The position numbers and the translations under genes were made by a program. A DNA stretch of 36,020 bases from a virus: IMG/VR virus record IMGVR_UViG_3300046811_000129, positions 1 to 36,020 of that record, one strand, 5' to 3'. Every line of letters begins with the position of its first letter. The first letter of the stretch is position 1. The notes under the pieces are model-generated. The model saw only the letters and a list, made by a program, of their open reading frames with translations, was not told where the DNA came from and did no database searches. Positions 1 to 36,020 of the stretch are shown here, in pieces.

Positions 1-127
1 GCTCACGCTCACCAGCTTCCGGAGCCGATCGCGAATTTCCAGATCAATGGGGTGCGCCGCCATCCGGAACCGATCGTAGGACGATCGTGCGCGCCGCGCG
101 TGCCTCTTTTCCATTTGGATATTTTAT
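1..127. repeat. Left copy of 127-bp terminal direct repeat
   Basis: Bases 1-127 are identical to 35894-36020, checked base by base from the GCTCACGCTCACC start to the ATTTTAT end. An exact 127-base overlap is the signature of a circular contig closed by an assembler using k=127. The biological molecule is then circular or circularly permuted. A real packaged terminal repeat of the same length cannot be excluded from sequence alone. Confidence 0.95.
115..126 (-). promoter_or_regulatory. Leftward -10 element for the protease operon
   Basis: On the minus strand a TAAAAT hexamer (126-121) lies 6 bases before an ATG (114-112; repeated at 36007-36005). Transcription would start at or next to that ATG, so the message would be leaderless or nearly so. 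The -35 region is poor: TTGGAA lies 15 bases upstream. The region is clearly AT-rich against a very GC-rich background. Inferred from sequence only. Confidence 0.4.
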
Positions 128-131
128 TCCA

Positions 132-161
132 TTGCGCGGCCTTCCAAGAAGAAATAATAAT
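132..161 (+). promoter_or_regulatory. Rightward promoter of the early operon (XRE gene)
   Basis: TTGCGC (132-137) is followed after 18 bases by AATAAT (156-161), a five-of-six match to the -10 consensus. The XRE start codon is at 170, only 8 bases later, and no Shine-Dalgarno sequence precedes it. The leader would be about two bases. It is divergent to the leftward -10 element at 121-126, so one short region can control both directions. Confidence 0.4.
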
Positions 162-169
162 CGGCGATC

Positions 170-466
170 ATGAGCAGGATTCCGCAGACCCTTCGCGTCC
201 TCCGCGCCGCCCGTGACCTTACGCAACACGGCTTAGCCGAGCGAGCCGGGCTGACGCAAACCCGCTTTTGGCAGATTGAACACGGCAGCGGCGCGCCCCT
301 CCGGACGCACGAGCGCGAGCAGATCGCCCGCGTGCTCGAGGTCAAGCCGTCGGCGATTGCGTGGCCGCTGATGACGCCGACCGCGCTGCAGACGGAACGC
401 GCGCAGCGGGAGAAAACCCGCCGCGCGCGGGGGGCGGCGATCGCCCACGAGGCGGAGCCCGCATGA
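170..466 (+). CDS. XRE-family HTH transcriptional regulator
   Basis: 98-aa protein whose residues 5-65 form a Cro/C1-type helix-turn-helix. The visible pattern is LRVLRAARDLTQHGLAERAG, then LTQTRFWQIEHGSG, then an ARVLEVKPSAIAW tail, as in XRE family DNA-binding domains. It should bind operators near the divergent promoter region at 115-169, as repressor or activator of the early operon it heads. The start ATG has no Shine-Dalgarno sequence and sits directly behind a -10-like element, which suggests a leaderless message. The stop overlaps the next start as ATGA. The fold is clear; the direction of regulation is inferred. Confidence 0.8.
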   Translation: MSRIPQTLRVLRAARDLTQHGLAERAGLTQTRFWQIEHGSGAPLRTHEREQIARVLEVKPSAIAWPLMTPTALQTERAQREKTRRARGAAIAHEAEPA

Positions 467-732
467 CCCCCGTCGAGGCGGTCGTCGACTCGGCCTGTTC
501 CGCGGCGCTCGCGCGCGCCAAGGCCGGGGAATTGCTCGAGCCGCTCGACCTGATGGCGATTTTTCACCTCAGACCGTCGCGCTTCTACGAGCTGAAGAAG
601 CGCGGCGAGTTCGATCGGTTCCTCGTCGACCGCCCGATCAGTCGCGCGGCGTACTCGGGTCTGCGCGTGTATCGCTATGTGACCGCCGACGACGATCAGC
701 CGGCCTTCGGCCGCAGGCGAGGCGTCCAGTGA
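463..732 (+). CDS. Small excisionase-like HTH protein
   Basis: 89-aa protein. Residues about 24-55 (LLEPLDLMAIFHLRPSRFYE, then LKKRGEFDRFLV) resemble the short winged HTH of excisionase and MerR-N-type proteins: a first helix, then a recognition helix with Arg, Tyr and Lys, followed by a wing containing VYRYV. A role as DNA-binding regulator or directionality factor is inferred. It starts at 463 by ATGA overlap with the XRE gene and ends in a TGATG overlap with the next gene, so the three are probably translationally coupled. No integrase was found, so a true excisionase role is uncertain. Confidence 0.6.
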   Translation: MTPVEAVVDSACSAALARAKAGELLEPLDLMAIFHLRPSRFYELKKRGEFDRFLVDRPISRAAYSGLRVYRYVTADDDQPAFGRRRGVQ

Positions 733-1004
733 TGCCGACGAGCTCGAACTACCTCTGTGGGTGCGGCCGGTTCCTGCGCGTCAAGCAGAACAGCGTCACC
801 GTCGAAGAGCAGCTCGAGGACGGCTCGCCGTACAAGCTCTGGGACGCGGATCTGCTCGAGTGCGTCGAGTGCGGCGTCGAGATCATCGCCGGCTTTGGCG
901 CGGCGCCGATCGCCGAACACTACCAGCCGACGTACGCCGACCAGCGGGCCCGCCTGGCGCCGATCTATCCCGGCCGTTGCCGGCCCGAGCCGGAGGTCGC
1001 GTGA
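732..1004 (+). CDS. Cys-rich small phage protein, possible zinc ribbon
   Basis: 90-aa protein of unknown function. An N-terminal CGCG (residues 9-12) and a later CVECG (about residues 45-49) could make a four-cysteine zinc-binding knuckle, as in many small phage proteins. The intervening segment is acidic. The ATG at 732 overlaps the preceding TGA (TGATG); a GTG three bases earlier would add one Met. It is coupled to the membrane peptide that follows through a GTGA overlap. No family is recognised with certainty. Confidence 0.65.
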   Translation: MPTSSNYLCGCGRFLRVKQNSVTVEEQLEDGSPYKLWDADLLECVECGVEIIAGFGAAPIAEHYQPTYADQRARLAPIYPGRCRPEPEVA

Positions 1005-1150
1005 TCTTCGTCGTCGCCGTCGCCACGCTCGTCGCCGTCGTGCTCGTCGGCGGCGTGGCCTGGCTGATGGTGCAGGATGCGAAAGCCGACGATCGCGTCT
1101 CGATGGCGTGGCGGGATGAGCACTCGCGCGACGGGAGGCACGATGGCTGA
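1001..1150 (+). CDS. Single-span membrane microprotein
   Basis: 49-aa protein starting at GTG 1001, which overlaps the previous TGA as GTGA. Residues 1-23 (VIFVVAVATLVAVVLVGGVA and on) form one transmembrane helix, followed by a short hydrophilic, charged tail ending in HDG. Its function is not known. It lies in the early operon among Cys-rich small proteins, so it could be a host-takeover or superinfection-related membrane peptide, but that is only a guess. Support comes from the tight overlap with both neighbours and the clear hydrophobic helix. Confidence 0.55.
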   Translation: MIFVVAVATLVAVVLVGGVAWLMVQDAKADDRVSMAWRDEHSRDGRHDG

Positions 1151-1346
1151 CGACACCCTGACGCCCGAGTCCGCAGCCTGCGAGCTGTGCGGCGACGCCG
1201 ACGGCGCGCTCTTCCTGCACGCGCGCTGTCACCCGTCCGCGCCGCTGCGCGCCCGCAAGGAGGGCGACGTGCTGATCCTGTCGTGCTATCTGCCGACGTG
1301 CGGGCGGGAAGTCGCACGCCTGCACCTGGCGGGGGAGGGGGAATAA
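1143..1346 (+). CDS. Small four-Cys zinc-ribbon-like protein
   Basis: 67-aa protein starting at ATG 1143, overlapping the end of the preceding gene by 8 bases. CELCG (residues 14-18), a CH pair (about 29-30) and a C..C.R pattern (about residues 49-54) suggest a zinc ribbon. Such small Zn-binding proteins are common in phage early operons and often have no known role. It is followed by a strong GGGGGAGGGGG-type ribosome-binding site for the RecT-like gene. Function unknown. Confidence 0.6.
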   Translation: MADDTLTPESAACELCGDADGALFLHARCHPSAPLRARKEGDVLILSCYLPTCGREVARLHLAGEGE

Positions 1347-1348
1347 CG

Positions 1349-2191
1349 ATGGCTGAGACCCCTGAGAGGGCTGATAGGGCTGATAGGGTTGAGACCCCTG
1401 AGCGGCCCGAGACCCCGACGACCGCCCTGCAGCCGGCCGCGCCGGCGTCGAAGACGCCCGCGCGCATCGGCGTCGCGCCGACCACGCTTGACGAAGGCTG
1501 GCGCCTGGCCCAGATGATGGCGAAATCGGATCTCGTCCCGAAAGCCTTCCGCGGCCACCCGGAGGACGTGCTCGTCGCGATTCAACTCGGCACCGAGATC
1601 GGCTTCGCGCCGATGCAGGCGCTCCAGAGCGTGGCCGTGATCAACGGCCGGCCGTCGGTGTGGGGCGACGGGTTCCTCGCGCTGATCATGGGCTCGGCGC
1701 TCTACCGCGACCACGACGAGTACTACGAGGTCGACGGCCAGCGCGTCGAGGGCCTCACCGCCGACACGCTGAAGAAGGACACCACCGCTGCGGTCTGCAC
1801 GTTCTACCGGCGCGGCAAGCCGGAGCCGGTCACGCGCCGCTTCACGGTGGGGCAAGCGAAGAAGGCGCTCCTCCTCGACAAGCGCGACACGCCGTGGATC
1901 ACCTACCCGGATCGGATGCTGCTGATGCGGGCGCGCTCCTGGGCGGGCCGCGATTGCTTTCCTGACCTGCTGCGCGGGATTCGCACCGCCGAAGAAGCCC
2001 TCGACGAACGCGAGGTGCTCGACGCGCCCCTCGTGCGCGAGGTCAAGCGCGTGTCGGAAACTTCCTTAGCTAAGGATCTACCGGCACGGGAAGTCGAGCC
2101 GCCCCCTGCGGTTGCCGAGCGCGTCGACGAGACGACCGGCGAGATCCTGCCGCCGCTCACCGCGGCCGACATCCCCTTCGGTGGCCGATGA
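1349..2191 (+). CDS. recT: RecT-like single-strand annealing protein
   Basis: 280-aa protein matching the RecT-type annealing family seen in many phages. After a Pro/Thr-rich linker (residues 1-47) comes the family block GWRLAQMMAKSDLVPKAFRG (50-69), then PEDVLVAIQLGTEIGFAPMQ (71-90) and the VINGRPSVWGDGFLA region (97-111). RecT proteins coat single-stranded DNA and anneal homologous strands, usually with an exonuclease partner; the nuclease at 2564 fits. The start is set by a purine-rich ribosome-binding site ending at 1341. The linker DNA has two copies of GAGACCCCTGAG (1355 and 1390) and a tandem GGGCTGATA, signs of slippage in the non-conserved N-terminus. Confidence 0.82.
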   Translation: MAETPERADRADRVETPERPETPTTALQPAAPASKTPARIGVAPTTLDEGWRLAQMMAKSDLVPKAFRGHPEDVLVAIQLGTEIGFAPMQALQSVAVINGRPSVWGDGFLALIMGSALYRDHDEYYEVDGQRVEGLTADTLKKDTTAAVCTFYRRGKPEPVTRRFTVGQAKKALLLDKRDTPWITYPDRMLLMRARSWAGRDCFPDLLRGIRTAEEALDEREVLDAPLVREVKRVSETSLAKDLPAREVEPPPAVAERVDETTGEILPPLTAADIPFGGR

Positions 2192-2346
2192 TCGTCTCGC
2201 ACTATTGCGACTGGGACGCGCCCGGCCAACGCCTCGTGCGCGCGCTCTGCGGCCTCCTCATCCGCCGCCACGAACACGCGAACGCGCCGACGTGCCCCAC
2301 GTGCGCGAAGCTGCTCGCCGCGCGCGAGGCCGAGGTCGGGCCATGA
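2188..2346 (+). CDS. Short CxxC protein between recT and its nuclease
   Basis: 52-aa protein starting in an ATGA overlap with the recT stop. It begins MIVSHYCDWDAPGQRLVRAL and has a CPTCAKLLAA motif near residue 36 that could form half of a zinc knuckle, with C7 and nearby His residues as possible further ligands. The function is unknown. It is retained as a real gene because it overlaps both neighbours by exactly four bases (ATGA at 2188 and 2343), the same pattern as the rest of the operon. Confidence 0.5.
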   Translation: MIVSHYCDWDAPGQRLVRALCGLLIRRHEHANAPTCPTCAKLLAAREAEVGP

Positions 2347-2567
2347 GACATCAGACGCGCGACGAATTCGAGCAGTTCTTACAGCGCAACATCACCGGCC
2401 AGTACGGCGGCGCCCCGATGATCTTCGTCTCGCCGCCGTGGACGATCGTGCCGTGTGCGTGCGGCGACATTAACTGCCGCGGGTGGCGGGTTGTGACGAA
2501 GATTACGGCGGCCTGCCCCACGTGCGGGCACCCGGTGCCGGCGGCGAGCGGGAGCGTCCCGGCATGA
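2343..2567 (+). CDS. Small CxC/CxxC zinc-ribbon-like phage protein
   Basis: 74-aa protein. The pattern CACGDINCRGWRV (about residues 38-50) followed by CPTCGHPVP (about 57-65) provides enough Cys and His residues for a zinc ribbon. ATGA overlaps join it to the genes on either side, including the PD-(D/E)XK nuclease that follows. Its position between recT and the exonuclease suggests a recombination or replication accessory role, but no biochemical function is known to me for this family. Confidence 0.55.
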   Translation: MRHQTRDEFEQFLQRNITGQYGGAPMIFVSPPWTIVPCACGDINCRGWRVVTKITAACPTCGHPVPAASGSVPA

Positions 2568-3211
2568 GCCTGACCTTCTTCGCGGCCGATCACACCTACG
2601 AGCTCGACGGCGCGCGCGTGCCGTCCGTCACGGGCGTGCTGCACCGTGCGGGCCTGATCGATTTCTCGCACGTCCCGCCGTCCATCCTCGCCACGGCCCT
2701 CGAGCGCGGGCGCGTCGTCCACCAGGCGATCCACTTCTGGAACGAGCGCGACCTCGACGTCGCCGACTTCGACCGCGCCTTCCCCGAGTGCGCGCCGTAT
2801 CTGCACGGCTGGATCACGTTCACCGAGCAACGCCGCTTCGTGCCGGTGCTCAACGAGTGCCGCGTCGCCTCGCGCCGCCATCGCGTCGCGGGCACCCTCG
2901 ACTGCCTCGGGCTGCTCGACGGCTCCGCGGTGCTGCTCGACTTCAAGACGGGCCGCCCGGAGGACGTCGCCGCCGATCTCCAGACCGCCGCCTATCACGC
3001 CCTGGCGGTCGAGTGGGCCGAGGAGGACGACGCCCTGGCGCGGTTCCTGGGGACGCATCCCGTGGTGCGGCGGTTTGCGGTGCAGCTGCGCAAGGACGCG
3101 ACGTTTCGCGTCGAGGCCTACGCCGACCCGCGCGATTTTCGGGATTTTCTCACGCTCGTCGCCGCGCAACAGATCGTCGCGCGCCGCGGGCGATCGGAGG
3201 TGGCCGCATGA
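2564..3211 (+). CDS. PD-(D/E)XK nuclease, likely RecT-partner exonuclease
   Basis: 215-aa protein with the RecB/Cas4-type PD-(D/E)XK nuclease core. ERGRVVHQAI (48-57) gives the early helix with H53. The active site is GTLD (110-113, D113) and LLDFKTG (124-130, D126 and K128). It is followed by the QTAAYHALA motif (140-148, Q140 and Y144). Such enzymes degrade one strand from DNA ends and expose single strands for a RecT-type annealase; gene recT lies 370 bases upstream. It starts by ATGA overlap. A second nuclease of the same superfamily is at 11847. Exonuclease rather than endonuclease activity is inferred from context. Confidence 0.82.
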   Translation: MSLTFFAADHTYELDGARVPSVTGVLHRAGLIDFSHVPPSILATALERGRVVHQAIHFWNERDLDVADFDRAFPECAPYLHGWITFTEQRRFVPVLNECRVASRRHRVAGTLDCLGLLDGSAVLLDFKTGRPEDVAADLQTAAYHALAVEWAEEDDALARFLGTHPVVRRFAVQLRKDATFRVEAYADPRDFRDFLTLVAAQQIVARRGRSEVAA

Positions 3212-3888
3212 CCGCCGTCGTCGACTTCAATCAGCCCGGCACCGTGCAGGCGGTCGGCGGTGAGCTCGCGGCCGATACCTCCGCGCTCGTCGCGCGCGTC
3301 GGCGCGGTGCAGGTCGGCGACCGCGCCTCGCTCGAGCAAGCCGTCCTCGACCGGCAGGCCATCGGCGAGTCGGTCAAGCGCGTGCAGGCGTTCTTCGAAC
3401 CGTTCAAATCGAGCGCCTACAAGCTGCATCGGATGCTCTGCGACCGCGAGAACGAGATCCTCGGCCCGCTGCTGCGGCTCGACCAGGCGATGCGCAACGG
3501 CATCTCGGCGTTCAAGGCCGCGGAGGACCGTGCGCGCCAGCAGCGCGAACGCGAGGAGAGTGAGCGCCGCCGCCGCGAGGATGAGGACCGCGCGGCCCTC
3601 GAAGCGGCCGCGCTCGAAGCCGCCGGCGATCACGCGCTCGCGGCGGCCGTTGTGGAGGAGGCGCTCGCCGCACCCGCGCCGGTCGTGGTGCTGCCGGACA
3701 CGACGAAGGGCGTCGACGGCTTGAAGTTCACGCGGCGCTGGTTGTGGCGCCCGACCAACGCGGCCCTCGTGCCGCGAGAGTTTCTGTGTCTCGACGAGAA
3801 AAAAATCGGCGCCTACGTGCGCGCGATGAAGGGGAGCGGGGCGATCCCCGGTCTCGAGATCTACTGCGTGGACGACCCGGTACGGTGA
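3208..3888 (+). CDS. Coiled-coil phage protein of recombination operons
   Basis: 226-aa protein of a family often found beside phage Rec genes, function unknown. Residues about 60-125 include a long charged coiled coil (RARQQREREESERRRREDED). A conserved C-terminal domain then contains KFTRRWLWRPTNAALVPREF and DEKKIGAYVRAMKGSGAIPG, and ends with EIYCVDDPVR. The family signature as I know it is this C-terminal block, with a basic-aromatic start, an LVPREY-like motif and a DEKKI helix. It is coupled to the nuclease gene (ATGA at 3208). A role in handling recombination intermediates is a guess by association. Confidence 0.65.
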   Translation: MTAVVDFNQPGTVQAVGGELAADTSALVARVGAVQVGDRASLEQAVLDRQAIGESVKRVQAFFEPFKSSAYKLHRMLCDRENEILGPLLRLDQAMRNGISAFKAAEDRARQQREREESERRRREDEDRAALEAAALEAAGDHALAAAVVEEALAAPAPVVVLPDTTKGVDGLKFTRRWLWRPTNAALVPREFLCLDEKKIGAYVRAMKGSGAIPGLEIYCVDDPVR

Positions 3889-3892
3889 GGGC

Positions 3893-4243
3893 ATGACACG
3901 GATGACCGGCCTCTATTGGTGGATCGATCGCTGGCGCACGAGCACCGCGTTTCGCGAGATGACGCTCGAGGAGCAGGGCGCCTATCGCAACCTGCTCGAC
4001 GAGGCGAGTCTGTGCGGCGGCGCGTTGCCGGATGACGAGCGCATTCTGGCGCGGGCGTGCGGCGACGCGACCCGCTGGCCGGCGGTGCGCGAGCGCGTGC
4101 TCGCGAAGTTCACGCGCACGGCGACGGGCTGGCACAACGAGACGCTCGACGCCGTGCTCCGTGAATCGCGCGTCCGGGCGAAACGCCAGCGGCGCTATCG
4201 GACCGGCAAGGGGAACGGGAAGGAGCACACGGCGCGTCACTGA
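3893..4243 (+). CDS. DUF1376 protein, C-terminus removed by in-frame TGA
   Basis: 116-aa protein. GLYWWIDRWRTSTAFREMTL, then EEQGAYRNLLDEASLCGGAL and PDDERILARACGD, are the hallmark of the DUF1376 family, which lies in phage replication modules and is often thought to act in replication initiation. The TGA at 4241-4243 lies inside the first unit of a 12-bp repeat array. The same frame stays open for another 88 codons to a TGA at 4508-4510 that overlaps the next start as ATGA. The full-length gene was therefore probably 3893-4510 (205 codons) and has been truncated by one base change. Start ATG 3893; a second ATG is at 3902. Confidence 0.8.
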   Translation: MTRMTGLYWWIDRWRTSTAFREMTLEEQGAYRNLLDEASLCGGALPDDERILARACGDATRWPAVRERVLAKFTRTATGWHNETLDAVLRESRVRAKRQRRYRTGKGNGKEHTARH

Positions 4244-4402
4244 GGGCATAACGGCGACCGTAACGGCGGGCATAACGACTGGCGTAACGGCGACCGTAAC
4301 GGCGACCGTCACGACACGCGTCACGGAGGGCGTCACGCGATGCATAACGGCGACCGTAACGGCGGGCATAACGACTGGCGTAACGACCACCGTAACGAGA
4401 GG
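4235..4402 (+). repeat. 12-bp coding minisatellite, 14 units
   Basis: Fourteen consecutive 12-base units follow the pattern CGTAACGGCGAC, with variants starting CATAAC or CGTCAC. Units 2-4 (4247-4282) are identical over 36 bases to units 10-12 (4343-4378), showing a higher-order duplication. Unit 1 (CGTCACTGAGGG) and unit 8 (CGTCACGGAGGG) differ by one base, and that base makes the stop codon. In the DUF1376 frame the units encode Arg/His-Asn-Gly-Asp tetrapeptides, a type of hydrophilic C-terminal tract I associate with this family. Confidence 0.93.
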
Positions 4403-4510
4403 GCACCTCTGGATCTGGATCAAGAACGTACGTACGAAAAACAAGAACAGGGCGGCGCCCGTAGGGCGAGCCGCCCTAGTTCGTGGATGGGCCTGTGGTA
4501 CTTCGTATGA
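4244..4510 (+). pseudogene. In-frame C-terminal continuation of the DUF1376 gene
   Basis: This stretch has no stop for 88 codons in the same frame as the upstream DUF1376 gene. It encodes the tetrapeptide repeats (NGDRNGGHNDWR and similar) followed by a tail with LDLDQERTYEKQEQGG and GLWYFV at the end. Its terminal TGA (4508-4510) overlaps the ATG of the next gene, the coupling used all along this operon, which supports this as the original gene end. It is expressed only if the TGA at 4241 is read through, if translation restarts (an in-frame ATG lies at 4340), or if the base is a sequencing or population variant. Confidence 0.6.
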
Positions 4511-5088
4511 CTGAGGCCGATTTCGGCACCTTCGATCGCGCCTTTCGGCGCGTCTGCGGTGCCTTCCGGCTACGGGTCAAAGCGACGGCGGTGGAGGAGT
4601 TGAGCCGCACCTATTTCCGCATTCTGGAGCACGCGCCGCTGGACGAAGTCCTGACGGCGGGGAAGGCCTGCGTGGCGTCGTGCCGCACGTTTCCGAAGCC
4701 CGCCGAGTGGCTGCAGGCGCTGCCGGTGCCGCCCGCCGCGGCGGCGCACGCCGACACGCGCGTGATGGCGACCACCGAGCGCGAGGACTATGCGCGCGCG
4801 GAAGCGCTGCGCTACGAGGACGCGCCCTGCGGCTGCTTGCTCTGCCAGGAGGCGGACGTCACCCACCGCCCGCTGCGCTTCGTGCCCGACGAGATCCTCG
4901 GCGTGCTCGACAAAGCGATCGATACCGTGCGCAACCGCGTCGTCGTGACCGGGCATTGGGCGCACGGCGCCGAGCTCGGCCGCTGGTACGCCGCGCGGGA
5001 TGCGTTCTACGCGAGCGCGCCGCGGCACACGCGACTGGCGCGCGCGCTGTTGGTGCTGGTGAGTCGTGAACCGGGCGAGGACGGCTGA
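4507..5088 (+). CDS. Possible helicase-loader-like replication protein
   Basis: 193-aa protein. The N-terminal 80 residues are helical and end in CRTFPKPAEWLQAL (about residues 58-71). This resembles the FPKPAE/L signature at the end of the first domain of phage helicase loader or inhibitor proteins and of replisome organisers. The middle carries CGCLLCQE (about 106-113), a possible metal site. It follows DUF1376, another replication-module family. The start at 4507 is chosen from the ATGA overlap with the DUF1376 extension; a GTG at 4483 is possible. The assignment is weak and the gene could simply be an unknown early protein. Confidence 0.45.
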   Translation: MTEADFGTFDRAFRRVCGAFRLRVKATAVEELSRTYFRILEHAPLDEVLTAGKACVASCRTFPKPAEWLQALPVPPAAAAHADTRVMATTEREDYARAEALRYEDAPCGCLLCQEADVTHRPLRFVPDEILGVLDKAIDTVRNRVVVTGHWAHGAELGRWYAARDAFYASAPRHTRLARALLVLVSREPGEDG

Positions 5089-5318
5089 TGAAGATCTATC
5101 AGGACTCCCGGAACCTCAGCGCGTGCCGATCGTGCGGCGCGCCGATCGAGTGGGCCGAGACGGCGAAAGGCAAACGGATGCCGTTCAACCCGCCAATCGT
5201 CACCGTGCCGGCGCTGATGCCGGTGATCGTCGACGGCCGCGTCGTCGAGGACATCGACCCGGCGACCGTCTCGCATTTCGCGACGTGCCCCGACGCGCAG
5301 GACTGGCGGCGTCGCTGA
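5088..5318 (+). CDS. Small zinc-binding-type phage protein
   Basis: 76-aa protein of a type common beside phage resolvase genes. CRSCGAPIEWAETAKGKRMP (residues 13-32) is followed by SHFATCPDAQDWR near the end. Together they give a Cx2C pair and a downstream HxxxC pair able to hold one zinc. The conserved GKRMP after the first pair is typical of these proteins as I recall them; their function is unknown. TGATG overlaps join it to the gene before it and to rusA after it. Confidence 0.65.
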   Translation: MKIYQDSRNLSACRSCGAPIEWAETAKGKRMPFNPPIVTVPALMPVIVDGRVVEDIDPATVSHFATCPDAQDWRRR

Positions 5319-5791
5319 TGCTGCGCTTCACGGTCTACGGCGAGGCGCAACCGCAGGGCAGCGCGAAGGCGTTCATCCCGAAAGGCTGGGCGCGGCCGGT
5401 CATCACCAGCGACAACCGATCGCTCCGATCGTGGCGACAGCTCGTCGCCGACGGCGCCAACCAGGCGCTCGGGGCGTTGTCGCCAGTCGAGCGCGCGCTG
5501 CTCGTCGAGGGCGTGCGCCTGTCGATCGCGTTCTACCTGCCGCGGCCCAAAAGTCTGCCGAAGCGCGCGACGGCGCACACAAAGAAACCCGACCTCGACA
5601 AGCTGGTGCGCAGCTGCTGCGACTCGCTGACTGCAATTGTGTTTCGCGACGACAGCCAGGTCTGCGAGCTCGTGGCGGTGAAGCACTACGCGGCCGACCA
5701 GCAGCCGCCGCGCGTGGACATCTGCGTCGAGCCGACGGCGGGGACGGTGCCGCTCGTGCGCGATCAACCGTTGTTCGCGGGGATGCGGTGA
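5318..5791 (+). CDS. rusA: RusA-family Holliday junction resolvase
   Basis: 157-aa protein with the RusA fold signature. An N-terminal VYGEAQPQGSAKAF strand is followed by the acidic catalytic block KKPDLDKLVRSCCDSL (89-104, D92 and D94) and FRDDSQV (109-115, D111 and D112). RusA enzymes are homodimeric endonucleases that cut four-way DNA junctions symmetrically, here presumably resolving RecT-dependent recombination intermediates before packaging. The length is slightly above the usual 120-140 aa. Start ATG overlaps the preceding stop (TGATG). Confidence 0.88.
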   Translation: MLRFTVYGEAQPQGSAKAFIPKGWARPVITSDNRSLRSWRQLVADGANQALGALSPVERALLVEGVRLSIAFYLPRPKSLPKRATAHTKKPDLDKLVRSCCDSLTAIVFRDDSQVCELVAVKHYAADQQPPRVDICVEPTAGTVPLVRDQPLFAGMR

Positions 5792-5882
5792 GGGCGTGGG
5801 CTCGTACCGGGACGGCATCGGGGTGCGTCGGTGCGCGGCGTGTTGGCAGCCGTGGCCGTGTAGCTGTGTGAAAGGGGAGGCG

Positions 5883-6296
5883 ATGGCGAAGAAGGTGACG
5901 AAGGCGAAGCGCGTCAACGGACGGGTCAACACGTTCAAAGCCAACGGCGGCATCGCGGAATCGCGCGAGGTCGCGCCGCCGCGTCGCGGCCGCGGCCGTC
6001 CGCGCCAGCCGGATCTGCCGGGCACCGACGATCGCCGCCTGCAACCGCTCGACGATCTCGCCGCCGCCTACGCGGACGTGCGCGACCGGCGCATCGACCT
6101 GACCCGCGAAGAGGGCGAGCTGAAGGCCCGCGCGATCGCGCTGATGCACCAGTTCCAGAAAACGATCTACAAGCACGACGGGATCGAGATCCGCCTGGTC
6201 GCGGGCACCGAGGACGTCAAAGTGAAGGTCAAGGGCCGGCAGGCGACGGACCACGAGGCCGACGAGGCCGTCGAGATCGCCGAGGCGCAGCCGTGA
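5883..6296 (+). CDS. Basic-start small phage protein, unknown function
   Basis: 137-aa protein. It begins with a Lys-rich segment (MAKKVTKAKRVNGRVNTFKA). A basic, proline-containing RRGRGRPRQPDLPG segment follows, then a helical region about residues 55-95 (AYADVRDRRIDLTREEGELK) and a compact domain with KHDGIEIRLVAGTEDVKVKV. The start at 5883 has a strong AAAGGGGAGG upstream. However, the frame is open back to GTG 5796, four bases after rusA. That extension would add 29 residues with a CAACWQPWPCSC metal-site-like motif and fairly good codon bias. Either start is possible. Confidence 0.6.
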   Translation: MAKKVTKAKRVNGRVNTFKANGGIAESREVAPPRRGRGRPRQPDLPGTDDRRLQPLDDLAAAYADVRDRRIDLTREEGELKARAIALMHQFQKTIYKHDGIEIRLVAGTEDVKVKVKGRQATDHEADEAVEIAEAQP

Positions 6297-6580
6297 CGCC
6301 GTACGAGCCGCCCAACGGCATAGCGGATCTGGTCTGGCTGCTGCAGCACTGTACGCCCGACGAGGCGGCCCGCGTGCTCGCGCTCACGTTCCGCGACTGC
6401 GCGGCTGCGGCTCTGCTGCAGGACGTCCGCCTGCACGTCGCCGCGCCCACGCTCCTCGCCGCGTGCAAAGCGGCGCTCGCGACTGCCGAGACCGGCCGCG
6501 CGCTCGACTGGCCCGCGCTGACCGCCGCGGTCGCGCAGGCCGAGCCGACCGAACGCCCCGACGCGATGGTGCCCGTATGA
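6293..6580 (+). CDS. Small Ala/Leu-rich helical protein
   Basis: 95-aa, mostly helical protein of unknown function. It starts at GTG 6293 in a GTGA overlap with the previous stop and ends in an ATGA overlap with the next start. Residues about 8-70 are amphipathic helices (LVWLLQHCTPDEAARVLALT and later segments), and there is no visible catalytic motif or membrane span. It is part of the coupled early operon; nothing more specific can be supported. Confidence 0.55.
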   Translation: MTPYEPPNGIADLVWLLQHCTPDEAARVLALTFRDCAAAALLQDVRLHVAAPTLLAACKAALATAETGRALDWPALTAAVAQAEPTERPDAMVPV

Positions 6581-6804
6581 GTCGGCGCCGCTCGCCCGTG
6601 TGCTGTCCCGATCTCGTCAAGGACGAGGCGATCGTCGTGCCGCGCGGCGAGACGACGTACACGCTCGATTTCGACGACGCGACGATCGAACTGCTCGCCG
6701 CCGGCATCTGCCCGGCTGACGTGGCGCGCCGGGCGTGGGAGTGCCTCGGCTGGAAACGCGAACACTACCGCAACGAGGCGCGGGCCGTGAGTCTGCCGCA
6801 ATGA
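6577..6804 (+). CDS. Small early phage protein, unknown
   Basis: 75-aa protein. Near the start there is a CCPDLVKDE segment, then a beta-type stretch EAIVVPRGETTYTLDFDDAT and a helical end with ICPADVARRAWECLGW. It might be a small regulatory or DNA-binding protein, but no family is recognised. ATGA overlaps on both sides tie it to the coupled early operon, upstream of the J-domain gene. Confidence 0.5.
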   Translation: MSRRRSPVCCPDLVKDEAIVVPRGETTYTLDFDDATIELLAAGICPADVARRAWECLGWKREHYRNEARAVSLPQ

Positions 6805-7463
6805 GTGACGCGACCCGCTACCCGCTCGCCTGGCCGCGCGGCTGGATTCGGACGAAGGCCCGGCGCGCGGCGATGTTCTCGCGGAACCCGCAACGGCAGA
6901 CCGGCGACGGCACGCGCTACCGCGTGCGCTCGGCGCTCAGTGTCGGCGACGGCCTCGAGCGTCTGGCCGGCGAGCTCCGGCGCCTCGGCGCGCGACGGAT
7001 CGTGATCTCGAGCAACTTACGGACGAACCTCGACGGCACGATCACGGCGAAGCAGGCGAAGCAGCTCGACGATCCCGGCGTCGCCGTGTATTTCCACTTG
7101 CACGACGCGCCGCGCGTGCTCGCGTGCGACCGTTGGACGAGTGCCGCGGACAACATGGCGGCGATCGCCGCGCACATCGAAGCGATCCGCGCCCAGGACC
7201 GCTACGGCGTCGGCACGCTCGATCAAGCCTTCGCGGGCTATGCGGCGCTCCCGCCCGTCGGCGGCAGTCAGGGCGGCGACTGGCGCGCGGAGCTCGGCCT
7301 CGGGCCCGACGCGCGCGATCTCACGCTGACCGCCGTCGAGGATCAGTACCGGCGCCTCGTGCTCGAGCGGCACCCGGACCGCGGCGGCTCGCATGACGCG
7401 ATCGTGCGGCTCAACCTCGCGCGCGACGCGGCACGCGCCTTTTTCAAGGACGCGACACCATGA
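6801..7463 (+). CDS. Phage J-domain protein (DnaJ-like C-terminus)
   Basis: 220-aa protein in two parts. The N-terminal domain (1-150) is a conserved phage module beginning RYPLAWPRGWIRTKARRA and containing RIVISSNL, DPGVAVYFHL and RVLACDRWTSAADNMAAIAA. Its function is unknown to me. The C-terminal 60 residues are J-domain-like: LTAVEDQYRRLVLERHPDRG, with the essential HPD tripeptide at 191-193 and a following helix. J domains stimulate Hsp70 (DnaK) ATPase, so the protein may bring host DnaK to a phage complex such as a replication initiator, as lambda uses host DnaJ. That role is inference. ATGA overlaps lie at both ends. Confidence 0.78.
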   Translation: MSDATRYPLAWPRGWIRTKARRAAMFSRNPQRQTGDGTRYRVRSALSVGDGLERLAGELRRLGARRIVISSNLRTNLDGTITAKQAKQLDDPGVAVYFHLHDAPRVLACDRWTSAADNMAAIAAHIEAIRAQDRYGVGTLDQAFAGYAALPPVGGSQGGDWRAELGLGPDARDLTLTAVEDQYRRLVLERHPDRGGSHDAIVRLNLARDAARAFFKDATP

Positions 7464-7717
7464 CCGACACCGCCGACGCCGACGATCTGCTCGCGATCGG
7501 CGCGCTCACGTTCGACGATCGCGCGGACCTGGCAGCGATTGCGCGCAGCGAAGATCCCGCCGAGATCGCCGCGCTGATCCACGCCTACTATCACGACCTC
7601 GACCGCGCCGAGCGCACCCCGCGCGGCCTGCTGTACATCCATCTCGGTCTGCTCACCGGCCACCTCGATCGTCTCGCCCGGCGCGGGTCGCGCGCGCGCA
7701 ATGGCGATCAGCCATGA
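7460..7717 (+). CDS. Small acidic helical protein
   Basis: 85-aa protein of unknown function. It has an acidic start (TDTADADDLL), a helical middle (DPAEIAALIHAYYHDLDRAE) and a basic end (ARRGSRARNGDQP). The start overlaps the J-domain stop as ATGA. Its own stop overlaps an 11-codon reading frame (7714-7749) that leads into the next gene by TGATG. The conserved gene order may mean cooperation with the J-domain protein, but there is no direct evidence. Confidence 0.5.
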   Translation: MTDTADADDLLAIGALTFDDRADLAAIARSEDPAEIAALIHAYYHDLDRAERTPRGLLYIHLGLLTGHLDRLARRGSRARNGDQP

Positions 7718-7748
7718 CCCCCCACACCCTCAGACTGGAGACGCACTG

Positions 7749-9116
7749 ATGACGCTCTATCTCGTCCTGTTCCACGTCCAAGACGCCGCCGGGCGCCCGA
7801 TCGCCGGCGCGTCGGTGTCTGCCGCGAGCCCCGCCGGCGCCTGGAGCTCGTCGACGAACCCGTGCGGCGACGTGATCGATCCCGGTTCGGGGATCGCCGG
7901 TGTCATGTTGTCGGCGGGCGACTACGTGCTGACGTTCAGCAAAGCCGGCTACGAGACGCGATCGCTCGACGTGCACATCGCCACCGAAGGCCCGCCGATT
8001 CGCGTCGGTCTGGAGCGCGGCTCGTCGACGGTGCCCGGTCGTCCAGATGGGACGCTGCCGCCGGTCCCGACGCGCGCCCAGGTGTGCGCGGTACAACACT
8101 CGCTCGCGGGCCTGACGTACGAGACGCAGGCGCACGGCGCGATTCCCGCGTGGTTCTACGGGGCGCTCGACAACGACGACCGCGCCCGCGCTCGCGACGC
8201 GCACCGCGCAGCCGGTGACACCCACGTGCCGATGCCGGTGACCGAGGCGTACCGCGAAGGCGGCACGAACTGGCCGCCCGCGCTGCGCGAGGGCTACGAC
8301 TACACCCAAGACCTCGACACGTATCGCATGCTGGCGCACGAACTGATCGCCGACGGTTTCTTCATCGACTGCGCGCTCGGCGGCGACGGCCTCGGCAGCG
8401 GGCCCGACTACAACGACCCCGTCGGCAGAACCTACGGCCACGAATGGCTGATGGCGAATCTCGAGCGGATGATCCGCGCGCTGCAAGGCGACGGCACCGC
8501 CGCGCGCCCCGACCTCACGCCGTGGATTCTGTTTCGTCCCGGTTGGGATGCGGTGTTCTATTCGTGGGGCGGCTCGGCGCAAAAGACGGGCCTGTCGCTG
8601 CGCTGGTGGCGTCAGCTCGCGATCGAACGGGCGATCACGGTCGCGCCGCTCTCCGCGAAGGAGCTGGACGACCAGCAGCGGCGCGTTAAAAGTTTCGGTG
8701 AGCTGTTCCGCCGCGTGCTGCCGAGCGGGTACTTGGGCATCGAGCACACGCCCGGAAATATTCCGTGCGGTGAAGGCGGCGGCGACTATGCGCCTGGCGG
8801 ACTGATGACGACGTACGACACGATCATGGGCGAGTACAACACGTTCCACGAGGATTCGTACTGGCAGATCGCGGGCCGGATGATCTCGCCCTACCACCGA
8901 CCGGCCGACCAGCCACGCGGCGACGATCCCAATCCGCCGTTCTATCTCGGGCCGGGCAGTCCACGCGGGCCGTACTACTACATCGTGTTCGAGCCGACGA
9001 AAAACGGCGTCTACGAATGGTGCCGCGGGCGCTGCACGCGCGAAGCGATGCAACAGGAGGACGCGTACATCCGCGGGACCGGCGCGACGCTGACCGGCTA
9101 CCCGGTGATCTGGTGA
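7749..9116 (+). CDS. CarboxypepD_reg-like domain plus large unknown domain
   Basis: 455-aa protein. Residues 1-90 look like a carboxypeptidase-regulatory or PEGA-type beta-sandwich (VQDAAGRPIAGASVSAASPA, then LSAGDYVLTFSKAGYETRSL). The remainder is a Trp/Tyr-rich domain with LTPWILFRPGWDAVFYSW, MTTYDTIMGEYNTFHEDSYW and YYYIVFEPTKNGVYEW. These read like a glycan-active barrel, but no catalytic pair is assigned. There is no signal peptide. It starts at ATG 7749 with GGAG about 10 bases upstream. The next two genes encode exported or membrane proteins, so an envelope- or glycan-directed role (lysis, adsorption) is possible. Function unproven. Confidence 0.5.
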   Translation: MTLYLVLFHVQDAAGRPIAGASVSAASPAGAWSSSTNPCGDVIDPGSGIAGVMLSAGDYVLTFSKAGYETRSLDVHIATEGPPIRVGLERGSSTVPGRPDGTLPPVPTRAQVCAVQHSLAGLTYETQAHGAIPAWFYGALDNDDRARARDAHRAAGDTHVPMPVTEAYREGGTNWPPALREGYDYTQDLDTYRMLAHELIADGFFIDCALGGDGLGSGPDYNDPVGRTYGHEWLMANLERMIRALQGDGTAARPDLTPWILFRPGWDAVFYSWGGSAQKTGLSLRWWRQLAIERAITVAPLSAKELDDQQRRVKSFGELFRRVLPSGYLGIEHTPGNIPCGEGGGDYAPGGLMTTYDTIMGEYNTFHEDSYWQIAGRMISPYHRPADQPRGDDPNPPFYLGPGSPRGPYYYIVFEPTKNGVYEWCRGRCTREAMQQEDAYIRGTGATLTGYPVIW

Positions 9117-9499
9117 CACGGATCGCGGCGCTCGCGCTGGCGCTTTGTCTGTCCTCAACCGCTCGAGCAGACGCGCAGGACGATCCGGCGCCCGCGCCGC
9201 CGGCCAAACCGTTCACGTACACGGACGGCCCCGTCTCGATGGTCGTCGCGATGGCCGGGACCGTCGTCGCCGCGGCCGGCTTCGGGCTGATGCTCCGCAC
9301 GACGGGGCCGTGTTACTGCGAGCCGCGGACCGCCTGGGTCGTCGGCGGCGTGATCGTCGTCGCCGCCGGCGTCACGATGGTGTGGCTCGGCTTGCGCGAT
9401 AAGCGCGTGACGGTGTTCCCGATCGTGACGCCGACCGCCGGCGGCGCCGTCGCCGTGATCCGGTGGGGCGGCCGGCGGTCGGACGGATCGGGACCGTGA
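9113..9499 (+). CDS. Exported two-span membrane protein
   Basis: 128-aa protein starting at GTG 9113 (GTGA overlap). Residues 1-21 are a signal-peptide-like segment (MTRIAALALALCLSSTARAD) with an ARADA cleavage-like end. A Pro-rich stretch follows, then two hydrophobic helices: about 44-62 (VSMVVAMAGTVVAAAGFGLM) and about 75-92 (WVVGGVIVVAAGVTMVWLG). A CYCE motif lies between them. It could be a holin-like or envelope protein encoded next to a lipoprotein-like gene, but there is no family match. Gene order suggests a joint function with the 455-aa protein upstream. Confidence 0.5.
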   Translation: MTRIAALALALCLSSTARADAQDDPAPAPPAKPFTYTDGPVSMVVAMAGTVVAAAGFGLMLRTTGPCYCEPRTAWVVGGVIVVAAGVTMVWLGLRDKRVTVFPIVTPTAGGAVAVIRWGGRRSDGSGP

Positions 9500-9711
9500 C
9501 GCGCGGCGCCGGCGCGGCGCTCGTCGCCCTGGCGCTCGCTGCCGCGGCCGCCTGCGCGAGCTTGCGGCACCTCGACGCCGGGATCGAGCAGGTCCGCGCG
9601 ATCGTCCAGGCGAACGACTGCCACGACGGCGCGCCGGCGCGGATCCTCGTCGATCCGCATTGCGTGCAGGGCATTTGCGGCGTGACGTGCGCGCCGGACC
9701 GTTGGCGGTAG
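9496..9711 (+). CDS. Small lipoprotein-like Cys-rich protein
   Basis: 71-aa protein from GTG 9496 (GTGA overlap). A short basic start (MTRGAGA) is followed by a hydrophobic ALVALALAAAAAC segment whose Cys near residue 20 could be a lipobox cysteine, although the preceding residues are all Ala rather than the ideal Leu-x-x. The mature part has four more cysteines (NDCHDG, PHCVQGICGVTCAPD), likely disulphides, which fits the periplasm. Two-component spanins include a small lipoprotein, but this one lacks the Pro-rich look of Rz1. Function open. Confidence 0.5.
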   Translation: MTRGAGAALVALALAAAAACASLRHLDAGIEQVRAIVQANDCHDGAPARILVDPHCVQGICGVTCAPDRWR

Positions 9712-9733
9712 GGAGATGGTTGGGAGGCGCCAG

Positions 9734-10243
9734 GTGACCGAGATCGACGACCCCACGACGACGGAGCGCCGGCTCCTCGCGCTGGCGCACGAGGCGGCGC
9801 TCGCGCACCACTTCGCGGCGTTCGACGACTACAGCACCGACGCGCACCTGGCGCACGACCACGACTTCGGCGCGTGTCCGCATCCCGACTGTACGATCGT
9901 CCGGAACTGCGCGGCGCGCGACGCGCCCACCTGGCCCGGCCTGATGGCAGGGTTCACGCCGCCGGCCGCGCCCGATCGCACGACCACTAACAGCGGCGAT
10001 GTCGGCGGCCCGTCGCTCGACACGACGCCACGCGCCGCGGGCGCTAGACTTGGCCTCGAGGAGATCCCGATGACGAACACCGACACCGCGCCGATCGCCG
10101 ATGCCACGACCAACACCGCCGGCGCCGACACCACGACGATCACGCGCTGCGCGTGCGGCGTGCCGCTCGGGACCGCGCACTACTGCGCCGCGCGGGATCA
10201 TAATTGGGTGAAGGCGCCCGAGCCGGCGGACGACGCCGACTAA
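9734..10243 (+). CDS. His/Cys-containing phage protein, possible internal start
   Basis: 169-aa protein. GTG 9734 is preferred because GGAGG lies six bases upstream; the ATG at 9716 abuts its only purine run. Residues about 45-58 carry HDHDFGACPHPDC, and the C-terminus has CACGVPLGTAHYCA (about residues 135-148). These are two possible metal sites joined by a Thr/Asn/Ala-rich linker. Inside the gene, GAGGAG (10058-10063) lies seven bases before an in-frame ATG at 10070. A 57-aa form with only the second Cys motif may therefore also be made. This is the last gene of the early operon, facing the leftward pair at 10259. Confidence 0.55.
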   Translation: MTEIDDPTTTERRLLALAHEAALAHHFAAFDDYSTDAHLAHDHDFGACPHPDCTIVRNCAARDAPTWPGLMAGFTPPAAPDRTTTNSGDVGGPSLDTTPRAAGARLGLEEIPMTNTDTAPIADATTNTAGADTTTITRCACGVPLGTAHYCAARDHNWVKAPEPADDAD

Positions 10244-10258
10244 CGGGCCGGTATCTTT

Positions 10259-10522
10259 TTACGCCGGCGGATCCGATCGCTGCAGGAGCTCGCGCACGAG
10301 GGCCTCGAGCCGGGCCACCGTTTCCCGCAGATCCTCATGTTCCTCGCGCGCCGTCAGCGCGGTATCTGCCGCGGTGCCCAGGGCACGCCCGGCGCGGGCG
10401 TGGGCGTCGCTCGCCTCACCGAGCGCGCGGCCCGCGCGCGCGGTCGCTTCGCTCGCCTCGACTAGCGCGACCGTCGACGCCTTGATCGCGTCAAATACCG
10501 GGCGAAACAGATCGGCGCTCAT
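10259..10522 (-). CDS. Ala-rich coiled-coil protein of the RHH operon
   Basis: 87-aa leftward protein, start ATG at 10522 overlapping the RHH gene stop as ATGA. It is almost entirely helical. Two near-repeats, ATARAGRALGEASD and AHARAGRALGTAAD, are followed by a heptad-like end (EDLRETVARLEALVRELLQR), so it probably forms a coiled coil. It is co-transcribed with the ribbon-helix-helix gene from the promoter at 10666-10693. It could be a partner, an anti-repressor or the second gene of a toxin-antitoxin-like pair. No direct evidence separates these. Confidence 0.55.
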   Translation of the reverse strand: MSADLFRPVFDAIKASTVALVEASEATARAGRALGEASDAHARAGRALGTAADTALTAREEHEDLRETVARLEALVRELLQRSDPPA

Positions 10523-10656
10523 CGCCCCGCCTTCTTGACCCACTCCGCGAGCAGTTTCAAGAGCACGTCCTTCGCGGTCACGCCTTGCGCCGCGGCTTTG
10601 CTCTTGACCTTCCGCCACAGCTCCTCGTCGATGTCCCGCAGGATGTACGCCGCCAT
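10519..10656 (-). CDS. 45-aa ribbon-helix-helix-like DNA-binding protein
   Basis: Tiny leftward protein, start ATG at 10656. AAYILRDIDEELWRKVKSKA then QGVTAKDVLLKLLAEWVKK gives a short beta strand followed by two helices. This is the size and layout of the Arc/Mnt/CopG ribbon-helix-helix fold, which binds DNA as paired strands of a dimer. A longer frame back to 10731 would run through the promoter, so the short start is chosen. A near-consensus promoter lies immediately upstream, leaving a leader of about two bases. A divergent strong promoter with a TAGATA direct repeat in its spacer is a plausible operator. Repressor role inferred. Confidence 0.6.
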   Translation of the reverse strand: MAAYILRDIDEELWRKVKSKAAAQGVTAKDVLLKLLAEWVKKAGR

Positions 10657-10665
10657 ATCCCGAAG

Positions 10666-10693
10666 TCTATAAGCAACGTTATCAAGCTGTCCA
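10666..10693 (-). promoter_or_regulatory. Leftward promoter of the RHH operon
   Basis: On the minus strand TGGACA (10693-10688, five of six to consensus) is followed after 16 bases by TATAGA (10671-10666). The RHH start codon begins 9 bases after the -10 element, so the transcript would be almost leaderless, and no Shine-Dalgarno sequence is present. It is divergent from and 31 bases away from the rightward promoter at 10725. Confidence 0.55.
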
Positions 10694-10724
10694 GAAATAA
10701 ATGTTCGATCCGGCGCGAGGCCGC

Positions 10725-10753
10725 TTGACATCTAGATAATGTAGATATACTAT
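10725..10753 (+). promoter_or_regulatory. Strong rightward promoter with operator-like repeat
   Basis: A perfect TTGACA (10725-10730) is followed by a 17-base spacer and TACTAT (10748-10753); TATACT at 10746 is an alternative with a 15-base spacer. Two direct copies of TAGATA (10733-10738 and 10742-10747), nine bases apart, lie exactly between the -35 and -10 elements, where a repressor would block polymerase. The neighbouring RHH protein is the obvious candidate binder. It drives the operon starting at 10893. Confidence 0.65.
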
Positions 10754-10774
10754 CAGGGTGTTCGTTGTTGAAGC

Positions 10775-10809
10775 GGTGCCGGCGCGGTGGTTCAGACCTC
10801 GCCAGCACC
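10775..10809 (+). promoter_or_regulatory. Stem-loop in the 5' leader of the 10893 operon
   Basis: GGTGC (10775-10779) pairs with GCACC (10805-10809). After one mismatch GGCG (10781-10784) pairs with CGCC (10800-10803), and an inner GGT/ACC pair (10786-10788 with 10796-10798) is possible. It lies about 15-50 bases after the predicted transcription start. It may be a structured leader, an attenuator or a short RNA; there is no known riboswitch match. Confidence 0.4.
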
Positions 10810-10839
10810 TAACCCGTAACCGAGACCGATTCGGCCGCG

Positions 10840-10865
10840 GGCTCCCGTCAGTGTAAAGGGGAGCC
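10840..10865 (+). promoter_or_regulatory. Second leader stem-loop before gene 10893
   Basis: GGCTCCC (10840-10846) is perfectly complementary to GGGAGCC (10859-10865), with a 12-base loop containing AGTGTAAA. It ends 27 bases before the start codon at 10893. No U-run follows, so it is not a classical terminator; it may control translation or RNA stability. Confidence 0.4.
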
Positions 10866-10892
10866 ACGCCGCCACGCAAAGGCAGGCCCCTC

Positions 10893-11207
10893 ATGGCACG
10901 CACCGCACGCACGACCGGCATTCCCGCCGCCGCCTGGTTCTACTCCCAATCCTTCCACTCGACGACCGTCGTCCCGGCGTCCGCGCCGGCGCGCGCGGAC
11001 CTGTTCGCGCCCGAGACGCCGGCGGACACCCAGTTTTACGCCGGCTTGCTGCTCGAGGCCTTCGACACGCGCGAGGCGCTCGAGGCCGAGCTCGAGGATC
11101 AGGCGCTCGTCGCCGACCGCGACCTCGAGCGCGAAGCCGCTTATCGGGCCGACCGCGAGGGCGACGCCTGCGGGACGGCCTGCGGCTACTGCGGGCGGTG
11201 CTCGTAA
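10893..11207 (+). CDS. Small acidic protein with C-terminal Cys cluster
   Basis: 104-aa protein, first gene after the strong promoter and the structured leader. The N-terminus is Ala/Thr-rich with AAAWFYSQSFHSTT. The middle is a highly acidic helix (LEAFDTREALEAELEDQALV). The last residues are a Cys cluster (CGTACGYCGRCS) that may bind metal. Only a weak ribosome-binding site precedes the ATG, which with the leader hairpins suggests translational control. Function unknown; as the first product of the switch-controlled operon it may be a regulator. Confidence 0.55.
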   Translation: MARTARTTGIPAAAWFYSQSFHSTTVVPASAPARADLFAPETPADTQFYAGLLLEAFDTREALEAELEDQALVADRDLEREAAYRADREGDACGTACGYCGRCS

Positions 11208-11398
11208 TGGCCGCCGCCGCGCCGCGCCTCACCCTGACGCCGACCGAGCTCGCCGCCGTGGTGCGACTGCTCGGCCGCGGTCGCTCGCTCGCCGACTGTC
11301 TGCGCCGCATCGAATTGCAGCGCGGCCTATTCACCGAGGCCCGCGTCGACCTGGCGCCGCGCCGCACCGTCACCCGTACCCGAACGCAGGACCGTTAA
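11207..11398 (+). CDS. Small basic helical protein
   Basis: 63-aa protein starting at ATG 11207, overlapping the previous TAA (TAATG). Its core, LTLTPTELAAVVRLLGRGRS followed by LADCLRRIELQRG, reads like a compact helical, possibly DNA-binding, unit with a basic tail (RTVTRTRTQDR). A GTG at 11198 would add three residues. No family is recognised. It sits between the Cys-cluster gene and the conserved 148-aa gene. Confidence 0.5.
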   Translation: MAAAAPRLTLTPTELAAVVRLLGRGRSLADCLRRIELQRGLFTEARVDLAPRRTVTRTRTQDR

Positions 11399-11400
11399 TC

Positions 11401-11847
11401 ATGGCGACCAACATCAACGATTTCTTTCCCTCGACCTATCTCAAGGCCTACGACCTGAAGGGCAAGACCCCGACGGTCACAATCGATCGCGTCGAGTTTG
11501 CTCAAGTCCGCGGCGGGCGGACGGGCACGGTCGACACCAAAGCGATCGTCTTTTTTCAGAACAAGGGCAAAGGGCTCTTGCTGAACAAAACCAACGCGCG
11601 GAGCATCATCGCGATCGCCGGCACCGCGATCACCGAGGAGTGGCGCGGCGTCGCGATCACGCTCGTCGCGACCGTGGACACCTTCGGGAAAGAGAAGCAC
11701 GACGTCATCCGGATTCAGGCACCCGCGCGCGCCGCGGTGTCGCCGCCGGCGCCACCGACGTCGACGACACGCCCGCGGCAGGCCGCGGCGATCTTCACGG
11801 ACGCGCTCGAGATTGATCTCGCCGACGGGGAAGGGACGGCCTACTAA
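11401..11847 (+). CDS. Conserved phage protein next to a RecB-like nuclease
   Basis: 148-aa protein of a type I recognise from many phage replication or recombination regions, function unknown. Its features are FFPSTYLKAYDLKGKTPTVT (9-28), a VDTKAIVFFQNKGKGLLLNK strand-turn block, TNARSIIAIAG, and WRGVAITLVATVDTF with a final VIRIQAPAR. The pattern of beta strands with conserved Lys/Asn suggests a small OB-like fold that could bind nucleic acid; this is inference. A Pro/Thr-rich linker and an acidic tail follow, as in single-strand-binding proteins. TAATG overlap joins it to the nuclease gene. Confidence 0.6.
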   Translation: MATNINDFFPSTYLKAYDLKGKTPTVTIDRVEFAQVRGGRTGTVDTKAIVFFQNKGKGLLLNKTNARSIIAIAGTAITEEWRGVAITLVATVDTFGKEKHDVIRIQAPARAAVSPPAPPTSTTRPRQAAAIFTDALEIDLADGEGTAY

Positions 11848-12704
11848 TGGCGACCCAGGTGCGACAGGTCAACGGCCCCAACGGCCGATTCTACGAGGTC
11901 GACGGCGAACTCTATCCGTCGGTCACGCACATCCTCGGCGCCATCAACAAGCCGGCGCTCGTCCCGTGGGCGGCCAAACAGGAGCGCGCGGCCGTCAGCG
12001 CGGCCGCGGCGACGCTCTACAGCGAATTGAGCGCGGCCGGGCAGCAGTACCCCGCCTCGTGGTTCGCGACCGCGCTCGCGACGAAGCTCGGGAGCCTCAA
12101 GGCCCACGAGCGCACGCTGGCGCGCGCCGGCGACATCGGCAGCGAAGCGCACCAGGCGATCGAGTGGTTGCTCCGGACCGCGCTCGGCAGCGAGGCGGGC
12201 CCGAAACCCGTGATCAGCGCGCCGGCGCGGATCGCCGTCGAGGCGTTCAAGGCGTGGGCGCTCGAGGTGCAACTCAAACCGATCCTCATTGAACGGGTCG
12301 TGTTCTCGAAGCGGCACCGCTACGCCGGCACGCTGGACTTGCTCGCGCGCGTCAACGGCGAGCTCGTCACGATTGACTTCAAGACGGGGAAGGCGGTCTA
12401 TGCCGAGGCGCATCTCCAAGCCGCGGCTTACGGCGCCGCGCTCGCCGAGATGGGCTATACGACGCCGGCGCGTGCGCTGATTGTCCGGCTGCCGAAAGTG
12501 GCCGGCGATCCGCCTGTCGAGGTGGTCCCCGTGCCCGACGCGCCAACGCTGCTGCCGGTGTTTCTCGCGACGCGCGCGCTGTGGGAATGGTCGTATTCGA
12601 ACGAACAGGCATTCAAGGCGCGCAAGCCGCGCGCGGCGAAGGCCGAGCCGTTGCCGCCGCTGCCGCGGATCGTCAAGGTCGAGCCGATCGCGCGGGCGCG
12701 CTAG
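11847..12704 (+). CDS. Second PD-(D/E)XK nuclease (RecB-like)
   Basis: 285-aa protein with an intact RecB-type nuclease core. GSEAHQAIEW (99-108, H102) gives the first motif. The active site is YAGTLDLLARV (159-169, D164) and TIDFKTGKAV (175-184, D177 and K179), followed by QAAAYGAAL (191-199, Q191 and Y195). An N-terminal VDGELYPSVTHILGAINKP segment parallels DGARVPSVTGVLHRAG in the nuclease at 2564, so the two are probably distant paralogues. It may process DNA ends or act as a Cas4-like or defence-related nuclease; the substrate is unknown. The start overlaps the previous stop (TAATG). Confidence 0.8.
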   Translation: MATQVRQVNGPNGRFYEVDGELYPSVTHILGAINKPALVPWAAKQERAAVSAAAATLYSELSAAGQQYPASWFATALATKLGSLKAHERTLARAGDIGSEAHQAIEWLLRTALGSEAGPKPVISAPARIAVEAFKAWALEVQLKPILIERVVFSKRHRYAGTLDLLARVNGELVTIDFKTGKAVYAEAHLQAAAYGAALAEMGYTTPARALIVRLPKVAGDPPVEVVPVPDAPTLLPVFLATRALWEWSYSNEQAFKARKPRAAKAEPLPPLPRIVKVEPIARAR

Positions 12705-12706
12705 GT

Positions 12707-12736
12707 GGGAAAAGGCGGGAAAAGGCGGGAAAAGGC
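12707..12736 (+). repeat. Three tandem GGGAAAAGGC repeats
   Basis: Three perfect tandem copies of the 10-base unit GGGAAAAGGC, with a partial fourth (GGGGAACG), lie just after the nuclease stop. The 10-base period puts the copies on the same face of the helix, as for regulator or iteron-like binding sites. A TATACT -10-like hexamer lies at 12761-12766, so the repeats sit just upstream of its -35 position. Confidence 0.85.
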
Positions 12737-12737
12737 G

Positions 12738-12766
12738 GGGAACGAGGCCGCCGGCTCTGCTATACT
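12738..12766 (+). promoter_or_regulatory. Possible activator-dependent promoter
   Basis: TATACT (12761-12766) is a good -10 element in a GC-rich region. The -35 position (about 12738-12743) has no TTGACA-like sequence and directly abuts the GGGAAAAGGC repeats. This arrangement fits a promoter needing an activator bound to the repeats. It would drive the gene at 12796, whose GGAG site begins at 12782. Confidence 0.35.
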
Positions 12767-12795
12767 CACCGTCCCGCCCACGGAGACGCCCCCCG

Positions 12796-12990
12796 ATGTC
12801 CGCTCCTGCTGACCTGATCCCGCCGACGCTGGCCGAGGTGCTCGCCGCCTGCCTCGCGCTCGAGCTGATCTATGCGGGCGCGGACGCGGCCGCCGCGGCG
12901 CTCGCGCAGGCCACGGCCGACGCCCCCAGGCGACCGCCGCAGACGGCAGACGCCGCAGACTCGCGATCAGGACCAGACCGGCCCGCCTAG
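12796..12990 (+). CDS. Small Ala-rich protein
   Basis: 64-aa protein of unknown function. A helical hydrophobic middle (LAEVLAACLALELIYAGADA), possibly a short membrane or amphipathic helix, is followed by an Ala/Pro/Asp-rich tail. ATG 12796 is preceded by CGGAGACG, with GGAG about 10 bases upstream. Its stop TAG shares the palindrome CTAG (12987-12990) with the stop of the leftward HTH gene, so the two genes converge end to end. Confidence 0.45.
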   Translation: MSAPADLIPPTLAEVLAACLALELIYAGADAAAAALAQATADAPRRPPQTADAADSRSGPDRPA

Positions 12991-13208
12991 ACGTCAGGCG
13001 CGGCCGTGGCGGGCGTCCGTTGCCGGTTGATGAACGCCTCGAGGTCGCGCGGATCGACGCGCCAGCGGCAGCCGAGACGGATGGCGGGCAACTGCCCGCC
13101 GCGGATCAGCCGGCGGACGTGTTCCTGACTCATGCTCAGGCGCCGCGCGACGTGGGCGACTTCGCGCAGCGGCAGCGGCGACGGGGCGATCGGTGGTTCG
13201 AACGACAT
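12987..13208 (-). CDS. Leftward HTH_17 / excisionase-like DNA-binding protein
   Basis: 73-aa protein, ATG at 13208. LPLREVAHVARRLSMSQEHV then RRLIRGGQLPAIRLGCRWRV and DPRDLEAFINRQR form a textbook HTH_17/excisionase-type winged helix: an initial REVA helix, a turn, the HVRRLI recognition helix, an AIRLG wing, and a final helix. A TTG start at 13268 would be possible but less likely. It is divergent from the late genes beginning at 13360 and ends in a shared CTAG stop with the rightward gene, a good place for a control of the late operon. Confidence 0.75.
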   Translation of the reverse strand: MSFEPPIAPSPLPLREVAHVARRLSMSQEHVRRLIRGGQLPAIRLGCRWRVDPRDLEAFINRQRTPATAAPDV

Positions 13209-13359
13209 CAGGCCCGGTGCCGGCCAGTATCGCACCGCGGCGCGCCGGCAGCGACGTCCGAATGACAACGCGCGCGCCTGAATCGCAACGAGACGCGACG
13301 AGGCGCACAGGCTCAGGTATATCCGGGCGCGTCCGGCCGCAGACTGATCGCGTTTCCCT

Positions 13360-13734
13360 GTGAACGCGGCCGAGCTGCTCGCACGCGACGATCCGGATCC
13401 GACGGTCCACGGGCGCCGGCGGTCGTATCAATGTGGCTGTGCCTGTCCGGCGTGCCTCGCCGCCAACGCCGCGTATAGCCGGCGCTACCGCGCCGCGCAG
13501 CGCGCCGGCCGCCCGGTGCTCGGCGCCCACGCGCCGGCCCGCGAGGCGCTCAAGGTCGTCCGCGTGCTCCTGGCGGAAGGCTACCGCCGCGCGGACATTG
13601 CGCGCGGCCTTGGGCGCCAGCCGGCGCGGCCCTGGCCGGAACTGACGATCGGCCGGCGCGGCGCCGCCGTCACCTGGCGGACCGTCTACCGGCTCAAGGT
13701 CTTGCTCCGCCGCCTCGATCGGCTCGAGGTATGA
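13360..13734 (+). CDS. HTH and Cys-cluster protein before the terminase
   Basis: 124-aa protein from GTG 13360, with no clear ribosome-binding site. Residues 17-45 show the phage motif HGRRRSYQCGCACPACLAAN followed by AAYSRRYRAAQRAG. Its three closely spaced cysteines and a basic Tyr/Arg helix probably bind metal and nucleic acid. A later VVRVLLAEGYRRADIARGLG block looks like a helix-turn-helix. Its position just before the small terminase gene suggests a late regulator or a packaging accessory protein. ATGA overlap with terS. Confidence 0.6.
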   Translation: MNAAELLARDDPDPTVHGRRRSYQCGCACPACLAANAAYSRRYRAAQRAGRPVLGAHAPAREALKVVRVLLAEGYRRADIARGLGRQPARPWPELTIGRRGAAVTWRTVYRLKVLLRRLDRLEV

Positions 13735-14324
13735 CCAAGGCCACCCCGAAGCCTCGCGTCCCGCGGCTGCGGGCCCGGCGCACCTCGCCCCCGCCGGACA
13801 CCCTCTCGCCGAAGCAGCTGGCGTTTGTGGCGGAATATCTCGTGGATCTGAACGCGACCCAGGCCGCGATCCGCGCCGGCTACAGCCGGACACGGGCCGA
13901 CATGCAGGGGTACGAGAACCTGAGAAAACCTGAGATCGCGGCCGCCATCCAGGCCGGGCAGCGCGCGCAGCTGGCGGCCGCCGGCGTGAGCAAAGCGCGG
14001 CTGTTGCAGGAGCTCGGGCGCATCGCGCTCAGTCAGGTCGCGGACTACTTCGATCCCGTGACCAAGGACGCGAAACATCCGGCCGACCTCAGTCCCGACG
14101 CCGGCGCCGCGCTCGCCGGCTTCGAAGTCCTGATCAAGAACGCGGCGGCCGGCGATGGCGTCACCGACACAATCCACAAGTTCAAACTGTGGGACAAGGT
14201 GAAGGCGATCGAACTCTATATGAAGCATTACGGCATGTTGATCGAGAAGGTCGAGATCACCGACGCCGGCGTCGAGGCGCGGGTGGCGCGGCTCGAGGCC
14301 GCGCGGAAGCGCGTCGATCGATGA
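13731..14324 (+). CDS. terS: Terminase small subunit
   Basis: 197-aa protein of the Terminase_2 type. DTLSPKQLAFVAEYLVDLNA then TQAAIRAGYSRTRADMQGYE is the N-terminal HTH that recognises the packaging site in many phages. A long helical middle for oligomerisation and a C-terminal part binding the large subunit follow (AIELYMKHYGMLIEKVEITD). It starts by ATGA overlap and its stop overlaps the large-subunit start (ATGA at 14321). The usual length for the family is 140-200 aa. The recognition site (pac) is often within or near this gene but cannot be seen by eye. Confidence 0.85.
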   Translation: MTKATPKPRVPRLRARRTSPPPDTLSPKQLAFVAEYLVDLNATQAAIRAGYSRTRADMQGYENLRKPEIAAAIQAGQRAQLAAAGVSKARLLQELGRIALSQVADYFDPVTKDAKHPADLSPDAGAALAGFEVLIKNAAAGDGVTDTIHKFKLWDKVKAIELYMKHYGMLIEKVEITDAGVEARVARLEAARKRVDR

Positions 14325-15844
14325 GCCCGCGGGGTCCGGTCGCCGACGTCTCGGCCGTCGACGACATCGACACGCAGATCGCCGACTTTGCCGCGAGCTG
14401 CTACGACGATCCGCTCCGCTGGGTCACGGGCGCGTATCCGTGGGGCGAACCCGGCCCGCTCGAGGGCGAGCCCGGCCCCGACGACAACCAGATCGAATTC
14501 TTGACCGCGCTCGGCGCCGACGTGCGCGCGCGCCGATTCGACGGCTCGACGCCGGTCATGCCGATCAAGATGGCGGAAACGTCCGGCCACGGCGTCGGGA
14601 AATCCGCGACCCTCGCCTGGCTCGTCGGCTGGATCCTCTCGACGCGCCCCCATTGCGATCTCACCGTCACCGCCGGCGGCTACGCGCAACTCGAGGCGCG
14701 CACCTGGCCGGCGATCCAGTTCTGGACGCAGCTCGCGCTGACCGCGCCGTGGTTCGACATCATGGAGCGCGGGATCTACGCGAAGGCCTACCCGTCGACG
14801 TGGAAAGTGCAGATGCAGTCGTGTAAGGAACAGAACGCGCAAGCGTTCGCCGGCCAGCACGCGCGGCGCTCGACGTCCGGCTATTTCTTCGACGAGGCGA
14901 GCCTCGTCCCCGACAAGGTGTGGGAGGTCGCGTACAACGGCATGACCGACGGCGAGCCAATGATGTTCGCCTTCGGGCAGATGACCCGCAACACGGGCGA
15001 ATTCTATCGCGTCTGTTTCGGGAACCTCGCCGCGCGCTGGAACCATCGCCGCGTCGATTCCCGCACGTCGCGCTTTACCAACAAAGAATTTCTCGCGCAG
15101 CAGATCGCCGACTACGGGATCGACTCCGACTATTGTCGCGTCCGGATCCTCGGCTTTCCGCCGGCGGCCGATGAGCTCCAATACATCGACCGCGCGCGGA
15201 TCGACCTGGCGCGCCAGCGCGTGATGGTGCCCTTGCCGGACGACCCGTTGATCGCCGGCTTCGACGTGAGCGGCGGCGGGAAAGCGTGGAACGTGATCCG
15301 CTTCCGCCGCGGCTTGTGTGGGAACCCGCTCGGCGCCGACGGCAAGCCGCTCGGCCCGATCCGGATGCCCGGCGAGAAGGATCCCGACCGCTCGGCGCGG
15401 ATTGCGCTGTGCGCGGAGCTCCTGAGCGATCGCCGGCCCGAGCACCAGCTCGCGGCGCTGTTCGTCGATAGCGCGTTCGGCGCGGCGATCGTCTCGCGGC
15501 TGCACGCGCTCGGCTACGCCAACGTCCATGAGATCAACTTCGGCGGCGAGTCCCCGGACCCGCACGACTACAACCGCCGCGCGAACATGGCGCGCCGCTG
15601 TAAGGACTGGTTGTTGCTCGGCTCGCTGCCCGACGACGATCGCCTGTGCGATCAACTGGCGCTCGCCGGCTATCACCAGACCAACGGCCGCCTCGTCATC
15701 GAGAGCAAAGAGGCGATCCAGAAACGCGGCGAAGTGAGCCCCGACGATAGCGACGCGCTGTGGCTGACGTTCGCCTCGGCCGTCGCGGGGCCGACGACGC
15801 GGAAGGCGCGGCCGGCGCCGCCCCGCGCGTCCCGCTGGGGCTAG
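14321..15844 (+). CDS. terL: Terminase large subunit (ATPase-nuclease)
   Basis: 507-aa protein, close to P22 gp2 (499 aa). The packaging ATPase is at the N-terminus: Walker A SGHGVGKS (88-95), a TVTAGGYAQLEAR strand and Walker B GYFFDEAS (187-194) with catalytic E192. The C-terminal RNase-H-like nuclease has GFDVSGGGKAW (313-323, D315) and LFVDSAFGAAIVSRL (from about 380, D383) as likely metal-binding aspartates. It pumps DNA into the prohead through the portal and cuts it, in P22 by headful. A short gap separates it from the small membrane-protein gene. Confidence 0.92.
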   Translation: MSPRGPVADVSAVDDIDTQIADFAASCYDDPLRWVTGAYPWGEPGPLEGEPGPDDNQIEFLTALGADVRARRFDGSTPVMPIKMAETSGHGVGKSATLAWLVGWILSTRPHCDLTVTAGGYAQLEARTWPAIQFWTQLALTAPWFDIMERGIYAKAYPSTWKVQMQSCKEQNAQAFAGQHARRSTSGYFFDEASLVPDKVWEVAYNGMTDGEPMMFAFGQMTRNTGEFYRVCFGNLAARWNHRRVDSRTSRFTNKEFLAQQIADYGIDSDYCRVRILGFPPAADELQYIDRARIDLARQRVMVPLPDDPLIAGFDVSGGGKAWNVIRFRRGLCGNPLGADGKPLGPIRMPGEKDPDRSARIALCAELLSDRRPEHQLAALFVDSAFGAAIVSRLHALGYANVHEINFGGESPDPHDYNRRANMARRCKDWLLLGSLPDDDRLCDQLALAGYHQTNGRLVIESKEAIQKRGEVSPDDSDALWLTFASAVAGPTTRKARPAPPRASRWG

Positions 15845-15887
15845 GGTGTAGGCCAAGGCCGATCCGGTGGAAAGGACACCGACGCCC

Positions 15888-16034
15888 ATGAAACTCATCC
15901 TCCTGACGCTCGCGTTGCTGCTGTTTCTGCTCGCGGGCCTGCCGCCGATCCCGACCCCGTACGAGCCGTGGCGGTTCCGGTTGCTCGCGCTGGGCCTGGC
16001 CGCGTGGGTCGCGGCGAATTATCCCTGGCCGTAA
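15888..16034 (+). CDS. 48-aa two-helix membrane microprotein
   Basis: 48-aa protein with a good GGAAAGGA site about 10 bases before ATG 15888. Residues 2-18 (KLILLTLALLLFLLAGL) are a strongly hydrophobic helix. PPIPTPYEPW forms a turn, and residues 29-43 (RFRLLALGLAAWVAA) could be a second, shorter span. Its small size and two hydrophobic helices fit a holin-like or other small phage membrane protein. Its position between terL and the portal module is not itself diagnostic. Confidence 0.6.
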   Translation: MKLILLTLALLLFLLAGLPPIPTPYEPWRFRLLALGLAAWVAANYPWP

Positions 16035-16190
16035 CCGCGTTGCGCACGTCCCGCCCTGACGTGGACTACGGTGAACGCCGCCGCCTGGCCGCCCTGCGGA
16101 CGTGCTGCGGGGCGTCCGTGGGGCGTCTGCCGTGCGTTTCTGCCATCCGGACGGCGGACAGGGGCCGGGCTCCCGCATCGTCAGTTACGT
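16035..16190. other. 156-base gap with no supported gene
   Basis: The frame of the following gene is open back to GTG 16071. In that extension many codons end in A or T (CGT, GGA, TTT, TTA and others), unlike real genes here, so it is not counted as coding. No convincing promoter was seen. The stretch has several GGCGTCCG/GCGTCTG-type short repeats of no clear meaning. Confidence 0.6.
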
Positions 16191-16412
16191 ATGCCGATCA
16201 CCTGTCCGACCCTGGGGCACACGTTCGACACGCCGGCCGCGCGCATCGCGACCGTCGGGATCTGTCCGATCTGCGGCGCCTCGTATGCGGTGAACCCCGA
16301 CGACACGATCCGCCGCGCGACCGCGGCGGACACGGTGCCGCTCAGCGAGGCCGATCGCGACACGTTGCGGAAGGCGCGCCCGTTCGATCGCCGCGGGCGG
16401 GCCCGCCGATGA
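16191..16412 (+). CDS. Small zinc-finger-like protein before the portal
   Basis: 73-aa protein. CPTLGHTFDTPAARIATVGI then CPICGASYAVN gives a C-H...CxxC arrangement typical of a small zinc ribbon. The remainder is polar with a basic end (RPFDRRGRARR). ATG 16191 is chosen because codon bias collapses upstream. No clear ribosome-binding site is seen. An ATGA overlap couples it to the coiled-coil gene that follows. Function unknown. Confidence 0.55.
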   Translation: MPITCPTLGHTFDTPAARIATVGICPICGASYAVNPDDTIRRATAADTVPLSEADRDTLRKARPFDRRGRARR

Positions 16413-16741
16413 ACCCCGCCGACCAGCGCGACCGCCATACCGCCGTCACCACGATCGCGCGCCGGCAGGACGACCTCGAGACGATCCTGCAGGCGCTCGC
16501 CGCCGAGCTCGTGGCCGTGCGGCAGCGCGTCGAGGCCGAGCAGGCCGGCCGGATCGACCTGGCGCAGCGGATCCTCGCCGCGATCGAAGAACTGCACGCC
16601 GCCCGGCTCGAGGATCTCGCGCAACTGCACCAGGCGATCGACACCGCCAGCGACACCGCCGCAGCCGCCCGCGCGGCGCTCGAGGCCTACCAGGCGCGGC
16701 CCCTCGGCGCCCGCCTCGCGTCCCTGATCGGCGGCGCCTGA
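16409..16741 (+). CDS. Coiled-coil protein overlapping the portal gene
   Basis: 110-aa, almost fully helical protein. RRQDDLETILQALAAELVAV, QAGRIDLAQRILAAIEELHA and LHQAIDTASDTAAAARAALE give long heptad patterns of a coiled coil, probably oligomeric. It starts by ATGA overlap and ends by TGATG overlap with the portal gene, so its amount is likely tied to that of the portal. Possible roles are a portal chaperone or a minor head protein; neither is shown. Confidence 0.55.
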   Translation: MNPADQRDRHTAVTTIARRQDDLETILQALAAELVAVRQRVEAEQAGRIDLAQRILAAIEELHAARLEDLAQLHQAIDTASDTAAAARAALEAYQARPLGARLASLIGGA

Positions 16742-19068
16742 TGGCCGACGACCCGACCGACCCCGCGGCGCGGACCGAGATGTCGGCGACATCGGAGACA
16801 GGCACGCCGGCGCCCGGCAGCGACGCCGCGATCCTGGCCGAGCTCAACGAACGCTTTACGTATGCGTGCGACCAATGGGCGCCGATCATTCTCGAGGGCG
16901 CGAAAGATGTCCGCTACGCCGCCGGCCACACCTGGGACCAGGAGGACGAAACCGAGCGCGGCGATCGGCCGATGCTCGAGCTCGACCAACTGAGTCAGTA
17001 CACCAATCAGCTCGTCAACAGCTACCGCCAGAACCCCCGCGGCGCCAACGTGAGCCCCGCCGGCGGCGGCGCGACCAAGGAAACCGCCGAGTACTACAGC
17101 AACCGGATCCGCCAGATCGAACACGACAGCCACGCGCAAGAGGTGTACACCGTCGCCGGCGAGAACGCCGCGACCCGCGGCTACGGCTACGCGCGCATCG
17201 TCGCCGAGTACGCCGACGAGGACAGCGACGATCAGATCCTCAAGCTCAAGGCGATCCCCAACCCCGATCAGGTGCTCCCCGATCCCGACGGCGAGAGCAC
17301 GAGCGGCGCCGACTGGCGGTACCTGTTTTTCGTGCATAGCGTGACCCGGCGCGAATTTGTCCGCGACTGGCCGACGGCCAAGGTCCACGACTTCGACGCG
17401 CAGATCCTCGCCGCGCTCCCGAAGTGGTTCGGCAAAGACGGCCGCGTGTTGATTGCCGAGTACTGGACCGTGACGGAGACGCCGCCGCCGAGCGGCCGCG
17501 GCCGCCCGCGGCGCGAAGTGGCGCAATACATCACCAACGGGCTTGAGCTGCTCGCGACGCCAGGCCGGCCGACCAAAACGATCTGGAAAGGCGACTCGAT
17601 CCCGTTCGCCTCGTGCTACGGGAAGATCGTCTTTTCGACGGATGCCGCCGGCGGCGCCGTCAAAATGCTGCAGTCGTATATCCGCCTGGCGCGCGACGCC
17701 GCGAAGGCCTACAACTGGACGGCCTCGACGAAGCTCGAGGCGCTCGCGCTCCCGGTGAAGGCGGCCCTGTTCGCCTACGTCGGCCAACTCGGCCCCGAAG
17801 AGGTGCTGCTCGTCGAGCGCAGCGTGCGCGAGCCGATCGCGCTCATCCAGGCCAACCCGACGACCGAGGCGACGGGGCAGCAGATCCTCCCGCTGCCGCA
17901 GTACGGCACGCGCGCGCCGGATATTTCCGGCTACGAGATCGCCGGCGAGAGTTTCCGGCGCGACATCCAGAACGCGCTCGGCCGCTACAGCGCGACCGAC
18001 ACCCGCCTCGGCAACACGAAAGTGACGAGCGGCGTCGCGCTGAAAGAACTCAACCAGCACGGCGACGCCGGATCGTTCCACTTCGTCGCGCACTACGACG
18101 ACATGATCCGCGAGCTCACCCAGAAGCTCGCCAAGCTCCTGCCGTACTACGACGACACGCCGAAGGAAGTCGACACCCGCACGCCCGACGGCAAAACCAA
18201 GCGCGTGCGCGTCAACACGCCGAGCCAGATCGCGCCGGATGGCTTCCCCGAGTTTGGCCCGTCGGATCTCAAGCTCGATCCGCTGCAGCGCCACACGATC
18301 ACGATCGCCGCGGGCCCGGCCTTCGATAGCCAGCAGGCCGAGGGGAAAGATGCGGCCATGGTGCTGCTCAACAACCCGCAGGCCTTCCCGATCATCGCCG
18401 CCGATGCCGTGCGCCTGATGAACCTCGGCCCCATCGGCGAGGAGATGGCGAAGGATCTCGAGTATCTGCAGCCGCCGGCGATGCGCGCCGAGAAGCAGCA
18501 GCAGGCCGGCCCCAACGCCCCGCCCGATCCGAAGATGCTGCAGCAGCAAGTCGGCCAGCTCAAAGAACAGATCCAGCACGCCGAAGCGGCCATGCAGGAG
18601 CTCGAGCAGCAGGCCAAGGGCAAACAGCTCGACAACCAGAGCAAAGAGCAGATCGCGGACATGGAGACGCAACGCAACGCCGTGCTCCAAATCAAGCTGC
18701 AGACGATGAAGGACGCGACCGCGATCGCCGTCGCCAAGATAAACGCGCTCACCAAAGGCGTCATCGCCGACAACGAACAGCAGATCGAGCAGATCGCGCT
18801 CGACCACGAGGCCGCGCTCACGTTGATCGGCCAGCAGCACGAGGCCGAGCAGGCGGGGCTCGACCGCGGGCACGAGGCCGCGCTCACCATCGCGCAGAGC
18901 GGCGCCGCCGCCGAGGCCGCGCGCCAGGCGCAGCAGCACGCCGCCGGGATGGCAGCCGCCGGCGCGGGCGCCGATGCCGACGCGGCCGCGCTCGTCGCCG
19001 CGCAGGCGGCGCCCGGCGGCGTGCCCAGTGACGCCGGCACCGCGCCCACCGACGCCGCGCCGGCCTGA
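16741..19068 (+). CDS. P22-type portal protein
   Basis: 775-aa protein similar in layout and size to P22 gp1 (725 aa). Early blocks include AAGHTWDQEDETERGDRPML, then SYRQNPRGANVSPAGGGATK, and IPNPDQVLPDPDG, characteristic of P22-like portals. A C-terminal part from about residue 580 is a Gln/Glu/Ala-rich coiled coil (QQQVGQLKEQIQHAEAAMQE), which may form the barrel-like extension into the capsid. Twelve copies form the ring at one vertex through which DNA enters and leaves. TGATG overlap with the preceding coiled-coil gene. Confidence 0.9.
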   Translation: MADDPTDPAARTEMSATSETGTPAPGSDAAILAELNERFTYACDQWAPIILEGAKDVRYAAGHTWDQEDETERGDRPMLELDQLSQYTNQLVNSYRQNPRGANVSPAGGGATKETAEYYSNRIRQIEHDSHAQEVYTVAGENAATRGYGYARIVAEYADEDSDDQILKLKAIPNPDQVLPDPDGESTSGADWRYLFFVHSVTRREFVRDWPTAKVHDFDAQILAALPKWFGKDGRVLIAEYWTVTETPPPSGRGRPRREVAQYITNGLELLATPGRPTKTIWKGDSIPFASCYGKIVFSTDAAGGAVKMLQSYIRLARDAAKAYNWTASTKLEALALPVKAALFAYVGQLGPEEVLLVERSVREPIALIQANPTTEATGQQILPLPQYGTRAPDISGYEIAGESFRRDIQNALGRYSATDTRLGNTKVTSGVALKELNQHGDAGSFHFVAHYDDMIRELTQKLAKLLPYYDDTPKEVDTRTPDGKTKRVRVNTPSQIAPDGFPEFGPSDLKLDPLQRHTITIAAGPAFDSQQAEGKDAAMVLLNNPQAFPIIAADAVRLMNLGPIGEEMAKDLEYLQPPAMRAEKQQQAGPNAPPDPKMLQQQVGQLKEQIQHAEAAMQELEQQAKGKQLDNQSKEQIADMETQRNAVLQIKLQTMKDATAIAVAKINALTKGVIADNEQQIEQIALDHEAALTLIGQQHEAEQAGLDRGHEAALTIAQSGAAAEAARQAQQHAAGMAAAGAGADADAAALVAAQAAPGGVPSDAGTAPTDAAPA

Positions 19069-19101
19069 GCAGGCGATCGGGCGCCTCTGCTGTAGTAATC
19101 C

Positions 19102-20091
19102 ATGCCCGACGCCGTGCCGGCGCCTGACGCCCCACCTGCCGCCTCGTCAGCGGCCCCCGACGCCCCGCAGATCGCGCCGTCTGAGGTGTCCCTCGACACC
19201 TTGAACGACTCGCAACTGCTCGAGTGGCGGATGTCCGGCACGCTCCCGAGCACACCGCCAGTTACGACGCCGACCGCGGACTCGTCACCCGCCGAGCCTG
19301 GGAGTAGCCAGGCCGCGCCAACGGGCGCGCCGTCGCAGTCTGCCGCCTCGGAACCGGCAGCAAAAGGCGCCGAAGCGCGGATCCCCGAACTGTTGCGCGA
19401 GCGCGCCGCAGAACGGAGCCGCGCCGAACGCGCCGAGCGGCGCCTTGCCGATCTCGAGCGCGCGACCTTCACCCCGCCGGCCCGCCCCGACGCCCGATCC
19501 GCGGCCTCGTCACCCGCAGCCCCGGCGACTGATGGCCGCCCCGACCCGGAGACGTTCCCGTACGGCACCAGCGATCCCGCCTACCTCGAGGCGCTCACCG
19601 ACTACAAGGTTGCCAAGACCTTAGAGCACGAGCGGCGCCAGGCCGGGATTCGCGAAGAAGGGGCCCGCGTGATTTCCGGGTTTGAGAGTCGAGCCGAGGC
19701 CGCGCGCGCCAAGTACAAGGATTTCGATGCCGTCGCCATGCTGGCGCCGACCGAGATCCCGCAGGGCAGCGCGGTCGATCTCTTCGTGCTCGAGGATCCG
19801 GCAGGCGCCGATCTGCTCTATCACCTGCAGCAGCCGGCGAACCGTCCCGAACTGAAACGCATTTTGCGTCTCGCCCCGCTCGAGCAACTGAAAACGCTCG
19901 TGCGCCTCGGCGATCGGTTGACGACGGCGCCGACGGCGGCCCGTTCCACCCATGCGCCGGATCCGCCGGTCGTGCTCTCGAGCCGCGCCACGCCTGGCGA
20001 TGCGGTCGATCGCGCGCTGGCGGCCGACGATACGGGCGCGTACATGGCAGAGATGAACCGCCGTGAGCTCGCCCGCCGCTTGAAAAGGTAA
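19102..20091 (+). CDS. Scaffolding protein (P22 gp8-like)
   Basis: 329-aa protein between portal and coat, the position and size (P22 gp8 is 303 aa) of a scaffold. A long low-complexity Ala/Pro/Ser/Thr N-terminus (1-90) is followed by a charged helix (LLRERAAERSRAERAERRLA), a middle domain with ETFPYGTSDPAYLEALTDYK, and a basic C-terminus (MNRRELARRLKR). A basic helix-loop-helix end is what P22-type scaffolds use to bind coat protein. It is lost from the prohead during packaging. The assignment is from position, size and ending, not from a strong motif. Confidence 0.72.
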   Translation: MPDAVPAPDAPPAASSAAPDAPQIAPSEVSLDTLNDSQLLEWRMSGTLPSTPPVTTPTADSSPAEPGSSQAAPTGAPSQSAASEPAAKGAEARIPELLRERAAERSRAERAERRLADLERATFTPPARPDARSAASSPAAPATDGRPDPETFPYGTSDPAYLEALTDYKVAKTLEHERRQAGIREEGARVISGFESRAEAARAKYKDFDAVAMLAPTEIPQGSAVDLFVLEDPAGADLLYHLQQPANRPELKRILRLAPLEQLKTLVRLGDRLTTAPTAARSTHAPDPPVVLSSRATPGDAVDRALAADDTGAYMAEMNRRELARRLKR

Positions 20092-20097
20092 ACCCCG

Positions 20098-21405
20098 ATG
20101 GGCGCCCCCAACGGCTTTGATGTCAGCGACTATCTCGCCCGCGAACAACTGCGGAAGATGACGAACAAGCTCGTGATCTCCGAGTCGTTCAACACCTCGT
20201 TCAACAAGCTCTTTACGCAGGCGTACGCCGCCGGCGCGATGGGCGATACGGTCCGCGTGCCCTATCCCCGCCAGTACATCCCCGGCACGCAGAACAACCT
20301 CGGGTACGAGCCGCAGCCGATGGTCGACCGCCACACCAGCGTGACGATCGATCAGATCTCGAAAGTGCATTTCGAGTTTGACGTGATCGAGCGCGCGCTC
20401 CGGATGCAGGACTACCAGGGCGCGCTCGACGAGGACATCATCGATCCCTCGAGCACCACGATGGCGCAGGACATCGAGGACCGCTGTGCGTTCTACGCCT
20501 ACCAGCACACCCCGAATATCGCCGGCGTGCTCGGCACCAACCCGACGACGTTTGACGCGGCGTTTTCCGCGCCCTACGAACGCTTCATCAACCTCGGCGG
20601 CGGATCGGGCGCGCGGCGCGCGATCATCGGCACCGGGATTCAGCGCGCCTTGACGGCCGTCGAGCTCGCGCTGCTGTTGCCCGATTCCGAATTTAACCGC
20701 GTGATGAAAGAGGGCAGCCTCGGCCGCGCGTCGACGTTCGACACGTTCGTGAGCCCGTCGCTCTATCGGCACACGGCCGGCACCTGGGCGGGCGCCGTGA
20801 CCGTCGCTGTCGCGCCGACCATGCCCGTCGTGCCGGGCCCCACGCCCAACGGCGGCGCGGCCGGGATCACCTCGATCACCGTCGCGTGCACCAACGGCGA
20901 CACGTTCCGCAAAGGCGACGTGTTCAACGTCTCCGCGATGAACGAGGTCAACCTGACGAGCCGGCGCCCCGGCACCGGCGGGCTCAAGCTCCGCGAGATG
21001 ACGATCCTCGTGCCCGTCACCGGCGCCGGCGGCCTGGCGACGCTCGTGTTTACGCCGCCCCTCTACGGCCCCGGCTCGCCGTATCAGAACGTCGACGCGC
21101 TGCCGCTCGTGGGCGCGACGTTGACGTTGTTCCCCGGCACCGCGACGCCCAACGGCAAGAGCGGCGTGCAAAACCTCTTTCTCGGCAAAGACGCCTTCGC
21201 GCTCGTGGGCGTGAAACTCAAGGTGCCGCCGTCGGGCGGCGACATCAAGACCGCGCAGCGCCGCGACCCGACGACGGGCCTCGCCGTCGTCTACACGCAG
21301 CAATTCACCAACGACGAGATGAAGTACCGATGCCGGTTTGATTGCCCGTTCGGCATGGGTGAGCTCTGGAACGCCGTGGCAGCCGTGCGGCTGCTGGGAG
21401 CCTGA
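20098..21405 (+). CDS. Major capsid protein, P22 gp5-like
   Basis: 435-aa protein, the same size as P22 coat (430 aa). The family blocks are an N-terminal helix with LVISESFNTSFNKLFTQAYA, GDTVRVPYPRQY and HTSVTIDQISKVHFEFD, a central inserted domain around residues 220-340 rich in Thr/Gly/Val, and the end TGLAVVYTQQFTNDEMKYRC with GMGELW. It is an HK97-fold protein forming the icosahedral shell. It begins six bases after the scaffold stop. Confidence 0.88.
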   Translation: MGAPNGFDVSDYLAREQLRKMTNKLVISESFNTSFNKLFTQAYAAGAMGDTVRVPYPRQYIPGTQNNLGYEPQPMVDRHTSVTIDQISKVHFEFDVIERALRMQDYQGALDEDIIDPSSTTMAQDIEDRCAFYAYQHTPNIAGVLGTNPTTFDAAFSAPYERFINLGGGSGARRAIIGTGIQRALTAVELALLLPDSEFNRVMKEGSLGRASTFDTFVSPSLYRHTAGTWAGAVTVAVAPTMPVVPGPTPNGGAAGITSITVACTNGDTFRKGDVFNVSAMNEVNLTSRRPGTGGLKLREMTILVPVTGAGGLATLVFTPPLYGPGSPYQNVDALPLVGATLTLFPGTATPNGKSGVQNLFLGKDAFALVGVKLKVPPSGGDIKTAQRRDPTTGLAVVYTQQFTNDEMKYRCRFDCPFGMGELWNAVAAVRLLGA

Positions 21406-21408
21406 CCG

Positions 21409-21831
21409 ATGCCTATTCCTTCCTTCAGCCCGAGCGCGAACTATCCGCGCACGTCGACGCTCAACTATCCGACCGTCACGCCGACGCCCGAGGCCAACGC
21501 CGGCAACGCGACCTACACCGTCGCCGAAATTCTGAGCGGCTTGCTCAACCGCGACGCGCTGAGCGCGGCCAAGGCCGACGTACTCCCGACGGCCGCGCAG
21601 ATCATCGCCGGGATCAACGGCTGCCAGGTGGGTACGTCGTTCCGGACGATTCTCCGGAACACCAGCGCGGCGGCCGGCTCGATCACGCTGACGACCAACA
21701 CCGGCCTGACGCTGATCGGGACGATGGTGGTCCCGTTCCAGTCGTTCCAAGAACTGTTGTTCGTGGCGACGAACGTACTCCCCGGCCAGGAGGCCGTCTC
21801 CGTCTATAGCCTGGCGCGCGGCGCCGTCTAG
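21409..21831 (+). CDS. Small beta-rich protein after coat, possible decoration
   Basis: 140-aa protein directly after the coat gene. A flexible Pro/Ser/Thr start (PIPSFSPSANYPRTSTLNYP) leads to a short helix (TVAEILSGLLNRDALSAAKA). It is followed by a beta-type domain with RTILRNTSAAAGSITLTTNT and LTLIGTMVVPFQSFQELLFV. Its place and composition fit a head decoration or head-fibre protein, but no homologue is recognised. A strong hairpin follows it. Confidence 0.5.
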   Translation: MPIPSFSPSANYPRTSTLNYPTVTPTPEANAGNATYTVAEILSGLLNRDALSAAKADVLPTAAQIIAGINGCQVGTSFRTILRNTSAAAGSITLTTNTGLTLIGTMVVPFQSFQELLFVATNVLPGQEAVSVYSLARGAV

Positions 21832-21850
21832 CGCGCACGTTGACCCCACG

Positions 21851-21887
21851 CGGCGGCGGGGCGCCTCGAGGCGCCGCGCCGCCGCCG
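21851..21887 (+). terminator. Strong GC hairpin after the head genes
   Basis: GGCGCC TCGA GGCGCC (21860-21875) is nested inside CGGCGGCG (21851-21858) pairing with CGCCGCCG (21880-21887), followed by TTT. The stem is very stable but the T-run is short. It may act as a partial terminator or attenuator separating abundant head transcripts from the tail genes, or as an mRNA-stabilising element. Confidence 0.6.
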
Positions 21888-21909
21888 TTTCACGAACAAG
21901 GATCGCCCC

Positions 21910-22260
21910 ATGACGGCAGCAGAACGCTCCGACACGCGCGCCGACGCGCGCAACGTCCAACAGGACACCTCGACGCCGCGGCTCGTGTATCGCGGCAAGC
22001 AGGACATCCTCGGCCTCGGCGTGCATACCGACCCCGACACCGGCGAGCTCATCGGCGAAAACAAGCCGGTCTATACGCAGGAAGAACTCGAGGCCGCGGC
22101 GGCCGACGGCTGGCGCCTGACCGCGGAAGATCCCGACGCGACCAAACCCGAGGACGAGGTGGATCCGCTCGGCGGGCCCGACGCGCCCCGCCGGCCGCAC
22201 CCCGATCACGATCTCCCCGGCCGGCCCACCGGCCCGGCGCGCCCGAAAGCCAAGCGGTAA
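21910..22260 (+). CDS. Small hydrophilic late protein
   Basis: 116-aa protein with AAGGA about 10 bases before ATG 21910. A polar start is followed by a small beta-rich core (RLVYRGKQDILGLGVHTDPD) and an acidic part, then a Pro/His/Arg-rich, probably unstructured tail ending RPTGPARPKAKR. Its position between coat and the gp4-like gene is that of a minor head or connector protein. No family is recognised. The Pro-rich tail recalls the protein at 34854. Confidence 0.45.
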   Translation: MTAAERSDTRADARNVQQDTSTPRLVYRGKQDILGLGVHTDPDTGELIGENKPVYTQEELEAAAADGWRLTAEDPDATKPEDEVDPLGGPDAPRRPHPDHDLPGRPTGPARPKAKR

Positions 22261-22272
22261 GGCGGCGCGGCC

Positions 22273-22983
22273 ATGCCGACGCCCGTCGCGACCATCATCG
22301 GCACCGCGCTCGCCGGGCATAACGTCTACCTGCCGGGCGAGCCGGTGCCGCCGGCCGCGGCGGAAACGTGCCGCGTGCTGCTCAATCAGATCATCGACGC
22401 CTGGAACGCCGACGCCGGCGCGAGTGTGGCCGAGGTGTTTACCCCGTTCGTCACCACGCCCGGCCTGCAGCCGCACACGATCGGCCCGAGCGGCGTCTGG
22501 GTGCTCCCGGTGCGCCCCGTCGCGATTGACGGCGCCGCGCTCGGCCTGAGCGGCGGCTGGACGACGATCACCGTCCACACCGATCCCGACTGGTGGAACG
22601 GGCGATCGCCGATCAACGGCGGGCCGATCAGTGATTGCTACTACTCGGCCGATCTCCCCAACGGCAATCTGTACTTCGACGGGATCCCGCTGAGCGCGAC
22701 CCCGATCCGCGTGATGACGCGGACGGTGCTCGGCCCGGTGCTGTTGACGCAGACGATCGCGCTCGCGCCGGGCGGCGAGCTCGCGCTCACCTTGACGTTG
22801 CAGGAAGCGATCGCCGAACCCTTCCACGCGACGATCTCGCCGGCGCTCGAGAAGCGCGCCGGCCAGGCGCGCGGGAAGTACTTCAAGAACAACCTCCGCA
22901 TCCCGACGTTGACCGCGGCCGGCCAGGGCGCGCCCGGCCTACGCGGCTGGCGGTGGGACTACCGCACCGGATCGATCCGCTAA
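22273..22983 (+). CDS. P22 gp4-like tail accessory / head completion protein
   Basis: 236-aa protein. The N-terminal helical part, AAAETCRVLLNQIIDAWNAD (35-54), and the block LQPHTIGPSGVWVLPVRPVA resemble P22 gp4-type proteins: a run of helices with an LNxxIDxW signature followed by a YTIGP-like strand. Twelve copies bind beneath the portal and close the channel after packaging. It is longer than P22 gp4 (166 aa). Its stop overlaps the start of the tail gene (TAATG). Confidence 0.75.
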   Translation: MPTPVATIIGTALAGHNVYLPGEPVPPAAAETCRVLLNQIIDAWNADAGASVAEVFTPFVTTPGLQPHTIGPSGVWVLPVRPVAIDGAALGLSGGWTTITVHTDPDWWNGRSPINGGPISDCYYSADLPNGNLYFDGIPLSATPIRVMTRTVLGPVLLTQTIALAPGGELALTLTLQEAIAEPFHATISPALEKRAGQARGKYFKNNLRIPTLTAAGQGAPGLRGWRWDYRTGSIR

Positions 22984-23762
22984 TGGCGAACCTGATCGCG
23001 CCCGTCGCCCGTCAGCGCGTCCTGACCGATCTCGGCGTCGTCGCGCCGGGCGCCAGGTTGTTTACCTACGTCAGCGGCACGCCCAACACGCCGCTCGCGA
23101 CGACCAGCGACGCCGCCGGCCTCGTGCCCAACACCAACCCGATCGTCGCCTCGGCGGGCGGGCTGTTCGGGCCGATCTACATGCCGGCGGGCCTGGCGTA
23201 TCACCTCGTCTTGCAGACCACGGACGGGCTCCCGATCTGGGATCAGGATCCGGTGACGGGGCCGGGCAGCTCGCTGCTCCCGGCGAGTCTCGCGCCGGCC
23301 TTCGGCGTGCTCACCGCGGGCACGACCCCGACCGGCCCCATGCAAGTCGTCGCGCCGGGCGCGGCCGGATCGATCCTCGTCAGCGGCGGCGCGGCGGCGC
23401 TGCCGACGTGGAAAGCCAACGGCGGCGCCGGCGTGTCGGTGTTGACCGACGCGCCGACGGTCGCGCTCGATGCGAGTCTCGGGACCACGTTTTTGCTCCT
23501 GTCGGGCGGGAACCGCACGATCGGCCTGCCGACCAACCCGACGCCCGGCCAAAAGATCCTCATCCTGCATTACGCCAATGGGGCGGGCCCCTTTACGTTG
23601 ACGCTCACGACCAGCAGCGCCGGCGGCTTTCGCTTCAACGCGGCGATCCCGGCGCTCACCCCGACGCCGAGCGGGCAACTCGATTACATCGGGTGTGTGT
23701 ATACGGTGATCGGCGGCGGCCAAACCTGGGACGTGGTGGCGTACAGCAAGGGCTACGTCTAG
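22983..23762 (+). CDS. Tail protein with head-binding-type N-terminus
   Basis: 259-aa protein. Residues 1-90 resemble the particle-binding domain of P22-like tailspikes: VLTDLGVVAPGARLFTYVSG, TPLATTSDAAGLVPNTNPIV, and then GPIYMPAGLAYHLVLQTTDG with WDQDP. The rest is a beta-rich Gly/Thr region with FLLLSGGNRTIGLPTNPTPG and a C-terminus with VYTVIGGGQTWDVV. No long beta-helix follows, so it is probably an adaptor or short fibre. It sits right before the Gly-rich protein, which may attach to it. Start ATG 22983. Confidence 0.65.
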   Translation: MANLIAPVARQRVLTDLGVVAPGARLFTYVSGTPNTPLATTSDAAGLVPNTNPIVASAGGLFGPIYMPAGLAYHLVLQTTDGLPIWDQDPVTGPGSSLLPASLAPAFGVLTAGTTPTGPMQVVAPGAAGSILVSGGAAALPTWKANGGAGVSVLTDAPTVALDASLGTTFLLLSGGNRTIGLPTNPTPGQKILILHYANGAGPFTLTLTTSSAGGFRFNAAIPALTPTPSGQLDYIGCVYTVIGGGQTWDVVAYSKGYV

Positions 23763-23765
23763 CCG

Positions 23766-24581
23766 ATGGCGACGATCAGCTACCTCCTCGCCGCGGGCGG
23801 GGGCGGCGGTGGGGCGGGCGGGGGCGCGGGCACCGGCCGCGGCGGGGGCGGCGGCGGGGCCGGGGGATGGGTGACGGGCACGTTTCCCCTCACCACCGGC
23901 GCGCTCGCCGTCACGGTGGGCGCGGGCGGGCCGGGGACGAATGTCACGACCGGCGCGGGCGGCCAGGGCGGGAATAGCGGCCTGACCGGCATCGGCACGG
24001 CGATCGGCGGCGGCGGCGGCGGCGGCGCGCAAGGCGGCGCGGTGGGCACCGGCGGCAGCGGCGGCGGCGCGGGCGATGGCGCGGGCGGGTTCGTCGCCGG
24101 CGGGGCCAGCCAGGCCGGCCAGGGGAACAACGGCGGCAACAACAGCGGCAGCGGCGGCGTCAGTGGCGGGAGTGGCGGCGGCGGCGGCGGGGCGGGCGGC
24201 GCCGGCACGAATGGCGCCGTCAGCGGCGGCACGACGCCCGGCGGCCCCGGCGTCATCTCGAGTCTCAGCGGCGCCGCCGTGACCTATGCCGTCGGCGGCC
24301 AGGGCGGCGCCGCCAATGGGGCCGCCGTCGGCAACGCCGCGGCCAACACCGGCACCGGCGGCGATGGCGCGGCGGGCAACACCGCCAGCAACACCGGCGG
24401 GACCGGCGGATCGGGGATCGTGATCTTGAGTTACTCGACCGGCGCGATCACCGCGACCGGCGGCACGATCACGACGAGCGCCGGACAGACGATCCACACG
24501 TTCACCGCGTCCGGCACGTTCACGATCACCGGCGGCGGCGGCGGGGCGGGCGGCGGCGGATCCATGTTCGAGGTGTTCTAA
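23766..24581 (+). CDS. Glycine-rich adhesin-like tail protein
   Basis: 271-aa protein with long polyglycine-type stretches (AAGGGGGGAGGGAGTGRGGG and many others). An ordered C-terminal end reads SGIVILSYSTGAITATGG, then TIHTFTASGTFTITGGGG. Gly-rich repeats of this kind build polyglycine-II sandwiches in phage adhesins such as the gp38 type, and the ending resembles the Gly-rich domain of phage tail fibres. It probably decorates the tip of the tail protein at 22983 and may bind the receptor; this is inferred. The Pro-rich frame on the other strand is its shadow. Confidence 0.6.
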   Translation: MATISYLLAAGGGGGGAGGGAGTGRGGGGGGAGGWVTGTFPLTTGALAVTVGAGGPGTNVTTGAGGQGGNSGLTGIGTAIGGGGGGGAQGGAVGTGGSGGGAGDGAGGFVAGGASQAGQGNNGGNNSGSGGVSGGSGGGGGGAGGAGTNGAVSGGTTPGGPGVISSLSGAAVTYAVGGQGGAANGAAVGNAAANTGTGGDGAAGNTASNTGGTGGSGIVILSYSTGAITATGGTITTSAGQTIHTFTASGTFTITGGGGGAGGGGSMFEVF

Positions 24582-24584
24582 CTG

Positions 24585-26072
24585 ATGCCCTTGTTCACCG
24601 GCTTTTGCGGCGGCAGTAACGCCGAGGCGTCCTCGGTGATTGATGCCGAATTGACGGTCAACCTGTACCGGACGACCGTCGAAACCGAAGGCGCCGCGAA
24701 AGCCGCGTACTTGCGCGGCACGCCAGGACTGCGCCGCACGGTGACGGTGATCGCCGGCGCGTCGGCCTGCCGCGGCGTGTTCTATCAGGACGGGCGCGCC
24801 CAGGCCGTGATCGGCGCGACGCTCTACGAGCTCGGGATCGATCCCGCGAGCGGCGATGTCGTCGGCGCGTCGGTGATCGGCCCGATCCGCGATGACGGCC
24901 TCCCGGTCAGTTTCGCGACCAACGGCGACGGCGGCAACCAACTCGTGATCTGCGGCGGCGGCCAGCTCAAGCTGTTCAACCTGGCGACGAATGTCCTCAG
25001 CGCCGCGATCGCGCTGCCGCTCGTCAACCCGCCGCAGTTTGTCGGCTTCATGGACGGCTATTTCGTCCTGAGTGAACGCGGCTCGATCCGGTTTTGGTTC
25101 TCGGCGATCGAAAACGGCTTGCTGTGGGACGCGCTCGACTTCGTGAGCCGCTCGACCGCCAGCGATCGGATCATCGCGACGATGTGCGCCAATTCGCGCG
25201 TGTGGGTGTTTGGCTCCGAGACGGGCGAGGCGTACGAAGATGTCGGCGACGCGGATAACCCGTTCCAGCCGATCAAGGGCTCGCTGTTTGAAATCGGCCT
25301 CGCCGCGCCCTACTCGCTGAGCCTCGGCGTATCGACGTTGCGCTGGATCGGCCGCAGTCGCACGAGCGGCCTCGCGGTCTATCGCCTCGACGGCTACGCC
25401 GGGACGCGGATCAGCACGCACGCGATCGAGGCCGGCCTCGCGCGCGCGACGACCGTCGCCGACGCCGAAGCGTTCACCTACACCCAACAGGGCCACCAGT
25501 TCTATGCGATCACCCTGCCGTCGATCGGCGTGGCCGGTGACACGATCGTGCTCGACGAGATCGAACATGCGTGGCATCACCGCCGCGCGTGGAATCCGAC
25601 CCTGAGCCAAGAGGAAGCGTGGCGCGTGCGCGGGCACGCCTTCACCGGCCGCCGGCACGTCGTCGGCACGCGCGACGCCGGGATCCTCTGTGCGCTCGAC
25701 CTCGAGACGTACGACGACGACGGCGCGATCCTCCGCGCCCGCCGGCGCGCGCCCTACCTCGGCGCCGAGAACACGTATGCGTCGATCGACCGCTTCGAGC
25801 TCGGCACCGAGCCCGGCGTCGGCCTGAACAGCGGGCAAGGCAGTCTCCCCCAGGCGGAACTCTTTCTGAGTCGCGACGGCGCGAAAACGTGGGTGAGTGC
25901 GGGCCTGGCGACGCTCGGCGCGATGGGGCAGTACGGCGCGCGCGTGCTGTGGACGCAGCTCGGCCAGGCGCGGATCGATCGGCTCGTGTTCGAAGTGGTG
26001 ATCACGGACCCGGTGAAGCGCCTGATCGGGCCCGGCGCGTGGATCGGCGTGACGCCGGGGCGGGCGGCCTGA
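24585..26072 (+). CDS. P22 gp10-like packaged-DNA stabilisation protein
   Basis: 495-aa protein similar in size and order to P22 gp10 (472 aa). The N-terminal block LFTGFCGGSNAEASSVIDAE then LTVNLYRTTVETEGAAKAAY is typical of this family: a short N-terminal segment, the Asn-Leu-Tyr block and AYLRGTPGL. Repeated beta segments follow, including LVNPPQFVGFMDGYFVLSER and VSTLRWIGRSRTSGLAVYRL. Six copies form the hub under gp4 that seals the tail. TGATG overlap with the fibre gene. Confidence 0.82.
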   Translation: MPLFTGFCGGSNAEASSVIDAELTVNLYRTTVETEGAAKAAYLRGTPGLRRTVTVIAGASACRGVFYQDGRAQAVIGATLYELGIDPASGDVVGASVIGPIRDDGLPVSFATNGDGGNQLVICGGGQLKLFNLATNVLSAAIALPLVNPPQFVGFMDGYFVLSERGSIRFWFSAIENGLLWDALDFVSRSTASDRIIATMCANSRVWVFGSETGEAYEDVGDADNPFQPIKGSLFEIGLAAPYSLSLGVSTLRWIGRSRTSGLAVYRLDGYAGTRISTHAIEAGLARATTVADAEAFTYTQQGHQFYAITLPSIGVAGDTIVLDEIEHAWHHRRAWNPTLSQEEAWRVRGHAFTGRRHVVGTRDAGILCALDLETYDDDGAILRARRRAPYLGAENTYASIDRFELGTEPGVGLNSGQGSLPQAELFLSRDGAKTWVSAGLATLGAMGQYGARVLWTQLGQARIDRLVFEVVITDPVKRLIGPGAWIGVTPGRAA

Positions 26073-27274
26073 TGGCGATCGGCGATGTCCCGCTCACCCC
26101 GATCATTGACACGGTGACGGGCTCCGTCACGGAGATCGGGCGGATCTTTCTCCGCACGCTGAGCGCGGCCGTCGGCGCGCTCGCGCCGATCGACGCGGCC
26201 TATTGGACGAGTCGCGCGGCCGGCGTGCTCTCGGCCGAGGTGAATCTCGGCGCGCTCGCGTCCGGCTATCTCAAGATCGCGACCGCCGTCGGGATCGCGA
26301 CGCCGAGCACCGTGCCGACGATCCCGCAAGCCGACGTGAGCGGGCTGCCGGCGGCGCTGGCGGGCGCCGCGCAACTCGCCGGCGGGAACAGTTTCACCGG
26401 GAATCAGACGATCGCCGGCGTCGTCACCGTGACGGGCTTCGGGGCGCACACCGTCACGGCGGGCGGCCTCGGCGGCCACAGTCTCACGATCCGCAATACC
26501 ACGGCGGGCAGTAACTACGCACAGCTCGCCGTGGGGAACGATGTCACCGCGCAACTCGGATCGCTGTTCGGGTTTGCCTCGACCTATCCCGCCTCGGCCG
26601 ACGCGATCCCGAGCGGCGTCACGCTGCGCGGGACGGGGAGCGGCGGCCTGACGCTCTCGACCTCCGGCGCGACCGCGCTCCGCTTCGTGACGAGCCTGGT
26701 CGAACGGATCCGGATCCTGGGCACCGGCGAGCTGTTGATCAACACGCCGACCGCGCTCGCCGGCTTCGTGCAGAAGATCGGGATCGCCTTCGATGGGGCG
26801 GCCGGCTCGGCGATCGTGTGGCAGAACGCGAACGCGGGCAACACCGGCAACCTCGCCGTGTTTCTCAACAGCGCGGGCGGCGTGGCCGGCTACATCAACC
26901 AGACGGCGGCGCTCGCCGTGAATTACAACACCACGTCCGACGCGCGCCTGAAAACCGACGCCGGCCGCGCGACCGATCTGTCGGCGCTCCGCGCGCTCGT
27001 GGTGCACGACTTCCGGTGGAAAGCCGACGGCGCGCGCGATCGCGGCGTGTTCGCCCAGGAAGCGGCGGCGCTGTTTCCGCGGGCGATCACGCCCGGCACC
27101 GACGCGACGACCGCCGCCGGCGCGCTCGTACAGCCGTGGGCCGCCGACTACAGCAAATTTGTCGCCGACTTGATCGTCGGCTGGCAACAGCACGAGACGG
27201 AGATTGCGACGCTCCGCGCCGCGATCGGCGAGCTCGTGGTTGCGCTCGCGAAAGGATCGCGCGCTGATGCCTAA
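26072..27274 (+). CDS. Tail fibre with S74 intramolecular chaperone
   Basis: 400-aa protein. Its N-terminus likely attaches to the tail, its middle is a beta-repeat shaft (SFTGNQTIAGVVTVTG), and its last 110 residues form an intramolecular chaperone of the Peptidase_S74 type. NTTSDARLKTDAGRATDLSA carries Ser289 and Lys294 as the likely Ser/Lys dyad, followed by DFRWKADGARDRGVFAQEAA and a coiled-coil end (QQHETEIATLRAAIGELVVA). Such chaperones trimerise the fibre and then cleave themselves off. TGATG overlap with the gp10-like gene. Confidence 0.85.
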   Translation: MAIGDVPLTPIIDTVTGSVTEIGRIFLRTLSAAVGALAPIDAAYWTSRAAGVLSAEVNLGALASGYLKIATAVGIATPSTVPTIPQADVSGLPAALAGAAQLAGGNSFTGNQTIAGVVTVTGFGAHTVTAGGLGGHSLTIRNTTAGSNYAQLAVGNDVTAQLGSLFGFASTYPASADAIPSGVTLRGTGSGGLTLSTSGATALRFVTSLVERIRILGTGELLINTPTALAGFVQKIGIAFDGAAGSAIVWQNANAGNTGNLAVFLNSAGGVAGYINQTAALAVNYNTTSDARLKTDAGRATDLSALRALVVHDFRWKADGARDRGVFAQEAAALFPRAITPGTDATTAAGALVQPWAADYSKFVADLIVGWQQHETEIATLRAAIGELVVALAKGSRADA

Positions 27275-28811
27275 CACCTCCGTCCTCGGCGGCCAGAGTG
27301 AAGCCACGATCGATCAGGCCAATATCGCCATGCGCGCGTCGCCGTGGTACCAGGAACAGATGCGCGCCTGGAACCAAGATCCGGGGCATCCGACGCTGCA
27401 AGCCTGGCAGCGCGACCAACTCACCCGCGCCGCGCAGGCCAACGGGTACATCGTCGATCAGGGCCATATCGAGATGGACGACCACGGTAATTTCAATCCC
27501 ATTGGTCACAAGCTCCGCAACACGATCATTGTGATCGGCCTGGCGGCGGCGACCGTCGCCACGATGGGCGCGGCGGGCGCGTTTGCCGGCGCGGCCGGCG
27601 CCGGGACGGGCGCCGCGGCCGGCACCGGGGCGACCGTGGCCGGCGTCGAGGGCGGCGCGGCGGGCCTGTCGAGCGGCGCGCTCGCCGGCCTTGGCACCGG
27701 GGCGATGGGCGCGGTGCCCGTCGCCGCCGGCGTCGGCGGCGCCGCGGCAGCCGGCGCGCCGATCCTCGAGGGCCTGGCCGCCGGCGGCGGCGGCGCCTCG
27801 ACCGCGATCCCCGCCGGGGCCGGCCTGGCGGGCGTCGAAGGCGGCGCGTATGGCGTGGGTGATACGGCGCTCGCCGGCCTCGGCACCGGCGCCATGGGCC
27901 CGACCGCGCTTGTCGGGACGACCCTGCCGAGTGCCGGCGCGATCGCCGCGGCGAAGGCCGCCGGCTACACGGTCGACGGCAACGGCGTCGTCACCGACGC
28001 CGCGAACGTGCCGCCGGACTACTTCAGCACCGCGGCCGGCACCCGCAGCTATGCGGATCTGATCAAGTACGGCCTGCCGATCGCCGGCGGGATCGCCTCG
28101 TCGCTGATTCAGGCCAACGCCAGCGGCAAGGCGTCCGACGCGCAGCAGAAATACCTCGAGGACGCGCTGGCCTACGAGAAGGAAAACGATCTCTATAACC
28201 GGGGCGTCGCCGCGGACAAAGTGAAGCTCGAGGCCGGCCGCTATGCCGACTACACCGGGCGGATCGGCGGCTTTGTCGAGAACGGCCAGAGCAGCAACGA
28301 TCGCATGAGCGCCTTGCTCGGCCTGCCGGCGCGCAGCGGCGCCTCGAGCGGCGGCGCCGCGAGCTACAGCAGCTACGGCACGCCGGGCCCCCAAGGCGTC
28401 ACCGTGTCGCCCGAGCTCACGCAGCGCGTGATCGACAACTACAAGGCGCTCGGCCTCACGCCGACCGGCGCCGGCACCGGGCCGACGGATACGGCCTACT
28501 TCGCGAGCAAGTACGCGGAGACGGGCGGCAGCACTCCCGGCAACGATGCGTATTGGTTTGGCCCCGGCGGGCGCATCGCGAAAGAGGCGACCCAGGCCGG
28601 GCTGAAGTTCGGCACGCCGACCACGCCGCCCGCCGCGACATCCCCGACACCGTCTCAGACAGGGGCGACACCGACCGCCCCGACGCAGCAAGGCGCGCCC
28701 GTCGCCAAGAGTCTCGTGACGGTGCGCTGGCCCGACGGCAGCTCGTTACAGGTTCCCCCGGATCAAGTGGAGTCGTACCGCCGCGGCGGCGCGACGGTGC
28801 TAGGAGCGTAG
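27267..28811 (+). CDS. Ejection-type internal virion protein with tandem repeat
   Basis: 514-aa protein. A short polar start is followed from about residue 85 by a very hydrophobic Gly/Ala stretch (NTIIVIGLAAATVATMGAAG), which could insert into membrane. Within it a 63-codon tandem duplication is seen, with LAGLGTGAMG and AGVEGGA each occurring twice, 189 bases apart. Then come a helical part (KYLEDALAYEKENDLYNRGV) and a Thr/Pro tail. Its position and composition match P22-type ejection proteins that exit the virion and help DNA cross the envelope. ATG 27267 has AAAGGA about 10 bases before it and overlaps the fibre stop. Confidence 0.65.
   Translation: MPNTSVLGGQSEATIDQANIAMRASPWYQEQMRAWNQDPGHPTLQAWQRDQLTRAAQANGYIVDQGHIEMDDHGNFNPIGHKLRNTIIVIGLAAATVATMGAAGAFAGAAGAGTGAAAGTGATVAGVEGGAAGLSSGALAGLGTGAMGAVPVAAGVGGAAAAGAPILEGLAAGGGGASTAIPAGAGLAGVEGGAYGVGDTALAGLGTGAMGPTALVGTTLPSAGAIAAAKAAGYTVDGNGVVTDAANVPPDYFSTAAGTRSYADLIKYGLPIAGGIASSLIQANASGKASDAQQKYLEDALAYEKENDLYNRGVAADKVKLEAGRYADYTGRIGGFVENGQSSNDRMSALLGLPARSGASSGGAASYSSYGTPGPQGVTVSPELTQRVIDNYKALGLTPTGAGTGPTDTAYFASKYAETGGSTPGNDAYWFGPGGRIAKEATQAGLKFGTPTTPPAATSPTPSQTGATPTAPTQQGAPVAKSLVTVRWPDGSSLQVPPDQVESYRRGGATVLGA
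27642..28019 (+). repeat. 189-bp (63-codon) tandem duplication in an ejection gene
   Basis: Two diverged in-frame copies begin at 27642 and 27831. Both start with GGCGTCGA and encode AGVEGGA followed by ALAGLGTGAMG. The offset is exactly 189 bases, or 63 codons, so it arose by an in-frame tandem duplication in the hydrophobic region of the protein. The right boundary of the second copy is not sharp. Confidence 0.6.
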
Positions 28812-28814
28812 ATC

Positions 28815-29855
28815 ATGGCCGCCTGGACACAAGCCGAGCTCGCCGAATCGCAGAACGCGGCGAATCAGTACTACACGTCCCACCAAGCCGCGCAAGGCTG
28901 GACGCCGGACGACGTGAACCAGCAGTACCAGTATTGGCGCAACGAGGGACACAGCCACGCGGAGGCCATGGCCCATATGACCTCGGCGCTCGGATGGGCC
29001 GCGAACCCCACGCCGGCCGCGTCTACCGTGTCGAACGACCAGATGGCCGGGTTCTATCAGAGCAACCTCGGCCGCCCCGGCACGCCCGAGGAATACGCGC
29101 CGTGGAACCGCGACTATGGCGGCGACGCGAACGCGATCCGTCAAGCGATCTACGACTCGGCCGAAGCGCAGGCGTACCGCGCCAAACAAGCCGGCGGCGG
29201 GACGACGAGCGGCGGCAGCACCGGCGGCGGCGGCACCGGCGGCGGCGGCGGCGCCATGGCGGCGCCCGGATGGAGCGCGCCCGCCGGCCCGCCGTCGTCC
29301 GGCTTCGGCGCCGCGCCGCCGACCTATCAGAGCGATCCCAACGCGCCGCAGTTTCAACCGCTGCCCGAGTACCGGGCGCCGACGTGGACCGGCGGCGATT
29401 TCGTCAACCCGAGCGAGGAGGATCTCAAGAGCTCGCCCGGCTACCAAGCGCGCCTCGACCAACTGATCAAGACCAAGACGCGCCAGGCCGCGGCGCAGGG
29501 CACCGTGTTGAGCGGCGGGACGCTCGTCGCGCTCGATCGCGCCGGCCAGGACTACGCCACCAACGAGTACCAGACGTTTCGCAACAACGCCCTCGACGCC
29601 TACAAACAGAAGTACGCGCAATTTACCGACGCGGCCGGCATGGACCTGAACGCGCGCACGATCAACGCGAACCAGAATCAGCAGACGTTCGCGAACCGGA
29701 CGCAGACCTACAACACCGGGAACGCGCGCACGCTCAGCGACTACCTGACCAACGTCACCGCGCAGCGCAACGCCGAGCTCGATTACTGGAACCGGCTGAA
29801 CGATGTCAACCAAACCGGCGCCAACCTCGCCGGCAGCAGCTACCGGGCGCCATGA
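28815..29855 (+). CDS. Ejection-module protein, unknown
   Basis: 346-aa protein. The start, MAAWTQAELAESQNAANQYY, is helical and polar. A DQMAGFYQSNLGRPGTPEEY motif occurs near residue 75, then a Gly/Ser/Thr-rich linker with TTSGGSTGGGGTGG. A helical C-terminal half follows, with AARLDQL-type and TINANQNQQTFANRTQTYNT segments. It lies in the ejection-protein block between two large Ala-rich proteins and is joined to the next gene by an ATGA overlap. A role as internal or ejected virion protein is inferred from place and composition. Confidence 0.6.
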   Translation: MAAWTQAELAESQNAANQYYTSHQAAQGWTPDDVNQQYQYWRNEGHSHAEAMAHMTSALGWAANPTPAASTVSNDQMAGFYQSNLGRPGTPEEYAPWNRDYGGDANAIRQAIYDSAEAQAYRAKQAGGGTTSGGSTGGGGTGGGGGAMAAPGWSAPAGPPSSGFGAAPPTYQSDPNAPQFQPLPEYRAPTWTGGDFVNPSEEDLKSSPGYQARLDQLIKTKTRQAAAQGTVLSGGTLVALDRAGQDYATNEYQTFRNNALDAYKQKYAQFTDAAGMDLNARTINANQNQQTFANRTQTYNTGNARTLSDYLTNVTAQRNAELDYWNRLNDVNQTGANLAGSSYRAP

Positions 29856-31765
29856 GCTCCGTCAGCGCGATCCTGCAGCAGATGGCGGAAAACGCCGGCC
29901 GGGCGCAGCTCGCGCGCGGGCAGACGTACGGCTCGCTCGTCGCGCAGGCCTCGCAAGTGCCGGCGCAGATCATGGACGACCGCGAGCGCCAGGCCACGCT
30001 CGATTTTCAGCGCGCGCGCGAGGCGCAGCAGATGGCGCTCGCGACCCGCGCCGATCAGCGCGCGACGCTCGATCAGGCCTACCAGGATCAGCAGCGCGCC
30101 GCCAGCCTCGAGCACGATCGGATCGTGCGCGCCGGCCTCGTGGCCGCGATGGGGCCCGACGGCGATCCGAGCCAGTTCGACGCGAAAGCCGCCTTCCAAG
30201 CCGTGTCGCGCCTCGGCCGGCCCGACGCGCTCGCCGACGTGATCAAAACCCATCAGGCGATGCGGACGGCGCCGCTGTTCAAGAAGGAAGGGGAGACGGG
30301 CGTCGATCCGTATACCTACCAGCCGATCCCAGGCCTCGAGGCGACCCCGAAGATGCCCGAGATCGGGACGCCCGGCTACGGCATCGCCACGCGGATCCAA
30401 GACCTCGAGGGCACCGGCGCCCCACCGACCGCGGGCCCGCCGCCCGCGCCGGGCGCGCCGCCACCGGGCCCGGCCTCGACCTACGCCGCCCGCGCCGCGC
30501 TCTTACAGAACGGCCCGCCGCCGTCGACGGTGCCGGCCGGCGGCCCTGGCGCGCCCGCGACGACCGCGGCGCCACTCGCCGCACTCGCCCCGCCGACGAC
30601 ACTTGGCGCGCCCGCCGCCGCACCGCCCGCCGCCGCCCCGCCGCCGCGTCTGACGCACGCGCAGGCCGTTGCGAAGGCGTACGCCGACGCGGAAGCCGCC
30701 AAGGATCCGATCCTGGCGCTGTATACCAAACGCGCGAGCGGCGCGACCCTGACCCCCGACGAGACGGCGCAGATCGCCGGCTACGAGGCGAAGAAGAACG
30801 CCGATGATGCGCCGGTCACGATCAAGACGATCGAAAACGGCCGCATGGTCGAAAAGGTGATGACGCGCGCCGACGCGCTCAAGGCCGGCCTGTTTCCGTC
30901 ACAACCGCCGGCGTCGGTGCAAGTCCAGAACATGCCGCCGCCGCCGTCGCGCCCGGCGAACAAAGCCGAGATCGCGATCGCGAATTACCAAGTGCCGCCG
31001 CCGAGCCCGCGCACGTTTGCGACGCCGGCCGGCCAGGCGATGCTCGATCGGATCCTGACCGTCAACCCTGATTACGATCAATCGCTGTACGCCGTGCGCG
31101 CGCCGACGCGGAAGGCCTACACCACCGGCACGCAGGGGCAGCAACTCGTCGCGATCGGCACCGCGATCCAGCACCTCGATCTGCTCCAACAGGCCGCCGA
31201 CGCGCTCAACAACGGCACCTTGAAGCCGGGCAACGCGATCTACAACGCGCTCGCGGATACGTTCGGCGGCGCGGCGCCGACGACGTTCGACACGATTAAG
31301 GAGAAGGTCGACAAGGAACTCGACGCCGTGGCCCAGAAAGGCGCGCCGACCGTCAGCGGCTCCGCGGCGCAGAAAGCGATCGGCGGCCGATCGGGGAGTC
31401 CGGCCGCGATCAAGAGCTACATTGACAGCTCGATTCAGCTCATGGGCGGCAGCTACAACGCGCTCCGCACGCCCTATCAAGGGGCGATGGGCGCCAATGC
31501 GCCTTTTGAATTTCTCTCACCGGAGGCGAAGGCCGTCCTGAGTAAACGCGGCTTTGATCCGGACAATCCCAACGCGACCTTTAACGCGACGCCCGGCGCC
31601 GGCGCCACACCGGGCGGCCCGGCCGCGCCCGCCGGCCGCGGCGCCGGGCCTGGCGCGCCGATCACCGTCACGGATCCGAAGGGCGACGTGCACACGTTCG
31701 CCACGCAAGCACAGGCCGAGATCTTCAAGGCCGCGATCGCCAAAGCCGCGGCCGGGATCAAATAG
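29852..31765 (+). CDS. Large Ala/Gln/Pro-rich ejection-type protein
   Basis: 637-aa protein. The N-terminal 110 residues are a Gln/Arg/Ala-rich helix (DFQRAREAQQMALATRADQR). Two Pro/Ala linkers follow (APPTAGPPPAPGAPPPGPAS and others). Next are a helical domain with DQSLYAVRAPTRKAYTTGTQ and a QQLVAIGTAIQHLDLLQQAA block, and a tail after IDSSIQLMGGSYNALRTPYQ. The QQLVAIGTAIQHLDLL signature is one I associate with phage internal proteins. It is likely packaged in the head and ejected with DNA, like P22 gp20. ATGA overlap with the previous gene. Confidence 0.62.
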   Translation: MSSVSAILQQMAENAGRAQLARGQTYGSLVAQASQVPAQIMDDRERQATLDFQRAREAQQMALATRADQRATLDQAYQDQQRAASLEHDRIVRAGLVAAMGPDGDPSQFDAKAAFQAVSRLGRPDALADVIKTHQAMRTAPLFKKEGETGVDPYTYQPIPGLEATPKMPEIGTPGYGIATRIQDLEGTGAPPTAGPPPAPGAPPPGPASTYAARAALLQNGPPPSTVPAGGPGAPATTAAPLAALAPPTTLGAPAAAPPAAAPPPRLTHAQAVAKAYADAEAAKDPILALYTKRASGATLTPDETAQIAGYEAKKNADDAPVTIKTIENGRMVEKVMTRADALKAGLFPSQPPASVQVQNMPPPPSRPANKAEIAIANYQVPPPSPRTFATPAGQAMLDRILTVNPDYDQSLYAVRAPTRKAYTTGTQGQQLVAIGTAIQHLDLLQQAADALNNGTLKPGNAIYNALADTFGGAAPTTFDTIKEKVDKELDAVAQKGAPTVSGSAAQKAIGGRSGSPAAIKSYIDSSIQLMGGSYNALRTPYQGAMGANAPFEFLSPEAKAVLSKRGFDPDNPNATFNATPGAGATPGGPAAPAGRGAGPGAPITVTDPKGDVHTFATQAQAEIFKAAIAKAAAGIK

Positions 31766-34700
31766 ATGCCGGCCACCGAGCAGATCGATTACGCCGCGCT
31801 CGCGGATCAGGCCCGCGCCGCGGCGCCCGCGCCCGCCGCCGCGCCCCCACCGCCGCCGCCACGCCCGGCGATGACCTTCGCCATGGTGAACGGTCAGCGC
31901 GTGCCCGTCGACGACGCCGACCCGATGGCGCCCGGCGTGATCACGATGATCGGCGCGCCGGGCGTGGTCCCGCCGCCGCCCGCGGCGCCCGCGGTCGATT
32001 ACGCCAAGCTCGCCGACGCCGCGCGCCAGGCGGCCCCGCCCGACGATCCGTCGCTGTGGCAGCGCGCGAACACCTCGCCGCTCCATCCGTATTTCGAGGC
32101 GGCGCGGCAGTCGATCGTCGAGCACATGACCGCCCCGACACTCTCGGCCGATCCGGTGTCCGCGGGGATGCGCGGCGGCGCCGCCGGCATCAGTGAAGGG
32201 CTTTTGAACGTCGCCGAATCGTTCACGACGCCGACGGGCTTCGCGCTGTGGTTGACCGGGCTCGGCGCGGAGAGCGCCGCCGTCAAAGCGATTCCGGCGC
32301 TCAAGCCGTTGATCGCGCTCCCGGCCGTGCAGGCGCTCCGCGTCGCCGTGCATGGCACCGCCGGCGCCGCCTTCGCCGCGCATGGGGCCGGCCAGGCCGC
32401 CGAGGGCGCGAGCACGATCTACGACGCCGCGACGAGTGCCACGCCGCCGCCCGAGGGGCGACTCGAGAAGGCGCTCGGCGGCGCCGGGCAGATCGGGCAG
32501 GGCGCGATCGAAATGGCCGGCGGCGCGCTCGGGATGCACAGCGCGTATCAGACCGCCCAGCCCGCGATTGCCGCCTGGCAGCAGACGCGCCGCACGGCGG
32601 CCGGCGCCGCGGCGCTCGATGATTTCCGGAAGGCCGCGCCGCCGTCGGTCGCGGCGCCGTATACCACGGACGAATTGCAGCGCGGCTACTCGTTGATTCT
32701 GCGCGATCACGTCACGAACCAACCGATTACGACGATCGCCGAGGGGATCGCCGCCGCGGACAACCAGATCGGCCGACTCGAGGATGGATTCAATGCGCTG
32801 ATCGCGAAGGATCCGACCCAACTGATCACCACGAAACCGCTCGCCGCGGCGCGCGCGGCGCTCAGTACCGGCGCGCGCTCGACCGACGTCGCGAAGGGGC
32901 TCGCGAACCTCGAGACGCTCGATCTCGACAAGCCCCTGACCGTCTTTCGGGCGAACGACATCCGGCAACGCCTGAACGCGGAAAACGCGGCCGAGCTCGT
33001 CAAGAGCGGATACGACGTCGCGAAGGCGCGCGAAGTGGATCCGGCCTTCGCCGCACGGGAGGCGGCCGTCGCGTCGCTCCGCGATGGCATCCATGACGTG
33101 CTCGACGCGCGCGCGCAACAGACGCCCGGCTTTACGCGCGATCTCCGCCTCGACGAGGGCGCCGTGATCGCCGTGCGCAACGCGCTGCTGCGACAGCAGT
33201 ATCGCAACGACGCGCGCGTCGGCGGCACCGGGCGGACGAGTCTCAGCCGGAAGATCATCGCCGGCGCGGTCCGCGCGACCGGCGTCGGCGTCGGCGGCGC
33301 GGGCGGCGCGGCGATCGGGGGCGTGCCGGGCGCCGTCGGCGGCGGGATTGTCGGCGGCGTCATTGCCGAGCCGATCGCTCACGCCGTCGATCAACCCCCG
33401 CTGACGCGCGACGCGCTGATCGAACGGTCGTTTCAGCGCGCGTCCGCGCCCGGCACCAGCTTACAGACGACACCGGCCGGGCCGGTCGCGCCAGGCGCCA
33501 CCGGCGGCGCGCCGGGCGGTTCGCCGATCGTGCCGGGGATCGTGCCGAGCGGCTCGAGCGGGCCCGGCGGCGCCTCGAGCGCGGGACCAGGCGGCGCGCC
33601 GCCGCCGCCGGCCGCGGGCTCGCGGCAACAGGTCGCCGTCAAGACGTTCCTTGCGCTCCGCGCTCGCGGCTACAGTCGCGAACAGGCGGTGCAGGCGGCG
33701 GCCAGCTACGCGCGGCAGACCGCTGCGCCCACGACGCCGCCGGTCCTCGACGCCGAGATCGTCCCTGATCCGAGCCTGCCGCCGGGCCCGCCGCCGCCGC
33801 GCGCCTTGCCGCCGGCCGAGGCGCCCGCGCCGTCGGTTCCCCTCGGACCGGGCGCACGCACCACGACACCCAACCTCGCGACGTTCACCGATGACGCGCT
33901 CCGTTATGCTGCCGAGCAGGGGATCCCGACCTACGCCGCGGCCGCCCGCGCCGAGATCGCACGCCGCGGCGGCACCCCGCCGGCTACAATCGGGCCCGAT
34001 GCCGCGGCCGCCGTCGCCGATCAATCTGGTGCCGCCGCTCGAGCCGGGGACGTCGCGCCCGGTGGCGGTCCGCAACTTCCTGCGCCTGCGGGCGAGCGGG
34101 TTCTCGCGCCGGCAGAGCGTGCAGCTCGCGCTCGCGTCCGCGCGGCCGCCCGCGCCGACACCCGCGCCGCCGCCGACGCTGAAGAACAGCAAGGGCTAAG
34201 CGATCTTGTCGCGAAGGCGCAGGCCGCCGGCTATCCCGGCGATCCGGCCGCGCTGCGCGCCGAGCTCGCCGATCGGTTGCAGGGCATTAAGGATCTGCAC
34301 GCCGAATTCGACGATCAGGGCACCAACGGGATCACGCTGCTCAAGGCGATCGCGGCCAATGGCGGCTTGTCCGAACCCGCCGCCGCGGCGGCCGGACATC
34401 CGGGGGAGCTGCGGTGGTTGAAAGAGATGCGCGACACGGCGCCGACGACCCGGCAGAACGCCGGCAACCTCGCGGCCCGGCGCGTGCTCGACACCGTGCG
34501 CGGCGTCAAAGGCGTGTTCCGCGACGCGACCGAGATGACGCGCGGTGGGCGCGCCGGCGGGCAGGATCTCGGCGGGATGCTCGACAAGCTCCGCGCGGAC
34601 GGCCGGTTTACGCACCTCGCAAACACGAACGATCTCGCCGAGGCGATCCGCGCGGCGGCGATGGGGCGCGCGGAGAGCCGCAACGCGCTGGCGGACCTGG

Positions 34701-34828
34701 CGGCGACGAGCCACGATCTGATCGGCACCGCGACGATCCACCCCGAGGACGATCTCAGCTTCGATCCCGCGACGCTCGAGGCCGAGAGCCAGGCGCACGC
34801 GGCGGCACCGGCGCGCGCCAAGAAATGA
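31766..34828 (+). CDS. 1020-codon ejection-type protein with an anomalous segment
   Basis: 1020-aa reading frame, last of the ejection block (P22 gp16-like position). The N-terminal linkers contain a repeat, IDYAALADQARAAAP and VDYAKLADAARQAAP. A hydrophobic part (ALWLTGLGAESAAVKAI, and later a Gly/Ala stretch near residues 505-540) could insert into membrane. Helical domains continue to the end. From about 33998 to 34190 this frame has poor codon bias (24 of 67 codons end in A or T), while the +1 frame has almost perfect bias and encodes a copy of an upstream module. The true product may therefore use another frame in that stretch. Confidence 0.6.
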   Translation: MPATEQIDYAALADQARAAAPAPAAAPPPPPPRPAMTFAMVNGQRVPVDDADPMAPGVITMIGAPGVVPPPPAAPAVDYAKLADAARQAAPPDDPSLWQRANTSPLHPYFEAARQSIVEHMTAPTLSADPVSAGMRGGAAGISEGLLNVAESFTTPTGFALWLTGLGAESAAVKAIPALKPLIALPAVQALRVAVHGTAGAAFAAHGAGQAAEGASTIYDAATSATPPPEGRLEKALGGAGQIGQGAIEMAGGALGMHSAYQTAQPAIAAWQQTRRTAAGAAALDDFRKAAPPSVAAPYTTDELQRGYSLILRDHVTNQPITTIAEGIAAADNQIGRLEDGFNALIAKDPTQLITTKPLAAARAALSTGARSTDVAKGLANLETLDLDKPLTVFRANDIRQRLNAENAAELVKSGYDVAKAREVDPAFAAREAAVASLRDGIHDVLDARAQQTPGFTRDLRLDEGAVIAVRNALLRQQYRNDARVGGTGRTSLSRKIIAGAVRATGVGVGGAGGAAIGGVPGAVGGGIVGGVIAEPIAHAVDQPPLTRDALIERSFQRASAPGTSLQTTPAGPVAPGATGGAPGGSPIVPGIVPSGSSGPGGASSAGPGGAPPPPAAGSRQQVAVKTFLALRARGYSREQAVQAAASYARQTAAPTTPPVLDAEIVPDPSLPPGPPPPRALPPAEAPAPSVPLGPGARTTTPNLATFTDDALRYAAEQGIPTYAAAARAEIARRGGTPPATIGPDAAAAVADQSGAAARAGDVAPGGGPQLPAPAGERVLAPAERAARARVRAAARADTRAAADAEEQQGLSDLVAKAQAAGYPGDPAALRAELADRLQGIKDLHAEFDDQGTNGITLLKAIAANGGLSEPAAAAAGHPGELRWLKEMRDTAPTTRQNAGNLAARRVLDTVRGVKGVFRDATEMTRGGRAGGQDLGGMLDKLRADGRFTHLANTNDLAEAIRAAAMGRAESRNALADLAATSHDLIGTATIHPEDDLSFDPATLEAESQAHAAAPARAKK
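33632..33715 (+). repeat. Helix module, copy 1 (main frame)
   Basis: 28 codons encoding VAVKTFLALRARGYSREQAV followed by QAAASYAR, in the frame of the 1020-codon gene and with normal codon bias. It is flanked by Pro-rich linkers. It matches copy 2 at 34062-34145 at 17 of 28 residues, with conservative changes at several others (K/R, Y/F, A/S). Confidence 0.75.
33999..34199 (+). CDS. Nested +1-frame ORF carrying module copy 2
   Basis: 66-codon frame from ATG 33999 to TAA 34199, overlapping the 1020-codon gene in the +1 frame. Only 2 of its 66 codons end in A or T, the bias of real genes here, against 24 of 67 in the main frame. It encodes VAVRNFLRLRASGFSRRQSV then QLALASAR, clearly related to module copy 1, between Pro-rich linkers (MPRPPSPINLVPPL, then ARPPAPTPAPP). 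It is either a separately started nested gene, a frameshift product of the long gene, or the trace of compensating indels. No Shine-Dalgarno sequence is seen; TACAAT lies 10-15 bases before the ATG. Confidence 0.45.
   Translation: MPRPPSPINLVPPLEPGTSRPVAVRNFLRLRASGFSRRQSVQLALASARPPAPTPAPPPTLKNSKG
34062..34145 (+). repeat. Helix module, copy 2 (+1 frame)
   Basis: 28 codons, related to 33632-33715 at the protein level only when read in the +1 frame relative to the 1020-codon gene. The order of flanking Pro-rich linkers is the same in both copies, which argues that linker and helix were duplicated together. Confidence 0.72.
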
Positions 34829-34853
34829 TCCCGTCTGAATCTGAAGGAACCCC

Positions 34854-35021
34854 ATGACGAAACCCAAACGTGATCAGCCGACGCCCCCGATCGCCGACCC
34901 GCCGCGCCGCGATGACGACGACGCGCGCCCCACGCATCCGATCGCCGATCCGCCCGGCCGACCCGGTGCGCATCCGGAGCACCCGATCCACGAACCGCCG
35001 ACGGCCGAACCCAAGGCCTGA
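34854..35021 (+). CDS. 55-aa Pro-rich repeat protein
   Basis: 55-aa protein with AAGGAA close before ATG 34854. It is a short disordered protein with repeats: PIADPP occurs twice and a variant PIHEPP once, separated by acidic or basic residues (RRDDDDARPTH). It is the last rightward gene of the late operon, 25 bases after the ejection gene. The style resembles the tail of the protein at 21910. Function unknown; support comes from the ribosome-binding site, the codon bias and the internal repeat. Confidence 0.5.
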   Translation: MTKPKRDQPTPPIADPPRRDDDDARPTHPIADPPGRPGAHPEHPIHEPPTAEPKA

Positions 35022-35109
35022 CGCCGCGCCCTGTCGGCGGATCGGCGGCGAAGCTGGGACGCGGCACCGCGGCAGTTCAGTCGTGGCTGCGTGTAGTGCG
35101 ACGCCGGCG

Positions 35110-35132
35110 ATCCGCCGCCGGTTCCGGCGGAT
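35110..35132. terminator. Hairpin between convergent operons
   Basis: ATCCGCCG (35110-35117) pairs perfectly with CGGCGGAT (35125-35132) over a 7-base loop. An alternative CCGCCGG/CCGGCGG stem with a 2-base loop overlaps it. It lies between the end of the rightward late operon (35021) and the end of the leftward protease gene (35132), a natural place for a two-way terminator. There is no clear T-run. Confidence 0.5.
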
Positions 35133-35644
35133 TAGCTGGCGAGACGCACGGATCCGTCGCGACCGTCGTAGACCAGGAGCATGTCCCTGAGCACGGAGCG
35201 ACCGAGGAGGGCTTGGTGCGGTTGGTTACCGGCGCGGAGTTTCACGCCCATGAACCGCCCGAATTGTACGAAACCTAACGCCGCAATCCGAATATACCCA
35301 AGGTAGACATTGAAGTTCTCCGTGCCGCCGATCCCGGATCCCTTGGCCTGATCGATGAGGGGCAGCTGCAGCGCCTTCGCGAGCTCCTCATCAATGCAAC
35401 TGTCCGTCGCTCCGGTGTCGATCAACGCCTCGACCAGCTGCGCCGGCGGCTGGGCCTGCATCGACGCAATCGCCTGCTGGACGACGGCCGGATCGGAATG
35501 AAAGAAGGCCTGATTGAACCCGATCTCGACCCCCACGGTCGGGCCTTTCATGACGAGCAGATCGCGCCCCGTGATGAAGCGTGCGGGGGTGCTCCCGGGC
35601 ACCTGGACCAACGCCGGGAATCCGCAGTTCGCGATCGGGCTCAC
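35132..35644 (-). CDS. Retropepsin-like aspartic protease
   Basis: 170-aa leftward protein from GTG 35644. The active-site block VEALIDTGATDSCIDEELAK (71-90) has the DTG triad (D76) in the hydrophobic-Asp-Thr-Gly context of retroviral-type proteases. A flap-like KGSGIGGTENFNVYLG follows (101-116). The second hydrophobic-Gly motif, ALLGRSVLRDMLLVYDG (145-161), is in the usual place. Retropepsin-like proteases act as dimers, each giving one Asp. The target is unknown. It overlaps the partner gene at its start (GTGA). In bacteria such proteases are often next to a small protein like the one at 35641; here the pair sits as an accessory operon opposite to the phage genes. Confidence 0.75.
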   Translation of the reverse strand: MSPIANCGFPALVQVPGSTPARFITGRDLLVMKGPTVGVEIGFNQAFFHSDPAVVQQAIASMQAQPPAQLVEALIDTGATDSCIDEELAKALQLPLIDQAKGSGIGGTENFNVYLGYIRIAALGFVQFGRFMGVKLRAGNQPHQALLGRSVLRDMLLVYDGRDGSVRLAS

Positions 35645-35826
35645 CCGAGCGCCTGCTGGCGAAAGAGCACGGAGGCGGGCAGGGTGGCGCGCGGGGCGCC
35701 GACTTGGCGAATGAGATACGGCCCGCGTCCGAAGCGCGTGGCGGCTTCCTCGGCGGCTGCGTTCAGGGTATCCCAGGCGCCGATGAAGTCGTGCCCCTTG
35801 AACACGACAAACTTGCCGAGGTACAC
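35641..35826 (-). CDS. Small partner protein of the aspartic protease
   Basis: 61 aa from GTG 35826, but protein-like sequence extends 23 codons further upstream (TTEIAAYEQQQVELERVYLG, before GKFVVFKGHDFIGAWDT) to a TGA at 35898-35896. No usual start codon exists in that extension. The conserved core DTLNAAAEEAATRFGRGPYL then IRQVGAPRATLPASVLF matches small bacterial proteins usually placed just before retropepsin-like genes, as I recall them. The real start is probably lost through a frameshift near the circular joint, or lies in the 42-codon frame upstream. Stop overlaps the protease GTG. Confidence 0.6.
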   Translation of the reverse strand: MYLGKFVVFKGHDFIGAWDTLNAAAEEAATRFGRGPYLIRQVGAPRATLPASVLFRQQALG

Positions 35827-35878
35827 ACGCTCGAGCTCAACCTGCTGCTGCTCGTAGGCGGCAATCTCCGTCGTGAGA

Positions 35879-36007
35879 TCAGCAGCGGGCCGCGCTCACG
35901 CTCACCAGCTTCCGGAGCCGATCGCGAATTTCCAGATCAATGGGGTGCGCCGCCATCCGGAACCGATCGTAGGACGATCGTGCGCGCCGCGCGTGCCTCT
36001 TTTCCAT
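35879..36007 (-). CDS. 42-codon leftward ORF at the circular joint, possible broken N-terminus
   Basis: ATG at 36007 (also at 114 in the left copy) begins MEKRHARRARSSYDRFRMAA then HPIDLEIRDRLRKLVSVSA and ends at TGA 35881-35879. It lies just behind a TAAAAT -10 element and overlaps the open frame of the protease partner, which is in the +1 frame. Loss of a single base near 35881-35900 would fuse the two into one protein of about 120 aa. It may therefore be the true N-terminus of the partner gene or a separate short gene. Confidence 0.4.
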   Translation of the reverse strand: MEKRHARRARSSYDRFRMAAHPIDLEIRDRLRKLVSVSAARC

Positions 36008-36020
36008 TTGGATATTTTAT
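35894..36020. repeat. Right copy of 127-bp terminal direct repeat
   Basis: Exact copy of bases 1-127. Features here (the start of the leftward operon and its ATG) are the same physical sequence as the left end if the genome is circular. Base 36020 should be joined to base 128 to read through the joint. Confidence 0.95.

Follow-up and report, generated by a model that had tools for sequence, protein, structure and literature searches.

In a P22-like soil phage, represented by a record of 36,020 nt that we refer to as the window, the third gene of a presumed DNA-ejection cluster contains an island (33998-34196, plus strand) whose codon usage fits the +1 frame instead of the annotated main frame. 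Codon log-odds, third positions, six-frame scoring and a tiling model all mark it. Read in the +1 frame, the island carries a second copy of a two-helix module close to a stop codon, the site at which this module usually lies in the gene-3 proteins of related phages, and the main frame is coding on both sides of it. We suggest, with roughly even confidence, that mosaic recombination placed the 3′ terminal part of a gene-3-type coding sequence here in the wrong frame, and that translation follows the main frame.

Gene context

A Pfam search of the window found a portal protein (PF16510, E 4.5e-82) and a coat protein (PF11651, E 1.7e-15), and the head-closure protein Hc3 corresponds to phrog_578 (E 1.3e-80). 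Portal, coat and head-closure proteins of P22 type are thus all present, as in a P22-like podovirus gene cluster. A gene of the DNA-ejection family phrog_598 lies at 28815-29855, a second cluster gene ends at 31765, and directly after it begins the main ORF (31766-34828, plus strand, 1020 aa), which by gene order comes third in the presumed ejection cluster, at the position of P22 gene 16. Neither this ORF nor the corresponding genes of two related phages, L053 and strain B, has a Pfam or PHROG match. Because of this its role is taken from gene order, and we file it presumptively by its place after the phrog_598 gene, not as a member of the P22 gp16-type ejection proteins; an ejection function would follow from that order. 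GC3 is 0.89-0.90 in both parts of the main ORF.

Several other features of the window were recorded. An exact terminal repeat of 127 nt (1-127 and 35894-36020) is of the kind left by circular assembly with k = 127, and the unit is about 35893 bp. Just past the cluster, on the opposite strand, 35132-35644 encodes a retropepsin-like aspartyl protease (PF13650, E 8e-8; also PF13975 and PF00077), which is unusual cargo for a phage. At 4234-4397 (plus strand) a repeat of ~69 nt occurs in two copies that are 91% identical and 96 nt apart, with common 18-mers spaced at 36-96 nt.

The module copies and the borders of the island

Copy 1 of the module (VAVKTFLALRARGYSREQAVQAAASYAR, 33632-33715, plus strand) is read in the main frame and copy 2 (VAVRNFLRLRASGFSRRQSVQLALASAR, 34062-34145, plus strand) in the +1 frame. 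They agree at 17 of 28 residues and at 49 of 84 nucleotides (58% DNA identity). The first-pass annotation had described them as a duplicated module with Pro-rich flanks, and this was borne out: with the flanks included, their local alignment has a BLOSUM62 score of 108. None of 2000 shuffles scored above 61, and among 751 other segments of 66 aa, taken out of frame or antisense from this genome, the highest score was 84. The nucleotide identities at the three codon positions (19, 17 and 13 of 28) would fit homologous coding in those two frames.

We also scored the genome with an HMM of the relatives' C-terminal modules, built from nine gene-3 proteins with the window left out. Copy 1 was the second-ranked site (E 0.0058) and copy 2, in the +1 frame, the third distinct site with a weak E of 0.19. 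The best site (E 9e-6) was an ORF of about 62 aa at 11211-11398 (plus strand; MAAAAPRLTLTPTELAAVVRLLGRGRSLADCLRRIELQRGLF...), which has a counterpart in strain B and appears to be a free-standing form of the module. A profile comparison (hhalign) of copies 1 and 2 with the relatives' modules gave 81% probability over 22 columns. Since copy 2's own E value is weak, we assign it to the module by its likeness to copy 1 and by its site before a stop codon. AlphaFold2 predicted a helical hairpin for copy 1 from the single sequence (pLDDT 85-93) and two helices for copy 2 in the +1 frame from 11 sequences (block pLDDT 78-90; module model pTM 0.39).

Codon usage sets the island apart from the rest of the gene. 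From 33998 to 34195, 23 of the 66 main-frame codons end in A or T, compared with 10.9% genome-wide (binomial p 2e-7), and none of 4457 66-codon windows inside genes holds more than 18. By codon log-odds the +1 frame exceeds the main frame by 60.7 bits, whereas elsewhere the mean is -140 (sd 34). Six-frame scoring likewise put the +1 frame first (+18.8), ahead of the best antisense frame (+7.6) and the main frame (-38.8), in agreement with the earlier claim that the codon bias fits +1 better than main. The main frame was preferred in the other tested windows inside genes, the sole other positives being at an apparently mis-started ORF: its listed GTG start at 14189 lies within an overlap (14189-14324, plus strand) with ORF 13731-14324, whose frame suits the codon model better, and its true start is probably further downstream. 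The contrast in A/T-ending codons between the two frames of the island, to which attention had been drawn, stands in one part only. The poor main-frame GC3 is real, but the high +1 GC3 is for the most part a consequence of the main-frame residues, as +1 still receives about 2 A/T-ending codons when the main frame is recoded synonymously. The informative signal is therefore the poor main-frame GC3, together with the module.

By the tiling model, the left border of the island lies within 34007-34025. The right border falls on 34197, exactly at the TAA that stops the +1 frame (34197-34199, plus strand). Alternative right borders cost at least 4 bits, save 34206 (0.8) and 34209 (2.6), both of which read through this stop. 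A putative +1 ORF (P0002) runs from the ATG at 33999 to the TAA at 34199 (plus strand, 66 aa), and the annotation had let the island begin at that ATG. Beginning the +1 frame there costs 6.8 bits, so this start did not hold up, and with the left border past the ATG, 33999-34199 is less likely to be a small gene complete in itself. With its right border at the TAA, the island instead resembles the terminal part of a coding sequence. An exact direct repeat of 18 nt (CGCGGCCGCCCGCGCCGA) stands near the island ends at 33937-33954 and 34141-34158 (plus strand), and an 89% copy at 34003-34020 adjoins the left border; elsewhere in the genome, exact repeats at such short range are confined to tandem or simple-sequence stretches.

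As had been pointed out, the main frame runs through the island without a stop. Given coding in +1, the probability that it stays open over 66 codons is 0.55 from real genes and 0.59-0.88 under two randomizations; an open main frame is thus expected by chance, to a degree that depends on the model, and needs no special cause. Directly after the +1 stop the main frame resumes with a C-terminal domain (34196-34828, plus strand) that is 44% identical in alignment to the end of the L053 protein (phmmer E 2.7e-21). No ATG, GTG or TTG occurs in the main frame between 33806 and 34277, though the conserved sequence starts at 34196, so the last domain must be read from upstream through the island. Translation of the main frame is therefore needed, and an arrangement in which gene 3 ends at 34199 and a separate gene follows was rejected since the downstream gene would have no start codon. 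When the main frame was folded alone with AlphaFold2, copy 1 again formed a hairpin, the first half of the island was disordered (41-43), and a long Ala/Arg-rich helix led into the last domain. On these models, either frame of the island could be tolerable as protein.

Relatives of gene 3

One clear homolog of the main protein was found, a single protein in L053 (15830-18973) that matches it at the start, in the middle and in the last domain. The L053 linker is unrelated to the main frame of the island (score 38 compared with a shuffle median of 36). Strain B occurs in 3300046516_000972 and in one part of contig IMGVR_UViG_3300046533_000679. Its second cluster gene shares 71% identity with that of the window, but its gene 3 is a different and shorter one (415 aa). 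The other part of IMGVR_UViG_3300046533_000679 (G001, 62258 bp) is identical to most of the window: identity is complete over 25766-36020, and elsewhere the shared stretch is identical except at window positions up to 3870. The remainder of this contig is 78-93% identical with a different gene order, and the contig as a whole is probably a chimera or strain mixture joining two related phages.

The module closes the gene-3 protein, just before the stop codon, in all ten relatives inspected (strain B, L038-L042, L048, L051, L055 and L121), as a helix-turn-helix-like hairpin followed in most by a basic tail. From its core Leu to the protein end there are 40-48 residues in nine of the ten, and the tenth, L121, has a similar end; the +1 reading of the window has 36. 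The +1 reading, with its module close to the stop codon, thus looks like the C-terminal end of a gene-3-type gene. By inspection, L055 (10882-12069) and L121 carry two tandem modules at the gene-3 C-terminus, both in one frame. This C-terminal two-helix module recurs in gene 3 of the phage group and is absent from current family libraries.

Searches of IMG/VR with the whole main protein, the +1 ORF, the region 33899-34825 and copies 1 and 2 returned the identical contig only, and the C-terminal domain returned that contig and L053. Genome contigs gave no match to the C-terminal domain or to Hc3, and annotated phages gave none to the main protein or DNA; against the +1 ORF annotated phages gave weak matches in Caulobacter phages (best E 0.08). 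Raw tblastn without composition correction yielded low-complexity noise only. Neither frame of the island is conserved in any relative found, as the L053 linker is unrelated and the one contig that matches does not differ from the window.

Origin of the island and known systems

We propose that the island may represent the 3′ terminal part of a gene-3-type coding sequence, comprising linker, two-helix module, tail and stop, that came to lie in the wrong frame in a variable linker within a longer, mosaic gene 3. The joining could have been by illegitimate recombination between related phages or by a frame-breaking rearrangement of an ancestral copy 1-linker-copy 2-stop arrangement. The recipient gene would have had both its N-terminal and its C-terminal domains in the main frame, which happened to be stop-free across the island, so that translation most likely continues in it to 34828 and the 1020-aa product contains an Ala/Arg-rich linker that is new. 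The +1 reading would be a relic of recent date that can still be recognized, as there has been no time for decay. This embedding is favored by the terminal modules of the relatives, the two-module ends of L055 and L121, the hhalign match, the right border exactly at the TAA, the immediate resumption of main-frame coding and L053 homology with no downstream start, and the expectation of an open main frame. The mosaic character of gene 3, seen in strain B beside its conserved second gene, and the 18-nt repeat near the island ends favor it as well. Against it, neither a donor nor an island-free relative at an otherwise matching site was found in IMG/VR or genome contigs, the two copies are only 58% identical in DNA, which leaves copy 2 without an evident source, and the score of copy 2 against the relatives' HMM is weak.

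The closest rival, which we regard as unlikely, is that copy 2 was once in frame and that two natural compensating indels followed, one adding a base around 34010-34025 and the other removing a base ahead of 34197. This would explain well-chosen +1 codons between well-chosen main codons without a donor, and L055 and L121 do carry two modules in one frame. Under it the +1 stop at the right border must be a coincidence, which we estimate from the +1 stop density at roughly 1 in 10, and none of the ten relatives has another domain beyond its last module, a stop coming next in every case. The stop at the island border counts against compensating indels, though not decisively. Slightly less probable still is that the +1 frame is expressed now, yielding either a nested protein of 66 aa that starts at ATG 33999 or, by a +1 ribosomal frameshift, a shorter, module-ended protein resembling those of the relatives beside the 1020-aa form. 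The intact codons, module and basic tail, a stop where relatives usually have one, and the free-standing 62-aa protein at 11211-11398 and in strain B would suit such expression. The signals for it are missing: ATG 33999 has no Shine-Dalgarno sequence (only weakly negative, as several other genes of the genome also lack one), no promoter for the +1 ORF was found, and by inspection there is no classical slippery site near 33983-34025, where the codons ATC GGG CCC GAT ... GAT CAA TCT GGT include neither CCC-stop nor CTT-stop, nor any run of four. The left border past the ATG and the lack of conservation also count against it, and main-frame codons should not be so poor if the main frame were equally constrained. 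Of what the annotation had put forward, then, the relatives and the border at the TAA support a coding origin of the +1 stretch, as a C-terminal end that stops at 34199; present translation as a nested gene or by frameshift is not supported. Use of both frames, a minority of ribosomes shifting to +1 near 33983-34025 and ending at 34199 to give two predicted ejection-protein C-termini, seems improbable to us. The +1 frame encodes the peptides NFLR and QSVQLALASARPPAPTPAPPPTLK, and the main frame VLAPAER.

An assembly or sequencing artefact with two false indels is conceivable in a high-G+C metagenome contig and somewhat less probable again, since two errors that compensate each other within 200 nt would be improbable and contig IMGVR_UViG_3300046533_000679, which may not be independent, has the identical sequence. 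Least probable by some distance is that an ordinary linker of odd composition resembles the module fortuitously. The copies are indeed short and G+C-rich and the +1 GC3 is mostly forced, but their score exceeds that of every control segment, the main-frame GC3 deficit is unmatched within genes, and the relatives' HMM ranks both copies directly below the free-standing form.

If the +1 reading is indeed a relic, a phage gene has been caught soon after a mosaic join, while an older coding end can still be made out. That this stretch is read by luck in another frame, as a new linker, would be a concrete route to new protein sequence. The module recurs in gene 3 and as a free-standing small protein. 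For annotation, the open main frame hides the +1 module and its stop.

Podovirus ejection proteins exchange domains in a mosaic fashion, and their size and domain content differ between close relatives (PMC8954989, a review in which the word frameshift occurs 0 times). Gene 3 similarly differs among strain B, L053 and the window; unlike in that mosaicism, a module and its stop here lie out of frame inside an open gene. In T7 gene 10 and in Listeria phage PSA, programmed frameshifting gives phage structural proteins two C-termini. Such frameshifting has been reviewed (PMC5009743); as there, two alternative C-termini could be read from the main ORF, and unlike there, the island has no recognized slippery site, conservation or evidence of a second product. 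The short +1 ORF lies wholly inside a longer one, as in nested genes. Rz/Rz1 of lambda is an example of nested genes. In overprinting (reviewed in PMC8227390), the better codons belong to the older frame and the nested frame is the new one. Here, within the island only, the order looks reversed, with the nested frame the older and the enclosing one the newer.
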